In this document: positions 1 to 56,536 of the stretch, one piece after another
Layout of the letters: every line of letters starts with the position of its first letter
How positions within the stretch are numbered: the first letter of the stretch is position 1
Origin: Fibrobacterota bacterium
Lineage (GTDB): Bacteria > Fibrobacterota > Chitinivibrionia > Chitinivibrionales > FEN-1185
Direction: 5' to 3'
Assembly (NCBI GenBank): GCA_003165595.1
Contig: PLWQ01000023.1
Span: 84,876-141,411, forward strand
DNA: 56,536 bases
The notes under the pieces: generated by a model
Databases searched by the model: none
What the model was told of the DNA's origin: nothing
Seen by the model: only the letters and a program-made list of their open reading frames with translations
Program-made: the position numbers and the translations under genes

Positions 1-2235
1 GACCTCACGGTCGACGACCTCAAGGCGCTTGTGGTCGAGTTCAAGCAGATGGTCAAACAACACCTGGGTCAGTCGTTCCCGGAAACGCCGCAGGAACAGC
101 TGTGGGGCGGCATCGGCGCCGTGTTCATGAGCTGGAACGGCAAACGGGCCGTTGATTATCGCCGGATCGAGAAGATACCGGACGATTGGGGCACGGCCGT
201 AAACGTTCAGAGCATGGTGTTCGGCAACATGGGCGACGACTCCGCAACCGGTGTTGCGTTTACGAGAAACCCCGGCAACGGCGACAATCATTTCTACGGC
301 GAATATCTCATCAACGCACAGGGCGAAGACGTGGTTGCGGGAATACGCACCCCGGCGCCTATCAACGAAAATTCGGCAAACGACCAGAGCAGGAACCTTG
401 CCACGCTCGAATCGGCATTCCCGGAATGCTACAAGCAGCTCTTCGGTTATCAGAGAGCTCTCGAAAAGCACTACCGCGACATGCAGGATATCGAGTTCAC
501 TATTGAGAAGGGCAAGCTGTTCATGCTGCAGTGCCGCGTGGGCAAGCGCAACGGCGTTGCCGCGGTCCGCATGGCCGTCGACATGTACAAAGAAAAACTC
601 ATCGACGCGAATGCGGCAATCATGCGCGTTGGGCCCAATCAGCTCGTTGAGCTTCTCCTGCCCATGATCGATCCGAAGGCCGAAAGTGCGACATCGCCCA
701 TTGCCAAGGGGCTTCCGGCGGGTCCGGGCGGTTCGAAAGGCCGCGCGGTGTTCTCCTCCAAGGACGCGGTCGCATGGGCCGAACGCGGCGAAAAGGTTAT
801 TCTTGTTCGTGAAGAAACATCTCCCGAAGACGTTGACGGCATGCACAAGGCACAGGCCATCCTCACGGCCAAGGGCGGCATGACGTCCCATGCGGCTCTC
901 GTCGCGCGCGGATGGGGAAAGTGCTGCATCGTCGGATGCGCCGACATCGAAATCGCCGACGATAACAAGTCCTTTGTCACAAAGAAGGGCCTCACGATCA
1001 AGGAAGGGGAATGGATCACGCTCAACGGCACCAAGGGTCTTGTCTACCAGGGCAGCCTCGGACTCGTTGACATCGACCTTGCCACGAATACCACCTACAG
1101 GGACCTTATGACGCTTGTCGACAAGGTGCGCCTGCTCAAGATTCGCACCAACGCCGACTCTCCTAAAGACGCGAAAAAGGCCATCGAATTCGGCGCGGAG
1201 GGCATCGGCCTGTTCCGCACCGAGCACATGTTCTACGGCGAGGGATCGGACAAACCGTTGTTCCTTCTCCGCAAGATGATCATGAGCAAGACGCTCGACG
1301 AGCGCAAAGCCGCGCTTGCCGAACTCTTCCCGTTCGTTAAGAACGACATCAAGGCCACCATGGAGGCCATGGCCGGCAGACCCGTTACCATCCGGCTGCT
1401 CGACCCGCCGCTGCACGAATTCGTGCCGCACGCGGCCGACAAGCTCCAGGCGCTCGCAAGCGATCTCCATATCGACGGCGCCGAACTCAAGAAACGCGCC
1501 GACGGTCTGCGCGAGAACAATCCCATGCTCGGGCACCGCGGCGTTCGTCTCGGCATCACCTATCCGGAAATCACCGAGATGCAAGTACGTGCAATTCTCG
1601 AAGCCGCCGGCGAAATCCTCAAAGCCGGAAAAGAGGCATATCCCGAGATCATGATTCCGGTGACCTGCACGGTAGCTGAAATCAACGACCAGAAGGTCAT
1701 TGTCGACCGCGTTTACAAGGAAGTATGCGAAAAAGTCGGTCTCAAGAAGATTCCGTTCATGTACGGAACCATGATCGAAATCCCGCGCGCGGCGCTGACG
1801 GCAAACAAGATGGCGACCACGGCCGAGTTCTTCTCGTTCGGCACCAACGACCTCACACAGATGGGCTTCGGGTTCTCCCGGGACGATATCGGCAGCTTCC
1901 TGCCGGATTATCTCACCAAGAAGACCCTGCCTGCCGACCCTTTCCAGACCATCGATCAGGAAGGCATCGGCGAGCTCATCAAGATTGGCATCGAGCGCGG
2001 TCGCTCGGTACGGCCGAAGCTCAAGGTCGGCATCTGCGGCGAACACGGCGGTGATGCGGATTCCGTCAAGTTCTGCCACCGCGTGGGCATGAATTATGTC
2101 TCATGCTCGCCGTTCCGCGTGCCCATCGCCCGGCTTGCGGCTGCGCAGGCTGCCGTTGAGGATGTTTTGGCAAAGAAGTCCGCGGCCAAGAAACCGGCCA
2201 AGGCGAAGAAGCCGGCCGCGAAGAAGAGAAAGTAA
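1..2235 (+). CDS. ppdK: Pyruvate, phosphate dikinase (5'-truncated by window)
   Basis: Interconverts pyruvate, ATP and phosphate with PEP, AMP and pyrophosphate in the cytoplasm. The reading frame is open from base 1, so the N-terminal part of the ATP-grasp domain lies outside; 744 residues are visible. The end of the nucleotide-binding domain is followed by the swivelling phosphohistidine domain with GGMTSHAALVARG around residue 293 (His is the phosphorylated residue) and the adjacent GKCCIVGC. A PEP/pyruvate TIM barrel follows, with IRLLDPPLHEF, GICGEHGGD and SCSPFRVPIARLA near its end. The protein should stop soon after that motif, but about 25 extra residues follow, rich in Lys, Ala and Pro (AKKPAKAKKPAAKKRK), resembling a histone-H1-type basic tail. 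A rho-independent terminator lies about 50 bases downstream, so this is the last gene of its transcript. Family assignment is secure; the role of the tail is unknown. Confidence 0.97.
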   Translation, partial: DLTVDDLKALVVEFKQMVKQHLGQSFPETPQEQLWGGIGAVFMSWNGKRAVDYRRIEKIPDDWGTAVNVQSMVFGNMGDDSATGVAFTRNPGNGDNHFYGEYLINAQGEDVVAGIRTPAPINENSANDQSRNLATLESAFPECYKQLFGYQRALEKHYRDMQDIEFTIEKGKLFMLQCRVGKRNGVAAVRMAVDMYKEKLIDANAAIMRVGPNQLVELLLPMIDPKAESATSPIAKGLPAGPGGSKGRAVFSSKDAVAWAERGEKVILVREETSPEDVDGMHKAQAILTAKGGMTSHAALVARGWGKCCIVGCADIEIADDNKSFVTKKGLTIKEGEWITLNGTKGLVYQGSLGLVDIDLATNTTYRDLMTLVDKVRLLKIRTNADSPKDAKKAIEFGAEGIGLFRTEHMFYGEGSDKPLFLLRKMIMSKTLDERKAALAELFPFVKNDIKATMEAMAGRPVTIRLLDPPLHEFVPHAADKLQALASDLHIDGAELKKRADGLRENNPMLGHRGVRLGITYPEITEMQVRAILEAAGEILKAGKEAYPEIMIPVTCTVAEINDQKVIVDRVYKEVCEKVGLKKIPFMYGTMIEIPRAALTANKMATTAEFFSFGTNDLTQMGFGFSRDDIGSFLPDYLTKKTLPADPFQTIDQEGIGELIKIGIERGRSVRPKLKVGICGEHGGDADSVKFCHRVGMNYVSCSPFRVPIARLAAAQAAVEDVLAKKSAAKKPAKAKKPAAKKRK

Positions 2236-2282
2236 GGAACAGAGCTACACGTACCTCGTAATAAGGTCGTTCTTATGTGGAA

Positions 2283-2316
2283 AGGCAAGATCGATGGATC
2301 TTGCCTTTCCCTTTTT
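2283..2316 (+). terminator. Rho-independent terminator after ppdK
   Basis: A perfect 10-bp stem (AGGCAAGATC pairing with GATCTTGCCT) with a 4-base loop is followed by a T-rich run (TTCCCTTTTT). It sits between the ppdK stop and the next start codon. Confidence 0.85.
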
Positions 2317-2367
2317 GGAAGCTAATCCCGTATTTTCACCTTTATCAATAGAAACGAGGTTGCAATT

Positions 2368-3141
2368 GTGAAGCAATCACTCATTACGCTGGCGCTGGCG
2401 GCAATGGTCTTTCTGGCAATGCCCGGCTGCTCGTCGGACAAAAAGGTAACCGAGCTTACCACCCAGGACCAGAAGGTGAGCTACATGTTCGGCCTCAACA
2501 TGGGCGGCTACCTCAAGAAGCTCGGCATCAATGTCGACAGGGCGGCGCTGTTCCAGGCAATCAACGATACTCTCGACGGCCACAAGGCGCTCATGACGCA
2601 GGAGCAGGTGACCGCGGTTCAGCAGGAATTCTCGCAGAAGATGCAGGAAAAGCAGATGGCCGAATCGAAGGCCGCTGGTGAAAAGAACACCAAGGAAGGT
2701 TCCGAATTCCTGGCCAAGAACAAGACCGAGAAGGGCGTTGTCACCACCGCCTCGGGCCTCCAATATTCCATCACCAAGGAAGGCACGGGCCCCAAGCCCA
2801 AAGCCACCGACATGGTGTCGGTCAACTATCGCGGCACGTTTATTGACGGAAAAGAATTCGACAACTCCTACACCCGCGGCCAGCCCGCAACCTTTCCGGT
2901 GACCGGCGTTATTCCCGGCTGGACCGAGGCATTGCAGCTTCTGCCGGTTGGCACAAAGGCCAAGCTGTTTGTTCCCGGCAACCTCGCCTACGGCGAGCGC
3001 GGCGCGGGCCAGCAGATCGGACCCAACAAGACGCTCATTTTCGAAATCGAGCTCCTGTCGATTCAGCCGAATCCGGCTGCGGCCGCTCCCACTGCGGCGA
3101 CCACGCCGGCCGGGGCGCAGAAGCAGAAGAAGGCCAAGTAA
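2368..3141 (+). CDS. FKBP-type peptidyl-prolyl isomerase lipoprotein
   Basis: Predicted periplasmic or outer-membrane-anchored prolyl isomerase of 257 residues that assists folding of exported proteins. A lipoprotein signal peptide ends in LAMPGC, with Cys21 as the lipidation site. An FKBP_N dimerisation domain (about residues 30-120, with the usual VSYMFGLNMG start and a charged helix) is followed by the FKBP catalytic domain (about 140-235; VSVNYRGTFIDGKEFDNS, GVIPGWTEALQLLPVG, LAYGERGAG). The arrangement matches FkpA/Mip-type proteins. The tail is Ala/Pro/Thr-rich and ends in Lys residues. Start is GTG, with GAGGT about seven bases upstream; no ATG fits better because the signal peptide begins here. 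It is transcribed alone, between a terminator and a GC-rich hairpin. Confidence 0.93.
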   Translation: MKQSLITLALAAMVFLAMPGCSSDKKVTELTTQDQKVSYMFGLNMGGYLKKLGINVDRAALFQAINDTLDGHKALMTQEQVTAVQQEFSQKMQEKQMAESKAAGEKNTKEGSEFLAKNKTEKGVVTTASGLQYSITKEGTGPKPKATDMVSVNYRGTFIDGKEFDNSYTRGQPATFPVTGVIPGWTEALQLLPVGTKAKLFVPGNLAYGERGAGQQIGPNKTLIFEIELLSIQPNPAAAAPTAATTPAGAQKQKKAK

Positions 3142-3169
3142 GCGGGAATTTGCTCGCTGGGTAACTCAG

Positions 3170-3201
3170 CATGCGGCTCGCGGGACACCGCGGGCCGCAT
3201 G
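3170..3201 (+). terminator. GC-rich hairpin after the FKBP gene, possible terminator
   Basis: About 14 bp of stem (CATGCGGC...GCCGCATG, extended inward by CGCGG/CCGCG) closes a 4-base loop 29 bases after the stop codon. There is no long T run, so termination would be weak or factor-dependent. Confidence 0.5.
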
Positions 3202-3310
3202 TATTTCCGGGGAGAGGGCGGATTCTTACTGTTCGGCGAAGACAACGCGAATCGGGCGGTTGAGCCAACGAAGTATTTCTTAATAACAGACCACGGAGAG
3301 AGACCCACTC

Positions 3311-4027
3311 ATGCTACCGGTAGACTTTCATTCCCACACCCTGTTCTCCAAATGCGGGCTGCACACCATCATCGAGATGCTTACCGAGGCAAAGGCCCGC
3401 GGGCTTGCCGCGCTCGCCATCACCGACCATGGACCCAAACTCGAAAGCTGCACGCCCAGCACGTTCTGGGACAGGCTTCTTGATCCTGTGGTGGGCATTC
3501 GTCTGCTCAAGGGCATGGAATGCAACGTGATTTCCGATGAGGGTGACATTGACTTTCCGCAAAAGTTCCTCAAATATGCCGATATAATCCTGCTCGGCCT
3601 GCATCCGCACCTTCCGCGCGGCATTTCGGCCCCAAAGAACACGGAGTTTCTTCTGCGTGCGCTCGAAAAGAACCCGTTCGTCGATATCGTGACGCATCCT
3701 GAAGATGAGGCTTACCCTGTCGAATTTGACACGCTTGCCGAGTACGCCGCCGGCCATGGCATCGCGCTGGAATGCAACAACTCCAAGATTCTTAACAAAC
3801 GCGTGTCCTCCGAGCGGCTGTTGGCTCTTCTTGACGCGTGCAAACGCGCAGGATGCCGCATTGCGGTAAATTCCGACGCGCACGCGATCGGGGAGGTGGG
3901 ACTCGACGAGTCGGTGCGGCCGCTTATCGAGCACGCCGGTATCGCTCCGGAGCTTGTGGTCAACCGGACAGCGGAGTCGGCATTCGCGTTTGTGGAGGAG
4001 CGAAGAGGGAAGAAAGTAACAGTGTGA
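3311..4027 (+). CDS. PHP-domain metal-dependent phosphoesterase (YcdX-like)
   Basis: Cytoplasmic PHP-superfamily hydrolase of 238 residues, with a substrate not predictable from sequence. Metal-ligand motifs appear in the expected order: DFHSHT at the N terminus, ITDHG near residue 37, the conserved Glu in GMECNV, a His in LGLHPHLP, THPED, and NSDAH near the C terminus. Length fits the YcdX/HisK-like subfamily. A purine-rich GGAGAGAGA precedes the ATG. The gene appears to stand alone. It may be a histidinol-phosphatase-like enzyme; hisD is present 27 kb away but with no direct link. Confidence 0.85.
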   Translation: MLPVDFHSHTLFSKCGLHTIIEMLTEAKARGLAALAITDHGPKLESCTPSTFWDRLLDPVVGIRLLKGMECNVISDEGDIDFPQKFLKYADIILLGLHPHLPRGISAPKNTEFLLRALEKNPFVDIVTHPEDEAYPVEFDTLAEYAAGHGIALECNNSKILNKRVSSERLLALLDACKRAGCRIAVNSDAHAIGEVGLDESVRPLIEHAGIAPELVVNRTAESAFAFVEERRGKKVTV

Positions 4028-4107
4028 CAAAGGTTCCAACTGTCGTGAGGAACCATGCCGGCCGAATCTTGCCTCACCTGAGCTAATGACGCTCTGTGTA
4101 GCGGCGG

Positions 4108-4386
4108 CTATTTTCCTCTTACTGCCTCCGCATAGCCGGGCGGAAAGATATTCGTGCCTCTTGTCAGGCCAAACACGGAATCACCCATCCTGCCGATTCG
4201 CTCACGCCGTTCGAGCATTTCCGCGGTAGCGCGCAGCGCGAAATCGACAACCGCCCGCTGGCTTTTGAGCCTGGTCCGCGACGATATCCTGTGGACAAGA
4301 TTCGTATCGATATGGATGTTCGTGCGTATAGTGGTAATTCGCTTCATCGATTTTCGAAATGGGTTCTTTCCCGTCCGTCGGATCAT
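4108..4386 (-). CDS. VapB-like ribbon-helix-helix antitoxin
   Basis: A 92-residue protein whose core (IRTNIHIDTNLVHR, then LKSQRAVVDFALRA) has the beta-strand/helix/helix pattern of VapB-family antitoxins (type II, PF09957-like). It would bind DNA through the N-terminal strand and a PIN toxin through its C terminus. The start at 4386 has a strong Shine-Dalgarno (GAGGAGG, 7 bases upstream), which lies inside the end of the upstream PIN remnant. An internal Met at residue 14 would give the more typical family N terminus. Its usual partner, a PIN-domain toxin, is only a fragment here and lies upstream rather than downstream. This is therefore either an orphan antitoxin or a rearranged pair. Confidence 0.7.
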   Translation of the reverse strand: MIRRTGKNPFRKSMKRITTIRTNIHIDTNLVHRISSRTRLKSQRAVVDFALRATAEMLERRERIGRMGDSVFGLTRGTNIFPPGYAEAVRGK

Positions 4387-4388
4387 GG

Positions 4389-4613
4389 TTATGCCTCCTC
4401 GATTGCCAATCCAGCTACCAGGCCGATCTTGCTGAAATCGGCAATGTTGGCAGTCAGAATATTTTGTGCGTTGTCAATGGCTGTCTGCGCGATCATGACA
4501 TCCAGTAATCCGTTCTGAAATCCCTTGAGGGCGATAGAGCAGAGAAACGTTTGCACCCGGCTACCGGAGGTGAGCAGAACGTACAGGACGCTTGCAAGGT
4601 GCGAAGATCGCCG
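4389..4613 (-). pseudogene. C-terminal remnant of a VapC-like PIN-domain toxin
   Basis: An open frame without a start codon, about 74 residues, ending two bases before the antitoxin start. It contains LKGFQNGLLDVMIAQTAI followed by NILTANIADF. This is the second half of a PIN ribonuclease, with its conserved acidic residue (LLDVMIA) and the T-x-N-x-x-DF signature. The N-terminal half, with the first catalytic Asp, is absent, and the frame is closed upstream by TAG at 4614-4616. It is therefore a non-functional fragment. The toxin-before-antitoxin order is unusual for vapBC. Confidence 0.65.
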
Positions 4614-4645
4614 CTATGGCGGATTGGCGCAGAGTGCAATCTTCT

Positions 4646-5185
4646 TTAGAGCAACTGATACGACTCCTCAATCGAATGCACCGCACCCGCGGGCATGAGC
4701 ACGCTCGAGTACAGGTGAAACTCCGGGATCGGAACGTTTTCCGCCTTGAACAGGTTGTTCGCAGCCAGAAACCCCGTGATCTTAGGAAGCGGCGCCTCGG
4801 GCCGCAGCCGCGCGAGGGTCAGGTGCGGATGATATTTTCGCGTTTCCGGTTCGAGCCCCAGTTCTTCCATGAGCCCCTCGATCTCATCGCGCAAAACCAT
4901 AAGCGGTTCGCAAGGCTCAATTCCAACCCACAGCACATTCGGCTTTTTTCGGGGCGGGAAATAGCCTACGCCCTTGAGGGTGAGACAAAATCGTGACGCA
5001 TTGACATCATGCAGTGTTTCCTCGATATCCGAAAAGAGGGTGTCGTCGGCGTCGCCGACAAAGCGCAGGGTAAGGTGGAGCTGATCCTTCGATACCCATT
5101 TTGCCGCAGGCACGCCGAAGCATATATTGGCGAGCGCCTCACGCACGTCCTCGGGAAAGTCTATCGCGATAAAGAGCCGGTGCAT
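4646..5185 (-). CDS. thpR: RNA 2',3'-cyclic phosphodiesterase (LigT/ThpR family)
   Basis: Cytoplasmic 2H-phosphoesterase of 179 residues that opens 2',3'-cyclic phosphates on RNA ends. The N terminus MHRLFIAIDFPEDV is typical. The two catalytic H-x-T-x motifs are present: QLHLTLRFVGD near residue 36 and HPHLTLARLRPE near residue 127. Length equals that of the family. It is transcribed away from the NAD(P)HX repair gene, with about 190 bases between the two starts. Confidence 0.93.
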   Translation of the reverse strand: MHRLFIAIDFPEDVREALANICFGVPAAKWVSKDQLHLTLRFVGDADDTLFSDIEETLHDVNASRFCLTLKGVGYFPPRKKPNVLWVGIEPCEPLMVLRDEIEGLMEELGLEPETRKYHPHLTLARLRPEAPLPKITGFLAANNLFKAENVPIPEFHLYSSVLMPAGAVHSIEESYQLL

Positions 5186-5379
5186 GGAGCAGTCCTTTTT
5201 GGCGTTCCCAACATTGCCCTACGAACCGAAAATAATTGAAACCAATCGTGAAATTGTGGGCAGCGCGAGGGCCGGGATTACCGGCACGCATTTTGCGCAA
5301 GGTAAGGTGTTTGACTTCCACGTGCTCATTACTATTTTAGTTGGAGCAATCCGAGACAACACCATCCGAAGGGAGGCGC

Positions 5380-6918
5380 ATGATCCCGGTTCTCAGCGTC
5401 GCGCAGATGCGCAAAATTGACGAAATGGCAATAGGCCGGAACACGGCGGTCGGTTTCTCCTATATGATGGAAGCCGGCGTGGGCCTGTTCGAAGCCGCGC
5501 GCCAGCTGGTACCCACCCCGCGCAGCGGCGACATCGCCATCGTGTGCGGAAAGGGGAACAACGGCGGCGATGGGTTTACCGTGGGCCGCCTCCTGCTCGA
5601 AGCAGGCTACAAGGTGATGTGCTTCGGACTGTGTCAGCCCGACGCGCTTGCCGGAGAGGCCAGGCTCGCCTATGATTCCTACGTCGGCCGTGAGGGCAAT
5701 TTCCTGGTCCTCGACGATGTGGACGACCTCGGAAACCTCGACAGGTGCAGCCTCATCATAGACGCGGTGCTCGGCACGGGGATCAAGGGCGATCCGCACG
5801 GGCTGAGCGCCGAGGTTATTGAGGCTCTCAACGTTGCCGGCGTGCCGGTGCTTTCGGTGGACACGCCGTCGGGACTGGACAACGACCTCGGCATGCCGGG
5901 AACGCCGTGCGTCCGCGCCGCGGTCACGGTTACCATGGGGTTTCCCAAGATCGGCGCCTATTTCTATCCCGGAAGATCCCTGGTGGGCTCGCTTCGCATA
6001 AAGCAACTCGGATACCCTGAAGAAATCGTCGAAAAGAACCGGTCCAACACCTTTCTTCCAGCCCTCGACGACCTCAGAAAAATGCTGCCGAAACGCAAAC
6101 CAGCGGGCTCCAAATTCGATCACGGCGTCGCCCTCATGCTCGCCGGGTCGGCCGGCATGACCGGCTCCGCCACGCTCTCGTCGGTTGCGGCTTTACGCAC
6201 CGGCTGCGGCATGGTGCATCTCGCGACGCCCGGCAGCGTGCTCCCCGCGCTCTCCGCAAAACTCACCGAGGTGGTGCTTCATCCGCTGAACGAGACGAAG
6301 GCAGGAACCGCAGCCCTTTCCGCATCGGAATTCCTTCTTGCCAAGGCCTCGACCTGCCAGGCGTTGTGCATTGGCCCGGGCCTTTCTCATAACGATGATA
6401 CGGCAGCCCTGGTTCGCCGGTTGGTTGCCAAAAGTCCGGCCCCCATGGTGCTCGATGCCGACGGCATCAATGCCTTCAAAGGAAGGAGCAACGATCTCAA
6501 GGTGCATGCCGCGCCGCTGTTGTTGACGCCGCATGCGGGCGAGTGGGCGCGGCTGTTTTCGGCCATGCCGGCAAGTCCGGTAGAAATCGTGGAAGAGCTT
6601 CGGCGCACGGCGGCGGAGTTCTCCATGACGATTCTATACAAGGGGAACCCAACCATTATCGCGTCGCCGGACGGGAATGTCCATCTGTCGCCCTACGGCA
6701 ATTCCGGCATGGCAACCGCCGGGTCGGGCGATGTGCTCAGCGGCATCATCACGTCGCTTGTGGCGCAGGGATGCACGGTAACGGATGCGGCAATACTGGG
6801 AGCGTATATTCATGCCCGGGCGGGGGACGAGGCGGCGAGGGAACTGGGCGAATATTCGATGATCGCGGGGGATATTACGAATAGTATTTACAAGGCGATA
6901 CGGGGAATTACGGGATAG
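5380..6918 (+). CDS. nnr: Bifunctional NAD(P)H-hydrate epimerase / ADP-dependent dehydratase
   Basis: Metabolite-repair enzyme of 512 residues that epimerises and dehydrates damaged NADHX/NADPHX. The N-terminal YjeF_N (epimerase) domain, about 1-210, shows GKGNNGGDGFTVGRLL, VLGTGIKGD and VDTPSGLDND. The C-terminal ribokinase-like dehydratase domain, about 225-510, shows LAGSAGMTGSA, LDADGINAF, LLTPHAGEWARL and NSGMATAGSGDVLSG. The ATG at 5380 has GGGAGG four bases upstream and is preferred over an upstream TTG at 5341. It converges with coaX; the 29-bp gap shows no obvious terminator. Confidence 0.96.
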   Translation: MIPVLSVAQMRKIDEMAIGRNTAVGFSYMMEAGVGLFEAARQLVPTPRSGDIAIVCGKGNNGGDGFTVGRLLLEAGYKVMCFGLCQPDALAGEARLAYDSYVGREGNFLVLDDVDDLGNLDRCSLIIDAVLGTGIKGDPHGLSAEVIEALNVAGVPVLSVDTPSGLDNDLGMPGTPCVRAAVTVTMGFPKIGAYFYPGRSLVGSLRIKQLGYPEEIVEKNRSNTFLPALDDLRKMLPKRKPAGSKFDHGVALMLAGSAGMTGSATLSSVAALRTGCGMVHLATPGSVLPALSAKLTEVVLHPLNETKAGTAALSASEFLLAKASTCQALCIGPGLSHNDDTAALVRRLVAKSPAPMVLDADGINAFKGRSNDLKVHAAPLLLTPHAGEWARLFSAMPASPVEIVEELRRTAAEFSMTILYKGNPTIIASPDGNVHLSPYGNSGMATAGSGDVLSGIITSLVAQGCTVTDAAILGAYIHARAGDEAARELGEYSMIAGDITNSIYKAIRGITG

Positions 6919-6947
6919 AAAAAAGATGGCATATCATTCAAGCCGGC

Positions 6948-7715
6948 TCATACCGCCGTCCCGAACAGCCCCGTCCCTATGAGCGTCATTTCCTTTACAT
7001 ATTCAAATTCAAACGTTACCAGCCCTTCAACCTGCTTCCATGCGCCGCCCGTGACAAGCACAGGTGCGCCGCCGAACTGTTTTCGGTAGCGATCGACCAG
7101 AAACGACAGCGCGCCGGCCGAACCATAGATGACGCCCGTGGTCATGGCCGACTTTGTTGACCTGCCCGGAAACTCGGTTGCCGATTCGTCAAGGTTTACC
7201 GTCGGCAAGGCGCTGGTATGTTCGTGGAGGCTTTTGAACTGTGTGGCAATGCCGGGCAGAATGGCGCCGCCGGAAAATTCCCTGCCGTTTGCGAGGTAAT
7301 CAACGGTAATGGTCGTTCCCGCGTCGATGATGATCCGGCTTTGTTCGGGATATGCGGCGCGGCAGTAGAGACAATCGGCAAGGCGGTCCACGCCGAGCGT
7401 GCGGGGATCGTTGTATGCAACGGAGATGGGAAAAGTCCCGGAGTATTCGAACCAGACCGGGGCCCTGAAGTCCGATGCGACAAGAGTGTCGGCAATCGCC
7501 GCGCGGTCGACTTTGACAACAGAGCATATAATCACCGGCAGCGTTTGCGTCTGCGCGCCTTTTGGAACCAGCGACGCCAGCGATGGGCACAGCCGGCCGG
7601 CAAGGTCGGTTGTTGGGAAAACGTCGGAGCCCCCGCACGCAAGAGCGTCACGGTCGATAAGCCCCGCATGCGTGTTGGTGTTGCCGATGTCTACCGAAAG
7701 GATGAGCGTGCTCAT
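6948..7715 (-). CDS. coaX: Type III pantothenate kinase
   Basis: First step of coenzyme A synthesis: ATP-dependent phosphorylation of pantothenate. 255 residues, ASKHA fold: phosphate-1 motif LSVDIGNTNTHAGL at the N terminus, DRLADCLYC near residue 107, and the second nucleotide motif IIDAGTTITVDYL followed by GGAILPGI. CoaX is the pantothenate kinase type that is feedback-insensitive and needs a monovalent cation. It is the last gene of the minus-strand cofactor run FecR/barrel-nadC-birA-coaX, starting 54 bases after the birA stop. Confidence 0.95.
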   Translation of the reverse strand: MSTLILSVDIGNTNTHAGLIDRDALACGGSDVFPTTDLAGRLCPSLASLVPKGAQTQTLPVIICSVVKVDRAAIADTLVASDFRAPVWFEYSGTFPISVAYNDPRTLGVDRLADCLYCRAAYPEQSRIIIDAGTTITVDYLANGREFSGGAILPGIATQFKSLHEHTSALPTVNLDESATEFPGRSTKSAMTTGVIYGSAGALSFLVDRYRKQFGGAPVLVTGGAWKQVEGLVTFEFEYVKEMTLIGTGLFGTAV

Positions 7716-7769
7716 GGTGATCTTCCCTCAAACTAATTGGCGCAGCGCAGGAATGGAAGCGTCGAGCCG

Positions 7770-8540
7770 TCAGGGCCGTGGATGCAAACGCTTGCGCGCT
7801 TTTGCAAATCGAACCGGGCCGGTGGTGAGCAGCATTTCGGATTCGCCTTGTTGCAGGCGCATCCGGCCGTCGGGATATACTCCGGAGAACATTCCGCGGT
7901 TGCCGCCCGCCTCGCACGGAGCTCCCATTTTGTAAAGACGATTCGCGTACAACATATGCGCGGCCCCGGCAGGGACCGACAGGTATTGCCGGAATCGATC
8001 AAGGATGACGCACAGCAGCCCGCCCGGCGCATGCCTCTTTTTTGTTTCAATGAGCAGCGATGTGGCGGCGCGCCGGATGTCGGGCGGAAAATCCAATCGG
8101 GCGATGTTGACGTTGATGCCGAACCCGATCACGATCATGCCGGAATGCGCCGGCACGGTTTCCAGCAGAATGCCGCAAAGCTTTCTGTCGCCCCAGTAAA
8201 TGTCGTTGGGCCATTTGATGGAAAGCGACGACCCGGGAGCGATGGCCTTGACAGCGTCGTATATCGCGAGGCTGACAGCCCGGTTGTAGGTGAAATGCGA
8301 TGCCAAATCCGAGATCGGGCACACGACGCTCGCATACAACCCGCCTGCAACCTCGGAAAAGAACGTGTTCTGGCGCTGGCCGCGTCCGGCAGTCTGTTTG
8401 TCGGCGCACACAACGGCCATGCCCTTTTCGGGATAGGAAGGCAGGCTCTTCGCGAACGTGCTGGTGGAGTCGATGCTGTCGAAATGGAAAAATCCCTCGA
8501 CAAACGGAAGCGCACCAACGGCTTCAATATCTGCGGTCAC
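7770..8540 (-). CDS. birA: Biotin--[acetyl-CoA-carboxylase] ligase
   Basis: Activates biotin with ATP and transfers it to the biotin carboxyl carrier protein. 256 residues: SIDSTSTFAKSLP, the biotinyl-AMP loop GRGQRQNTFFSEVAGGLY, KWPNDIYWGDRKLCGILLE, and GFGINVNIA. The N-terminal winged helix of E. coli BirA is missing, so this is the monofunctional form without repressor activity. A C-terminal SH3-like cap covers roughly the last 50 residues. It lies 16 bases downstream of nadC. Confidence 0.93.
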   Translation of the reverse strand: MTADIEAVGALPFVEGFFHFDSIDSTSTFAKSLPSYPEKGMAVVCADKQTAGRGQRQNTFFSEVAGGLYASVVCPISDLASHFTYNRAVSLAIYDAVKAIAPGSSLSIKWPNDIYWGDRKLCGILLETVPAHSGMIVIGFGINVNIARLDFPPDIRRAATSLLIETKKRHAPGGLLCVILDRFRQYLSVPAGAAHMLYANRLYKMGAPCEAGGNRGMFSGVYPDGRMRLQQGESEMLLTTGPVRFAKARKRLHPRP

Positions 8541-8556
8541 TGCCGGCTCCTCCGTC

Positions 8557-9414
8557 TCATTCGATCACGAGATGGATATCCAGGGCTCTGGCGCTGTGCG
8601 TGATGGCGCCCACCGAAATGAAATCAACGCCGGTCTCCGCTATCGGGACAATTGTCTCGGCGTTCACGTTCCCGCTCGCCTCAAGTTCCACGTACTTGCC
8701 GCTGCTTCGAGCCAGTGTAACGCAGGCAGCAATGTCCCCGACGCTCATATTGTCGAGCATGATCATGTCCGGCGAGCAGCCGAGCGCCTCCTCGAATTCC
8801 CTCGTGGTCTGGGTTTCGACTTCTATTTTGACGGGCAGGCCCGACGTTTTGACAAATGCCTGCGCCTTACGTACCGCCGCAGCCACGCCGCCGGCAGCCT
8901 TTACGTGCGTGTCCTTGATGAGGATCATGTCGTACAGGCCGAACCGGTGATTGCGCCCGCCGCCGTGCACGACGGCCTCCTTTTCGAGCGCCCGAAGCAG
9001 GGGAGTTGTCTTGCGGGTGTCAAGCAGCTTGGCACCGGTGTGGGCTATTTTTGCGGAAAGAAGGCCGGTTGCCGTGGCCACGCCGCTCAAATGCTGAAGG
9101 AAATTGAGCGCTACGCGCTCGCCTGCAAGGATGGCGCGTACCGGGCCGCGAAGCTCGCAGATGCGGACGCCTTTATCGAGCGCGGCCCCGCTTTCGAGCA
9201 GGACGTTTACACGCAGCGCAGCATCACAACAATGGAACAGCGGCTCCAGCAGCCGCGCGCCGGACAGAATGCCGCGATCCTTGCTCTTGATGACTGCGGC
9301 CGCGATGTCGCCCGCGCCGAACACGGCCTGCGACGTGATGTCGCCTCCACCAAGGTCTTCGGCAAGGGCCTCACGGACAAGCGAATTTATCAGCGGCTCG
9401 CTTTCGCTGCTCAT
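8557..9414 (-). CDS. nadC: Nicotinate-nucleotide pyrophosphorylase (carboxylating)
   Basis: Quinolinate phosphoribosyltransferase of de novo NAD synthesis; 285 residues, the family length. The N-terminal sandwich domain has EDLGGGDITS. The barrel has LNFLQHLSGVATAT, LLDTRKTTPLLRALEKEAV, GGGRNHRFGLYDMILIKDTH and a conserved Glu in KIEVETQTTREFE. The ATG overlaps the stop of the upstream FecR/barrel gene by four bases (ATGA), so the two are translationally coupled although functionally unrelated. birA follows 16 bases later. Confidence 0.96.
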   Translation of the reverse strand: MSSESEPLINSLVREALAEDLGGGDITSQAVFGAGDIAAAVIKSKDRGILSGARLLEPLFHCCDAALRVNVLLESGAALDKGVRICELRGPVRAILAGERVALNFLQHLSGVATATGLLSAKIAHTGAKLLDTRKTTPLLRALEKEAVVHGGGRNHRFGLYDMILIKDTHVKAAGGVAAAVRKAQAFVKTSGLPVKIEVETQTTREFEEALGCSPDMIMLDNMSVGDIAACVTLARSSGKYVELEASGNVNAETIVPIAETGVDFISVGAITHSARALDIHLVIE

Positions 9415-11555
9415 AGGAACCCGTAGCGCAATCCGAGATAAAATTCGACTACGTTGTCGGCGGCATCGATCTTATTGTTGGAGTTCATGTCGAGGTAGTA
9501 CCACGAAAATCCGGCGGATAGGCCGATGCCCAGGATAATCGGGTTGGTAACGACGTCGATTCCCGCTTTGAATCCCCAGGAAGGAAAGACGGTATTGTGC
9601 GGATACAGCCCTCCGTGCGTTTCCTCCAGGTATACTTTCCCGTAACGCAAGGGTCTGAACATGGTGTCGTTTGCAATAAGGGAAAATCCTATGGTCAGAT
9701 CGGGGTCGGAATAATTTGTATCGGTGACGATCGAGTATTTCGAAAACAGGTTCTGCTTGTATTCAAGGGAAAGTGACAGTCCCCTGATGGGAGCCACGCC
9801 GAAAAAGAGTTCGAGCTTCGAACACAATCTGTCGCCGCCCAGGATGGAATTCTGGCTGACAAGCGTATCGCGGGCGGATCCGGAGTCGAACACCACCCGT
9901 GCGCGGTTCGACATGTAGAAGGAATTGAACTCGCCCTCAACGAGTCTGCCACCCTCGGTGGTGATGTTGGTGCCGAGAGAAAAATTGCTCCACTGGGCAC
10001 CGACAATCGGCACCCGGAGCACGAAACCGTCGTCGCCGCCGCCGGCCAGTTTCTGGGCAAAACCGGCGCCGATCGAAAGGTGGAGGTCGTAGGTTGAAAA
10101 AAGATCGGTGGAAATGTCAATCTGGTAGATCGTCGCACTCATGGCCGAAGGGAGCGTGTCGGTCGTCGAGTCTGCCGACGGCAGCTTAACAAGTCGAAAA
10201 CCCGCGGAGTCGAGGCCCTTCAGGTAGTTCTGATTTCCATCAAAGAAAATTCCTACCCCCAGGTGGTAGGACGTGGGATCGAAGGCCACGTACAGTCCGC
10301 CGGGGGAGAATGAGGTAAGATCGCCGAGAAATCCCCGCGCGCTGAAGTCGCCGATCTGTACCTGCGCCGTCACTCCCAGAGGATGAAAAATGATATAGGG
10401 ATTATAGTTATTGTACCCGTCAACAACGATTCCGCCGCCGATGGTGTAATCGTTGATGGGGCCGAGCTTGACAAAAGTTGAATCGAAGAAGGGGCCGATG
10501 GTGACGTGGTCGACAAGATCGAGAAATCCCGGCATGCCGCCGAAATCGTGAAGCCCCGGCTGGCCGGTGTAGTTTGCGGCAAAGGGAATCCTGAGCCCGG
10601 CGCTGAACACCTTGCTCGAAAACGACGGGACCAGGGAAAACGCCGGGAATACGCCGCCGCGGGCCATGGCAAAGGAATTCAATTCCTGTACGACAATCTT
10701 GTGGTCGGCCGAAACATCCGGAGGACCGGACGGCGAAAAGCTGAGGGCGTCTTTTGCTCTGTCGGACAGTATTGACGCCCAGAGTCTGTTTTCAACGAAC
10801 TGCTTTTTATAACCACCCATGGCGCCGAATCCGCTGTACTGCTGCGAAGGCGCCGCCAGGGAACCGGCCTGCCCGCCGCCGGCCTTCTCCTCCGTGGGCT
10901 TGATGCCGGCCGCGCTCAGCTCGGCATCGATGTAATCGTCGCCGAAAAAGTGCTTGAGCACGGTCACGTGGCGCATGGTGATATACAGCGGCGCGGTCGG
11001 CTCCTTGCCCGGCAAGATCATGTTGGTTTGCCCGGAAGAAAGCGGGCTGCCTTCCTTTTGTGCGATGTTCCTCGTCTTCATGGAGCCGCCGAGCTCCTGG
11101 AACCCGGTCTCGCCGGTTTTCGATTCTACGACGGTCGAAAACGATCCGTTCTCGGTTTCGCCGACCGCATTCGACGTGTACACGCTGATGCGGCAATTGG
11201 AAATGGCCTTTACGAAACAGCCGCCGCTGAAAAGCGTGAGGTTCACTTCGAGGGTCGTTGTTCCGTTGTCGGCCTTCTGTTCACGGATATTGAGGAGCGC
11301 CTTGGAGTTTGAGCCCAGGATGGCCACATTTCCCTTGCCGAACTGCATCACGAGCTTGGCCTGGAAATATGTTTCCACGATGTCGTTGTCGTGTACCTGT
11401 GACCCGACGGAAATCTTTTCGTATTCCTTTTTGGAAACGCGCTGGACCTTGGCGCTTCCGTCAAGAGAAATCACGTCGAAGGTCGCTTGCGGAAACACGG
11501 GCGCGGCCGGGAGGATGATCACCAGAACTGCAAGCGTCGCCAGGGAAGATTTCAT
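9411..11555 (-). CDS. Exported FecR-domain protein with C-terminal beta-barrel-like region
   Basis: A 714-residue protein with a Sec signal peptide (about residues 1-23, ending VFPQA). The region from about 30 to 175 matches the FecR beta-structure pattern seen in LysM/FecR surface proteins: EKISVGSQVHDNDIVET, VMQFGKGNVAIL, and a Gly-rich strand series. The middle is low-complexity. The last ~450 residues alternate hydrophobic and polar positions and end in an aromatic-rich strand (LGLRYGFL), consistent with an outer-membrane beta-barrel anchor. Function is not known; a surface or envelope role is inferred from the layout. Its stop overlaps the nadC start (ATGA), placing it first in the cofactor operon. 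Confidence 0.7.
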   Translation of the reverse strand: MKSSLATLAVLVIILPAAPVFPQATFDVISLDGSAKVQRVSKKEYEKISVGSQVHDNDIVETYFQAKLVMQFGKGNVAILGSNSKALLNIREQKADNGTTTLEVNLTLFSGGCFVKAISNCRISVYTSNAVGETENGSFSTVVESKTGETGFQELGGSMKTRNIAQKEGSPLSSGQTNMILPGKEPTAPLYITMRHVTVLKHFFGDDYIDAELSAAGIKPTEEKAGGGQAGSLAAPSQQYSGFGAMGGYKKQFVENRLWASILSDRAKDALSFSPSGPPDVSADHKIVVQELNSFAMARGGVFPAFSLVPSFSSKVFSAGLRIPFAANYTGQPGLHDFGGMPGFLDLVDHVTIGPFFDSTFVKLGPINDYTIGGGIVVDGYNNYNPYIIFHPLGVTAQVQIGDFSARGFLGDLTSFSPGGLYVAFDPTSYHLGVGIFFDGNQNYLKGLDSAGFRLVKLPSADSTTDTLPSAMSATIYQIDISTDLFSTYDLHLSIGAGFAQKLAGGGDDGFVLRVPIVGAQWSNFSLGTNITTEGGRLVEGEFNSFYMSNRARVVFDSGSARDTLVSQNSILGGDRLCSKLELFFGVAPIRGLSLSLEYKQNLFSKYSIVTDTNYSDPDLTIGFSLIANDTMFRPLRYGKVYLEETHGGLYPHNTVFPSWGFKAGIDVVTNPIILGIGLSAGFSWYYLDMNSNNKIDAADNVVEFYLGLRYGFL

Positions 11556-11717
11556 AGGGTTTGGGCGCCGGTTATGGTCAACGGAAATCGTGGCGGATGC
11601 ATTTGCAATGGGCTATCTTTTAATGGTAAAATAATATCCACATATGTTCAAGTGGCACCTTTACAATATTTAACGGCTCCTGCGAATACGCGAACCGTCA
11701 CCACGGTGGGGAAACCG

Positions 11718-11870
11718 ATGGCCTTTCTCAGGAACAAGGCGGTGTACTCGATGTGCGTCGCGCATTCGCTAGCCGTGTTTTGCCTTGGACTGGTCTTGTT
11801 TGTCGCAAAATGGTTCCCCTACGGCACTTCAATCCGATGGTTGCGTGAATGGCTTTACAGATTCTTCTAG
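11718..11870 (+). CDS. Small single-TM membrane protein coupled to the GT gene
   Basis: A 50-residue frame starting at ATG 11718 with GGTGGGG six bases upstream. It contains one strongly hydrophobic stretch (LAVFCLGLVLFVAKWF) and ends in a basic/aromatic helix (LREWLYRFF). Its stop lies 22 bases inside the glycosyltransferase gene, giving the arrangement expected for translational coupling, since that gene has only a weak Shine-Dalgarno of its own. I do not recognise a family. It could be an accessory subunit, a leader peptide, or a chance frame. Confidence 0.45.
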   Translation: MAFLRNKAVYSMCVAHSLAVFCLGLVLFVAKWFPYGTSIRWLREWLYRFF

Positions 11871-13645
11871 CACTCGTCGGCATGGTGTGCCTCTTCTCGG
11901 TCTGCTTCGGCGTTGGATCGTTCCTGTTCGCGCGCTTTTGCTCGGCGCGCGACAACTCGCTTTTTGCAACGCTCGTAAAAACAGGTCTGGGATTCGGCAC
12001 GGTGGGAAACCTCATCATGCTGATGTGCTTTTGCGGCACGGCTTCGCCGGGCGCTATCCGGGGACTTCTCATTGTGCTGTTCCTCACGTCCATGCCGCTT
12101 GTGTGGATGGAACGGACCGCACTTGGACGGCACGCGGTGCTGGCGCATGCGCTTCTGTTCGCGCGCCGTAAACTCCTTGGGTGGACGCTGCTCGCCCTTC
12201 TGGCCGGTTATCTGGCGCGCGGCCTGCTGCCGCCGACCGATTTTGACGGACTCATGTACCACCTTGCTTCCGCGAAGCTGTTTCTGGCGCACGGCGGATT
12301 CTATCACATCTACTTCAATCCTCAGTCCGATTTTCCCATGCTCACCGAGATGAATTTCATGATCGGGCTGGCTTTCGGCAACGATATTTTGTGCAAGGCG
12401 ACGTCTTTCCTTTTTGCCTTGTTGGCCTGCGGCTGCATCGCGGTTCTGTGCAGGCGTCATTGCCAAAGTCCCCGGGCGACCGTTCCGGCGCTTCTGGTAT
12501 TCCTCACCTTCACCGGCAGCATCGCAAACATCAGCAACTGCTACGTGGATATGCCGCTGGCGGTCTGGATGCTCCTTGCGGTCCTCCTTGTGGAACAGTT
12601 CCGCGAAACAGGGCTGCGCCGCCATGCCGTCCTTGCGGGAATCTTCTGCGGCATGGCAATGCAGACGAAGATTTTCGGAGTGATGGTGCTGCCCCTTGCG
12701 CTGGCGCAGCTCCTGCTTATTCCGCAAAAGCAAACGAGGCGCGGTTCTTGGGCGGACTCTTTGGCCCTGCTGATACCAGCCGTGACACTTGGACTGCCAT
12801 GGTATGCGAAGAGTTTCGCGCACACGGGCACTATTCTGTCGATCGGCCGCAGTCTTGTGGTGGGACAGGGCCTTGGAAATCCGTTCGGCGTCGCAACGCA
12901 CTCGGCCGCAGAATACTGGTTTGTCAACACCCTGGGCCGTATCGCCGCAAGCCCCTGGTCGTTCTCGCTCTTTGCGCGCCAGCATCAGGCGGACAATTTT
13001 GGCCCGTTGCTTCTTGCGATTTTGCCGTTTATGCTTTTTGTCGACGTTCCCGCAGGAGTCCGGCGTATCCTCGCGTGGGGCGGAATCTTCTTAGCGGAGA
13101 TCCTGGTCATGGAAATGTGGTTTATTCCGGGCGGATCGAGCATCCGCTACAGCACGTTCGTGCTGGTCCTTGCAGCACCGCTTGTCGTCTGGACGGTTTC
13201 TCGTTTGTCGAACAAATCCGCGGTCCGGCGGATTCTCGTGATGATGGTGGCATGCATGATCTCGCTGGGCGGCGTATTGTTCGTGAAGCGCTATTACCGG
13301 GATTGGCTTGCGCTCGCAACGATGGCCCCGCGCGACACGTATCTTGCGTCGGTGCTGCCCGAATACGCGGTGATACACGAAATCAACTCGATCCGCGACG
13401 GCGCGACCGTGATGCCGGTGTACAATTTTTCGAATTACCTGCTCGATGTTCCGTATGTGGTTTCGTACCGCAGCTATCCGGACCTCAACGAAATGAAGCG
13501 GGATTTTACGGAGAAGAACATCCGGTACGTTTTCGGCAACAACACGCTGGATACGGCGGAAAACAGGAACCCGTTTCCGCAAATCAAGGAGAAAGAACTG
13601 GTTGCGGCGAAGAACGGGTTTTACGTGTACAGGGTGCTGTGGTAG
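11849..13645 (+). CDS. Integral membrane glycosyltransferase, GT-C type (PMT_2/GT39-like)
   Basis: A 598-residue inner-membrane protein with about a dozen hydrophobic segments. After the second or third segment comes the motif PPTDFDGLMYHLASAKLF, the acidic first-loop signature of polyprenyl-phosphate-sugar-dependent glycosyltransferases (Asp in DFD). A second periplasmic stretch has FNPQSDFPMLTEMNF. A soluble C-terminal tail of about 130 residues follows the last membrane segment. It probably transfers a sugar from a lipid carrier to an envelope acceptor; donor and acceptor are unknown. It is preceded by an overlapping 50-residue membrane ORF. A short hairpin and a dispersed repeat follow. 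Confidence 0.75.
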   Translation: MALQILLALVGMVCLFSVCFGVGSFLFARFCSARDNSLFATLVKTGLGFGTVGNLIMLMCFCGTASPGAIRGLLIVLFLTSMPLVWMERTALGRHAVLAHALLFARRKLLGWTLLALLAGYLARGLLPPTDFDGLMYHLASAKLFLAHGGFYHIYFNPQSDFPMLTEMNFMIGLAFGNDILCKATSFLFALLACGCIAVLCRRHCQSPRATVPALLVFLTFTGSIANISNCYVDMPLAVWMLLAVLLVEQFRETGLRRHAVLAGIFCGMAMQTKIFGVMVLPLALAQLLLIPQKQTRRGSWADSLALLIPAVTLGLPWYAKSFAHTGTILSIGRSLVVGQGLGNPFGVATHSAAEYWFVNTLGRIAASPWSFSLFARQHQADNFGPLLLAILPFMLFVDVPAGVRRILAWGGIFLAEILVMEMWFIPGGSSIRYSTFVLVLAAPLVVWTVSRLSNKSAVRRILVMMVACMISLGGVLFVKRYYRDWLALATMAPRDTYLASVLPEYAVIHEINSIRDGATVMPVYNFSNYLLDVPYVVSYRSYPDLNEMKRDFTEKNIRYVFGNNTLDTAENRNPFPQIKEKELVAAKNGFYVYRVLW

Positions 13646-13708
13646 GTCACCGGGAGAGCGTCCCCCGATTTCCTATAGGGGACCCCTAAATATTCAAAAA
13701 CGCGTTTT

Positions 13709-13916
13709 GTCATTGCGAGCGAGCCGCAGCACAGGACGTGCGGAGACCACGCACGAAGTGCGCCCTAGGGGCGCGAAGCTGGAGGCGAAGCGTGAACCAA
13801 GCGTAGCAATCTCGCGTTTTGCAAAGAATTACGGGAGATTCGCGGACGCGGCTACTCCTGTAGGGTTGTATGCGGTCAAAGTCGTGGTGCCACGTCGCTA
13901 CGCTCCACGCAATGAC
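13709..13916. repeat. Dispersed TGTCATTGCG...CGCAATGACA inverted repeat element
   Basis: A 208-bp element bounded by TGTCATTGCGAG and CCACGCAATGACA. Internally it carries AGCGTAGCAATCTC and CGTCGCTACGCTCC. The same termini and AAGCAATCTC core recur at 28761-28831. It fills most of the gap between the convergent glycosyltransferase and radical SAM genes. Confidence 0.75.
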
Positions 13917-13940
13917 ATCGAGGCAATTTTGGGAGGTTCT

Positions 13941-15281
13941 CTATATCACGTCGGTGCCTTTCTTGATCACCCACAACGCGCCCACCTGCTCGTGAAATTT
14001 CTCAATTGGCAATTTTGTCTTGAGCACGCAATTGAAGAAGTTGTATTTTGCAAGATTGAAATCCACGATGTCGCTTGTGAGGTCGGCAAACAGTTTTGTT
14101 CCCGGCATGGGCGTGAGGATGGTGTATCCCGCGTAGGTAACCTTCTGCGACGACGCGTAGTCGGCAAGAGCCTTGAAATCTTCCTCTCCATAATCGGGCG
14201 GCACCACGTAGTTGCCCCGTACCGAAATGCCATTTTCGTGAAACACCGAGATGGCGCTCTTGATGAGCGAGGCGTCGAGTTTCTTATTGTACAGCGCAAG
14301 CTCGCTCTGCCGGAATGACTCGAACCCGCAAATTACCACTTTGAGCCCGGCGCGCGCCATCTGTTCCACGAGCTTCGGATTTTTCGCTGCCGTGTCCACG
14401 CGGATGTCCATCACGAATTCCTTGTCGAGCTTCTCATCAGCGATTTTGGCAAAGAGCCGCGCCGTGTACGCCTCATCGATCACCGAATTCGCGTCTGCAA
14501 ATCGAACGATGCCGTACTCGGAAAGTGTTTTTAGCTCCGCAATAATGCTGTCGATATCTCGCAGGTAGTATTTGCCGTCCCACTGGGGCCAGATGGAGCA
14601 GAACGAGCATTTGTAGGGACAGCCGAGGGAGGTGTTGATGTAGGTGACATTTTTGTCGCTGTGTGGCATGCGGTATGCATGGAGCCACCTGCGGATATAA
14701 GAACGGTCGGGAAGGACGTAGCCGTCTTTGCCATAATCCTTTGCAAGCGGCGGCTGCGGGGAGTGAACAAAGCCTTGCGGTGAATTGACAAAGGTCCCGG
14801 GCACGCGGCTGCAATCCGCGTTTGCCGCTTTTGCGAGAACGATTTCCCTGAAGGTGTGGCCAGCCTGCCCGACGGCAACGATGTCTGCGGCGGTTTCCCT
14901 GAAATCCTCGGGGCACAATGAGGCGTGGAGGCCGCCGGCAACGGTGAGGAGGCCGGGGTTCCATTGCTTGACTGCCTGCAGTATCTGCATGGCGTAGGGG
15001 AATTCGGATGCGATGCAGGTGACGCCGACGATATCGGGCCCGGTGTCCCGGCAATACTGTTTGACAAGATCGGCCGGCGGCGCGGCCTTCGGATTCATGT
15101 CGTATTCGGCCTTCATGTCCAGAACCGTCACGTTGTGGTCGGCGACGGCCGAAGCAACGGTGAGCAGTCCCAGCGGCGGCCCGATGAGCTTCTTGTGGAT
15201 AAAGCGCTTTGCCGCCTCGGGCGCGTACGCGAGGATGGCGTTCTCGGGCGAACGGGGAGGATTAACCAGGAGAATGTTCAT
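13941..15281 (-). CDS. B12-binding-domain radical SAM protein
   Basis: A 446-residue enzyme. The N-terminal cobalamin-binding-like domain (about 1-150; starts MNILLVNPPRSPEN, with GPDIVGVTCIASE and VAGGLHASL) is followed by a radical SAM domain with the cluster motif CPYKCSFC near residue 200 and a C-terminal extension. Members of this class perform difficult methylations, ring formations or carbon-skeleton changes, many on lipids (HpnJ/HpnP/BchE relatives). The ATG at 15281 overlaps the stop of the PPTase gene (ATGA), and that gene overlaps the ACP gene. The three therefore form one translational unit, which strongly suggests an acyl-ACP-bound substrate. The exact reaction is unknown. Confidence 0.85.
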   Translation of the reverse strand: MNILLVNPPRSPENAILAYAPEAAKRFIHKKLIGPPLGLLTVASAVADHNVTVLDMKAEYDMNPKAAPPADLVKQYCRDTGPDIVGVTCIASEFPYAMQILQAVKQWNPGLLTVAGGLHASLCPEDFRETAADIVAVGQAGHTFREIVLAKAANADCSRVPGTFVNSPQGFVHSPQPPLAKDYGKDGYVLPDRSYIRRWLHAYRMPHSDKNVTYINTSLGCPYKCSFCSIWPQWDGKYYLRDIDSIIAELKTLSEYGIVRFADANSVIDEAYTARLFAKIADEKLDKEFVMDIRVDTAAKNPKLVEQMARAGLKVVICGFESFRQSELALYNKKLDASLIKSAISVFHENGISVRGNYVVPPDYGEEDFKALADYASSQKVTYAGYTILTPMPGTKLFADLTSDIVDFNLAKYNFFNCVLKTKLPIEKFHEQVGALWVIKKGTDVI

Positions 15282-15685
15282 GCCGCGTCCAGGAGGTACA
15301 CGATTGCGGTGCACTGGCCCTTTACCGGCGCAAGAATCTTGACGCACGGCATCACGCCGGGGTGGTCGGCCGCAAATCGCGGCGACAGGGCAAAAGAACC
15401 TTTTCCGAGGTTGCGCCCCGGAAGAAATTCGCAGTCTGTAAAGTTGTACGGGCTTCCCAGCGCCTTAAACAGGGCCTCTTTGACACAGAACGACGCGCAC
15501 AGCCCAACGGCGGGATCGGGCAGCCGCCGGCAGCGGGAACGTTCGCTGCTTGTGAAGACGAACGGCATGAAGCGGGATCGGTCGCGGGCCATCCGGCGAA
15601 ACCGGGCGACGCGTTCCGAATCGATGCCGCAGGACAGGAGGCGGCGGCAGGAGTCAGACGTCCAGGTTAACGATGTCGTCGCCAT
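15278..15685 (-). CDS. AcpS-type 4'-phosphopantetheinyl transferase
   Basis: Transfers phosphopantetheine from CoA to the Ser of an acyl carrier protein. 135 residues with the hallmark GIDSERVARF (metal-binding Asp) near residue 20, FTSSER, and FCVKEALFKALGSP (second acidic ligand, Glu of KEA). The C-terminal strand corresponding to the usual S-x-S-H region is divergent. It overlaps the ACP gene by 32 bases and the radical SAM gene by 4, so the ACP is the obvious target. A second, degenerate AcpS-like gene lies at 27651-28088. Confidence 0.85.
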   Translation of the reverse strand: MATTSLTWTSDSCRRLLSCGIDSERVARFRRMARDRSRFMPFVFTSSERSRCRRLPDPAVGLCASFCVKEALFKALGSPYNFTDCEFLPGRNLGKGSFALSPRFAADHPGVMPCVKILAPVKGQCTAIVYLLDAA

Positions 15686-15962
15686 GTCTCACGATTTTGA
15701 GTGTGAGGTCCACCACCTGACCGATGGTGGCTGCGGGTTTCCTCATGAGGTGCTTGCCGAGCGTCTTGAGCTCTATCTTGAGACCGTACTTCTTGCGCAC
15801 GATTTCGAGCAGGGACAGGAGCATGAGGGAATCTCCTTCGAGTTCCTCGATGATGTTGGTGGCGTCGGTGAGTTTTGACGATTCTATGTCGCACTCTTCC
15901 GCAAAAAAGTCGTACACCAGCGCGCGGATTTCGGCTTCCTGCTGCTTGTCGGAATCGGGCAT
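15654..15962 (-). CDS. Acyl carrier protein
   Basis: A 102-residue, mostly acidic helical protein with the phosphopantetheine attachment motif EGDSLMLLSLLE (Ser45) and the preceding ATNIIEELEG helix cap, as in type II fatty-acid and polyketide ACPs. The last ~20 residues extend beyond the usual ~80. The ATG at 15962 has AGGAG nine bases upstream and is preferred over an in-frame GTG at 16022 with no Shine-Dalgarno. It is followed by an overlapping PPTase and then the radical SAM gene. It is the only ACP in the window and so the likely carrier for the plus-strand KS/AT/HCDH/ECH operon (inference). Confidence 0.88.
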   Translation of the reverse strand: MPDSDKQQEAEIRALVYDFFAEECDIESSKLTDATNIIEELEGDSLMLLSLLEIVRKKYGLKIELKTLGKHLMRKPAATIGQVVDLTLKIVRHGDDIVNLDV

Positions 15963-16103
15963 GTCCCAAAGCTCCTGAACCGGGTGGAACAACCGTATGC
16001 TCTTGAGGTAGTAAAGGTTCACTAAAATACTATGTAACGGGAATGGAATTTCAAAAATCTGGGAGCCTGGCGGTTCTTGTTTCCTGTAGCTTTGAAGCTT
16101 ACA

Positions 16104-18911
16104 TCATCTTCCCAAGATCGAATCGATGATCGCATTGAGACGGGGGGTAAATTTCTCGGCCCCGACGTCGCAGAGATGATCGCAATCCCTTGCGTCTTCG
16201 TCTCCATAATCGTGGTTGCCGTCCATGTTCGCGTCGTAAAGATGGAAATAGGGGTTTGAAGCTTGTATGTTTCGCATTTGTTGAAGGATATCCTCGGCCG
16301 TCTGCCAGGATGGCCCATAAAGGCTGTAATAATCCGTGCCCCTGTAATAGGGGCTCACGGGATAATTAACCATGATCCAGTGGATTTTTCTTGATCGCAA
16401 AGTGTCGGCAATCATAGTTATGGTCGCGAGGTTCTTCCGATAATTGGAATCCGCAGTCGTCCATGTCGAGCAAGCCACGAATTTGACGGGAGTACCGCCC
16501 CATGCTCGTGAAGGAAGTGGACAAAACCCCAAGAGCGCCGTATCCAGATTGTCTGGGTTAGGAAGAGGAACCTGCAGAACATTGTTGATGAAACCACTTG
16601 ACACATCGCTGGGCCAGAAGGCGTGACAGGAATCGTATGCGTAACCATTGCTTTTTACCAAGCCTGGTTCCGGTGTGTAGCCCCCATTCGGATTGTCAAG
16701 AAAACCAATATCAAGGGTTGAACAGATCACTCTAACGTTGGAACACCTAATGAGTGCATAATTCAGGATGGAAACCTTCTGCCAAAGAAGATCGCTACCC
16801 GAAGCGGCCATGTTAAAAGCCTTTAATTCTGTGATCAGCGCCGGGTCAAAAGCAAAATAGGCGTGAGAACTACCTGTTGCAATTACCTCGACGGAGTCAA
16901 AAAGCCGCCAGAACATGAGAAGTTTTGTGGCACAAATTCCCTGTGTGTTGTCGGTAGGAGGGGAATCATAACAACCTGCGCTGTCCTGATCAAAGAAAAT
17001 GGAATGCGCTGACCAAAGATGCGGCTGCTGCAATTCGGTTCCCGTTATCAGTTGCTTGCAATTCTTGCTCTCCAGGTCTATGGCATATATCGCGTGCGCC
17101 TGGTCGGCGCTGTTCCTGCCGCATGCTACCGCAAACCGCGGCTGGTTCGACCACTTGGGATTATCCCACGCCTGCTCACCGGAAGGGCAATGTACATAAT
17201 TAATGATCGAGTCGGCCATGGTGGAGACAAACACATACTCGTGTAGTCCGTAGCTGGAACCCGTCACGGTGCTTATCACTGGGCATCCGAAATCCAAAAA
17301 CAAACACCGGACTCCGCTCCCCGTATCAGGCGATATCGACACGTTACACACCTGCGTAGAGCCATTGTCATCTTTTCCGTTGTTCGGTGATACAAACAAC
17401 TGCGCGATTCTGTTCGTCACCAAATCCTTCATCATAAGACGGGTAAATCCTGTCACCGCATAATTTCCGTTCAACGATATCCCATCGTGATAACTCCCGT
17501 CAGGGATAAGTTCCTGCGCGGCGCCGACGGGTACGCCCCCGCTTACCTTCTGCGAGAAGGTCTTCGTGAATGACCAAGACGCAATTCCGTCATCGCACGC
17601 CGAGTTGGTATAAACAATGCAGGTATCTCCGGCTGCAGTATTCACCCACCACCGCGGTGCAAAGGCCGTGTCCGGGGCAAGAGTGACCCGGGGAGTTCCA
17701 AGAGAATCAAGGCTCCGGATCGTTATTCTCGACGGGGCCGATTGGAGGCCCCAGTTGTTACTGCAATATGCGACATATCGGCCATCTGGCGAGAGCGTCG
17801 GCAAATACACATTACGGTCATCAAGAAACTCCCACTGCGCCGGAAACGCCCGGCTGAAATCAACATAACAAAGCGTGCGAAGGTTTTCCGTGACATTGAC
17901 AAAAACAATCTTTACGTTACTCGTCCCGATAAACGACATTAAGTCATTGGAACCGGCAACTATGTTGACCGGATTCGTAGCGGCAGGTTGCACACTCCCG
18001 ATATACCGGCCGTTCAGAACAGGGCCGCGTGCACACCGGAAACCGACATATTCGCACGCAGTGGAAAGTTGTGTCGCATACGTCGCCGATCGGTGCGATG
18101 GCCGCAAATACATCAGAGGATAATTATAGGAACCTCCTTTTATCACCTTCTCGTATGCATTATCCGGCTGAAGCGCGCCCAATGAGTTCGTAATGTTGCT
18201 ACCATCGTACAAGCATTTCCAATCATTCGTCCACTCAAAGACATTCCCGGCCATATCGTAGAGCCCCAGTGAATTTGGAAGCCGTGTTCCAACCGGATGC
18301 GTCCTGCCCGATGAATTCGCGGTAAACCACGCACAATTGCGCGCATAACCGCTGTCGGATGCCGCGCTGAAGGGCAAGGACGACGACGCGTCGCGTGCTG
18401 CGTACTCCCACTCGGATTCCGTGGGCAGACGATACCCGTCTTTCGACAGATCGTATCGCAAGCCAGTGAGTTCATAGACACTACCGCTTGACGAATAGTT
18501 GATGCCGGAATACACGTACAGCGTATCAAGATGTTCGGCTCTGCTCCGCGCATTGCAGTACAGCACGGCATCGAACCACGATACGTAATACACCGGATAG
18601 TCATCACCTACCCCATACGGTGAACTCGCGGAATCCGGCCGCTTTCCCATAACATCGAAATACTGCTTCTGGGTCACTACCGTGGTATCGAGCCAGTAGT
18701 TGTAAGTGAAGGCGGTTTGCATTCCGGGCTTTTCGTCGATGGACGCGAGCGAATCGTTCCAACCCTGCTGAAACGATTTCCCTGCGCTCGATATTTTTAC
18801 CATCCCGGGATGAGGAAGGTCTGCGGGGCGATCAGGGGTGGTAGACATGCGGGCGCAAAACAGGGAAACGACTAACGGAATGGCACAAACGCAGGTTGCG
18901 CGGAATTTCAT
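16104..18911 (-). CDS. Exported FGE-like / beta-propeller / SGNH-hydrolase multidomain protein
   Basis: A 935-residue secreted protein. After a signal peptide (VCAIPLVVSLFCA), residues about 35-295 form a formylglycine-generating-enzyme-type domain: TTVVTQKQYFDVMGKRP, YPVYYVSWFDAVLYCNA, GYRLPTESEWEYAARD, GLYDMAGNVFEW and a terminal GFRCARG. The paired catalytic cysteines of true FGE are not evident, so sulfatase activation is unlikely. Residues about 310-660 carry TolB/WD40-like repeats (LSPDGRYVAYCSN, SISPDTGSGVR). The last ~250 residues look like an SGNH/GDSL esterase: GSSHAYFAFDP as block I and DARDCDHLCDVGAEKF as the Asp-x-x-His block. I infer a cell-surface carbohydrate or ester-acting function. 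The first ATG fitting the signal peptide is used. Confidence 0.75.
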   Translation of the reverse strand: MKFRATCVCAIPLVVSLFCARMSTTPDRPADLPHPGMVKISSAGKSFQQGWNDSLASIDEKPGMQTAFTYNYWLDTTVVTQKQYFDVMGKRPDSASSPYGVGDDYPVYYVSWFDAVLYCNARSRAEHLDTLYVYSGINYSSSGSVYELTGLRYDLSKDGYRLPTESEWEYAARDASSSLPFSAASDSGYARNCAWFTANSSGRTHPVGTRLPNSLGLYDMAGNVFEWTNDWKCLYDGSNITNSLGALQPDNAYEKVIKGGSYNYPLMYLRPSHRSATYATQLSTACEYVGFRCARGPVLNGRYIGSVQPAATNPVNIVAGSNDLMSFIGTSNVKIVFVNVTENLRTLCYVDFSRAFPAQWEFLDDRNVYLPTLSPDGRYVAYCSNNWGLQSAPSRITIRSLDSLGTPRVTLAPDTAFAPRWWVNTAAGDTCIVYTNSACDDGIASWSFTKTFSQKVSGGVPVGAAQELIPDGSYHDGISLNGNYAVTGFTRLMMKDLVTNRIAQLFVSPNNGKDDNGSTQVCNVSISPDTGSGVRCLFLDFGCPVISTVTGSSYGLHEYVFVSTMADSIINYVHCPSGEQAWDNPKWSNQPRFAVACGRNSADQAHAIYAIDLESKNCKQLITGTELQQPHLWSAHSIFFDQDSAGCYDSPPTDNTQGICATKLLMFWRLFDSVEVIATGSSHAYFAFDPALITELKAFNMAASGSDLLWQKVSILNYALIRCSNVRVICSTLDIGFLDNPNGGYTPEPGLVKSNGYAYDSCHAFWPSDVSSGFINNVLQVPLPNPDNLDTALLGFCPLPSRAWGGTPVKFVACSTWTTADSNYRKNLATITMIADTLRSRKIHWIMVNYPVSPYYRGTDYYSLYGPSWQTAEDILQQMRNIQASNPYFHLYDANMDGNHDYGDEDARDCDHLCDVGAEKFTPRLNAIIDSILGR

Positions 18912-18960
18912 GACCGGAGGGCCATTTCTAGAAAACGTATGCAACGCTTCACAATCACTC

Positions 18961-19080
18961 CTAAAAGATGACGTGCAGACTGTTCAGCTCGACATTGGCC
19001 TGGATTACCCACCCATCCGCAAGCGTGGAGTCTGGGGGATGAATGGGCAGGCTCCAAAGATATCCCTGATGACTATGCAG
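18961..19080 (-). pseudogene. Possible short coding remnant upstream of the FGE-like gene
   Basis: An open frame ending at TAG 18961-18963. It overlaps the end of the neighbouring remnant in another frame and reads ...LHSHQGYLWSLPIHPP and then ADGWVIQANVELNSLHVIF. The regular hydrophobic/polar alternation looks like a protein C terminus, but there is no start codon and I recognise no family. It may be the frameshifted tail of the adjacent phage-like fragment or chance. Confidence 0.25.
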
Positions 19081-19280
19081 AAGCTAGTGTCGTTACAGTT
19101 CCACTTGAACCGCGATACTTCAAAGCACCGTTCTGAACATAGAGGACTCCACCTCCACTCGGATTCGATGAAGGTATGGTTACGGCATTTGTTATGCCTA
19201 TAACGCCGCTTCCGCCGCCAAACTGGCTAGTATTTCCAATACCCACGTTCCCCCCGCTTTCTGATTTCTGATAATAGCCA
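19073..19280 (-). pseudogene. C-terminal fragment of a phage tail-fibre-like protein
   Basis: A start-less frame reading YYQKSESGGNVGIGNTSQ, GGGSGVIGITNAVTIPSS and GGGVLYVQNGALKYRGSS, closing with TVTTLASA and TAG at 19073-19075. The GNVGIG block and the GGVLYV-x-x-GALKYRGSSGTVTT ending are characteristic of phage tail-fibre or tail-tip C termini. Nothing upstream continues the protein: the fragment starts just after the terminator hairpin of the NHL gene, so only the 3' end remains. It fills the otherwise gene-free stretch 18912-19322. Confidence 0.5.
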
Positions 19281-19282
19281 AG

Positions 19283-19310
19283 GCTCCGACATTCTGTACG
19301 ATGTCGGGGC
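19283..19310 (-). terminator. Hairpin after the NHL-repeat gene, likely terminator
   Basis: GCCCCGACAT pairs with ATGTCGGAGC (10 bp with one G-U) around an 8-base loop, 13 bases past the stop of the NHL gene. The T run is poor in this direction. Confidence 0.5.
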
Positions 19311-19322
19311 TTTCCCTCTCGC

Positions 19323-21059
19323 TCATGGCATCAGATACCTAAACCTTAAGATTCCGTTCCTGTGGAGCACATAGACTACGTCATTTGACCGCTGTGCCGA
19401 GCAAACGGCATATGCCTCACCAGGGTTTTTCATGTATTCTTCCAAACGGGTCCGGGCAATGAAATCGCCCTGCCCGTTGAGAACCCACAATTCATTTCCT
19501 GCATTGAGATCGATCAATTGCTGTTTTCTCCCGGGTGCAATTCCCGTAACATCCATACTAGGTATTAGTGGGTAGACTCTGGAATTCCCCATGGCATCAA
19601 TTCTCTGAATTCTGTGGGCACCGTTGTCCGCCACATAAATGCTTTCTGAGTCACCCATGGAAAGACAATACCCCGAGGCAATGCGCGCAATTCCAGCAAG
19701 AAGATGCATGTTTGTGCCGTCAAGTCCCGCTGTTATTACACTATCACCGCCGCTGTTTCCGCCGATTAATGCCAAAATCCGATCCCCTAGAATTGCGAAA
19801 TCGTAGACATATCCCTTGAAAGCCACTGAGTCTTTGACTATGCCGGCAGGACTGTACGCTAATATCCGATTTTGCGAGGTCGATTCAAGCACGTATGCAT
19901 CGCCTGCTGTGTCGACATCAATCTTGCTAGGGATGGCGAGGGTGTCAACGCCAAACGATCGTACGAATTTGAGGCTTGCGTTAAAGACCAGAACCCTTTT
20001 TTGACCCTGGTCTGTAACGTAGATGTTGTCGCTGGTGTCAATGGCCATATCATTTGGCATACTAAACTGCCCAGGCCCTACTGCTGAAGCGTCAAATGCA
20101 GTATCAAGGACAAAATACGATAATATGCGTACCTGTACTCCCGCACTTTTCACTCCCTCCGTCCCATTCGTATCCACCGCCGTCACTCTATATTCATACG
20201 TCAAATCCTGTACGCCCGTACTATCACTATAGACCGTGTCTTTTACCCCGCTCTTAATAGTGGCAAAGCTCGCCGAGTCCAACTCCTTTCGGTAAATATT
20301 GTACCCCGCAACTTTCCTTCCCGTTATGGGTTTGTTCCACGTCAGCGTCACAATCTGCTTAAGCGTGTCATAGTTGATCGCCAACCCACTCACTACCGGT
20401 ATCCCCGTATATTGCAACACAATATCATGCCCCAACGAATCCGTCCTCCCCGCCGTCACGCTCAGCACCGTATCTTTTGGCGCATAAGCATCCAGCGTGG
20501 TCAAAAACCTTACTCTGTATGTTCCCTCCGCCATGTTCGCCACCGTAAATGTACCAATCGAGTCATCCGGCGTTCCCCACGTATTTGTGCCCAAGAACAG
20601 GATAATAGCGGTCCTCGCATCATCTCCCGGTTGTAGGCGCACACGGCCTCGAATCGCTCCCGGCGCTTTCAATGTATCTGCAGGCGGATGAATTGTCGAA
20701 TCCTTGGCCACCGCTATCGAATCTTGGTACACCACCCCGCTGTCGCTTGAGGCGAGAACATTGTACGCTCCGGAGTCGAGCTTGGCCGTGTAGTTGCCCT
20801 GGGCGTTCGTGACGGTGGATTCCACGACCGCTGTCAGGGCCTTGGAAAGGCCGCCCGTGCGCGGGTTGTAGCGAATCGGATAGAATTTGACCTTTGCATG
20901 CGAAGCAGGCGAGCCGCCCGGATTGTACAGCATTGCGGAAACCGACGGGTTGCCCGTCTCCGTTCCGCTATCCGAAACAACGCGTGCGCAATTCACGTTG
21001 GAAAGAACCAAGGCTGAGACAACCAATACAGCCAGCTTCATCAACGGATAGTTTTTCAT
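19323..21059 (-). CDS. Exported protein with carboxypeptidase-regulatory-like, FN3 and NHL-propeller domains
   Basis: A 578-residue protein with an N-terminal hydrophobic signal ending near SNVNCA, possibly a lipoprotein Cys at residue 25. Regions in order: Thr/Ser-rich beta domains resembling carboxypeptidase-D regulatory folds (NAQGNYTAKLDSGAYNVLAS; AEGTYRVRFLTT); a fibronectin type III domain about 225-315 (LTWNKPITGRKVAGYNIYRK, YEYRVTAVDTNG); then NHL/SMP-30-like propeller repeats (GQFSMPNDMAIDTSDNIYVT, QGQKRVLVFNASLKFVRSFG, DNGAHRIQRI). A strong Shine-Dalgarno (GAGGAG) lies six bases before the chosen ATG. It directly follows the TIGR02147 gene, whose stop lies 11 bases upstream of this start. 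Pairs of a TIGR02147 regulator and a large surface protein are plausible in Fibrobacter relatives. Function unknown. Confidence 0.75.
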   Translation of the reverse strand: MKNYPLMKLAVLVVSALVLSNVNCARVVSDSGTETGNPSVSAMLYNPGGSPASHAKVKFYPIRYNPRTGGLSKALTAVVESTVTNAQGNYTAKLDSGAYNVLASSDSGVVYQDSIAVAKDSTIHPPADTLKAPGAIRGRVRLQPGDDARTAIILFLGTNTWGTPDDSIGTFTVANMAEGTYRVRFLTTLDAYAPKDTVLSVTAGRTDSLGHDIVLQYTGIPVVSGLAINYDTLKQIVTLTWNKPITGRKVAGYNIYRKELDSASFATIKSGVKDTVYSDSTGVQDLTYEYRVTAVDTNGTEGVKSAGVQVRILSYFVLDTAFDASAVGPGQFSMPNDMAIDTSDNIYVTDQGQKRVLVFNASLKFVRSFGVDTLAIPSKIDVDTAGDAYVLESTSQNRILAYSPAGIVKDSVAFKGYVYDFAILGDRILALIGGNSGGDSVITAGLDGTNMHLLAGIARIASGYCLSMGDSESIYVADNGAHRIQRIDAMGNSRVYPLIPSMDVTGIAPGRKQQLIDLNAGNELWVLNGQGDFIARTRLEEYMKNPGEAYAVCSAQRSNDVVYVLHRNGILRFRYLMP

Positions 21060-21069
21060 ATTCCGCTCC

Positions 21070-21900
21070 TCAGCTATTGTTCTTTCTTGAAACCGGAAAC
21101 ACATGGAAGTTCACCTGGTACACCCTGTCTGCTGCGGCATCCTTTTCCGAAACAGCGAGCACCCTGCGCCTGCATTCCGCGATTGCTTCTTTAACTTCCT
21201 CAAACCCCTTTTGCGATATGTTCACGGTGCAGGCGGTCATGTTCCGTTCGTCTTTGGGCACCGTGTCGAGGGCTGTAGAAGCAAGCTGGGCAGTGGTCCG
21301 GTGGAAATTCGCGACCGCGACGGATGTCACTTCCGGCCCTGTGGTGATAAAGGGAGCGCTGCGGACAAAGGCGCTACCTTTCTTTTTGACAAGCTCGAGC
21401 TTGAGGAGCAATTCAACCGAATCCTTTGCTTGCCCGGGAGTGACGGGCGGGAAGACCTTTCTGGCAAGCCAGGCATAGTCTCCCTTGAATTCGGGGTACG
21501 TGACCAGTTCGCGTATCGCAAGATTGTACCATTTGGAATAATACTCGTATTGGTAGTCGGCGAGCTTGTCTGCGTCCGTGTTTTTCCGGAGTTCCATCAT
21601 GCGCGAAAGGTACTTGTCTTTTTCCGAGTTCGACGCTGCCCTGGTGAATTCTACCATACTCTCAAGGTATTCCGCCTCCTTCGGCAAAAGCTTGAATGCC
21701 TTCGATATCTTGAACGCCATGGACCGCGTGAGCTTGCGCTTGCCCTGCATCACCAGCATTATGAAATTCGGGGACGAAAGCCCGAGTTTTGTGGAAAGGT
21801 AGCGGTGGGAGAACTTCGGATCGTCCTTCTTCCGCGCGGAGAAGTAGGCTTTCAGGTAGTCCTGATAGCAGATGTAATGGAATATAGAGGTCTTTTTCAT
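21070..21900 (-). CDS. TIGR02147 family protein (probable transcription regulator)
   Basis: A 276-residue protein of the family named from Fibrobacter succinogenes paralogs. The N terminus (HYICYQDYLKAYFSARK, FSHRYLSTKLGLSSPNFI, GKRKLTRSMAFKISKAF) is an HTH-like region with the F/YxDYRxFLxxY-type opening. It is followed by LLPKEAEYLESMVEFTRA and a second domain containing YYSKWYNLAIRELV. The C-terminal part (MTACTVNISQKGFEEVKEAI, RVYQVNFHVFP) is typical of the family. The ATG at 21900 is chosen over a preceding TTG. A consensus-like promoter sits so close that the transcript may lack a leader. The gene precedes the NHL-repeat gene in the same direction. Confidence 0.85.
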   Translation of the reverse strand: MKKTSIFHYICYQDYLKAYFSARKKDDPKFSHRYLSTKLGLSSPNFIMLVMQGKRKLTRSMAFKISKAFKLLPKEAEYLESMVEFTRAASNSEKDKYLSRMMELRKNTDADKLADYQYEYYSKWYNLAIRELVTYPEFKGDYAWLARKVFPPVTPGQAKDSVELLLKLELVKKKGSAFVRSAPFITTGPEVTSVAVANFHRTTAQLASTALDTVPKDERNMTACTVNISQKGFEEVKEAIAECRRRVLAVSEKDAAADRVYQVNFHVFPVSRKNNS

Positions 21901-21908
21901 CAACTAGA

Positions 21909-21937
21909 AGTATACGCTATTCAAGGCAAAAAATCAA
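21909..21937 (-). promoter_or_regulatory. Sigma-70-like promoter of the TIGR02147 gene
   Basis: On the minus strand, TTGATT and TATACT are separated by exactly 17 bases. The -10 box ends eight bases before the ATG at 21900, so the predicted transcript start is at or next to the start codon. No Shine-Dalgarno is seen. Confidence 0.6.
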
Positions 21938-21955
21938 CACCCTCAAAAACTTTTC

Positions 21956-21972
21956 GTATACCATTGGTATAC
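21956..21972. promoter_or_regulatory. Palindromic operator-like site
   Basis: GTATACCA-T-TGGTATAC is a perfect 8-bp inverted repeat around one base, 19 bases upstream of the -35 box of the TIGR02147 gene. It also lies in the divergent region before the plus-strand biosynthetic operon. A GTATAC half-site recurs over the -10 box at 21910-21915. Confidence 0.5.
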
Positions 21973-22146
21973 ACCTGATGCAGTTTTTGTCTTTGCTGCA
22001 CGGTGATTTCAGGTTAGCGGAGGTCTGGCCTTGCTCGTGGTCGAAAGAGCCCAAACTTTTGGCCTTCGATTCCCGAATCGATGCCGTCCCCGAAATCTCC
22101 CATGCCGCTGGATTTCCCGTCCCTGTTTCGTGTATTTTATCCCTTC

Positions 22147-22560
22147 ATGAAATCACCGCTGCACGAGTTTTGCGTCCCCGTAACCGTCGAATTCGAAGAC
22201 GTTGATTCGTACAGAATTGCGCATCACACGAAGCTTGTTTCCTACCTCGAACGCGCCAGGGTGCGGTATTTTTCGAGCCTGGGGTTCGTTCTTTCTGCAG
22301 CAGACATGACCGTGGTGCTGTACCACCTGGAAATGAGTTTCAAGAAGCCCGCGTTTTTTCAGGACGAACTCACGGTAACGGTGTCTCTCAAATCATTTGA
22401 CAATTTCCGCATGGTGTTGTATTATAAAGTCCGCAGGAACAAAGATCTTATCGCGCGGGCTTCAACGGGCCTCTGCTTTGTCGATCCGGTTACCAAGAGC
22501 ATGATACCCGCGCCGGACAAATACGTCGAGAAAATCAACGCGCTCCTGCCCACCCCTTAA
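22147..22560 (+). CDS. Acyl-CoA/acyl-ACP thioesterase, hotdog fold (4HBT-like)
   Basis: A 137-residue single-hotdog protein. VTVEFEDVDSYRIAHHTK followed by YLERARVRYFSSLG matches the 4-hydroxybenzoyl-CoA/YbgC thioesterase pattern: the catalytic Asp in the EDVD turn, the His-x-x-x-Tyr helix and the ERAR motif. The rest (YHLEMSFKKPAFFQDELTV) fits the family. It would release or edit acyl chains from a carrier. First of an eight-gene plus-strand operon, 19 bases before the ketosynthase. The ATG at 22147 gives a normal family N terminus; an upstream ATG at 22081 would add 22 unrelated residues. Confidence 0.82.
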   Translation: MKSPLHEFCVPVTVEFEDVDSYRIAHHTKLVSYLERARVRYFSSLGFVLSAADMTVVLYHLEMSFKKPAFFQDELTVTVSLKSFDNFRMVLYYKVRRNKDLIARASTGLCFVDPVTKSMIPAPDKYVEKINALLPTP

Positions 22561-22579
22561 CATTTGGGATTTTTCCGGA

Positions 22580-23788
22580 ATGGCTGATTCCATCGTGATA
22601 ACCGGCCTTGGGCTTGTATCGGGCCTGGGCCTCAACTGCGCCTCCTGCTGGAGCAGCCTTGTGGCCGGTGCTAACCCGGTGCGCCCGTTTACCTTGTTCG
22701 ATCCGAAAGACCTGACCTGCAATTTCGGCGTGGAACTGCCTCCGGAATCGGAAGCTCTTTTTTCGACCATAAAGCCGCGCAGTCGTTCGCAAATGACTCG
22801 ATCTACCATGATCTCGGTAATGGCCGCCGACATGGCCATCGCCGACGCAGGCCTGGCGGGCAGCGCAACAGATTCGGCGCGCATCGGCGTGGTTACCGGC
22901 GCGACAGGAACGGGATATTTTTGGGACAAACCGGGGAAAGACGAACACCGAATCCTCAAGAACATGGCCAATGCCTCGTCGTCGTGGATAAGCCTGCGCA
23001 ACAAGTTCCACGGCCCGTCGTATACGGTGAGCACCGCGTGTTCGTCGGGCGCGTACGCGCTGGCCGGAGCCATCGACCTCATCCTGTCGGGCCAGTGCGA
23101 CGCGGTTGTCGCGGGCTCGGCCGATTCGTCGATAAACTACGCGGACGTCGAAGGGTTCCAGAGCATCATGGCCCTGGCCGAGGACCGGGACGACATTGGC
23201 CGGGCCTGCCGTCCTTTCGATGCCACGCGCAGCGGCTTCGTCATGGGAGAAGGCGGCGGCATGCTTGTTGTCGAATCGGAAGATCACGCAAAGAAGCGGG
23301 GCGCCAAACTGTATTGCAGGTTGTTTCGACCCGGATTGTCGAGCGAGGCGTACAACATGCTGTCTCCGCAGCCGGGCGGCGCGGGCATGGCGATCGCCAT
23401 GGAGCGCGCGCTTGCCAACGCCCGAATGTCGCCTCCCGACATCGACTACATTAACGCGCACGGCACATCTACGGGATACAACGACGTGTATGAGACGCAG
23501 GCGATAAAGACGGTATTCGGCGCCTCGGCGGCGTCGATTCCCGTTTCGTCAACAAAGCCGCAAACCGGGCATTGCCTTGGCGGCGCGGCGGGCGTCGAGG
23601 CGGTAATCTCCGTTTTGGCGCTGTGCGAGAACATGGTCCCCGCAACCCTTAACCTGCGCACGCCCGATCCCGAGTGCGACCTCGATTACGTCCCGAACCG
23701 GTGCCGGCCCAGGCAACTGAACGCGGTGATGTCGAATTCGTTCGCGTTCGGCGGCCATAACGGCGTGTGCATCGTTGCACGAGTATGA
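22580..23788 (+). CDS. Beta-ketoacyl-ACP synthase, KAS I/II type
   Basis: Condensing enzyme of 402 residues that extends an acyl chain by decarboxylative Claisen condensation. The full Cys-His-His triad is visible: Cys154 in STACSSGAYAL, NAHGTSTGYND, and STKPQTGHCLGGAAG. A Gly-rich C terminus (SNSFAFGGHNGVCIV) completes the fold, so it is likely active. It is shorter and more divergent at the N-terminal half than housekeeping FabF, which points to a specialised pathway. Its stop overlaps the next gene (ATGA). The thioesterase precedes it. Confidence 0.9.
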   Translation: MADSIVITGLGLVSGLGLNCASCWSSLVAGANPVRPFTLFDPKDLTCNFGVELPPESEALFSTIKPRSRSQMTRSTMISVMAADMAIADAGLAGSATDSARIGVVTGATGTGYFWDKPGKDEHRILKNMANASSSWISLRNKFHGPSYTVSTACSSGAYALAGAIDLILSGQCDAVVAGSADSSINYADVEGFQSIMALAEDRDDIGRACRPFDATRSGFVMGEGGGMLVVESEDHAKKRGAKLYCRLFRPGLSSEAYNMLSPQPGGAGMAIAMERALANARMSPPDIDYINAHGTSTGYNDVYETQAIKTVFGASAASIPVSSTKPQTGHCLGGAAGVEAVISVLALCENMVPATLNLRTPDPECDLDYVPNRCRPRQLNAVMSNSFAFGGHNGVCIVARV

Positions 23789-24897
23789 CCCGCCCCGTTT
23801 ATATCGCCGGAACCGGCGCCTTTCTTCCGGGCGATCCGATACCCTTTGACAAAATCGACGCGGTGCTGGGCACGCTCGACCAAGCTCCCGCCGCGGTGCA
23901 AAAATGGTATGCGTCAAGCAGCGCGGTGATGCGCGAGATTCTCGACGTTTCGTATGTCCACTATGCCCTGGACCCCCTCACCCGCGAGTTTACGGAAGAT
24001 AACGTCACCATGGCTGCGAAGGCCGCGACGTCGGCGCTTTTTGCCGCGGGCATGGACGCCCCTGCCATCGACCTCATCTGCTACGGCAGCGCGCACCAGG
24101 ACCAGATGCCGACCGCCTCGGTGCGCATCCAGGAGGCCCTCGGCATAGAACGCTGCGACGAGCTGTCGATCCACGCGAACTGCACCTCGGCCTACAAGGC
24201 CCTGTACTGCGCTCATCAGCTCATTGCGTCCGGAAAGAACGAAAACGCGCTCGTGGTATCGGCGAACATCTCCTCCTCGGAGCTGCGCGCCGAGTACTAC
24301 AACCAGGCGCTTGTCGACAAGGAATCCCTGTTCCTGCGGTGGTTTCTGTGCGACGGCGCCGGAGCCGTGATCCTCACCGCGGACCCCGGAAAATCCGCCG
24401 GGTACGAGCTGGAACACACGTTTATAGAATCGGTGGGCGGAAAGCGGCCGTCGCTCATGTACAACGAGCGGCCCGCGCTGTGGCTTCCGCCAAACCAGGA
24501 GTTTGCCGAGGGCCGCCATCACCTGCGGCAAAAGTTCCGCAATTCCCTGTCGACGTCGGTGTTTCAGGAGAAGGGCGGTTCGGTGTTCTTTAACGGTCTG
24601 GGCCGCATGCTTGGCCGCGGCGGCATTCCGGTGGACACAATCAGAATTTTCCAGGTAAACATGCCCGCCAAGCACATCATAGAATCCATAATGGATGAGT
24701 GCGTGACGATCGGCATCCGGCGTGAGGCGCTGTACTCGCGTCTGCACGATCTGGGATACTGCGGTCCGCCCATGGTGTTTATATGCCTGGACAAAATCAT
24801 GAGGGAAGAACGGCTGGAGCCAGGTGAACGGATCGTGAGTTTCGTCACCGAAGTGAGCAAGTTCATGCAGGCGGGGTATTCTATTGTCAAACGATAA
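23785..24897 (+). CDS. KASIII-like (FabH-fold) acyltransferase with altered active site
   Basis: A 370-residue thiolase-fold protein with nucleophile Cys133 in HANCTSAYKALYCA and the FabH-type N terminus (VYIAGTGAFLPGD). The two other FabH catalytic residues appear to be missing. The segment equivalent to PHQANLR reads FQVNMPAKH, and that equivalent to GNTSAAS reads GYCGPPM, so the His and Asn positions are changed. Decarboxylative condensation therefore seems unlikely. Acyl transfer, priming or a non-decarboxylating role is more plausible (inference from alignment by eye). The start ATG overlaps the KS stop (ATGA). Confidence 0.8.
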   Translation: MTRPVYIAGTGAFLPGDPIPFDKIDAVLGTLDQAPAAVQKWYASSSAVMREILDVSYVHYALDPLTREFTEDNVTMAAKAATSALFAAGMDAPAIDLICYGSAHQDQMPTASVRIQEALGIERCDELSIHANCTSAYKALYCAHQLIASGKNENALVVSANISSSELRAEYYNQALVDKESLFLRWFLCDGAGAVILTADPGKSAGYELEHTFIESVGGKRPSLMYNERPALWLPPNQEFAEGRHHLRQKFRNSLSTSVFQEKGGSVFFNGLGRMLGRGGIPVDTIRIFQVNMPAKHIIESIMDECVTIGIRREALYSRLHDLGYCGPPMVFICLDKIMREERLEPGERIVSFVTEVSKFMQAGYSIVKR

Positions 24898-25825
24898 TTC
24901 CGGCGCGCCGGGCGCCGCCGCGTTCGTTTTTCCCGGCGTGGCCGTCGAACCCAGCGGCGCCGAGGCGGCATTCTTCGACAAGCACCGGGGCGTTATGGCC
25001 CCGTTTATCGCGCAGGCCTCCGAGGCTGCGGGAGTAGACCTTGCCGAGGTTTGCGGGCACGGCGGTCTGGCCGGTCTCGACGAAAGAAACAGCCAGTTGT
25101 TTACCGTTGCGTACTCGCACGGCGTGGCCATGGTTCACGTCGACGCGGGCATTGTGCCTGCGGTACTGGCCGGTTATTCCCTCGGGGTGTATGCGGCGCT
25201 GTCGGCATCGGGAGCGGTTGCGTTTGGGGACTGCCTGGCCCTTGCCGCCCTCGCCTACGACCTGATGCGGCGGGAGTGCGGGGGCGCAGCGTATGCGATG
25301 GGCGCCGTCGTCGGCTTGACCGAAGAAGAAACCCGCGGCATGCTCGCCTCCGGCGCGTTTCCAACGGTGCGCCGGACCAATACCAACAATGCCACCTGCG
25401 GCGTCTACTCCGGCGCGGCCCCGGACATAGCCGGCTTCTTCGACGCCGCCCGCAGCAGGGGAGCGCTTTCCACGGTAACATTCGACGTGAGCATTCCATA
25501 CCATCATGCCGATTTCCTCGGCGGGGCCGCGCAACGCTTTCTGGACGCGGTGAACAAGGTGGCCTGGCGCGACTCGCCGGTCCCCGTTGTTTCGTCCATA
25601 GACCAGAGATCACTTGTAAAGGCCGCCGATCTGGCCGGGTTTGCCGCTCAGAACATCGCCTCGCCCGTCAATTGGCAAAAGGTCGCGGAGACCATCGCCG
25701 CCATGGGCGTCACCACCGCGTACGAATGCGGGCCCGGCATTTCCCTGTGCCAGAACGGCAGGTTTATCGAACCGCGCCTGCGGTATGTTACCGTCAGGAA
25801 ACTCGTGCGGAGAGAATCGCCGTGA
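24884..25825 (+). CDS. Acyltransferase-like protein (FabD/AT fold), probably not malonyl-specific
   Basis: A 313-residue alpha/beta-hydrolase-like acyltransferase. The nucleophile is Ser99 in LAGYSLGVYAAL, where the usual GHSxG has His replaced by Tyr. The catalytic His is in VSIPYHHADFL. The Arg that binds the malonyl carboxylate in FabD (Arg117 of the E. coli enzyme) aligns with Ala in ALAYDLMRREC. Its loss suggests a non-carboxylated substrate such as acetyl or another acyl group, or an editing role. A TTG start, overlapping the KASIII-like stop by 14 bases, is used because no ATG lies near the conserved N terminus AAFVFPG. Confidence 0.78.
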   Translation: MSNDNSGAPGAAAFVFPGVAVEPSGAEAAFFDKHRGVMAPFIAQASEAAGVDLAEVCGHGGLAGLDERNSQLFTVAYSHGVAMVHVDAGIVPAVLAGYSLGVYAALSASGAVAFGDCLALAALAYDLMRRECGGAAYAMGAVVGLTEEETRGMLASGAFPTVRRTNTNNATCGVYSGAAPDIAGFFDAARSRGALSTVTFDVSIPYHHADFLGGAAQRFLDAVNKVAWRDSPVPVVSSIDQRSLVKAADLAGFAAQNIASPVNWQKVAETIAAMGVTTAYECGPGISLCQNGRFIEPRLRYVTVRKLVRRESP

Positions 25826-26886
25826 AGAAGAGCATCTGTATCGCCGGGAGCGGAAAGATCGGCCGCGACGCGGGCATGTTCTTTCTCACGCGCGGCCACG
25901 CCGTGCACTGGGTGTCGGGCAGTGAGGACCGCATCGTGGATTTGCAGGCGTGGGTGACCAAGCGCGTCCACCTGTTTCTCAAGCGCAACGCCGGTGGGCT
26001 GCGGGAGATAAGCGCCTGTTTCGGCCTGTACGAGGAGCTGGAAGACGAATCGTTCGACGTGGTGTTCGAATGCACGAACGAATCGCTTAAAGTCAAGCGA
26101 GACGCTTTCCTGCGCCTTGCCGGACGGCATTCCCCCGAGGCGCTGCTGTTTTCCGCGTCGTCGTCCATTCTTCCCTCGGCCATTGCGCAGGAGTGCTGCG
26201 GCCTGCACGTGTTTTATCCCCTGGAGCTTGCCGGTGTTGCCGAGCTTATCGTTCCGGCCGACCTGCCGCCGGTCAAGCGCGACGCGGCGATTACCTTTTG
26301 CAAAGAAAACGGTCTTGCCGCCATTGTGCAGAGCGAGGCGACCGCCTTTGCGGTGAACCGCATGCTCCTGCCGCTGCAAAATGAGGTGTTCCGGGCGCTG
26401 TGCCGCGGGGTCTGCTCCGCCGATGCCGATGCCGCATCGGCTTCGGATCTTGTCGGCGTCGGCATGTGCGAATTCGCGCGGGGCGTGGGGCCGGCAGTGG
26501 TCGCCGCCGCCGTGGAAAACTATCGCTCGCGCATGAGCGCGGCCGAGTCGGAGCTCTACGGTCCGCTTTCTTCGGGCCTTGCCGCTTTCGACGCGTCGTT
26601 GGACGGCTGGAAGGCCGCCAAACCGCTTGCCGCAAGCGAGCGGGACGCGATGGCAACGTCCCTGTATTATCTTTTTATCAACACGTGCCTGCGGTTCCTT
26701 GAGCGCGGCGACCTGTTTGGGGCGGATCTCAATTGCGCGCTAGACCGGGTGCTTGGAGCGACAACGACGCTCGAAGAGGCGGTGTCGCGCGCGGGCAAGC
26801 GCACTATTGCGGCCGCGCTGCGGGCCGTCCGCCTGTCGGGCGGGGCCGAGTATTTCGAACCGTCGGCGCTGCTTGACGCAGAGTAA
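25822..26886 (+). CDS. 3-hydroxyacyl-CoA dehydrogenase family protein
   Basis: An NAD-dependent oxidoreductase of 354 residues that would act on a 3-oxo/3-hydroxyacyl thioester. Its Rossmann start is ICIAGSGKIGRDAGMFFLTRGH, a variant of the usual G-x-G-x-M-G. VVFECTNESLKVK matches the family E-x-x-E-x-x-x-x-K motif. The catalytic His lies in LHVFYPLELAGVAELI and the Asn in AVNRMLLPLQNEVFRA. A helical C-terminal domain follows, about 190-354. The GTG start overlaps the acyltransferase stop (GTGA). The operon has no SDR-type ketoreductase, so this enzyme may do the keto reduction, working as a beta-oxidation enzyme in reverse (inference). Confidence 0.85.
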   Translation: MKKSICIAGSGKIGRDAGMFFLTRGHAVHWVSGSEDRIVDLQAWVTKRVHLFLKRNAGGLREISACFGLYEELEDESFDVVFECTNESLKVKRDAFLRLAGRHSPEALLFSASSSILPSAIAQECCGLHVFYPLELAGVAELIVPADLPPVKRDAAITFCKENGLAAIVQSEATAFAVNRMLLPLQNEVFRALCRGVCSADADAASASDLVGVGMCEFARGVGPAVVAAAVENYRSRMSAAESELYGPLSSGLAAFDASLDGWKAAKPLAASERDAMATSLYYLFINTCLRFLERGDLFGADLNCALDRVLGATTTLEEAVSRAGKRTIAAALRAVRLSGGAEYFEPSALLDAE

Positions 26887-26937
26887 CGACCCATGGGTGC
26901 GCGGGTTGCCCGTGCACAACCCTTTCCGGAAACTCGC

Positions 26938-27654
26938 ATGAAGCTTGTTTACTCACTGGAAGGTTCAATCGGCCGGATCGTCCTTTGCAATCCGCCGTAC
27001 AATTATTTGCCCGAGCCCGGGTTCGAGCGTCCGGAAATACTTCAGGATTTCTTTTCACAACCGCAGCTTCGGGCCGTGATCGTCGCCGGCAGCGGCCGGC
27101 ATTTTTGCGCCGGCGCCGATCCGCAGGCGCTCTTGCGGATGCTTCGCGACGGTGACGCGCTCCGCCGCAAGCTCGCCGACGGCAAAGCCCTGCTCGACAT
27201 CATTCGCTATGCCACGGTGCCGGTCGCTGCGGCGATACGCGGCAGTTGCCTGGGCGGAGGCTTCGAGATCGCGCTCGCCTGCCATTTTCGGTTTGCCGCG
27301 ACGTCGGCGCTGTTTGGTTTTCCGGAATCGGGGCTTGGCGTGCTGCCGGGGCTGGGCGGCACCGTGGCGTCGCAGGAAACGGCGCATCGCGCCGGCGTGA
27401 TAGACTTGGCTGTGTCCGGCAGGATGATCGGGGCCGCAGAAGCGGTTTCGATGGGGCTGGTTGACAAAAGCTGCGAGCCCAGGGCCGTTGAGAACGAGGC
27501 CGGGATGTTTCTGGAACGGCTCACGGCGGGCAGGCCGGCGCCGCTGGTGAGAAGAATAATGGAATCTATTCACAATGCCCGGCGTTTTCCCATGGAAAAG
27601 GCGCTGTCGCGCGAGACCGAATTGTTCTGTGAAGCGGCGCGGGGCTCGCAATGA
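26938..27654 (+). CDS. Enoyl-CoA hydratase/isomerase (crotonase), first copy
   Basis: A crotonase-fold protein of 238 residues, slightly short for the family (~260). The oxyanion-hole segment RHFCAGADPQAL and the second element GSCLGGGFEIALAC are intact. Both acidic residues of true hydratases are present: Glu in GGGFEIA and Glu in FPESGLGVLPGLGGT. It could hydrate or dehydrate an enoyl/3-hydroxyacyl thioester, or act as a decarboxylase or isomerase as paired crotonases do in beta-branching cassettes. The ATG at 26938 gives the normal N terminus. It follows the HCDH by 51 bases and overlaps the AcpS-like gene (ATGA). Confidence 0.88.
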   Translation: MKLVYSLEGSIGRIVLCNPPYNYLPEPGFERPEILQDFFSQPQLRAVIVAGSGRHFCAGADPQALLRMLRDGDALRRKLADGKALLDIIRYATVPVAAAIRGSCLGGGFEIALACHFRFAATSALFGFPESGLGVLPGLGGTVASQETAHRAGVIDLAVSGRMIGAAEAVSMGLVDKSCEPRAVENEAGMFLERLTAGRPAPLVRRIMESIHNARRFPMEKALSRETELFCEAARGSQ

Positions 27655-28088
27655 CGCGCTCACCAAAAAAGGCCGGGGGGCGCGGCCGCAGAGACGTCAA
27701 ATTCCCCGGGCGCGGCGTTGTGCGCACCTGTCTCGAAATCGTTCCGATAGCGTATGTCAAGAGATCCCGCGGGCGCGCCATGCGGTCCGCGTTTTCCCCG
27801 GCTGCGGCCGCGACGCTGTCGCAGGCTTCGCCGCAAACGGTTGCCGGGCTCATTGCGGCGAAAAAAGCCGCCGCGGCGATCGTTGTTTCACTCTGCGGCG
27901 GCCGCGTGCCGTTGCGGGATATCAACCTGGCGCACGCGGCCGGCGGCGCCCCGCGCCCGGGAGGGCTGCCGCGGGGGGCGCGCGTTGCCGTAGCGGTTTG
28001 GCGCGACATTCGCATATCGATTTCCCATACCGCAACCCATGCATTCGGATGTGCCGCGGTCTTTACAGAAGAGGTTCCCCATGCCTGA
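27651..28088 (+). CDS. Degenerate AcpS-like protein
   Basis: A 145-residue very basic, GC-rich protein whose layout follows holo-ACP synthase. VRTCLEIVPI aligns with the GTDIVEI opening, LIAAKKAAAAIV with the AVKEA helix, and the C-terminal ISISHTATHAFGCAAVF is a near-perfect AcpS ending. Both metal-binding acidic residues are lost: the Asp of the first motif is Thr, and KEA reads KKA. Catalysis is therefore doubtful, and it may instead bind or position the ACP (inference). It overlaps both neighbouring crotonase genes (ATGA before, 8 bases after), so it is under selection as part of the operon. A normal AcpS-type gene lies at 15278-15685. Confidence 0.65.
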   Translation: MTRSPKKAGGRGRRDVKFPGRGVVRTCLEIVPIAYVKRSRGRAMRSAFSPAAAATLSQASPQTVAGLIAAKKAAAAIVVSLCGGRVPLRDINLAHAAGGAPRPGGLPRGARVAVAVWRDIRISISHTATHAFGCAAVFTEEVPHA

Positions 28089-28686
28089 AAGGCACGTTGC
28101 GCTCCATTGCGAAGGGACGACGGCTTTTCTCACGTTATGCGCGCCCCCGAAGAACGAGATGGGAGCAGCGTTCTTTGATGAACTTCTGCGACTTGTCCCG
28201 GCCATCGAACAGTTGCGCGTAAAGGGGCTGGTGGTACGCGGACAGGGACGGCATTTCTCATCCGGGGCGAACCTTCGTGACTTGCGCGCCATGCTCGGCA
28301 AGGAAAATGCCGCGGAGGGCATGCGGTCGCTGCGGGATAACAGCAGGGGATTTTGCAGCCTGGCCGCCCTGCCGTTTCCGACGGTTGCCGCCATCCAGGG
28401 GTGCTGTCTGGGCAGCGGACTGGAGCTCGCGCTTGCCTGCACCTTCCGTGTGGCTGCCAAGAACGCGGTGCTCGGCCTGCCCGAAGCCACGTTCGGCCTT
28501 TTGCCGGGCTGCGGCGGCACGGTGCGGCTCACGCGATTGGCAGGCTACCGCAGAGCAATTGAGTTGATACTGGCCGGCGAGTCTTTGCTCGCGTCCGACG
28601 CACTGGACGCGGGATTGGTCGACGCGGTAGTAGACAAGTCGGACCTTGGATCAACGGCGGTGAGGTTCGTGGAGAGACTCGGATAG
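28081..28686 (+). CDS. Enoyl-CoA hydratase/isomerase (crotonase), second copy
   Basis: A crotonase of 201 residues, clearly shorter than the family norm: it ends soon after the LILAGESLLASDALDAGLVD segment and lacks the C-terminal trimerisation helices. Core motifs are intact: RHFSSGANLRDL, QGCCLGSGLELALAC and GLPEATFGLLPGCGGT, including both Glu positions. It starts at an ATG with GAGG upstream, overlapping the AcpS-like stop by eight bases. It is the last gene of the plus-strand biosynthetic operon. Two crotonases next to a KS and a KASIII-fold protein recall HMG-type beta-branching cassettes. Confidence 0.85.
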   Translation: MPERHVALHCEGTTAFLTLCAPPKNEMGAAFFDELLRLVPAIEQLRVKGLVVRGQGRHFSSGANLRDLRAMLGKENAAEGMRSLRDNSRGFCSLAALPFPTVAAIQGCCLGSGLELALACTFRVAAKNAVLGLPEATFGLLPGCGGTVRLTRLAGYRRAIELILAGESLLASDALDAGLVDAVVDKSDLGSTAVRFVERLG

Positions 28687-28746
28687 GGCCGGGCAGGAGC
28701 TGCGAGGCCCCAAACGCGAGCGCGGCGTTTTTATGCTGATTTGCGT

Positions 28747-28856
28747 TCAAGGTGATCGTATGTCATTGCGAGGAGTCCGCGACGAAGCAATCTCAACTGT
28801 ATGAGATCGCCGCGCTGCGCTCGCGATGACACCCCTGCTTGAAATCACCTTGAAAA
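28747..28856. terminator. Inverted repeat between convergent genes
   Basis: TTCAAGGTGAT near 28747 and ATCACCTTGAA near 28846 flank the dispersed repeat at 28761-28831. A transcript from either side could fold this into a long nested hairpin between the two converging genes. Confidence 0.35.
28761..28831. repeat. Dispersed TGTCATTGCGAGG...CGATGACA inverted repeat, second copy
   Basis: A 71-bp element with TGTCATTGCGAGGAGTCCGC and AAGCAATCTC facing GAGATCGCCGCGCTGCGCTC and CGATGACA. It has the same termini and core as the element at 13709-13916, minus that copy's long internal insert. Confidence 0.75.
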
Positions 28857-28866
28857 CAAATTCGTA

Positions 28867-30396
28867 TTACGTGTCCCCGCAAAGCCTCAGCGCGCGCCGG
28901 CCGCACGCGACCGCTGCGCCCAGCAACAACAAGGGAATCGCAACCACCCATTTCATCCCGAAATTCATTGCCATCCCGGTCCACATCGTTGCGAACCCCC
29001 GGTAGGTGGCAAAGCCGGAAAAATCGACGTTATTCCCCTTTGCAAGATTGTCCCAATACCTGTGGTACGAGGGCGTGGTGCAGTCCACGCAGAAATCGGC
29101 GCAGTTGTAAACCTCCGGTCGGCCCGTCAGCTTATGCCAGAAAATCTGCGATGCGATGGCAATATGGGAATGGGAGACGGTGGCGAAGTCCTTGTGAAAG
29201 TAGTAAATCTGCTGGTACCACACCAGCGCGCCGAGCAGGTTGATCCAGAAAGCAACGAGCAGGACGGCGGCGAGCACCGCGCGTTTTGTAAGCCTCGCGC
29301 CGAGGTTGTGGACGAAAACGATGAGCGGCACGTGCCCTACGATCATTGCGGGGACAACGAGCCGCGGCCCCCAGCCCCAGCCGCCGCTCCAGTCGTGCCA
29401 GCGCGCATAGAACAGAAGATCGGTGAGCACGATCGTTGCCACGAATACCGCGACAGTCCTGTGAGACCGGAACAAAGGGCGCAGCGAAGCCGCGGCAATA
29501 ACGAGCAGGGGCGAGAATACGAACACGGATTTCGAGGGCGACAGAAGGAGGCCCGCAAGTCCGATGTGCAGCGGCGTTCCGAACTGCCTCTGTTCCTCGC
29601 CGTATCCGAAGTTGAACGCGGAACCGTAGCAATGGTGGTTGAGCGCCATGAGTGCGGCAAGCGGCAGCCCTGCCATGAGCGCAAACGCAAGGGCGCCTTC
29701 CGGAGTAGCCCGCTTTGCAAAAAGGCAATATGCGGCGTAGGACGCCACAATGAGGCAGAGCGGCGCATTGCCGATCTTGAGCAGGTACAGCGCGCTCGCC
29801 ACGGCGCCAAGCGCGGCGCCGCCGGAAAAATCGAGCCTTGTGTTCCGGGCGATGAGAACGAGAAGCAGAACCAGACATGCGGTGGAGGGCACTTCGGCGT
29901 GGATGATCTTTGAATAGGGAAGGAGAATGGATCCGCAGCAGATGAGCACAACGGCGACCGCCGATTCGCGGGCGCCATACCCGAGCCGCAGGAACAACAG
30001 GAAGAACAGCAGCGCGATGATTGCGGCGTAAATTGTATTTGTAAAGCTGAGAAAGAACCGGAGCGCATAGTCGAAGCGCACGCCAGAGGCCCGCGACACG
30101 AGGTCCGCGAGGGCCACCTGCGGCAGAAACGACACCGCGTAGCCGAGTCCGTACCGGCTGTGGTACGTTCCGTTCCTGGTGAGGTTGACAGCCCAGAAAT
30201 GATTGTTCTTCTCGATGGCAAGCGAGTGTTTGAAGTACAGGGATTTCGCCGTCTCGACGCTGTACTCGGTGTCGGAGGGAAGGTTTCCCATGGGCGCGAA
30301 CACGGCGAAAAAGAGAAAGGCCGCAACGGCCAGCCAAAGTGCGGCGCAAAACACGCGCGGTCGGGAACCGGGGACGACGGCGGACAGTGTGGTCAT
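28867..30396 (-). CDS. Integral membrane protein, probable GT-C glycosyltransferase
   Basis: A 509-residue inner-membrane protein with about ten hydrophobic segments. The first long periplasmic loop (GNLPSDTEYSVETAKSLYF, then YHSRYGLGYAVSFLPQ) has the acidic and Tyr-rich character of PMT/ArnT-like glycosyltransferases. Another loop carries HDWSGGWGWGPRLVVPAM, common in this class. It is most likely a lipid-carrier-dependent glycosyltransferase, with substrate unknown. The ATG at 30396 starts the first membrane segment more naturally than an upstream TTG. It diverges from hisD. Confidence 0.65.
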   Translation of the reverse strand: MTTLSAVVPGSRPRVFCAALWLAVAAFLFFAVFAPMGNLPSDTEYSVETAKSLYFKHSLAIEKNNHFWAVNLTRNGTYHSRYGLGYAVSFLPQVALADLVSRASGVRFDYALRFFLSFTNTIYAAIIALLFFLLFLRLGYGARESAVAVVLICCGSILLPYSKIIHAEVPSTACLVLLLVLIARNTRLDFSGGAALGAVASALYLLKIGNAPLCLIVASYAAYCLFAKRATPEGALAFALMAGLPLAALMALNHHCYGSAFNFGYGEEQRQFGTPLHIGLAGLLLSPSKSVFVFSPLLVIAAASLRPLFRSHRTVAVFVATIVLTDLLFYARWHDWSGGWGWGPRLVVPAMIVGHVPLIVFVHNLGARLTKRAVLAAVLLVAFWINLLGALVWYQQIYYFHKDFATVSHSHIAIASQIFWHKLTGRPEVYNCADFCVDCTTPSYHRYWDNLAKGNNVDFSGFATYRGFATMWTGMAMNFGMKWVVAIPLLLLGAAVACGRRALRLCGDT

Positions 30397-30589
30397 GTTG
30401 TGCGCATTCCTTGAAATCTTCCGATAGTTTTCCAGGGTCAAATTGTATCATGCGGCACGGGAAAAGAAAAGGCCGGCCGGCGTTTATCCTGGAGGACCGC
30501 AGGCTGCGTTTTACGGCGACGATTATGTATATTATCAACCGGCCATAGAGGCGATCAAGCCCGGGCCCATCCAGAAAGCAAGCACCATT

Positions 30590-31906
30590 ATGCGTCCAAT
30601 CCCTATTGTGGACATCTCCAACGCCGGCGGCAAACGCGTGATCCGGCGCATCCGTAAATCGCAGCAGGCGCGGGCCGGTCGGGCGCAGGCCGTCGTGGCA
30701 ACGGTCCTTGCCGACGTGGGGCGTCGCGGTGACGCCGCGCTGTTCGCCTATACCAGGAAATTCGACCATGTCGCGGTCTTTGCCGGGAACATCAGGCTCG
30801 ACGCGGCGTATATCCGCGACCGGGCGCACGACGCGCCCGCCGCCTTCAGGCGGTCGTGCGCAGAGGCAGCCAAGCGCATACGCGCGTATCACGAGAGGCA
30901 GAAACCCTGCGAGTTCGTGATGCGGACGCGGGAAGGGCTGCTGTCGCAGATCGTGAGGCCGGTGCGCCGGGCAGGGGTATACGTTCCCGGCGGTTTCGCG
31001 TTGTATCCGTCAAGCGTGCTCATGAACGTGATTCCGGCCCAGATCGCGGGCGTCCGGGAAATCGCGGTAGCCACCCCGCCCCGCGGCGAGCTCGATCCCG
31101 GCATTGCGTTCGCGCTCCGGATGCTCGGCGTTTCCGAAGTGTACCGCATGGGCGGCGCTCAGGCGATTGCCGCGCTGGCCTACGGCACCCGCAGCGTTGA
31201 GGCGGTGGACAAGATTGTGGGTCCGGGCAATTTGTATGTCGCGCTTGCAAAGAAAGCCGTTTTCGGGACCGTGGACATCGACGCGGTGGCGGGGCCCAGC
31301 GAGGTGATCGTACTGGCCGATGGGTCGGCGAATCCCGAGTGGGTTGCGCTTGATCTCCTTGCCCAGGCGGAGCACGGCAGCGGCGACGAAACCGCGTTCT
31401 GCGTCACCGAAGACGCGCGCTTTGCCGCCAGGGTGCAAAGCGCGGTTGCCGCCGAAATAGCGCGGTCGCCGGTTCGCCCGGTGTTCGAGCGGCTTCGCGC
31501 CGGCGCGCTGTGCATTTGCCTGGCGTCAAGCCGCGGCAAGAGTATAGAATTTGTCAACGAATGCGCTCCCGAGCACCTCGAGATCGTCACCCGGAACCCG
31601 CGCCGCGACCTTGCCGGAATCCGCAACGCGGGAGCGGTCTTTATCGGGCCCTATTCGCCGGTTGCGGTGGGCGACTATTTCGCCGGTACCAATCATGTGC
31701 TGCCCACCGGCGGGGCGGCACGGTTTGCCTCCGGACTCGGCGTGGAGAGCTTTGTAAAACGCATGTCGGTTGCCGAGATCAGCAAGGAGGGGCTTGGCCG
31801 CGCCTCCGCGCACGTATCGGTGCTGGCGCGGGCCGAAAAGTTCGTCCATCATGCCCTGAGCGTGGAGCGCCGGACCGGGCGGCAGCCGGCGGGCGATCCG
31901 GCGTGA
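30590..31906 (+). CDS. hisD: Histidinol dehydrogenase
   Basis: Last two steps of histidine synthesis, oxidising L-histidinol to histidine with NAD and zinc. 438 residues. Motifs: VPGGFALYPSSVLMNVIPA, YRMGGAQAIAALAYG, IVGPGNLYVALAKKAVFG, AGPSEVIVLAD, DLLAQAEHGSGDE (zinc ligands) and the general-acid region FVNECAPEHLEI, near the end HVLPTGGAARFASGL. The ATG at 30590 gives the family N terminus. No other his genes are in the window. It is translationally coupled (GTGA) to a B12 radical SAM gene, an unusual partner. Confidence 0.95.
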   Translation: MRPIPIVDISNAGGKRVIRRIRKSQQARAGRAQAVVATVLADVGRRGDAALFAYTRKFDHVAVFAGNIRLDAAYIRDRAHDAPAAFRRSCAEAAKRIRAYHERQKPCEFVMRTREGLLSQIVRPVRRAGVYVPGGFALYPSSVLMNVIPAQIAGVREIAVATPPRGELDPGIAFALRMLGVSEVYRMGGAQAIAALAYGTRSVEAVDKIVGPGNLYVALAKKAVFGTVDIDAVAGPSEVIVLADGSANPEWVALDLLAQAEHGSGDETAFCVTEDARFAARVQSAVAAEIARSPVRPVFERLRAGALCICLASSRGKSIEFVNECAPEHLEIVTRNPRRDLAGIRNAGAVFIGPYSPVAVGDYFAGTNHVLPTGGAARFASGLGVESFVKRMSVAEISKEGLGRASAHVSVLARAEKFVHHALSVERRTGRQPAGDPA

Positions 31907-33330
31907 AGAAAATCCTTCTTGTCAATACAAACACCGAGAGCGCCCCGTACCCGGTCCCGCCGGTCGGGCTGTGCCTGCTCGCCTCAACGCTGTGCAAGAC
32001 GCACGAGGTCCGCATCTTCGACGGCCTGGCCGCCCCGGCCGGATCGCTTCCCCGCGTGGTACGCAGTTTTGCGCCGGACTATGTGGGCGTCGGGATACGG
32101 AACATCGACAGCATCGTTCTGGACAAGCCGGTCTATTACATCGACGACATCCACGAAAAATTCTTTGTGCCCATCAAGCGTGAAACGGACGCCCCGATTA
32201 TCGCGGGCGGCAGCGGATTTAGCGTATTCCCGTTCGAATTGATGGAGCGGTCCGGCGCGGATTACGGCATCGTGGGCGAGGGTGAAGCCGCGCTGGCGCA
32301 CCTTGTTGCGGCTCTTGACAGAGGAGATGCTGCCGCGGGAATTCCGGGTGTTATAAAGGGAAACACCGTCCCGGAGGCGTTTGTCGGGCAGTCGCCGTCG
32401 CTCGACATGGACACGGTCCCGTTTTCGGAAGTCGACCGATGGATCGATTTCTCGCCCTACGCCAGGCGCGGCGCCTATCCGATTCAGACCAAACGGGGAT
32501 GCGGCCATCGGTGCGTGTATTGCACCTACCCGTGCATCGAAGGCGTTTCCTACCGGCGCCGCTCGCCCGAGGCCGTTGCCGACGAGATCGAGCAGGCGGC
32601 GGGCCGCCTTGGGGATGTTACGTTCGAATTTGTGGACTCCACCTTTAATGACCCGCCCGGCCACGCCGAAGCGATCTGCCGCGCGATTATCGGGAAGAAC
32701 ATCACGGTGCGGCTGCGCACCATGGGAATTAATCCCGCGCATGCGAGCAGGGAACTCTTCGACCTGATGCTCGCCGCGGGCTTCTCCCAGATCGACTGCA
32801 CGCCGGATTCCGGATCGTCAACAATGCTTGCCAACCTCAGGAAGAATTTCACCCTGCCGCAGCTCGAAACAACCGCGGACCTCATCCGGCGGGCGAATAT
32901 CCCCACCATGTGGTTTTTTGTGTTTGGCGGCCCGGGCGAAACCGAAAAGACCATCGCGGAAACCTTCGCGTTTGTCGACAAGTGGGTGAACCCGGAGGAC
33001 ATGGTGTACATGATGGCGGGCCTCCGCATATACCCGAACACCGAATTGCACCGCATTGCGCTTCGCGAAGGAATCGTTGGACCTCTTGATCCGTTGCTGC
33101 GGCCCGTGTTTTACCTGTCGCCGCTCGTACGCAAGGATCGCATCGATGCGCTCATGCAGGAAGCCGCGGAAACCCGCCACAACTGCGTGCCTGCGTCGCA
33201 GTCCGCGCCTTCGCCTGCGATGATGCAGCGGGCCATGGAGATGAGGGCGCAGGGAAATGCGCGGGAGCCGATGTTCAGGACTCTTTTGCGGGTGCGAAGG
33301 GAAATGATGAAAGATGGGACGCTGGAATAG
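31903..33330 (+). CDS. B12-binding-domain radical SAM protein, second copy
   Basis: A 475-residue enzyme whose GTG start overlaps the hisD stop (GTGA). The N-terminal cobalamin-binding-like domain, about 1-150, has KKILLVNTNTESAPYPVPPVG and DYVGVGIRNIDSIV. The radical SAM domain has the cluster motif CGHRCVYC near residue 200, followed by TFEFVDSTFNDPP and WFFVFGGPGETEKTI. The C-terminal extension is of unknown fold. Such proteins usually methylate or rearrange unactivated carbons. It is not closely similar to the copy at 13941-15281. It may act with the nearby acyl pathway, or on isoprenoids given ispA downstream on the other strand; neither is shown. Confidence 0.85.
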   Translation: MKKILLVNTNTESAPYPVPPVGLCLLASTLCKTHEVRIFDGLAAPAGSLPRVVRSFAPDYVGVGIRNIDSIVLDKPVYYIDDIHEKFFVPIKRETDAPIIAGGSGFSVFPFELMERSGADYGIVGEGEAALAHLVAALDRGDAAAGIPGVIKGNTVPEAFVGQSPSLDMDTVPFSEVDRWIDFSPYARRGAYPIQTKRGCGHRCVYCTYPCIEGVSYRRRSPEAVADEIEQAAGRLGDVTFEFVDSTFNDPPGHAEAICRAIIGKNITVRLRTMGINPAHASRELFDLMLAAGFSQIDCTPDSGSSTMLANLRKNFTLPQLETTADLIRRANIPTMWFFVFGGPGETEKTIAETFAFVDKWVNPEDMVYMMAGLRIYPNTELHRIALREGIVGPLDPLLRPVFYLSPLVRKDRIDALMQEAAETRHNCVPASQSAPSPAMMQRAMEMRAQGNAREPMFRTLLRVRREMMKDGTLE

Positions 33331-33365
33331 CCGCAGGGTTGCTTGACAAACAGCAAACTGTCCCG

Positions 33366-34238
33366 CTACGAAATCCTCACCCTGATATATTCCGCGAGGT
33401 CCGCAAGGATTTGTCCCTTGTCGCCCAGGAATGCCGCTTCGCGCCGCGCCTTGTCGATCAGGTCTTTCGCATACGCCTTGGACTGGGCCATTCCCACGAC
33501 GCTGGGGAACGTCACCTTGCCCTTCTCACGGTCGCTTCCCGCGTCCTTGCCGATCTGTTCGGTGGTTCCTTCTTCGTCAAGAATATCGTCGACCACCTGG
33601 AAGGCAAGACCGACAAAATCGCCGTAGGCCGACAGCCGTTCAACGGTCGAACCGGGCGCGCCGGCAAGCATGGCGCCGATGCGCACGCACGCGCGGATGA
33701 GCGCGGCGGTCTTGTTCCTGTGGATGTATTCGAGGGTTTGCCGGGTGGCCTGCGTGCCTTCGGATTCTATGTCCACCACCTGGCCGCCGATCATGCCGCC
33801 CGTGCCGAGCGCGCGCGACATTTCCACGACGACATCGGCCCTGCCGATTGATCCGAGGCATTCGTATGCGTAAATGCACAGCGCGTCGCCGCCGAGCACG
33901 GCAAGCGCCTCGCTGTATGCCTTGTGCGCCGTGGGCTTGCCGCGACGGAAGTCGTCGTCGTCCATGCAGGGCAAATCGTCGTGGATAAGGGAGAAGGTGT
34001 GGAGCATCTCCACGGCCGCGCAGGCGAGCAGCGCGTGCTCGTCGCCGAAGGTTCCGCCGCATGCCTCAAACGACGCCATGATGAGGCACGGCCGCACGCG
34101 CTTACCGCCTGCGAAAGTGCTGTACCGCATGAGCGAATGGATGGACGGCGGATAGGTGGTTTCCGGCGGGAGCAGTCTGTTGAGCGCGGCTTCGGTGGCC
34201 TCCGAAACGGCCTTCATGTAGGTCTTGAGGTCATTCAT
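33366..34238 (-). CDS. ispA: Polyprenyl (farnesyl/geranylgeranyl) diphosphate synthase
   Basis: A 290-residue trans-prenyltransferase condensing IPP with allylic diphosphates. FAGGKRVRPCLIMAS is followed by the first aspartate-rich motif in SLIHDDLPCMDDDDFRRGKPT. That motif has the two-residue insertion typical of bacterial short-chain FPP/GGPP synthases. The second motif is in FQVVDDILDEEGTTEQ, and the tail YAKDLIDKARREAAFLGDK is normal. The ATG at 34238 overlaps the xseB stop by eight bases. Organisation as xseA-xseB-ispA is the common bacterial arrangement; dxs is not next. Confidence 0.93.
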   Translation of the reverse strand: MNDLKTYMKAVSEATEAALNRLLPPETTYPPSIHSLMRYSTFAGGKRVRPCLIMASFEACGGTFGDEHALLACAAVEMLHTFSLIHDDLPCMDDDDFRRGKPTAHKAYSEALAVLGGDALCIYAYECLGSIGRADVVVEMSRALGTGGMIGGQVVDIESEGTQATRQTLEYIHRNKTAALIRACVRIGAMLAGAPGSTVERLSAYGDFVGLAFQVVDDILDEEGTTEQIGKDAGSDREKGKVTFPSVVGMAQSKAYAKDLIDKARREAAFLGDKGQILADLAEYIRVRIS

Positions 34239-34497
34239 CGGTGGACTCTCCGCCGGCGGTCTCGGCGCTTGACACGCCGAGAATTGTTTCGATGAACTCG
34301 CCGTTCTTCCCGGCAAGCAGTTCCTTGATTTTTCCCTCCGCGCTCCTGAGGTGCGAATCGCAGGTCTTCATGAGCGCCACTCCCTTTTCGAATTGTTCCA
34401 GGGCGCTGGTGAGCGTGAGATCCGGGCTCTCAAGCTTTTCAACGATTTTCTCGAGTTCCTTGAGGGCAACCTCAAAGCTCAGTTCCGATTTTGCCAC
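34231..34497 (-). CDS. xseB: Exodeoxyribonuclease VII small subunit
   Basis: An 88-residue helical-hairpin protein. SFEVALKELEKIVEKLES and LTSALEQFEKGVALMK are the two conserved helices that wrap the large subunit. It is needed for exonuclease VII degradation of single-stranded DNA into oligonucleotides. It sits 48 bases after xseA and overlaps ispA, so the three are one operon. The C-terminal ~20 residues are less conserved. Confidence 0.93.
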   Translation of the reverse strand: MAKSELSFEVALKELEKIVEKLESPDLTLTSALEQFEKGVALMKTCDSHLRSAEGKIKELLAGKNGEFIETILGVSSAETAGGESTDE

Positions 34498-34545
34498 CGC
34501 GTTGCTCCCGTTGGTGTTATATGCCGCGCGCCGTGAGACTGTGGG

Positions 34546-35886
34546 TCAGCCAACGCTTGTCGACGTGACGGTTGCCTCGGCTCTTCCCGAATGAAAATAT
34601 ATTCTTATCGCGTCTCCGCACGACACCTGCGAGACGTTTTTTACCGTTGTACCCTTCGCGTCGGCCACGACGCTGTATCCTCGCGCCATGGTGGCAAGGG
34701 GGCTCAGCGCCGAGAGCCTCGATGCTGCGGCGGAGACCCGCAGCCGCGCGCCGCTCAGGTTTGCGCGCAGGCCGAGCGCCTGGCGGCTTTCGAGGTCGCT
34801 CAGAGCCTGCCGTGTTTCGTCGGCGAGTTCCGCGGCGCGCCGCCACCCGGGGCTCTGTGCCAGCGAATCGAACGCGGCGCGCGACTCCTGGAAAAATCTG
34901 TCGCAATCGCCGTACAGCCGCCGGCACAGCGCGCGGAAGTACCGCTGGTTTTCACGGTCGTCGGCTATCACCATTTCGGCGGCCGCCGACGGCGTGGGCG
35001 CGCGGAGGTCCGCGACAAAATCGGCAATGGTAAAGTCGATCTCATGGCCCACGGCCGATACAACCGGCAGGGCCGAAGCCGCAATCGCGCGCGCGACGAT
35101 CTCCTCGTTAAAGGCCCACAGGTCTTCCGCGGAGCCGCCGCCGCGGCCCACGATGATGCAATCCACCTTGCCGTACCGGTTCATGTCGGCAATCGCCTGC
35201 GCGATTGCGGGCGCCGCGGCCTCTCCCTGCACCGGCACGTCGATCACGACGATGGAAGTGCGGGGAGCGCGCGAGCGCGCGACCTTGACAATATCGAAAA
35301 GCGCCGCGCCGCGCTTGGAAGTGATTACGCCGAGTGTGGTGACGGTGTCGGGCAGGGGCCGCTTGCGCGCCGGATCAAACAGGCCTTCCTTCTCCAGTTT
35401 TTCCTTGAGCGCGAGAAATGCGGCGTAGAGGGCGCCGAGTCCGGCCGGCTGCATGCGGTGGATGTCGAGCTGATAATAGCCGCCTTTCTGGTACACCCGG
35501 ATCGAGGCGATGGCAACGATTTGCATGCCGTCTTTGGGCTCGAACCGCAATTGCGTTGCAGTCTGCTTCCAGAGCACGCCGGGAATCTGGCTGGCTTCGT
35601 CTTTGAGTCGCAAATAGCAATGACCGCTTGATGCGCGCTTGAAACCGGACAGCTCTCCCTCGACCCACACCAGCGTGTTGCCGCTCTCGATGATGCGGCC
35701 AAGCCCGCCGTTGATCTCGCTTACCGTGTAGGGTTTTTCGCGTTTCTGAGGAGGCTGAAACCGGAAAGCGGAGGATTCCGCGGGCGAATCGCCGTTGTTT
35801 TCGAACGAGTAACGCCGCCGCCGCTCGTTCACGCCGAGGAGCGCGTCCGCATCTTCGAACAAGGGGTGATCATACATCGAGTTCAT
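34546..35886 (-). CDS. xseA: Exodeoxyribonuclease VII large subunit
   Basis: Catalytic subunit, about 446 residues. The N-terminal OB fold (YTVSEINGGLGRIIES, VWVEGELSGFKRASSGHCYLR, LKDEASQIPGVLWK) and the nuclease core with LGVITSKRGAALFDI, IVGRGGGSAEDLWAFNEE and VSAVGHEIDFTIADFVADLRAPTPSAAAE. A coiled-coil C-terminal region closes with ARGYSVVADAKG. An extra ~45-residue basic/acidic segment precedes the OB fold. The ATG at 35886 overlaps the ymdB-like stop; 35877 is an equally possible start. Confidence 0.94.
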   Translation of the reverse strand: MNSMYDHPLFEDADALLGVNERRRRYSFENNGDSPAESSAFRFQPPQKREKPYTVSEINGGLGRIIESGNTLVWVEGELSGFKRASSGHCYLRLKDEASQIPGVLWKQTATQLRFEPKDGMQIVAIASIRVYQKGGYYQLDIHRMQPAGLGALYAAFLALKEKLEKEGLFDPARKRPLPDTVTTLGVITSKRGAALFDIVKVARSRAPRTSIVVIDVPVQGEAAAPAIAQAIADMNRYGKVDCIIVGRGGGSAEDLWAFNEEIVARAIAASALPVVSAVGHEIDFTIADFVADLRAPTPSAAAEMVIADDRENQRYFRALCRRLYGDCDRFFQESRAAFDSLAQSPGWRRAAELADETRQALSDLESRQALGLRANLSGARLRVSAAASRLSALSPLATMARGYSVVADAKGTTVKNVSQVSCGDAIRIYFHSGRAEATVTSTSVG

Positions 35887-36676
35887 GAGAAAACCGTACC
35901 TGTTCGCACACGCGCGTGATTGACCGCGCCTTGCCGGTTGCATCCAGAATGTCGACGATGGCGCCGCACAACAGGGGGCCCTCGTTGGACGGCTCGAACC
36001 GCGTGGGTGTTTGCAAAAGGAACCTGCGCAGAACCTGCTCTTTCTTCATGCCGATGATGGAATCCGCCGCGCCGGTCATGCCCGCGTCGGTGAGGTAGGC
36101 GGTGCCGGCTGCGGAAATCCGTTCGTCGGCGGTCTGGATATGCGTATGCGTGCCGATCACCGCGCTCACCCTTCCGTCAACGTAGGCGGCAAATGCTTTC
36201 TTTTCGCTGGTTGCTTCCGCGTGAAAATCAACGAATATGACATTCGTGGACGCCGACAAATCTTCTATTGCGGCCGCGCCGGTCCGGAACGGACAGTCGA
36301 GCGTTTCGCCGAAGAACACCCGGCCCTGTAAATTGACAATTCCCAGCGTCCGGCCGTCGGGCAGGGTGTAGAGCGCCGTGCCTTTCCCCGGGTTGCCGGG
36401 CGGGAAATTGTGCGGCCGCAGCACAAAGGGGTCGTTCGCAAAGTCGTCGAAGGCGTCGGCATTGGCAAAGGAATGATTGCCCCCGGTGATCACGTTCACG
36501 CCGAACTTGTGCAGTTTGCCCACGAGGTTGTGGGTGATGCCCTTGCCGCCCGCGACGTTCTCCCCGTTTGCGACGCACACGTCTATGGCATATTCCTTGA
36601 TAAGGGAGGGAAGCCGCTCGGCAAGGACTCGTTTGCCGCAGGTGCCGAAGATGTCGCCTATAAATAATAGTTTCAT
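35870..36676 (-). CDS. ymdB: YmdB-family metallophosphoesterase
   Basis: A 268-residue dinuclear-metal phosphodiesterase (TIGR00282 family). Motifs: MKLLFIGDIFGTCGKR, CVANGENVAGGKGI, ITGGNHSFANADAF (where many members read GNHTWD), IFVDFHAEATSEK, IGTHTHIQTADE and YLTDAGMTGA. B. subtilis YmdB hydrolyses cyclic nucleotides and affects biofilm and sporulation decisions; whether that holds here is unknown. First gene of a ymdB-xseA-xseB-ispA run. The three-hairpin repeat starts 15 bases upstream of its ATG. Confidence 0.93.
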   Translation of the reverse strand: MKLLFIGDIFGTCGKRVLAERLPSLIKEYAIDVCVANGENVAGGKGITHNLVGKLHKFGVNVITGGNHSFANADAFDDFANDPFVLRPHNFPPGNPGKGTALYTLPDGRTLGIVNLQGRVFFGETLDCPFRTGAAAIEDLSASTNVIFVDFHAEATSEKKAFAAYVDGRVSAVIGTHTHIQTADERISAAGTAYLTDAGMTGAADSIIGMKKEQVLRRFLLQTPTRFEPSNEGPLLCGAIVDILDATGKARSITRVCEQVRFSHELDV

Positions 36677-36690
36677 ATAGTACTAATTCT

Positions 36691-36825
36691 GGTGGGGAAA
36701 CCGTAGCCGGTTTCCCCTGGCCCCCGGCTTCCGGCGCTACGCGCCGGCGATCCGGGGGCACACCCCTTCCAGCGGAAACGTGCGCGAGGCGCAACGCTCC
36801 CGCATTGCGCGCGTCACGTTCCCGC
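36691..36825 (+). repeat. Three-hairpin repeat element, copy 1
   Basis: About 135 bp: a GGGGAAAC/GGTTTCCCC stem, then a CCCCCGG...CCGGGGG stem, then CACCCCTTCCAGCGGAAACG leading into an AT-poor palindrome around GCGCAACGCTCCCGCATTGCGC. The same order, with different central-stem sequence but preserved pairing, is present in inverted orientation at 41905-42042. It lies in the leader region of ymdB. Confidence 0.8.
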
Positions 36826-37632
36826 AACGCCTTCTCATTGGTACGCCGCTCTGCGGCGATAAAGACAAAGAAATATCGGAACTAAGAATCATGAATAGAT
36901 GCAGTTGATTAAAAGATAAGTTACGCTTCGGGGATTGCGGGATTAATGGTCGTTGGGAATGAGAGTAAACACCCACGGCTTTATGCTACCAATCTTGCAG
37001 GAGAAACCATTTTGCGGTCGTTTTGGGCCCTTCCTGTCGGGGGCGCGAAAATCCTCGTCGCAATCAAAAGACTGGAAGCTGGGCGTTCCCCTCGCTGCGC
37101 TCGGGTCGGTCTCCTTGCAGGCTCGGCTATTCGCCTCGGTACCGCCTGCCGCTAGGGCCTGCGGCCGCGGTCAGGCGGCACCGCGCTTTTGCGCGCCTTC
37201 CAGTCCACCTTACGCTGGGCAGAAGATTGTTGCCCAATTGTCAACAAAGGCTTGCGCGATTCTATTTGGGGCACCTCCATTTATTCGGCAAAAGGGTTTG
37301 TCATCCCCGACCTGATCGGGGATCCATCATTTCTTCATAGGGGAAATGGGTTGGAAAACCTCTGCTCCCTTCATAAGTATGCACGTGTAGTCGCGGCCCC
37401 GCTTTCGCGGGAATGACATCAAGCCTTCGCTGGTGTCCGCGAACTTTCAAACAGTCCGGGCTCGTATGAATGAAACGGGCGGTTCATGTTGTTATGGGAA
37501 AAATGCAATAAAGTAAAGAACCATCCGTCTTGAACCACCATGCATGGCTCACCAGATGCTGTGGATGAGGGCCTGTGGGCATGCGACGACGTGCGACACC
37601 TTGCAACCAAAAACTTTCGGGGAGGATAAGGT
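36826..37632. other. Gene-free stretch before the efflux operon
   Basis: About 800 bases with no convincing gene. It holds a short GCCGC...GCGGC hairpin near 36850, a GC-rich segment with scattered small inverted repeats (about 37070-37210), and the inverted repeat element at 37299-37418. The last ~200 bases are the leader of the HlyD gene; no clear promoter was fixed there. Confidence 0.6.
37299..37418. repeat. TGTCATCCCCGA...GGGAATGACA inverted repeat element
   Basis: Begins TGTCATCCCCGACCTGATCG and ends CCCGCTTTCGCGGGAATGACA. Each end is itself a small hairpin. This type of interspersed element is widespread in bacterial intergenic DNA. A single copy is seen here. Confidence 0.65.
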
Positions 37633-38601
37633 ATGGCGATGAGTAAAAGTTCTGTGGCGCAACCAAAGGCAAGCTACGTGCCGTGGTATAGAACAAAGAT
37701 CTTTGTGCTTTTTGCAGGAGCGGCGGCAGTCGCATGCGTCGCGGGCCTGGGTGGCCTTTACCTGTCGTCCACAAAATACCTGTATATCGACGATGCAATG
37801 ATTCAAGGCGACAAGATTTCGGTAAGTTCCCGGCAACCGGGCAAAGTGTCGAGGCTTCTTGTCGAAGAAGGAAGCGTCGTAAAAAAGGGTCAACTGCTCG
37901 TATCGCTAGACGAATCGGAAATTTCGGCGCAAAAGACACAAGCCGAAACCGCCATGCTGCTTGCCGAAGAGAACATGAAATTGTACACCACAGGCGTGGG
38001 CAAAGCGCAAAACGATTTGGGGCGCGCGCAGCTTCAGTTTAAGAGCGGTTACATTCCAACCGAGCAATATGAGCACGCGGAAAACCAGCGGGAAGTGGCC
38101 GAAATTCAGAAATCCATAGCAGCGGCGCAGGCTGCTTCCGCCAGGGCGCAATTCAATATTGTAAAGACGCAAATGGACGAATATTCCATTTACGCAACCG
38201 ACGACGGAGTTGTAGCGAAGAAATGGGCAACCGAGGGCGACGTGATAATGCCCGGCCAGCCCTTGTACACAATGTACAACCTGCATACGATTTCCGTTGC
38301 CGCGAATGTGGAAGAAACCAAGTTCACCTCCATTCGATTGGGCCAGAAAGCCCTTGTTACGGTTGATGCATATCCGAATAGGACCTGGACCGGGAAAGTG
38401 GTTTCGTCCGGACCATGCGCGGCTTCACAATTTGTGCCGGTGCAATCGACCAGCGCATCGGGAGAATTCACCAAGATAACGCAATACGTGCCTGTACGCA
38501 TCGTGCTTGACAGCATGGCAAACAACGATATGGCAGCCTCAACGCCCCTGTTGCCCGGCATGTCGGTGGAAGTGCGTCTGAAGGGGGTGGATCAATTATG
38601 A
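37633..38601 (+). CDS. HlyD/EmrA-family membrane fusion protein
   Basis: Periplasmic adaptor of 322 residues linking an inner-membrane pump to a TolC-like channel. One N-terminal membrane anchor (about residues 24-46) is followed by a split biotinyl-lipoyl domain (ISVSSRQPGKVSRLLVEEG; IYATDDGVVAKKWATEGDVI) flanking a coiled-coil hairpin (about 90-175). A beta-barrel region follows (VEETKFTSIRLGQKALVTVD, TWTGKVVSSGP). GGGGAGGATAAGGT precedes the start. First gene of a four-gene operon; its stop overlaps the TolC-like start (ATGA). Confidence 0.9.
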   Translation: MAMSKSSVAQPKASYVPWYRTKIFVLFAGAAAVACVAGLGGLYLSSTKYLYIDDAMIQGDKISVSSRQPGKVSRLLVEEGSVVKKGQLLVSLDESEISAQKTQAETAMLLAEENMKLYTTGVGKAQNDLGRAQLQFKSGYIPTEQYEHAENQREVAEIQKSIAAAQAASARAQFNIVKTQMDEYSIYATDDGVVAKKWATEGDVIMPGQPLYTMYNLHTISVAANVEETKFTSIRLGQKALVTVDAYPNRTWTGKVVSSGPCAASQFVPVQSTSASGEFTKITQYVPVRIVLDSMANNDMAASTPLLPGMSVEVRLKGVDQL

Positions 38602-39971
38602 CAAAGACCATTCCTGCTAGTCTGTTGAGGCAGATGATGAGAACTTTCCACCCGTTAAGATCAAGTCTTGCTCTGATGGTGGCGACTACAATGTTGGCCG
38701 CAGTGCCGGGATATTCCGAAACTTTGTCCGTCGCATCGAATCTTGAAAAGCTAACGCTATCGGCAATGGCCAACAGCCCCGCGATTCATCAAGCTGAGGC
38801 TGGTTTGCAAAAAGCAAAAGCGAATCTGGACCAATACCGATCGGGATATTATCCAACAGCCGGCCTGAGCGCCGTGTATTCGCGCCAGGCTCCCAATTCC
38901 GAAATCTCTTTTCCAAGCTTTGGAAGCTTTAAGTTTTTCCCGGATAATAATGTCGACTGTCACGTTGACATTTCGCAACAAATATACGATTTCGGCAAAA
39001 GCCATGCGCAAGTTTCGGGAGGAAAATGGGAGGTGAAAGCCGCCGAGTACAGCCTGGACATGGCGCGGCAGCAGGTACGATTCCAAACACTGCAATTGTT
39101 TTACGGCGTTCTTTTGTACCAGCAGGAGATAAAGCTGCAGGCCGACGAGATACAGGCCCTCACTCAATACTGCGACATGACAAGAAACAAGGTTACGACC
39201 GGTGTTGCAACCAATTTTGACGTCATGACAATTCAAGTGCAGCTTTCCGAGGTCCAAACCGCGCATCAGGACCAGGAAAATGAGCTTCGCAAACTGCGCA
39301 TCGATCTTGCAAAGACGGTTGGAGTTGACAATTACGACAACATCCCGGTGGTCGGCAACCTTGCGCCTACAACGGCCAAGGCCGATGAAAAAGCCATGGT
39401 GGCCTATGGCCTGGAGCATAGCCGGGAACTTGCGATAGCCGATGCAATGGTGCAGCAATGCCGGGAACGGTTGAAGTCTGAAAAGTGCAAATACTTCCCT
39501 GTTATCTCTGCTTCTGTGGACGCTGGCGTTAAAACCGGGTATTTCCCGGACATGAACAAATACACTCCGAATGCCGGCGGTGCACTAACGGCGGATGTGC
39601 CGCTATTCAGCTTTGCACAGTTTGCAACGGTAAGGGCGGCAGAGGCAGACCTTAGAAGCGCCGAAGAATCGAGCCGCGAGACGCGGGGAAAAATAATTGC
39701 CGATATCAGACGAGCGGTATCGGACCTCAATACGAGTTGCGACAAAATAGACGCTGCAAAGCTGCATGTGGCGCTTGCGGAAAAGACCGTGGAACAGGCG
39801 AATGTCCGCTATGCAGGTGGCATGATCACGGGATTGGATCTCCTCAGCGTACGGGCGGATCTTTCAAAGGCAAACGTGGGATATGTGCGGTCGCTGTACG
39901 ATTGCCTTGTAAGCGACGCCGTGCTCAAGAGGGCGGCCGGGATGTCCCAGGATGAAGAGTACGTTAAATAG
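38598..39971 (+). CDS. TolC-family outer-membrane efflux channel
   Basis: A 457-residue protein with a signal peptide (about 1-43, ending VPGYSE) and two repeats of the outer-membrane efflux domain. The first is marked by SPAIHQAEAGLQKAKANLDQYRSG... with a Tyr/Pro-rich strand pair, the second by long amphipathic helices (VRAAEADLRSAEESSRETRG; LHVALAEKTVEQANVRYAGG). It forms a trimeric channel across the outer membrane and periplasm. Start overlaps the HlyD stop. The next gene, the ATPase, begins 31 bases downstream. Confidence 0.9.
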   Translation: MTKTIPASLLRQMMRTFHPLRSSLALMVATTMLAAVPGYSETLSVASNLEKLTLSAMANSPAIHQAEAGLQKAKANLDQYRSGYYPTAGLSAVYSRQAPNSEISFPSFGSFKFFPDNNVDCHVDISQQIYDFGKSHAQVSGGKWEVKAAEYSLDMARQQVRFQTLQLFYGVLLYQQEIKLQADEIQALTQYCDMTRNKVTTGVATNFDVMTIQVQLSEVQTAHQDQENELRKLRIDLAKTVGVDNYDNIPVVGNLAPTTAKADEKAMVAYGLEHSRELAIADAMVQQCRERLKSEKCKYFPVISASVDAGVKTGYFPDMNKYTPNAGGALTADVPLFSFAQFATVRAAEADLRSAEESSRETRGKIIADIRRAVSDLNTSCDKIDAAKLHVALAEKTVEQANVRYAGGMITGLDLLSVRADLSKANVGYVRSLYDCLVSDAVLKRAAGMSQDEEYVK

Positions 39972-40002
39972 ACCCGGTTATAGAGAAAGCAGGAAAGAAA
40001 GA

Positions 40003-41001
40003 ATGAGTACAGATTCAATACATGGATTTGCGATGGAGCAGTCGGGTCCTGCCGTTGAAGCGGAGGCGATTGTCAAGATATTTGGAGACAACAGGGCGGT
40101 AGACGGCATCGACCTGGTGGTGCCTGTCGGAATGGTGTACGGCGTTTTGGGTCCCAATGGCGCGGGTAAAACAACAATGATCAACATACTGGCAACACTG
40201 CTTCGGGCCGACAGCGGCACCGCAAAGATATTCGGTCACGACGTGCTGAAGGAAGCGAATACTGTTCGTCAACTTATGAGGGTAACCGGCCAATACGCAT
40301 CGCTGGACGAAGCGCTTACCGGCTACGAAAACCTTGTGATATTCTCTCGCCTGTTGGGATTAAGCCCGAAGGAAGCGCGCAAACGAACAAACGACCTTCT
40401 TGAAGAATTCGAACTTGCCGATGCTGCCCGCCGGCCCGTGTCCAAGTTCTCGGGCGGCATGAGGCGGCGTCTTGATCTGGCCGCAAGCATCATATCGCAG
40501 CCGCCGCTCTTGTTTCTCGACGAGCCCACAACCGGGCTTGACCCGCACAACAGGGCCCGCATGTGGACCCTGATACGGCGCCTGGTAGCTCAGGGAACTA
40601 CGGTAATTCTCACGACGCAATATCTTGACGAAGCGGATCAGCTTGCCGACCGGATAGCGGTAATAGATCACGGCCGGGTGGTTGCCGAAGGACTCACCAA
40701 CGAATTAAAGGCGTCGATAGGCACCACGTCTTTGCACGTGCAGCTTACGGAACAGGCCGATACGGACAATGCCATGAGCACAATCGCACGCGTGCTCGGC
40801 GCAAAAGGAACAGTGGTAGACAGGAAACACATTTCGGCGCCCATGGCAAATCCGGACCTTATCGCGGATCTGTTCGTTGCGTTCCGGGATGCCGGAATCC
40901 GGCTTGCCGAACTCAGCGTGCAGAAACCCACGCTCGACGAAGTATTCCTTACACTAACCGGGCACGGCACAACAGAAGAAACCAAGGAGAATGTAGAATG
41001 A
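40003..41001 (+). CDS. ABC transporter ATP-binding protein, DrrA type
   Basis: Cytoplasmic ATPase of 332 residues. Walker A is GVLGPNGAGKTTMIN, the Q-loop region GQYASLDEALTGYENL, the signature KFSGGMRRRLDLA and Walker B LLFLDEPTTGLDP, with a switch His region in TTQYLDEADQLADR. A C-terminal extension of ~100 residues matches DrrA/antibiotic-export ATPases (DUF4162-like). The ATG at 40003, with AGGAAAG upstream, is chosen over an upstream ATG inside tolC. It is coupled to the permease by ATGA. Confidence 0.92.
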   Translation: MSTDSIHGFAMEQSGPAVEAEAIVKIFGDNRAVDGIDLVVPVGMVYGVLGPNGAGKTTMINILATLLRADSGTAKIFGHDVLKEANTVRQLMRVTGQYASLDEALTGYENLVIFSRLLGLSPKEARKRTNDLLEEFELADAARRPVSKFSGGMRRRLDLAASIISQPPLLFLDEPTTGLDPHNRARMWTLIRRLVAQGTTVILTTQYLDEADQLADRIAVIDHGRVVAEGLTNELKASIGTTSLHVQLTEQADTDNAMSTIARVLGAKGTVVDRKHISAPMANPDLIADLFVAFRDAGIRLAELSVQKPTLDEVFLTLTGHGTTEETKENVE

Positions 41002-41816
41002 ACGGCACCTTAGAATTAAATCCATCGCTCGTGCAACCCTACAAGCAAACGCTTGGTCAGATTGTCGACAATTCAATGACACTGGCCTACAGGGGGCTCA
41101 TCAAAGTCCGCAGAAATCCGGAGCAGCTTTTCGACGTTACGCTGCAACCGATTATCTTCACGCTCATGTTTACCTATCTCTTCGGCGGGGCCATTGCGGG
41201 CAACATACGCAATTATCTCCCCATAGTTATTCCCGGAATTCTCGTGCAAACGGTAATCGGCGCGTCCATGGTAACCGGTGTCCAGCTTCGCGAAGACATG
41301 GAAAAGGGAGTTTTCAACAGATTCAAGTCTCTTCCCATTGCGCGAATTTCGCCGCTGCTGGGGGCGCTGTTGGCAGATACCATTCGTTATGCCATAGCAA
41401 CGTCGCTCACATTTTTTGTCGGATATATAATCGGATATCGGCCTTTTGGAGGCATTGTCGGCATAACGCTGGCCGGAGCGTTGGTTATCGTTGTTGCATG
41501 GGCAATAAGTTGGATCTTCGCCTTTTTCGGAGTTATCGCGCGCACATCGGCAAGCGTTCAGGGCATATCCATGCTGGTTTTGTTTCCGCTCACATTCCTT
41601 TCGAACGCATTTGTGCCGACAAGAACTCTGCCGAAAGCGCTTCGGTTATTTGCAGACGTCAACCCAATTTCCCATCTTATTTCCGCGGTGCGGCAGCTCA
41701 CCAATCATGCCAATCTCGTCGTGGGCCAGGATCTCTGGCTTTCCTTACTGGGAGCTGCGTTGATAGTTGCGGTGTTTGCGCCGCTCACGATTGCGGCGTA
41801 TATGAGAAAAGCATAA
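40998..41816 (+). CDS. ABC-2 type transporter permease, DrrB type
   Basis: A 272-residue inner-membrane protein with six hydrophobic segments and the ABC-2 signature: RNPEQLFDVTLQPIIFTLMF near the N terminus, MEKGVFNRFKSLPIARIS, and LFPLTFLSNAFVPTRTLPK near the end. With the DrrA-type ATPase it should export a hydrophobic compound (drug, glycolipid or lipid). The HlyD and TolC genes in the same operon imply export across both membranes. A hexamer repeat and an inverted three-hairpin element follow. Confidence 0.92.
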   Translation: MNGTLELNPSLVQPYKQTLGQIVDNSMTLAYRGLIKVRRNPEQLFDVTLQPIIFTLMFTYLFGGAIAGNIRNYLPIVIPGILVQTVIGASMVTGVQLREDMEKGVFNRFKSLPIARISPLLGALLADTIRYAIATSLTFFVGYIIGYRPFGGIVGITLAGALVIVVAWAISWIFAFFGVIARTSASVQGISMLVLFPLTFLSNAFVPTRTLPKALRLFADVNPISHLISAVRQLTNHANLVVGQDLWLSLLGAALIVAVFAPLTIAAYMRKA

Positions 41817-41820
41817 TAAA

Positions 41821-41850
41821 AAATACAAATACAAATGCAAATACAAATAG
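41821..41850. repeat. Short tandem hexamer repeat
   Basis: Five imperfect units AAATAC, AAATAC, AAATGC, AAATAC, AAATAG directly after the permease stop. The length could vary by slippage. Confidence 0.8.
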
Positions 41851-41904
41851 TAGACAACGACTTGGGCGTTGCCCAGTCCTTCGCGAAAAAGAGGGCGGAG
41901 CATG

Positions 41905-42042
41905 AAAACACGACGCGCGCAATGCGCAAGCGTTGCGCATCGCGCGCGTTTCTGCTGGATGGGGTGTGGGTGCCACGCAGGGGCGCAAAATTTTGCGCCC
42001 CTGCGTGGCACCCCAGGGGAAACCACTTGTAGTTTCCCCACC
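41905..42042 (-). repeat. Three-hairpin repeat element, copy 2 (inverted)
   Basis: Read on the minus strand it matches copy 1 at 36691-36825: GGTGGGGAAAC...GGTTTCCCCTGG, a central stem (here a 22-bp-arm palindrome with GCGCAAAATTTTGCGC at its tip), CACCCCATCCAGCAGAAACG, and GCGCAACGCTTGCGCATTGC. Central-stem sequences differ but both fold. It occupies most of the gene-free stretch 41817-42146. Confidence 0.8.
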
Positions 42043-42146
42043 CAAACCTCTTCTTATTGGTCTGCATTTTGCTATTTAAATAGGGTGTGTCCGGCGGCAC
42101 GATTGCCGCTTTTCCCGGCGCTTCCCCAAATTACGGACCCGAATGA

Positions 42147-42356
42147 ATGATAGACAAAGACACTTTGATGTTGCTCATCCCTGTTTTGCTGGTTGCAGCA
42201 GCGGGCTCCGTGTCAATCTTCCTGCATTACAAGGACTGGAAGCGGGAAAAAGAGCATACGGGAAGTTTGTTTAGAAACATGTACAGGGGGATTTATGCAC
42301 TGGCGCTCAGCATGGGTTTTCTGATATACCTGATTTACAAAATGGTATCAAAGTAG
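42147..42356 (+). CDS. Small two-TM membrane protein
   Basis: 69 residues with two hydrophobic helices (LMLLIPVLLVAAAGSVSIFL and ALALSMGFLIYLIYK) separated by a charged loop (KDWKREKEHTG). No Shine-Dalgarno is clear. I recognise no family. It stands alone between the efflux operon and the convergent katG. Confidence 0.5.
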   Translation: MIDKDTLMLLIPVLLVAAAGSVSIFLHYKDWKREKEHTGSLFRNMYRGIYALALSMGFLIYLIYKMVSK

Positions 42357-42461
42357 CGTCCATAAGAATGTGGGCGCCCCGCCGCTTGGTTCACACGCCG
42401 CATCCAGCTCCGTGCCTTCCAGGCAGCCTGTTCGGACCCTTGTTGGGCATGAATCCTTTGT

Positions 42462-44720
<2,259 letters not shown>

Positions 44721-44812
44721 CTATTCCATGACGGGATATTTTAGGAGAACTCATCTTAAGAGTATCCGGGACCTTCAGGTCGAATACGCCGAATTTCGCA
44801 GGGCGTTTCTCC

Positions 44813-45370
44813 TCACGTATGCTTTTTGTAGTGAAGGGCAACGACGCCGGATTGAAGGGTTTTCAAACCGATAAAATCCAGCAGAAGCCTCTCGTGCGGC
44901 TTCACGGTGCCGAATAACCGCGGTCCTTTACCGGCAACAACCGGGTGAACCACGAAATGATATTCGTCAATCAAACCGCGGTCCGAAAGCTGGGACGCAA
45001 TGCTCAAACTGCCTACGGAAATGTCTTTCCCGGGCTGCTGCTTGAGCGTGAGCACCTCTTCCACAACGTTTGCGCTCACGATTCTCGTGTTGTTGCCCTC
45101 AACATGTTTCAATGTCGTGGAGAATACGACCTTGTCCAGCGAGTCGAACACGCGGGCGAACTCCTTGGTTGGCCCTGTCTCCGATTGGTTCCTGGCGATG
45201 TCGGGCCAATAGGGAACCATGAGTTGATAGGTGATCCGGCCGAAGAGGAGGACGCCCGCATCGCGCAGCAGCCCGGTAAAGAAGTCGTGCAACTCCTTGT
45301 CGGCAATCATGTCCGTGTGGTTGCAGTACCCGTCGGCGGTACTATTGATCGCAAAAACAACCTTTCTCAT
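44813..45370 (-). CDS. Dihydrofolate reductase-like (RibD C-terminal domain) protein
   Basis: A 185-residue single-domain protein of the YwjB/YyaP type. [33 protein letters not shown], a central DKVVFSTTL strand, and [37 protein letters not shown]. It probably binds NADPH; the substrate is unknown, and such stand-alone proteins are not the riboflavin enzyme. A short leader separates it from katG. Confidence 0.88.
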
Positions 45371-45435
45371 AGATTTCCTTATATGACGTTAGATAGAGGC
45401 CGGTGATCCTGTTGTAACAGGGCGCGATTTAGTTC

Positions 45436-45801
45436 TTAACTTCTCATAAAGGTTCGGTAGGCCGTTAGGTCAAAGTAAATGGTTAGTCTGGTCAACCTAT
45501 TATCCTTAACCTGCCAAACTTCAGAAACGTCTTGACTGAGTTTTTCGCCTTTGGGATTCACATAGTCGTACCCCACTATGGCGCAAGCATCTTCATTCTC
45601 CACGATCATCTGTTTTACCTTGACTCCATGCACTCCCTTTAAAAACGGGGTGAATGATTGAATGACCGCTTCCTTCCCTTTTGCATCCAATGCCCCGGAA
45701 GCATCCGAAAAGATGGCGTTTTCGGAATAAAGCTCTTTCCATTTGTCATCCTTATGAGCAAGACTTTCGTAATAACCTTGAACAAGGCTCCTCGTCGACA
45801 T
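45436..45801 (-). CDS. NTF2-like / SnoaL-like protein
   Basis: A 121-residue cone-shaped-fold protein. SLVQGYYESLAHKDDKWKEL opens it, followed by ENAIFSDASG and a beta-sheet end VSEVWQVKDNRLTRLTIYFDLTAYR. These proteins bind or isomerise small molecules; the function here is not predictable. The ATG at 45801 has AAAGGAG six bases upstream, which decides against a GTG two codons earlier. Confidence 0.75.
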   Translation of the reverse strand: MSTRSLVQGYYESLAHKDDKWKELYSENAIFSDASGALDAKGKEAVIQSFTPFLKGVHGVKVKQMIVENEDACAIVGYDYVNPKGEKLSQDVSEVWQVKDNRLTRLTIYFDLTAYRTFMRS

Positions 45802-46048
45802 GGGCACTCCTTTGGCACTATGAGACCTAAATCAGGCTCTTTGGAATATTTAACCTGCAAATATTGCGCCATAAGCGACACCGACCGGGGGTAGGCGCGT
45901 TTTTCTGCTTGTTTCTCTGTTTGTCGGCAGCGAGCATTGCGCCAAAAACAGGGCGGGCCGACACGGCAAGCCCGCAAGCGGTGGGTTTGGAGCCCAATAG
46001 AGCGAAGAAGAGCATGTGCACAACCGCCTTCTGCGACAAATACCAGAT

Positions 46049-46711
46049 CTAACTTAAATGCGCGCCGCCGTCTACTTCTATGATAGTTCCAGTAACGAAT
46101 GTGTTCTCGATTAGAAAAACGATCGCTTGCGAAACATCTTCCGGGCGGCCGACTCTGCGAACCGGCAAGGTTTTCGATGTTTGTTCAAATATGGAATCCT
46201 TCGCCTCTCTTGGCATTTTGTCCCACCACGGCGTATCAATAACTCCGGGCGAAACCGCATTCACCCGTATTGGCGCCAACTCTTTTGCCAAAGTAGGAAT
46301 GATTGTTTCTAGAGCCCCGTTGATTGCCGCAAGTCCAATTGTTCCCGGTAAAGCCATACGCGCACTTCCAGCCGAGATGAAAGTAACGGACCCGCCGGGT
46401 TTCAAAGTATTGAGGGCACTCTGCGCCACCGAAATCTGAGCAAAAAATTTACCCTCCATCCCGCTGCGAATGTCGTTCAAATTAAGGGCTCTAAATGGGC
46501 CGGCACCTTTGCCGCCGCTCAGCGAGAGAACCAAATGCTCAAAACCGCCGGACTGCGCAAAGAACTTATCTACCGCGGATCTGTCCGTAGCATCAACACT
46601 TGCGATTTCCACCTTCGCGCCGATACGACTGCGGGCTTTCTCCAGGCGATCCTGGTTACGGCCGACAACAATTACGCGTAAACCGTTTGACGAAAGCTTC
46701 TTTGCGGCGTT
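46049..46711 (-). pseudogene. Short-chain dehydrogenase/reductase, 5' truncated
   Basis: Frame open from just after a TAA at 46712-46714. It begins in NAAKKLSSNGLRVIVVGRN, so the Rossmann start with T-G-x-x-x-G-I-G is missing. The rest is a normal SDR: LVLSLSGGKGAGPF, VTFISAGSARMALPG (the catalytic Tyr position reads differently from Y-x-x-x-K), ELAPIRVNAVSPGVIDTPWWD, VRRVGRPEDVSQAIVFLIEN and TGTIIEVDGGAHL. A GTG inside could start a 187-residue product, but it would not bind NAD(P) normally. The cut lies exactly at the 3' end of the nucleotidyltransferase gene, suggesting a recombination joint. Confidence 0.75.
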
Positions 46712-46732
46712 TTATGAACTCGCAGCCAGCCG

Positions 46733-47320
46733 CTATTCGCCCAGTCTTGTAAGCTCATTTTCGGTTCCAATTATCATTAATTTAGGAGAATCAATTACAT
46801 TCTTGACAAAATGCTCTTTTTCTATTTTTCGAGTAACAAATTCCTTTAGCGTCATTACATGCGGATTAATTTCCCGCCCAATTTTAAGACTTGGTTCTTT
46901 CAATACCTTGCTCAATGTCCTTAGGGCTATATCTCCAATAATAAAAACATCAATGTCGCTATCTGATTTTTCTGTCCCGCTGGCAAAGGAGCCGAAAACA
47001 AAGGCAAATTTAATTGCATCAATTGAGAGGGATATTCGCAGGATTTCGGTTAGGCCGATGGTTTTCAGAACCAGATTATGAATCTCACGATACAGGGGAT
47101 GTGCTGTGTTTGCTTTGTAATAGGTGCGGTTACCGTCCTGTTGCTTAAGTATTAGTTCCAATCTCTCCAGTTTCATTATCTCTTGCTGGACAGTTCCGAT
47201 TGCCAATTTTGAGCGGCGTTGGATTTCCCGCAGATGATATTCCTGAATATCGGTTCCAAAAAGAATCCGAAAGATTTCAGCACGTACTCTTGAAGACACG
47301 AGTTCGGCGAGAATGTTCAT
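46733..47320 (-). CDS. HTH-nucleotidyltransferase (MNT-like) protein
   Basis: A 195-residue protein. The N-terminal ~85 residues form a winged-helix HTH (AEIFRILFGTDIQEYHLREI, IGTVQQEIMKLERLELI). They are followed by a minimal nucleotidyltransferase domain with FVFGSFASGTEKSDSDIDVF, the G-S-x(8)-D-x-D pattern. The family includes MNT antitoxins of HEPN-MNT pairs, but no HEPN gene is adjacent. The stop is TAG, followed in frame by RLAASS and TAA; similar proteins commonly end in a comparable tail, so the amber codon may be a recent mutation. AAAGGGA precedes the ATG. Two direct repeats lie upstream. Confidence 0.82.
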   Translation of the reverse strand: MNILAELVSSRVRAEIFRILFGTDIQEYHLREIQRRSKLAIGTVQQEIMKLERLELILKQQDGNRTYYKANTAHPLYREIHNLVLKTIGLTEILRISLSIDAIKFAFVFGSFASGTEKSDSDIDVFIIGDIALRTLSKVLKEPSLKIGREINPHVMTLKEFVTRKIEKEHFVKNVIDSPKLMIIGTENELTRLGE

Positions 47321-47341
47321 TGCAGTCCCTTTGTATGGTTA

Positions 47342-47372
47342 TAACATACAATTGTGCGGTATTAACATACAA
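47342..47372. promoter_or_regulatory. Direct-repeat operator candidate before the HTH-nucleotidyltransferase
   Basis: TAACATACAA occurs at 47342-47351 and 47363-47372, 21 bases (two helical turns) apart. On the gene strand these are TTGTATGTTA repeats overlapping the likely promoter. Autoregulation by the HTH domain is an inference. Confidence 0.5.
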
Positions 47373-47510
47373 ATACTTTTTTGCAATATCCAAGATTGTG
47401 TCTGGGGTTTTAATCCTTTCGCCCGCGCGGTTCTAGGTGCAGTATTTTGGTGCGCTCTGCACGGATCATTGGGCAAGCAGTATTTAATTCGACTGGAAAT
47501 GCACGAAAAA

Positions 47511-48092
47511 TTAGTGCAATTTTTGTTGTTTCCTCATCATTTTCAGAAGAATTTGCATCCGTTTTTGCCTGGTCGCCGGCTTCTTTGCAGTTTCCAATCG
47601 CCAGGCAATTGCATAGGTATTTGCCTTATTGAGCGTCTTAAAAAATTCGTAGGCCTGTTGGTCTTTTTTAAGTATCGATAGAAAATCGGCGGAAATTTCC
47701 ATTTGGCTGGGAGAATCATAGGCCTTGTCCCACCTGCCGTCTTTTTTTGCGGTTTCTATTTCTTTGAGTCCGGATGGTTGCATTCGCTTTTCTTCGATAA
47801 GCCGGGCCACTCGTGTTTTATTTCGCTTTGACCATATGCTCTTTGATCTGCGCGGCGTGAATTTTTGAAGCCACGATGTTTCATCATACGCTTTTTTCTG
47901 ACCGTCGATCCAACCAAAGCAAAGAGCTTCATCCAACGCCTCATCATAGGTGATCGTTGCCTCGCCGGAACCTTTCTTGAAAATTCGAAGCCAAATACCA
48001 TTATTGGATATGGCATAATTGATTGCAAGCCATTCCTTCCATCGCTTTGAGGATGCAAAGGATTTAATAGGGGTTTCAGCATTTTTATTCAT
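47511..48092 (-). CDS. YdeI/OmpD-associated family protein
   Basis: A 193-residue protein of the family annotated as YdeI or bacteriocin-protection-like. Motifs: WLAINYAISNNGIWLRIFKK, ITYDEALDEALCFGWIDGQK, FTPRRSKSIWSKRNKTRVARL, GRWDKAYDSPSQMEI and a terminal RLETAKKPATRQKRMQ. Biochemical role unknown. It stands alone, with about 435 gene-free bases on its 5' side. Confidence 0.85.
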   Translation of the reverse strand: MNKNAETPIKSFASSKRWKEWLAINYAISNNGIWLRIFKKGSGEATITYDEALDEALCFGWIDGQKKAYDETSWLQKFTPRRSKSIWSKRNKTRVARLIEEKRMQPSGLKEIETAKKDGRWDKAYDSPSQMEISADFLSILKKDQQAYEFFKTLNKANTYAIAWRLETAKKPATRQKRMQILLKMMRKQQKLH

Positions 48093-48162
48093 AGGATTAT
48101 AATGCCTCCATACTCATTTCTATTTATAAATCGCATTAGCGACAAAATATTGCACCTAACGA

Positions 48163-48288
48163 GGCTGTAGAAAAAGGCATCTATCCGTTTGGCGCGCTGA
48201 TGTCAAGTGACGAAATCTGTCCAATTTCACCATTCTTGCGCCAAGAAATTCCTTAAGAGCCGCCTGAAAGGGACCTTTTCTACAGGCT
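48163..48288. mobile_element. Insertion-sequence remnant or MITE-like element
   Basis: About 126 bp bounded by imperfect inverted repeats GGCTGTAGAAAAAGGC and GGACCTTTTCTACAGGCT. Such CTGTAGAAAA termini are typical of insertion-sequence ends. No transposase gene remains. It lies in the gene-free stretch 48093-48528, whose remaining part shows no gene. Confidence 0.5.
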
Positions 48289-48499
48289 CAACGTGTGCCG
48301 TGTTACGACGTGGCCAGCGTTAGAAAACGTGACGGAGCGAAGCGACATGACACGTTTACTTCAAACGCTGGACATGTGCGCGTTTCGCGCGAACGTAACG
48401 CGGCTGTTGGTGGCGTGTACTGCCCGTACTTGTCTTGATATTTGGCGGCGGCTGTTTTTGTGGTTATTGAATTTGCAGCGCCCGGTTCTTAGTATCTTC

Positions 48500-48528
48500 A
48501 CGCCTCGGCTTAGGACGTGCCGAGGCGT
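48500..48528. terminator. Hairpin at the 3' end of the res gene
   Basis: ACGCCTCGGC pairs perfectly with GCCGAGGCGT around a 9-base loop, immediately beyond the res stop codon. No U run follows on the minus strand. Confidence 0.55.
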
Positions 48529-51222
48529 TTAGTTTGCAGAAAACTGTCTTGACAGAATATCAAGAGTCATATTGTCGGCGATTACATCGTGAGGTATCAA
48601 AAGATATTTCCAAGGCTTTCCTTGGTATGACTCTGCGTGATCGGAAGCATTCTTACACCATGCGATAGCGGCTTCCTTTTTTGCGACAACCTCTGGAGAT
48701 TCCATTTCGCCACGTTCTTTGGGTTCAAGCATGTAAATCACATTTTCCGTCTCTGCCACAAAATCCGGTTGGTATTCAAGATGGTCCGACCCAATACGGT
48801 AAAATATCTGGAATTGGCCTTTTGCAGGTCTGAACCATTTCTTTGATTCACGTTCCAGAATGACGGCTAGCTTACGTTCCGAATCTGATTGGAATTTCTG
48901 CATGCCATAGAGGCACCGTGAAAATCCGCCGAATAAATATCTCGCCATATTGCTCTTGTCAGCAGGAGAGTGATGGTAGTCAAGAGGCGGTTCCTCAACG
49001 GAAGTATATGCGCTTTCTTTTAATTCGGTAAAACCCCTACTGATCTTCACGTCATAGTCAACCGACTCTTCCCAGTAATGACTTTGCATTTGGGAATGAA
49101 TGAAACGCGCAATTTCCCTTTGATGCAAGCGAAGGACCTTTCGGGTATCATCCTCGGACAGGTAGCCCAGGAAATGCTTTACTGTTTGCGTTGCAAGGTC
49201 ATATAATAAGTCTGCATGGTCATCGTAGGAAACATCATCAAAATCAACAAGACCGCTAACGACATAGTCCTCAAGACGGACTTCTTCTATACCGCCTTTT
49301 CCGATACCAAGTATCTCCATTTTGTTCGTGCGCAAATGTTGTATCCACAATTCTTCCGATGGGGGTGGATAGTTGATGGTAGCAAGGTCCAAAGCAAATG
49401 ATTTGAAACCTGAACGCACTTTCCCCTTAGGGACAACAAGAATACGTGGGATGTCAATCGTATTTTGTACGATGTAATCGGTTGTTTTAGACACAATGGC
49501 ATAGACATTGGGCTTTGTCTTGATACCTTCCAGTTCGGTTTGCATCGGTAGGGACTGGATTTCAACTTCCTCGAAAATCCTCTTCTGCACGTCAGGTTTC
49601 CGTAAGAAGCTGGTGGACGGCAACTTCTCGGGATTCCCGGACATCTTTTGAATAACCTGGTAGGTAATTTGCGCAACTTTCTGTTCTTCAGGTGTACTGA
49701 ATAACGGTTTTGGTAAAGTTGCCTGCGCTATCGCGGAACCAGAAGTGGCCGGTTGCGTTGCGCCAAACCCAAGAGCCGTTGTCAGTGATGGTTGTGATAC
49801 AACCGTGACTGTTTTCTGTGCAAGTTGGTCGGGATTGAGAATTACCTGCTGTAAATGTATTGTCGAATCGGGGCGGTTTGCTTCATCGATAATCTCTTGA
49901 AATCTATCATGCGCAATAATATTCAAGCGGTCTACCGTCGTGACGCCGGTCCTTTTCCCGTAGGGCAATCGTAACCCACGCCCAATCGACTGCTCAATTA
50001 AGATTCGTGCATTCGCTGCCCGAAGTGGCACAATGGTATATAGATTTGTAACGTCCCAACCTTCCTTGAGCATGTTAACGTGAATCACAATTTCAGTGGG
50101 TTCATCCGTACTTTCCACCGCGAGTAACCGGGCTACCATTTCATCTTCTTCCACGCCAGTTCTGCTTGAATCAACCTGGATGGCTTTTGTTTTATAACGA
50201 CCCTGGAAAAAGAATTCGGACTGGATGTATTGCATGAGTTGCCCGGCATGGGTTGTGTCACGGGCAATCACAAGAAGAAAGGGTTTTACAATTTTGTTGC
50301 CGGTTTCGCGGGCGTAGGTTTCAAGTTCGACCTTGATACTCTCATGCAGATGAACACCATCCTCCAATTTCAGCTTTTCAATAGCATCCTGCGACATGCC
50401 GGACGGCACAAAGTTTTTGCGGGTGACAACAGCGGGCTCCTTAACGAATCCATCAGCCATGGCCTTGCCTAGCGGATAATCGTAGATTACATTTCTGAAC
50501 GGTATTGCCCCTTTGGCGGTCTCTACAAAGGGCGTTGCGGTAAGTTCAAGACCAAGCACGGGCTTTAGCTCATTTATTGCACGGATACCAGCAGATGCGC
50601 GATAACGGTGCGACTCGTCCATTATGAGGACCAAATCCTTAAGTCCTGCAAGGTAGTCGAAATAGCTTTGGCCGATATATTCCGAAAGCCGCTTGATACG
50701 GGGAGATTTGCCTCCGCGTACTTCAGAGTTGATTTTAGAAATATTAAACACGTTAACTTTGCACCGTACAAGCTCATCCAGAAGCGTTCCTGCCCTGGAT
50801 TCGTAATTGTCGCCGGTAATAACCTCCGGCGCATCGGTGGCGAATTCCGCAATGCCTTTAAACACATATTTTGGATGATTTGGCTCTTCAAATTCACGGC
50901 GGAGCTTGTCGTAAATTGTCAAATTGGGCGCAAGTACGAAAAAGTTGTTCATGCCGTGCGCAAGGTGCAAGTAGCTTATGAATGCACCCATGAGCCGTGT
51001 TTTACCCACGCCGGTCGCAAGCGCAAAACACACCGATGGAAACTCACGTTCGAAATCGGTAACGGTTGGAAATTCACTATTGAACGCTTGCAGCGCCGCT
51101 TGAATGTCCGGGTCCTTCCTTGGTGGTACTATTTCCGTTAACCGGTCAAGAATCTCAAGAGAAATACGCTGAGGCGCCCGCAGGCTCAGGCGGCCTGCGA
51201 TGGAATTCACGTGTCGGTTCAT
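48529..51222 (-). CDS. res: Type III restriction enzyme Res subunit (DEAD-like helicase/nuclease)
   Basis: An 897-residue ATP-dependent translocase/endonuclease subunit. Superfamily 2 motifs in order: Walker A FALATGVGKTRLMGAF, motif Ia FVLAPNLTIYDKLRREF, motif II LIMDESHRY, motif III LGLELTATPF, then IVIHVNMLKEGWDVTNLY and IEQSIGRGLRLPYGKR (motifs V and VI). The C-terminal ~250 residues contain LEYQPDFVAETENVIYMLEPKERGEM, a PD-(D/E)xK-like D...E-x-K nuclease site. It cuts DNA together with the Mod subunit. Two bases separate it from the truncated yhcG-like gene and the Mod gene lies beyond, so the three are co-transcribed. GC content is visibly lower than in the metabolic part of the window. 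Confidence 0.9.
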   Translation of the reverse strand: MNRHVNSIAGRLSLRAPQRISLEILDRLTEIVPPRKDPDIQAALQAFNSEFPTVTDFEREFPSVCFALATGVGKTRLMGAFISYLHLAHGMNNFFVLAPNLTIYDKLRREFEEPNHPKYVFKGIAEFATDAPEVITGDNYESRAGTLLDELVRCKVNVFNISKINSEVRGGKSPRIKRLSEYIGQSYFDYLAGLKDLVLIMDESHRYRASAGIRAINELKPVLGLELTATPFVETAKGAIPFRNVIYDYPLGKAMADGFVKEPAVVTRKNFVPSGMSQDAIEKLKLEDGVHLHESIKVELETYARETGNKIVKPFLLVIARDTTHAGQLMQYIQSEFFFQGRYKTKAIQVDSSRTGVEEDEMVARLLAVESTDEPTEIVIHVNMLKEGWDVTNLYTIVPLRAANARILIEQSIGRGLRLPYGKRTGVTTVDRLNIIAHDRFQEIIDEANRPDSTIHLQQVILNPDQLAQKTVTVVSQPSLTTALGFGATQPATSGSAIAQATLPKPLFSTPEEQKVAQITYQVIQKMSGNPEKLPSTSFLRKPDVQKRIFEEVEIQSLPMQTELEGIKTKPNVYAIVSKTTDYIVQNTIDIPRILVVPKGKVRSGFKSFALDLATINYPPPSEELWIQHLRTNKMEILGIGKGGIEEVRLEDYVVSGLVDFDDVSYDDHADLLYDLATQTVKHFLGYLSEDDTRKVLRLHQREIARFIHSQMQSHYWEESVDYDVKISRGFTELKESAYTSVEEPPLDYHHSPADKSNMARYLFGGFSRCLYGMQKFQSDSERKLAVILERESKKWFRPAKGQFQIFYRIGSDHLEYQPDFVAETENVIYMLEPKERGEMESPEVVAKKEAAIAWCKNASDHAESYQGKPWKYLLIPHDVIADNMTLDILSRQFSAN

Positions 51223-51223
51223 T

Positions 51224-51724
51224 TCAATCTCCGTCCGGTTTTACGGATGTTTTTAACAGGCTCAGGCAACGATGACGACTTGAAGAAATGTTCGATACCG
51301 TACCTGTTTTATCCGGAGATTTCCGAGGCAGTGCGTCGGAAATCATGGGCCCCATAGATTCGCCACGCAGTGCGTGGTGAATCTGATTTGCTGCAATGAG
51401 AACAGGATATTCCAGATAAAATTGTCGCATGTACCGGAGGTTCTGAATCGAATATCCGGAGCCATATTCCGCTTGCAGTTTTTCCGAAAGATTTGCTATC
51501 TCTCGCTTCCCATATGCGCCTCTTTTCCTTCCATGTTGCTCTTCCTCAACAATTTCACGCCCGACAAACCAGTTTGCAATCACCTGCGTTGTGTTCACCG
51601 ATCTGGCAACTGTTGCACGGGCGGATTCCAGAATGGCGCGAATGCGGGAAAAAAGGTCCGATTTTGACCTCACCCCCGACCCCTCTCCCACAAGGCGAGG
51701 GGAGCCGGAATGATTCTTAATCAT
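51224..51724 (-). CDS. DUF1016/YhcG-type N-terminal domain, truncated
   Basis: A 166-residue protein carrying only the N-terminal helical domain of the YhcG family: TVARSVNTTQVIANWFVGRE, EEEQHGRKRGAYGKREI, LQAEYGSGYSIQNLRYMRQF. Full members are ~350 residues with a C-terminal PD-(D/E)xK nuclease. Here that part is absent and the end (SSSRHRCLSLLKTSVK) looks frame-altered. Residues ~115-140 are encoded by two tandem palindromes. The first ~20 residues are encoded by an interspersed GC-rich repeat, so the true start may be internal. ATG overlaps the Mod stop (ATGA). Confidence 0.65.
   Translation of the reverse strand: MIKNHSGSPRLVGEGSGVRSKSDLFSRIRAILESARATVARSVNTTQVIANWFVGREIVEEEQHGRKRGAYGKREIANLSEKLQAEYGSGYSIQNLRYMRQFYLEYPVLIAANQIHHALRGESMGPMISDALPRKSPDKTGTVSNISSSRHRCLSLLKTSVKPDGD
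51318..51344. repeat. Palindromic repeat inside the yhcG-like gene (unit 1)
   Basis: GATTTCCGA...TCGGAAATC inverted repeat around GGCAGTGCG. It shares its GCAGTGCGT centre with the second unit 13 bases away and is read in frame. Confidence 0.75.
51357..51383. repeat. Palindromic repeat inside the yhcG-like gene (unit 2)
   Basis: GATTCGCCACG...CGTGGTGAATC inverted repeat with the same GCAGTGCGT centre as unit 1. Both are translated as part of an apparent insertion in the protein. Confidence 0.75.
51670..51712. repeat. Interspersed CCTCACCCCCGACCCCTCTC-type repeat
   Basis: CTCACCCCCGACCCCTCTCC followed by CACAAGGCGAGGGGAG forms an imperfect hairpin of a type common between bacterial genes. 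Here it overlaps the 5' coding end of the yhcG-like gene, supplying most of its first 20 codons. Confidence 0.6.
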
Positions 51725-53364
51725 GCATCCTCCCCGTCAAAAAGGCTTGTCTGTGGTCTCAACTCTTTTGGAGCCTTGGGTAAGTTTTCAACCTTCAAAC
51801 TGTAATCGTCATGGCCCCATTCGCAGCGGGAAAGAACCTGTTTGGGAATTTTCTTGACCGTGAGATTTTGATGGCGCTCGGTGTTTCCGCGAAAAGCAAG
51901 ACACAATACCAGGAGCGAACGTTCCAGCCCCACGTCGTCGCTTAACTGCTCAAGCTGGTCGTGCGTGAGCGTCTGCGTGGTCACGTAAATATAATCCCGC
52001 TCCGTTGAATGGCCGTGCTGCCAATACATGGTCTCCGAAGGAGCATACACAAACCCTTCCAATTTGCAAAGAGCCTCGGCAAGCATGGCAGCGTTGAATT
52101 CCTTGTTGATAACGTAATTGCCCCATTTGTCTTTTTCAAGAAGCGAAGGGGCCAAGCGATAATAGCGGAAACCGCCGCCGCCTTTCCAGTTGACCGCATC
52201 GGTGATGCCACCCTTGTCTTCGTTATCGATCACTTTCTTGAGGCGGGGGATGATGTGCGTGTGGCAGTGCTCGCCAAGCTCGACCATGATCCAGCGGCGG
52301 CCCATTTTGTGGGCAACGGCGCCGGTGGTGCCGGAACCGGCGAAGGAGTCGAGGACGAGGTCGCCGGGGGAGGTGGCTAAAGAAAGAATGTGTTTTAATA
52401 GTCGTTCTGGTTTTGGCGTATCAAACACGGAGCCAGAATTAAAAGCTTTTACTTCGAGCTTTGCTTCATGATTGTGGCCTACATCTTCTTGCAACCAAAG
52501 TGTACTAGGTGGCCTGGTTGCATTTTCATCAATGTACTGCTTGACATAAATTTCCCAGTGTGAATCCTTCTTAACAAATTCAAGAGCAAGCTCGTTTTCA
52601 GAAACATTCTCCTTTTTCCAACGCCACCGTCCTTCTGTTCCATCAGGTTTTACCGGCCATATTTCGCTACCATCTGGCGCTTTAACAGCATACCACATTG
52701 AAGGCCGATCTTGACGCAAGGACTCTGAACCTTCTTTTCTTAGTGATCGACGTCTATAATACTTGCCATTCTTTTTATCCATAAAATTAAATTGCTCAGC
52801 ATTTTGATCTTTCGCGATTTGATTAACTAGAAATGCATTTGATTTCCTGTATACAAGAACGTGGTCATGACTCACACTGAAACCCGTTGCATCCATACGC
52901 TCACTATAAACTTTTTGCCAGAAGCAGTCTGCCACAAAATTGTCACGACCAAAGATCTCATCGCAAAGCAATTTTAAATAATGTGCTTCATTGTCGTCCA
53001 TGGTTATCCACAAGGAACCATCTTCACTAAGAAGATGCCTTGCCAATTCCAACCTATCTCTCATCAAGCTCAACCAAATCGAATGTTCAATTCCGTCATC
53101 ATAATGTTCAAATGCGCTCCCCGTATTATACGGTGGGTCGAAAGCCGCGCACTTCACCTTCCCCGCAAACTCCTGCTCCAGCGCCTTGAGCGCCAGCAGA
53201 TTATCCCCAAATATCAACTTATTATCAAAAACATCCTTATCACTCACCCTGTACTTCGCGCAATAGCTCTTCTCCGGCTCCTCAATCAGTATGCGCGGTT
53301 CCAGTTTGGGCCGGTTTTCTTTCCCGATCCAGGTGAGTTCGAGTTTGGGTTTTTTATTCTGCAT
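51721..53364 (-). CDS. mod: Type III-like site-specific DNA (adenine-N6) methyltransferase, Mod
   Basis: A 547-residue beta-class N6-adenine methyltransferase. The catalytic motif IV is CAAFDPPYNTGSAFEHY near residue 77, and the AdoMet-binding motif I LVLDSFAGSGTTGAVAHKMG near residue 345. The order IV before I is that of beta-class enzymes, including type III Mod. Regions between and after them would hold target recognition. It protects host DNA and gives specificity to Res. The ATG overlaps the DinD stop by 11 bases, and its stop overlaps the yhcG-like start, so the island is one tightly packed operon. Confidence 0.92.
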   Translation of the reverse strand: MQNKKPKLELTWIGKENRPKLEPRILIEEPEKSYCAKYRVSDKDVFDNKLIFGDNLLALKALEQEFAGKVKCAAFDPPYNTGSAFEHYDDGIEHSIWLSLMRDRLELARHLLSEDGSLWITMDDNEAHYLKLLCDEIFGRDNFVADCFWQKVYSERMDATGFSVSHDHVLVYRKSNAFLVNQIAKDQNAEQFNFMDKKNGKYYRRRSLRKEGSESLRQDRPSMWYAVKAPDGSEIWPVKPDGTEGRWRWKKENVSENELALEFVKKDSHWEIYVKQYIDENATRPPSTLWLQEDVGHNHEAKLEVKAFNSGSVFDTPKPERLLKHILSLATSPGDLVLDSFAGSGTTGAVAHKMGRRWIMVELGEHCHTHIIPRLKKVIDNEDKGGITDAVNWKGGGGFRYYRLAPSLLEKDKWGNYVINKEFNAAMLAEALCKLEGFVYAPSETMYWQHGHSTERDYIYVTTQTLTHDQLEQLSDDVGLERSLLVLCLAFRGNTERHQNLTVKKIPKQVLSRCEWGHDDYSLKVENLPKAPKELRPQTSLFDGEDA

Positions 53365-54226
53365 GTTTGCTTTCCGTTAATTTCGTCCGCGCCAGTTTCC
53401 CCGTGTCCTTTAGAATCTTCTTTTCGTCCGATTTTACTCTTCGTTCCAATTTCTTAATATCCTCTTCAGGAGGAAGCTCTTCCGGCTTGATGTCGCTCTT
53501 CGCAAGAACGTCCCGCACGTCCCGGTTGTTCTTTACATGCTCACTTGTGATACGCGGTTCGCCGAATAAATTGTTCTTTTTAACATTAAAATTCGTGATC
53601 TCGGTGGCCAGGTCTTTGGCTTTAATGGTAATTGTCGGTAAGAAATCGGCAAGCGGACGATTTTCCGGCATTCCGAGCTTCTTTTTCATTTGTAGGGTCG
53701 TTAATCCGCCAAAAAGGGCCTGATCCCCCATGCTTCGGATACGCCCGAACCCTTGACTATCCACGCCGCGTTCGAAAATAAGCTTTGAGAGTTCCGTTTC
53801 CGTTTCGACAAGCTTTTGCCGGGCGTGTAATCTTTCAACAAGGTTGATTCGCTGTTCCAGCATTTCCTGCTTACGGGTCTGAAGGGCGAAATAACTCTGG
53901 GCGAAAGCGATTTGATCTTTTCGCGGGTCGCCGTTCTGCGCGATAAGGTAGCAGGCATAACGGGTGAGCATGATGTCGTCGATTTCGCGTTGAACGCCTG
54001 AACCAACTTCAACTTTTTTACTTATACTCACAAAATGGTCTGTTGTATCCTGACCTACTTTTAAAAGAGAAATTTTGGCCTTCTCAATAACCTTTTCGAA
54101 ATTGCGCCAATCATCGTATTCAAGGAGCTTTTGCATGTCACGGGCAAGCCAATATTCGACGCCGTTTTCTTCATAGGCCGCCTCTTCAAAGGTAATACGC
54201 AGCTTTGTAATTATTTGCTTTTCCAT
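53354..54226 (-). CDS. dinD: DinD-family protein
   Basis: A 290-residue protein of the DNA-damage-inducible protein D family. The N-terminal BRO-like domain (YWLARDMQKLLEYDDWRNF, KAKISLLKVGQDTTDHF, IDDIMLTRYACYLIAQNGD) is followed by FAQSYFALQTRKQE and a C-terminal half with RSMGDQALFGGLTTLQMK and PLADFLPTITIKAKDLA. E. coli DinD inhibits RecA filament activity. Its frequent place in restriction islands suggests regulation or host-damage control, which is inferred. The ATG at 54226 has AAGGA six bases upstream. Confidence 0.88.
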   Translation of the reverse strand: MEKQIITKLRITFEEAAYEENGVEYWLARDMQKLLEYDDWRNFEKVIEKAKISLLKVGQDTTDHFVSISKKVEVGSGVQREIDDIMLTRYACYLIAQNGDPRKDQIAFAQSYFALQTRKQEMLEQRINLVERLHARQKLVETETELSKLIFERGVDSQGFGRIRSMGDQALFGGLTTLQMKKKLGMPENRPLADFLPTITIKAKDLATEITNFNVKKNNLFGEPRITSEHVKNNRDVRDVLAKSDIKPEELPPEEDIKKLERRVKSDEKKILKDTGKLARTKLTESKHAE

Positions 54227-54250
54227 GTGGTTCCTTTTCAACTTAATCTA

Positions 54251-54284
54251 TTAACCATTTCGGTGCCCTCAACGATATGGTTAA
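54251..54284. promoter_or_regulatory. Inverted repeat upstream of dinD
   Basis: TTAACCAT and ATGGTTAA, 8-bp perfect arms separated by 18 bases, 25 bases before the dinD start. It may be an operator or a weak terminator of the preceding fragment. Confidence 0.35.
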
Positions 54285-54316
54285 TCGTTTTAATTAAATT
54301 TCCCTCGTATTCCCCG

Positions 54317-54592
54317 CTATACACACCTGTATACTAAATCTACCATTTTGCCGGCGTCGGCAAAATGGTTACCAGTTTCGTTGCCGGACCGGGTGCATGA
54401 AACCCGTGCGCGCTCAATTGCCTGCTCAAACCGTCGCCACTGGCTATAGCCCAGAAGCGGTTGAAGCATACGAGCGCTCCAGTATTCCGCTCCGTGCGGG
54501 TTTGTCTGCCTTATGTCTTCAAATGTCATCTGTTTCAAAACCGACGATGACGAGTCCTGATCCGGGTTCATCGGGTTTTTATCTTTACTCAT
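54317..54592 (-). pseudogene. DinD-like N-terminal fragment
   Basis: A 91-residue frame with MTFEDIRQTNPHGAEYWSAR, LQPLLGYSQWRRFEQAI and GNETGNHFADAGKMVD. This is the same N-terminal BRO-like domain as the adjacent dinD but from a divergent paralog. It stops where the rest of the protein should continue. It starts with ATGA overlap on the SNF2 helicase stop, so it was once a proper operon member and has lost about two thirds of its length. Confidence 0.7.
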
Positions 54593-56529
54593 ACAAGTCT
54601 CCATAGTATTGTAAATATCTCTTTACCGCTTGAAGATTGAATCAACTTCCCCTCAATCACTCCAATCAACTCATCTCTCTTCCTGTCAATCTCATCCTGC
54701 GCCTCAAACAACGCCTTCCTTTTCGCATTCCTCGTCCCTTCCAAGGCCCGAATCTGCTTTTGTCCGGCAAGCTTTTCCTCCAGGCTCAAGGCAATCGTTG
54801 TCGCCCTTTTAATCTCCCGTATTTGCTTGTCGATCTCCTTAATTTCCCGTTCCAGCGCCACCTTCAAATCCTCGGCCCAATTGTCCAATTTTTCCGCCTC
54901 TGCTTCAAAGAACTTGGCGTTTCTTTCTGATATCGTGCGTTGTATTTCTGTTTTACGTCCTTCGGTCCGCTCCGTCAATCGAGAATCGGTTATTGGCGTT
55001 TGAACCGGCGTAACGGTTTTCGCAGTAAGGGAAAAAAGTCTTCGTGCCGCGTCCTCATCCATCATGGCACCGTCCGATGAAACCGCCGAGAAAATCAAGT
55101 GATCTTCTTCCTGATCCAGGGATTTGATTGTAAACAGGCTCAGCAACAATTCGCCGTTCTTCCCAATGTATGGTTCAAGAATGGTGATTTTCTTTGACCC
55201 GTCATATCGAAACGTTATCTCAGCAGGCGGCAACTCCTTTTTCTTGGCGTTCTCAAGCACATATTGGGCAAGCGGGTGTTGCATCCGGTACAAATGCGCT
55301 TCACCCGTATGGCGGGGGAGTTCATACAGTCCTAATAATATCTTTGCGTTTGCGTCGAAAGGGTTTTTCTTAAGCGTAAATGATGATTGGTCATCCTTAA
55401 ATTCAGCATTTTCACCAAGAACAAACTGAGTAAGATCCATAAGAGTTTGTTCATATCGTGTCCGGTACTCTTTGCTGCTTGCCATGCTTATCCGCAACTT
55501 TTCGTGGACTTCCTCATCGAAATTTTCAAACAATTGTTTGCGTGTGCGGGTCATTGCATCATTGATTTGGGCGCCAAGCTCAGCCTGAAGCCGGTCAAAG
55601 CATGTCTTAATTTCACCGGACGTCCGGCAATGGTGGTAAATATCGGCAATTCGTTTTTCAAAATCAACACCGGATTCTATTGCACCCAGAACCTCATCGC
55701 TCGCCCCGAACACGCCTTCGAAAAGCTTGAATTTTTCGGACAACAATTGGAATACCCGCTGGTCGGCTTCGTTCTTATTGTTTAAAAAATTGACAACGAC
55801 GACATCATGCTTTTGGCCATAGCGGTGGCAGCGGCCGATTCTTTGTTCGATTCGTTGAGGGTTCCAAGGAAGATCATAATTGACAACCAGCGAACAGAAC
55901 TGGAGGTTTATTCCTTCTGCCCCGGCTTCAGTTGCAATCATTATCTTGCCTTGATCGCCGAAATAGTCGACAATAGCCGAGCGCATGTCGGCTGTGCGTG
56001 AGCCGGTCACGCGGTCGGTGCCTTTGTGCTTCTCAACCCACTCGGAATAGATTTTCTTGGAGGTTTCATCATTATTGGAACCATTAAAAAGCACGATTCC
56101 TTCAGAGAATGGGCTGTCGGCGAGGAGCCGAAGCAGATACAACTGCGTGCGGCGGGACTCTGTGAAAATTATCGCTTTCCTGGCTGCGCCTAGCCTTTCC
56201 GCTTCACTGAATGCACGGTCTAAGGCACTCACGAGCTCCCTTCCTTTAGCATTGGTCGTTATTGACACCGCAAGCGAACGGAATCCGTCCAGATCTTTGA
56301 TTTCATTTTCGATGGCTGCCCGTTCTTCAATTGACAAAGGAGCTGGGGGCGCGTCTTCGTCCGGCCATTCCTCGGCAGTTTCATCAAGGGCCTCGTAATC
56401 CTTGTCGAGTTCATCTTCGAGCTGTTCTTTCGGGGTGCCCTTTGCAAGCTTTTCTCGTAACCGTTTAATAAGCGTTTCAAGAGCCCCGGCAATGGCAAAG
56501 CTGGACGATGCCAGCCCTCTCTGACTATA
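54589..56529 (-). CDS. SNF2-type helicase C-terminal region (5' incomplete)
   Basis: A 646-residue open segment running to near the window end. The helicase C lobe is clear: KAIIFTESRRTQLYLLRLLA, a motif of the form KIMIATEAGAEGINLQF (motif V), LVVNYDLPWNPQRIEQRIGRCHRYGQ (motif VI, given here in two overlapping halves: LVVNYDLPWNP and RIEQRIGRCHRYGQ), VVVVNFLNN. A long C-terminal part with coiled coil (about last 170 residues, Glu/Lys/Arg-rich) follows. The ATPase N lobe lies outside. In frame, TAA occurs at 56530-56532 just before YSQRGLASSSFAI, so the gene is either split there by a nonsense or frameshift change or this is a sequence error. It resembles the SNF2 proteins found with restriction and DISARM-like systems. 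Confidence 0.8.
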   Translation of the reverse strand, partial: YSQRGLASSSFAIAGALETLIKRLREKLAKGTPKEQLEDELDKDYEALDETAEEWPDEDAPPAPLSIEERAAIENEIKDLDGFRSLAVSITTNAKGRELVSALDRAFSEAERLGAARKAIIFTESRRTQLYLLRLLADSPFSEGIVLFNGSNNDETSKKIYSEWVEKHKGTDRVTGSRTADMRSAIVDYFGDQGKIMIATEAGAEGINLQFCSLVVNYDLPWNPQRIEQRIGRCHRYGQKHDVVVVNFLNNKNEADQRVFQLLSEKFKLFEGVFGASDEVLGAIESGVDFEKRIADIYHHCRTSGEIKTCFDRLQAELGAQINDAMTRTRKQLFENFDEEVHEKLRISMASSKEYRTRYEQTLMDLTQFVLGENAEFKDDQSSFTLKKNPFDANAKILLGLYELPRHTGEAHLYRMQHPLAQYVLENAKKKELPPAEITFRYDGSKKITILEPYIGKNGELLLSLFTIKSLDQEEDHLIFSAVSSDGAMMDEDAARRLFSLTAKTVTPVQTPITDSRLTERTEGRKTEIQRTISERNAKFFEAEAEKLDNWAEDLKVALEREIKEIDKQIREIKRATTIALSLEEKLAGQKQIRALEGTRNAKRKALFEAQDEIDRKRDELIGVIEGKLIQSSSGKEIFTILWRLV

Positions 56530-56536
56530 TTAATGA

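Follow-up and report, generated by a model that had tools for sequence, protein, structure and literature searches.

Two AcpS-like proteins with opposite active-site losses, candidate halves of a split phosphopantetheinyl transferase encoded with a biosynthetic cluster in Fibrobacterota

Between the two crotonase genes of a biosynthetic cluster in a Fibrobacterota bacterium (GenBank assembly GCA_003165595.1, contig PLWQ01000023.1; the window, i.e., the whole stretch of DNA analyzed here, comprises 56,536 nt) lies a small gene, here called B, which raises the question of what role a relative of the holo-ACP synthase AcpS lacking catalytic residues could have at this position. A first-pass annotation proposed that B is a catalytically dead AcpS, retained as an ACP-docking or scaffolding protein. 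Its reading of B as a real gene with overlapping frames on both sides was borne out: the ORF encodes 145 aa, its ATG (27651) overlaps the upstream crotonase gene ECH1 (stop codon at 27652-27654) by 4 nt, and its end overlaps ECH2 by 8 nt, counted from the likely ATG of the latter (28081). The features discussed are compiled in Table 1.

Table 1. Genes of the window discussed in the text, with their positions and the evidence for their assignment
Feature	Position	Strand	Evidence
B12-binding radical SAM protein, adjoins A	13941..15347	-	
A, AcpS-like subunit with Asp22, Glu24, Glu70 and Lys74, without Ser-His	15278..15685	-	PF01648, 51 bits; model pLDDT 88.8; Foldseek AcpS; residue table
ACP of the cluster, presumed substrate (LEGDSL)	15654..15962	-	PF00550, 2.8e-06; alignment
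YbgC-type thioesterase	22081..22560	+	
FabF-type ketosynthase	22580..23788	+	
StlD/DarB-like ketosynthase III	23767..24897	+	
Acyltransferase, FabD/MdcH type	24884..25825	+	
3-Hydroxyacyl-CoA dehydrogenase-like protein (start approximate)	25801..26886	+	
Crotonase ECH1 (first ATG of ORF; later start likely)	26893..27654	+	PF00378, 2.9e-30
B, AcpS-like subunit with Ser-His (SISHT) side, without metal Asp, Glu and Lys	27651..28088	+	ORF, profile, residue table, synteny
Crotonase ECH2 (ORF from 28039; ATG 28081 likelier)	28081..28686	+	PF00378, 8.9e-34

The window sequence of B alone scores weakly against every family and the region around it holds many long overlapping frames, which could mean that B is a decaying pseudogene or a frame arisen by chance in GC-rich DNA. 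The search for homologs at the same operon position suggested by the first-pass annotation, however, found an orthologue flanked by the same two crotonases in each of 11 other genomes (G001, G005, G167, G168, G174, G858, G859, G862, G864, G865, and G866), i.e., 12 genomes with the window counted. The order crotonase, B, crotonase is kept in G001, of the same genus as the window, with 41% identity in B, and G005 belongs to the same order; the carriers include members of the Fibrobacterota, Spirochaetia, Deltaproteobacteria, and Kiritimatiellia. Both B (dN/dS of 0.23-0.42, computable for four of the five pairs) and the second AcpS-like protein described below, A (0.22-0.34 in 5/5 pairs), are under purifying selection (overall 0.22-0.42). 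The conservation of the frame between phyla refutes the chance-frame or pseudogene reading, to which we assign next to no probability. A match to B in G051 (E = 1.2e-5) was rejected as an orthologue, being an ordinary complete AcpS, and a search of viral contigs for relatives of B found none.

The first-pass annotation also recognized an AcpS signature at the C terminus of B, and the ISISHT motif found there is real, but the relationship of B to AcpS is only remote. As a single sequence, B gave no AcpS match or anything useful against Pfam, and its matches to the NCBIfam holo-ACP synthase models (E = 0.0014 and 0.013) were far under the cut-off. A profile of 11 B orthologues, on the other hand, matched solved AcpS chains with E = 2.8e-11 (B. 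subtilis 1f7l; profile positions 15-117 of 123), while the Pfam N-lobe model 4PPT_N was matched weakly by 4/11 members (best E = 0.035). A structural model of B, built from two sequences, was too poor (pLDDT 43.8) for its Foldseek list to be used as evidence. By its profile, B is thus a relative of AcpS, but a remote one. In alignments with AcpS controls, the Asp column corresponds to Glu29 of B, in CLEIVPI, so that the replacement of Asp by Thr described earlier was a misalignment, while the replacement of the metal-binding Glu by Lys72 (KKA instead of the KEA of AcpS) was read correctly. The protein carries the Ser-His motif of the neighboring-subunit side and lacks the metal-binding Asp and Glu and the catalytic Lys in its chain, for which reason it was not filed as AcpS and alone should not be a normal AcpS.

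The ACP of the cluster had already been pointed to as a possible partner for B, and it leads to the likely partner A beside it, which was absent from the first-pass annotation although the ACP gene that it overlaps was named there. A PF01648 search of the window genome retrieved one complete AcpS, one complete Sfp-type protein, and a third match, A, inside the window. Its start lies within the ACP gene (32-nt overlap), and the two genes overlap by 20-32 nt in the window and in four further loci (L017, L030, L031, and L038). Relatives of A adjoin an ACP of the same kind in G001, G005, G167, G168, G169, G174, G858, G859, G864, G865, and G866, and PF01648 is matched by 12/12 A sequences. The protein contains the motifs GIDSE and KEALFK, and its C terminus has nothing like SxSH. 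In the AlphaFold2 model (mean pLDDT 88.8, pTM 0.85), for which the best Foldseek matches were AcpS, A is predicted to fold as AcpS. Searches for A found only the match in the genome already known among 387 genomes of the phylum of the Kiritimatiellia genome, and only the two known ones among 296 genomes taken as relatives of the Spirochaetia genome.

We compared the active-site residues after aligning the 12 A and 12 B sequences with those of 24 AcpS controls and with the separated lobes of two Sfp-type proteins, using the Bacillus AcpS numbering of PMC3447402 as assigned here from motifs. All 12 A sequences carry Asp8, Glu58, and Lys62, with an additional Glu two residues past the Asp (D-x-E), and none of them His103 or Arg53. 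In B, Asp8 and Lys62 are both absent (0/12), while His103 is present in 12/12, Ser102 in 10/12 (replaced by Thr in L013 and by Ala in L067), and Arg53 in 6/12. Homologs with a restored Asp or Glu, named in the first-pass annotation as refuting its reading, were found only in part: the Asp in none, and the KEA Glu in 2/12 (L069 and L070), both without the Asp and the following Lys. The AcpS controls, which are distinct full-length HMM matches taken with no motif filter from an HMM itself built on motif-picked AcpS, have Asp, Glu, Lys, Ser, and His in 24/24 and Arg53 in 23/24. In the two Sfp-type proteins, Ser-His is present in both N-lobes and the Glu in neither, with one of them aligning with an Asp and a Lys; both C-lobes contain the Asp, D-x-E, Glu, and Lys but not the His. 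As judged from this alignment, A and B carry opposite defects, each keeping one side of the AcpS active site.

Such a partition follows the architecture known for this family from crystal structures, in which the active site of AcpS lies between subunits (PMC3447402). In Vibrio cholerae AcpS, one subunit contributes Ser111 and Asp112, and the other Asp8, Glu57 (via the metal), and Lys61, to holding the CoA pyrophosphate, while in Bacillus anthracis AcpS the 3'-phosphate is surrounded by Arg45, Arg53, Asn81, and His103; group II enzymes are described as having two domains similar to a pair of adjacent AcpS monomers (PMC3447402). In the human PPTase, the phosphates are bound by Ser110 and His111 and Mg by Asp129 and Glu181, with Lys185 as the acid (PMC2148441). 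B would thus correspond to an AcpS subunit needed only for its Ser-His side, and A to one needed only for the other side. The residues lost from B come from just one AcpS subunit and are kept in A, and the Ser-His is kept in B; the proposal of a catalytically dead AcpS thus stands in so far as B is conserved and devoid of catalytic and metal residues, while its stand-alone docking or scaffold role is unsupported and the reading of B as a dead scaffold is probably wrong.

The two genes also occur together. Among 74 genomes scanned for both, i.e., 77 genomes minus G041, G051, and G165, which were scanned for B and had no A-profile scan, 11 contained both, one only A (G169), one only B (G862), and 61 neither (Fisher p = 3.4e-11), these genomes not being independent and some having been reached because they bear the cluster. 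In the subset sampled as relatives (G001-G040 and G855-G879), seven had both, none only A, one only B, and 57 neither (p = 1.1e-08). A match was called A when it scored well above housekeeping AcpS, and B at >=63 bits, i.e., at least 63 bits, the weaker matches that were looked at being AcpS; in G000-G040 the scan for A used a single protein query and not a profile, so that a divergent A may be missed there. The G862 contig starts within the ketosynthase gene, so that the ACP and A would fall off it. In four related clusters (L034-L037; Bacteroidetes and Chlorobiota records), no A was found beside the ACP, the neighboring crotonases have no B between them, no B match was obtained, and the genomes gave only AcpS matches, of 34-43 bits. 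The two genes are not neighbors, A and B being ~12 kb apart on opposite strands in the window and ~6 kb apart on the same strand in five genomes.

Considering the reciprocal losses, the co-occurrence, the known partition of the active site, the purifying selection, the AcpS fold and profile matches, the overlap of A with the ACP gene, the four related clusters that lack both A and B, and a weak grouping of the two proteins with Sfp lobes in a tree, we propose that A and B are probably the two halves of a hetero-oligomeric 4'-phosphopantetheinyl transferase that makes the ACP of the cluster holo. This proposal builds on sequence logic and co-occurrence, from which we infer the A-B binding, stoichiometry, activity, and ACP specificity. 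A would give the metal-binding and catalytic side, with Asp22, Glu24, and Glu70 for Mg2+ and Lys74 as general acid, and B the neighboring side, with Ser125/His126 gripping the CoA phosphates, so that each half alone would be without part of the active site. The labor would be divided as between neighbors of the AcpS trimer, or as between the N-lobe (B) and the C-lobe (A) of Sfp, but on two genes. The KEA Glu in two B sequences, the Ala or Thr in place of Ser in two others, the presence of A without B in G169, and the separate location of the two genes count against this proposal.

Part of the same evidence could be explained if A alone were an active PPTase, as a homo-oligomer tolerating the loss of Ser-His, and B a separate ACP-docking, chaperone, or regulatory pseudoenzyme helping ECH1 to meet the ACP, which extends the idea of the first-pass annotation by A. 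The cluster of G169 (KS-ACP-A-AT), in which the A-like protein (L033:968-1342) adjoins the ACP and no B was detected, is consistent with this, as are the 4-nt overlap of B with ECH1 in the window, L045, L046, and L047 and the fusion of the two in L038. Besides, the human H111A mutant is described in PMC2148441 as having a lowered CoA affinity and not as losing all activity, so that activity may survive without the His and A might work by itself; a literature search for AcpS H110A/D111A mutants found nothing. A docking protein, however, would not need to keep exactly the Ser-His side, as B does, and A has also lost Arg53, which belongs to that same side; together with the co-occurrence of A and B, this makes activity of A alone an unlikely explanation.

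The complete AcpS and the complete Sfp-type protein of the window genome may serve the ACP instead. One could then suppose that neither A nor B is catalytic, that either of these two enzymes makes the ACP holo, and that the two AcpS-like proteins, as degenerate paralogues, were retained as chaperones of the ACP, as would also fit the related clusters that do without both (L034-L037). The retention of the Asp, the D-x-E Glu, the metal Glu, and the Lys in every A argues instead for selection for catalysis, and in G168 A is the sole PF01648 match found, in an assembly that may be incomplete; we therefore regard non-catalytic roles for both proteins as improbable, more so than activity of A alone. 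That observation in G168 comes from a deltaproteobacterium (L050 and L093).

We give about even chances to the strictest form of the split-enzyme proposal, namely an obligate two-protein PPTase, neither half of which is active alone, dedicated to one carrier protein and representing a living counterpart of the step from the AcpS homotrimer to the fused Sfp, either as a split Sfp or as a duplicated AcpS pair whose members came to share one active site between them. The described classes of PPTases are AcpS homotrimers, Sfp-type monomers, and domains of FAS (PMC3447402 and PMC4103896). The pair shares with AcpS the size, the fold of A, the profile matches of both proteins, and the two-subunit active site described in PMC3447402, whereas each AcpS subunit has both sides and A and B one side each. 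Taken together, A and B have the residues of both Sfp lobes, the N-lobe Ser-His being like B and the C-lobe D-x-E, Glu, and Lys like A in the two examples aligned, and the D-x-E ... E of A is of the three-magnesium-residue type of group II PPTases (PMC4103896). The pair may thus work like an Sfp-type enzyme; it was not filed as such, since A and B are separate genes at separate genomic places in 11 genomes. Group III domains of fungal fatty acid synthase likewise combine an AcpS fold, which the profiles of A and B match, with a tie to a single carrier-protein system, but they are part of the synthase chain, whereas A and B are free proteins except in L038, where B and ECH1 are fused. Searches of the literature, with subscription journals mostly outside their scope, found no description of a split, heteromeric, or pseudo PPTase.

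The pair may have arisen as an Sfp cut in two or as an AcpS pair that divided labor. In the tree, all 11 B rows formed a single clade (95/83), to which both Sfp N-lobes were linked (81/91). Of the Sfp C-lobes, one fell within the A group (11/12 A rows with it, 98/74) and the other was placed elsewhere; B_L047 (90 aa) was left out, the bootstrap had not settled, and the branches are very long, with the program warning against such joins. The A-like protein of G169 branches apart from the other A. The tree thus weakly suggests a grouping of A with Sfp C-lobes and of B with Sfp N-lobes. On the other hand, in profile comparisons with solved chains both A and B were nearer to AcpS than to Sfp types.

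If true, a heteromeric PPTase with its active site on two genes would be a further arrangement beside the AcpS, Sfp, and FAS classes, would provide a direct test case for the relation of the two-lobed Sfp type to AcpS, and would give a role to two genes that are missed or barely reached by standard family models. Should activity require both parts, the pair could conceivably be used as a two-component switch for carrier-protein labeling. The pair also points to an uncharacterized ACP-dependent biosynthetic cluster spread over several phyla.

The genes of this cluster recur in L066-L068 and L070 in the order ACP, A, thioesterase, FabF-type ketosynthase, DarB-like ketosynthase III, acyltransferase, 3-hydroxyacyl-CoA dehydrogenase, ECH1, B, ECH2, and B12 radical SAM protein; in L069, only part of the ACP gene is on record. 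In the window, A and the ACP are encoded on the opposite strand from the thioesterase, ~6 kb upstream of it. Relatives of the B12-binding radical SAM protein that adjoins A in the window come after ECH2 in L038, L066-L070, L116, and L137. The residue two before the DSL serine motif of the ACP is Glu (LEGDSL) in 11/11 clusters read that have A (the window, L017, L018, L030, L031, L033, L038, L066-L068, and L070) and Gly (LGGDSL or MGGDSL) in the 4/4 without A (L034-L037), a difference that may be a marker of PPTase specificity or only reflect phylogeny.

Some further observations concern individual loci. In the Kiritimatiellia record L038, ECH1 and B form a single ORF of 363 aa (L038:8219-9310), with B as its C-terminal part, which represents a natural fusion. 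In both the window (30443-33330) and G001, the cluster is followed by genes for histidinol dehydrogenase and for a second B12 radical SAM protein. In a Spirochaetia locus, an ORF after A (L030:6883-7173) resembles, by eye, a second, different ACP.
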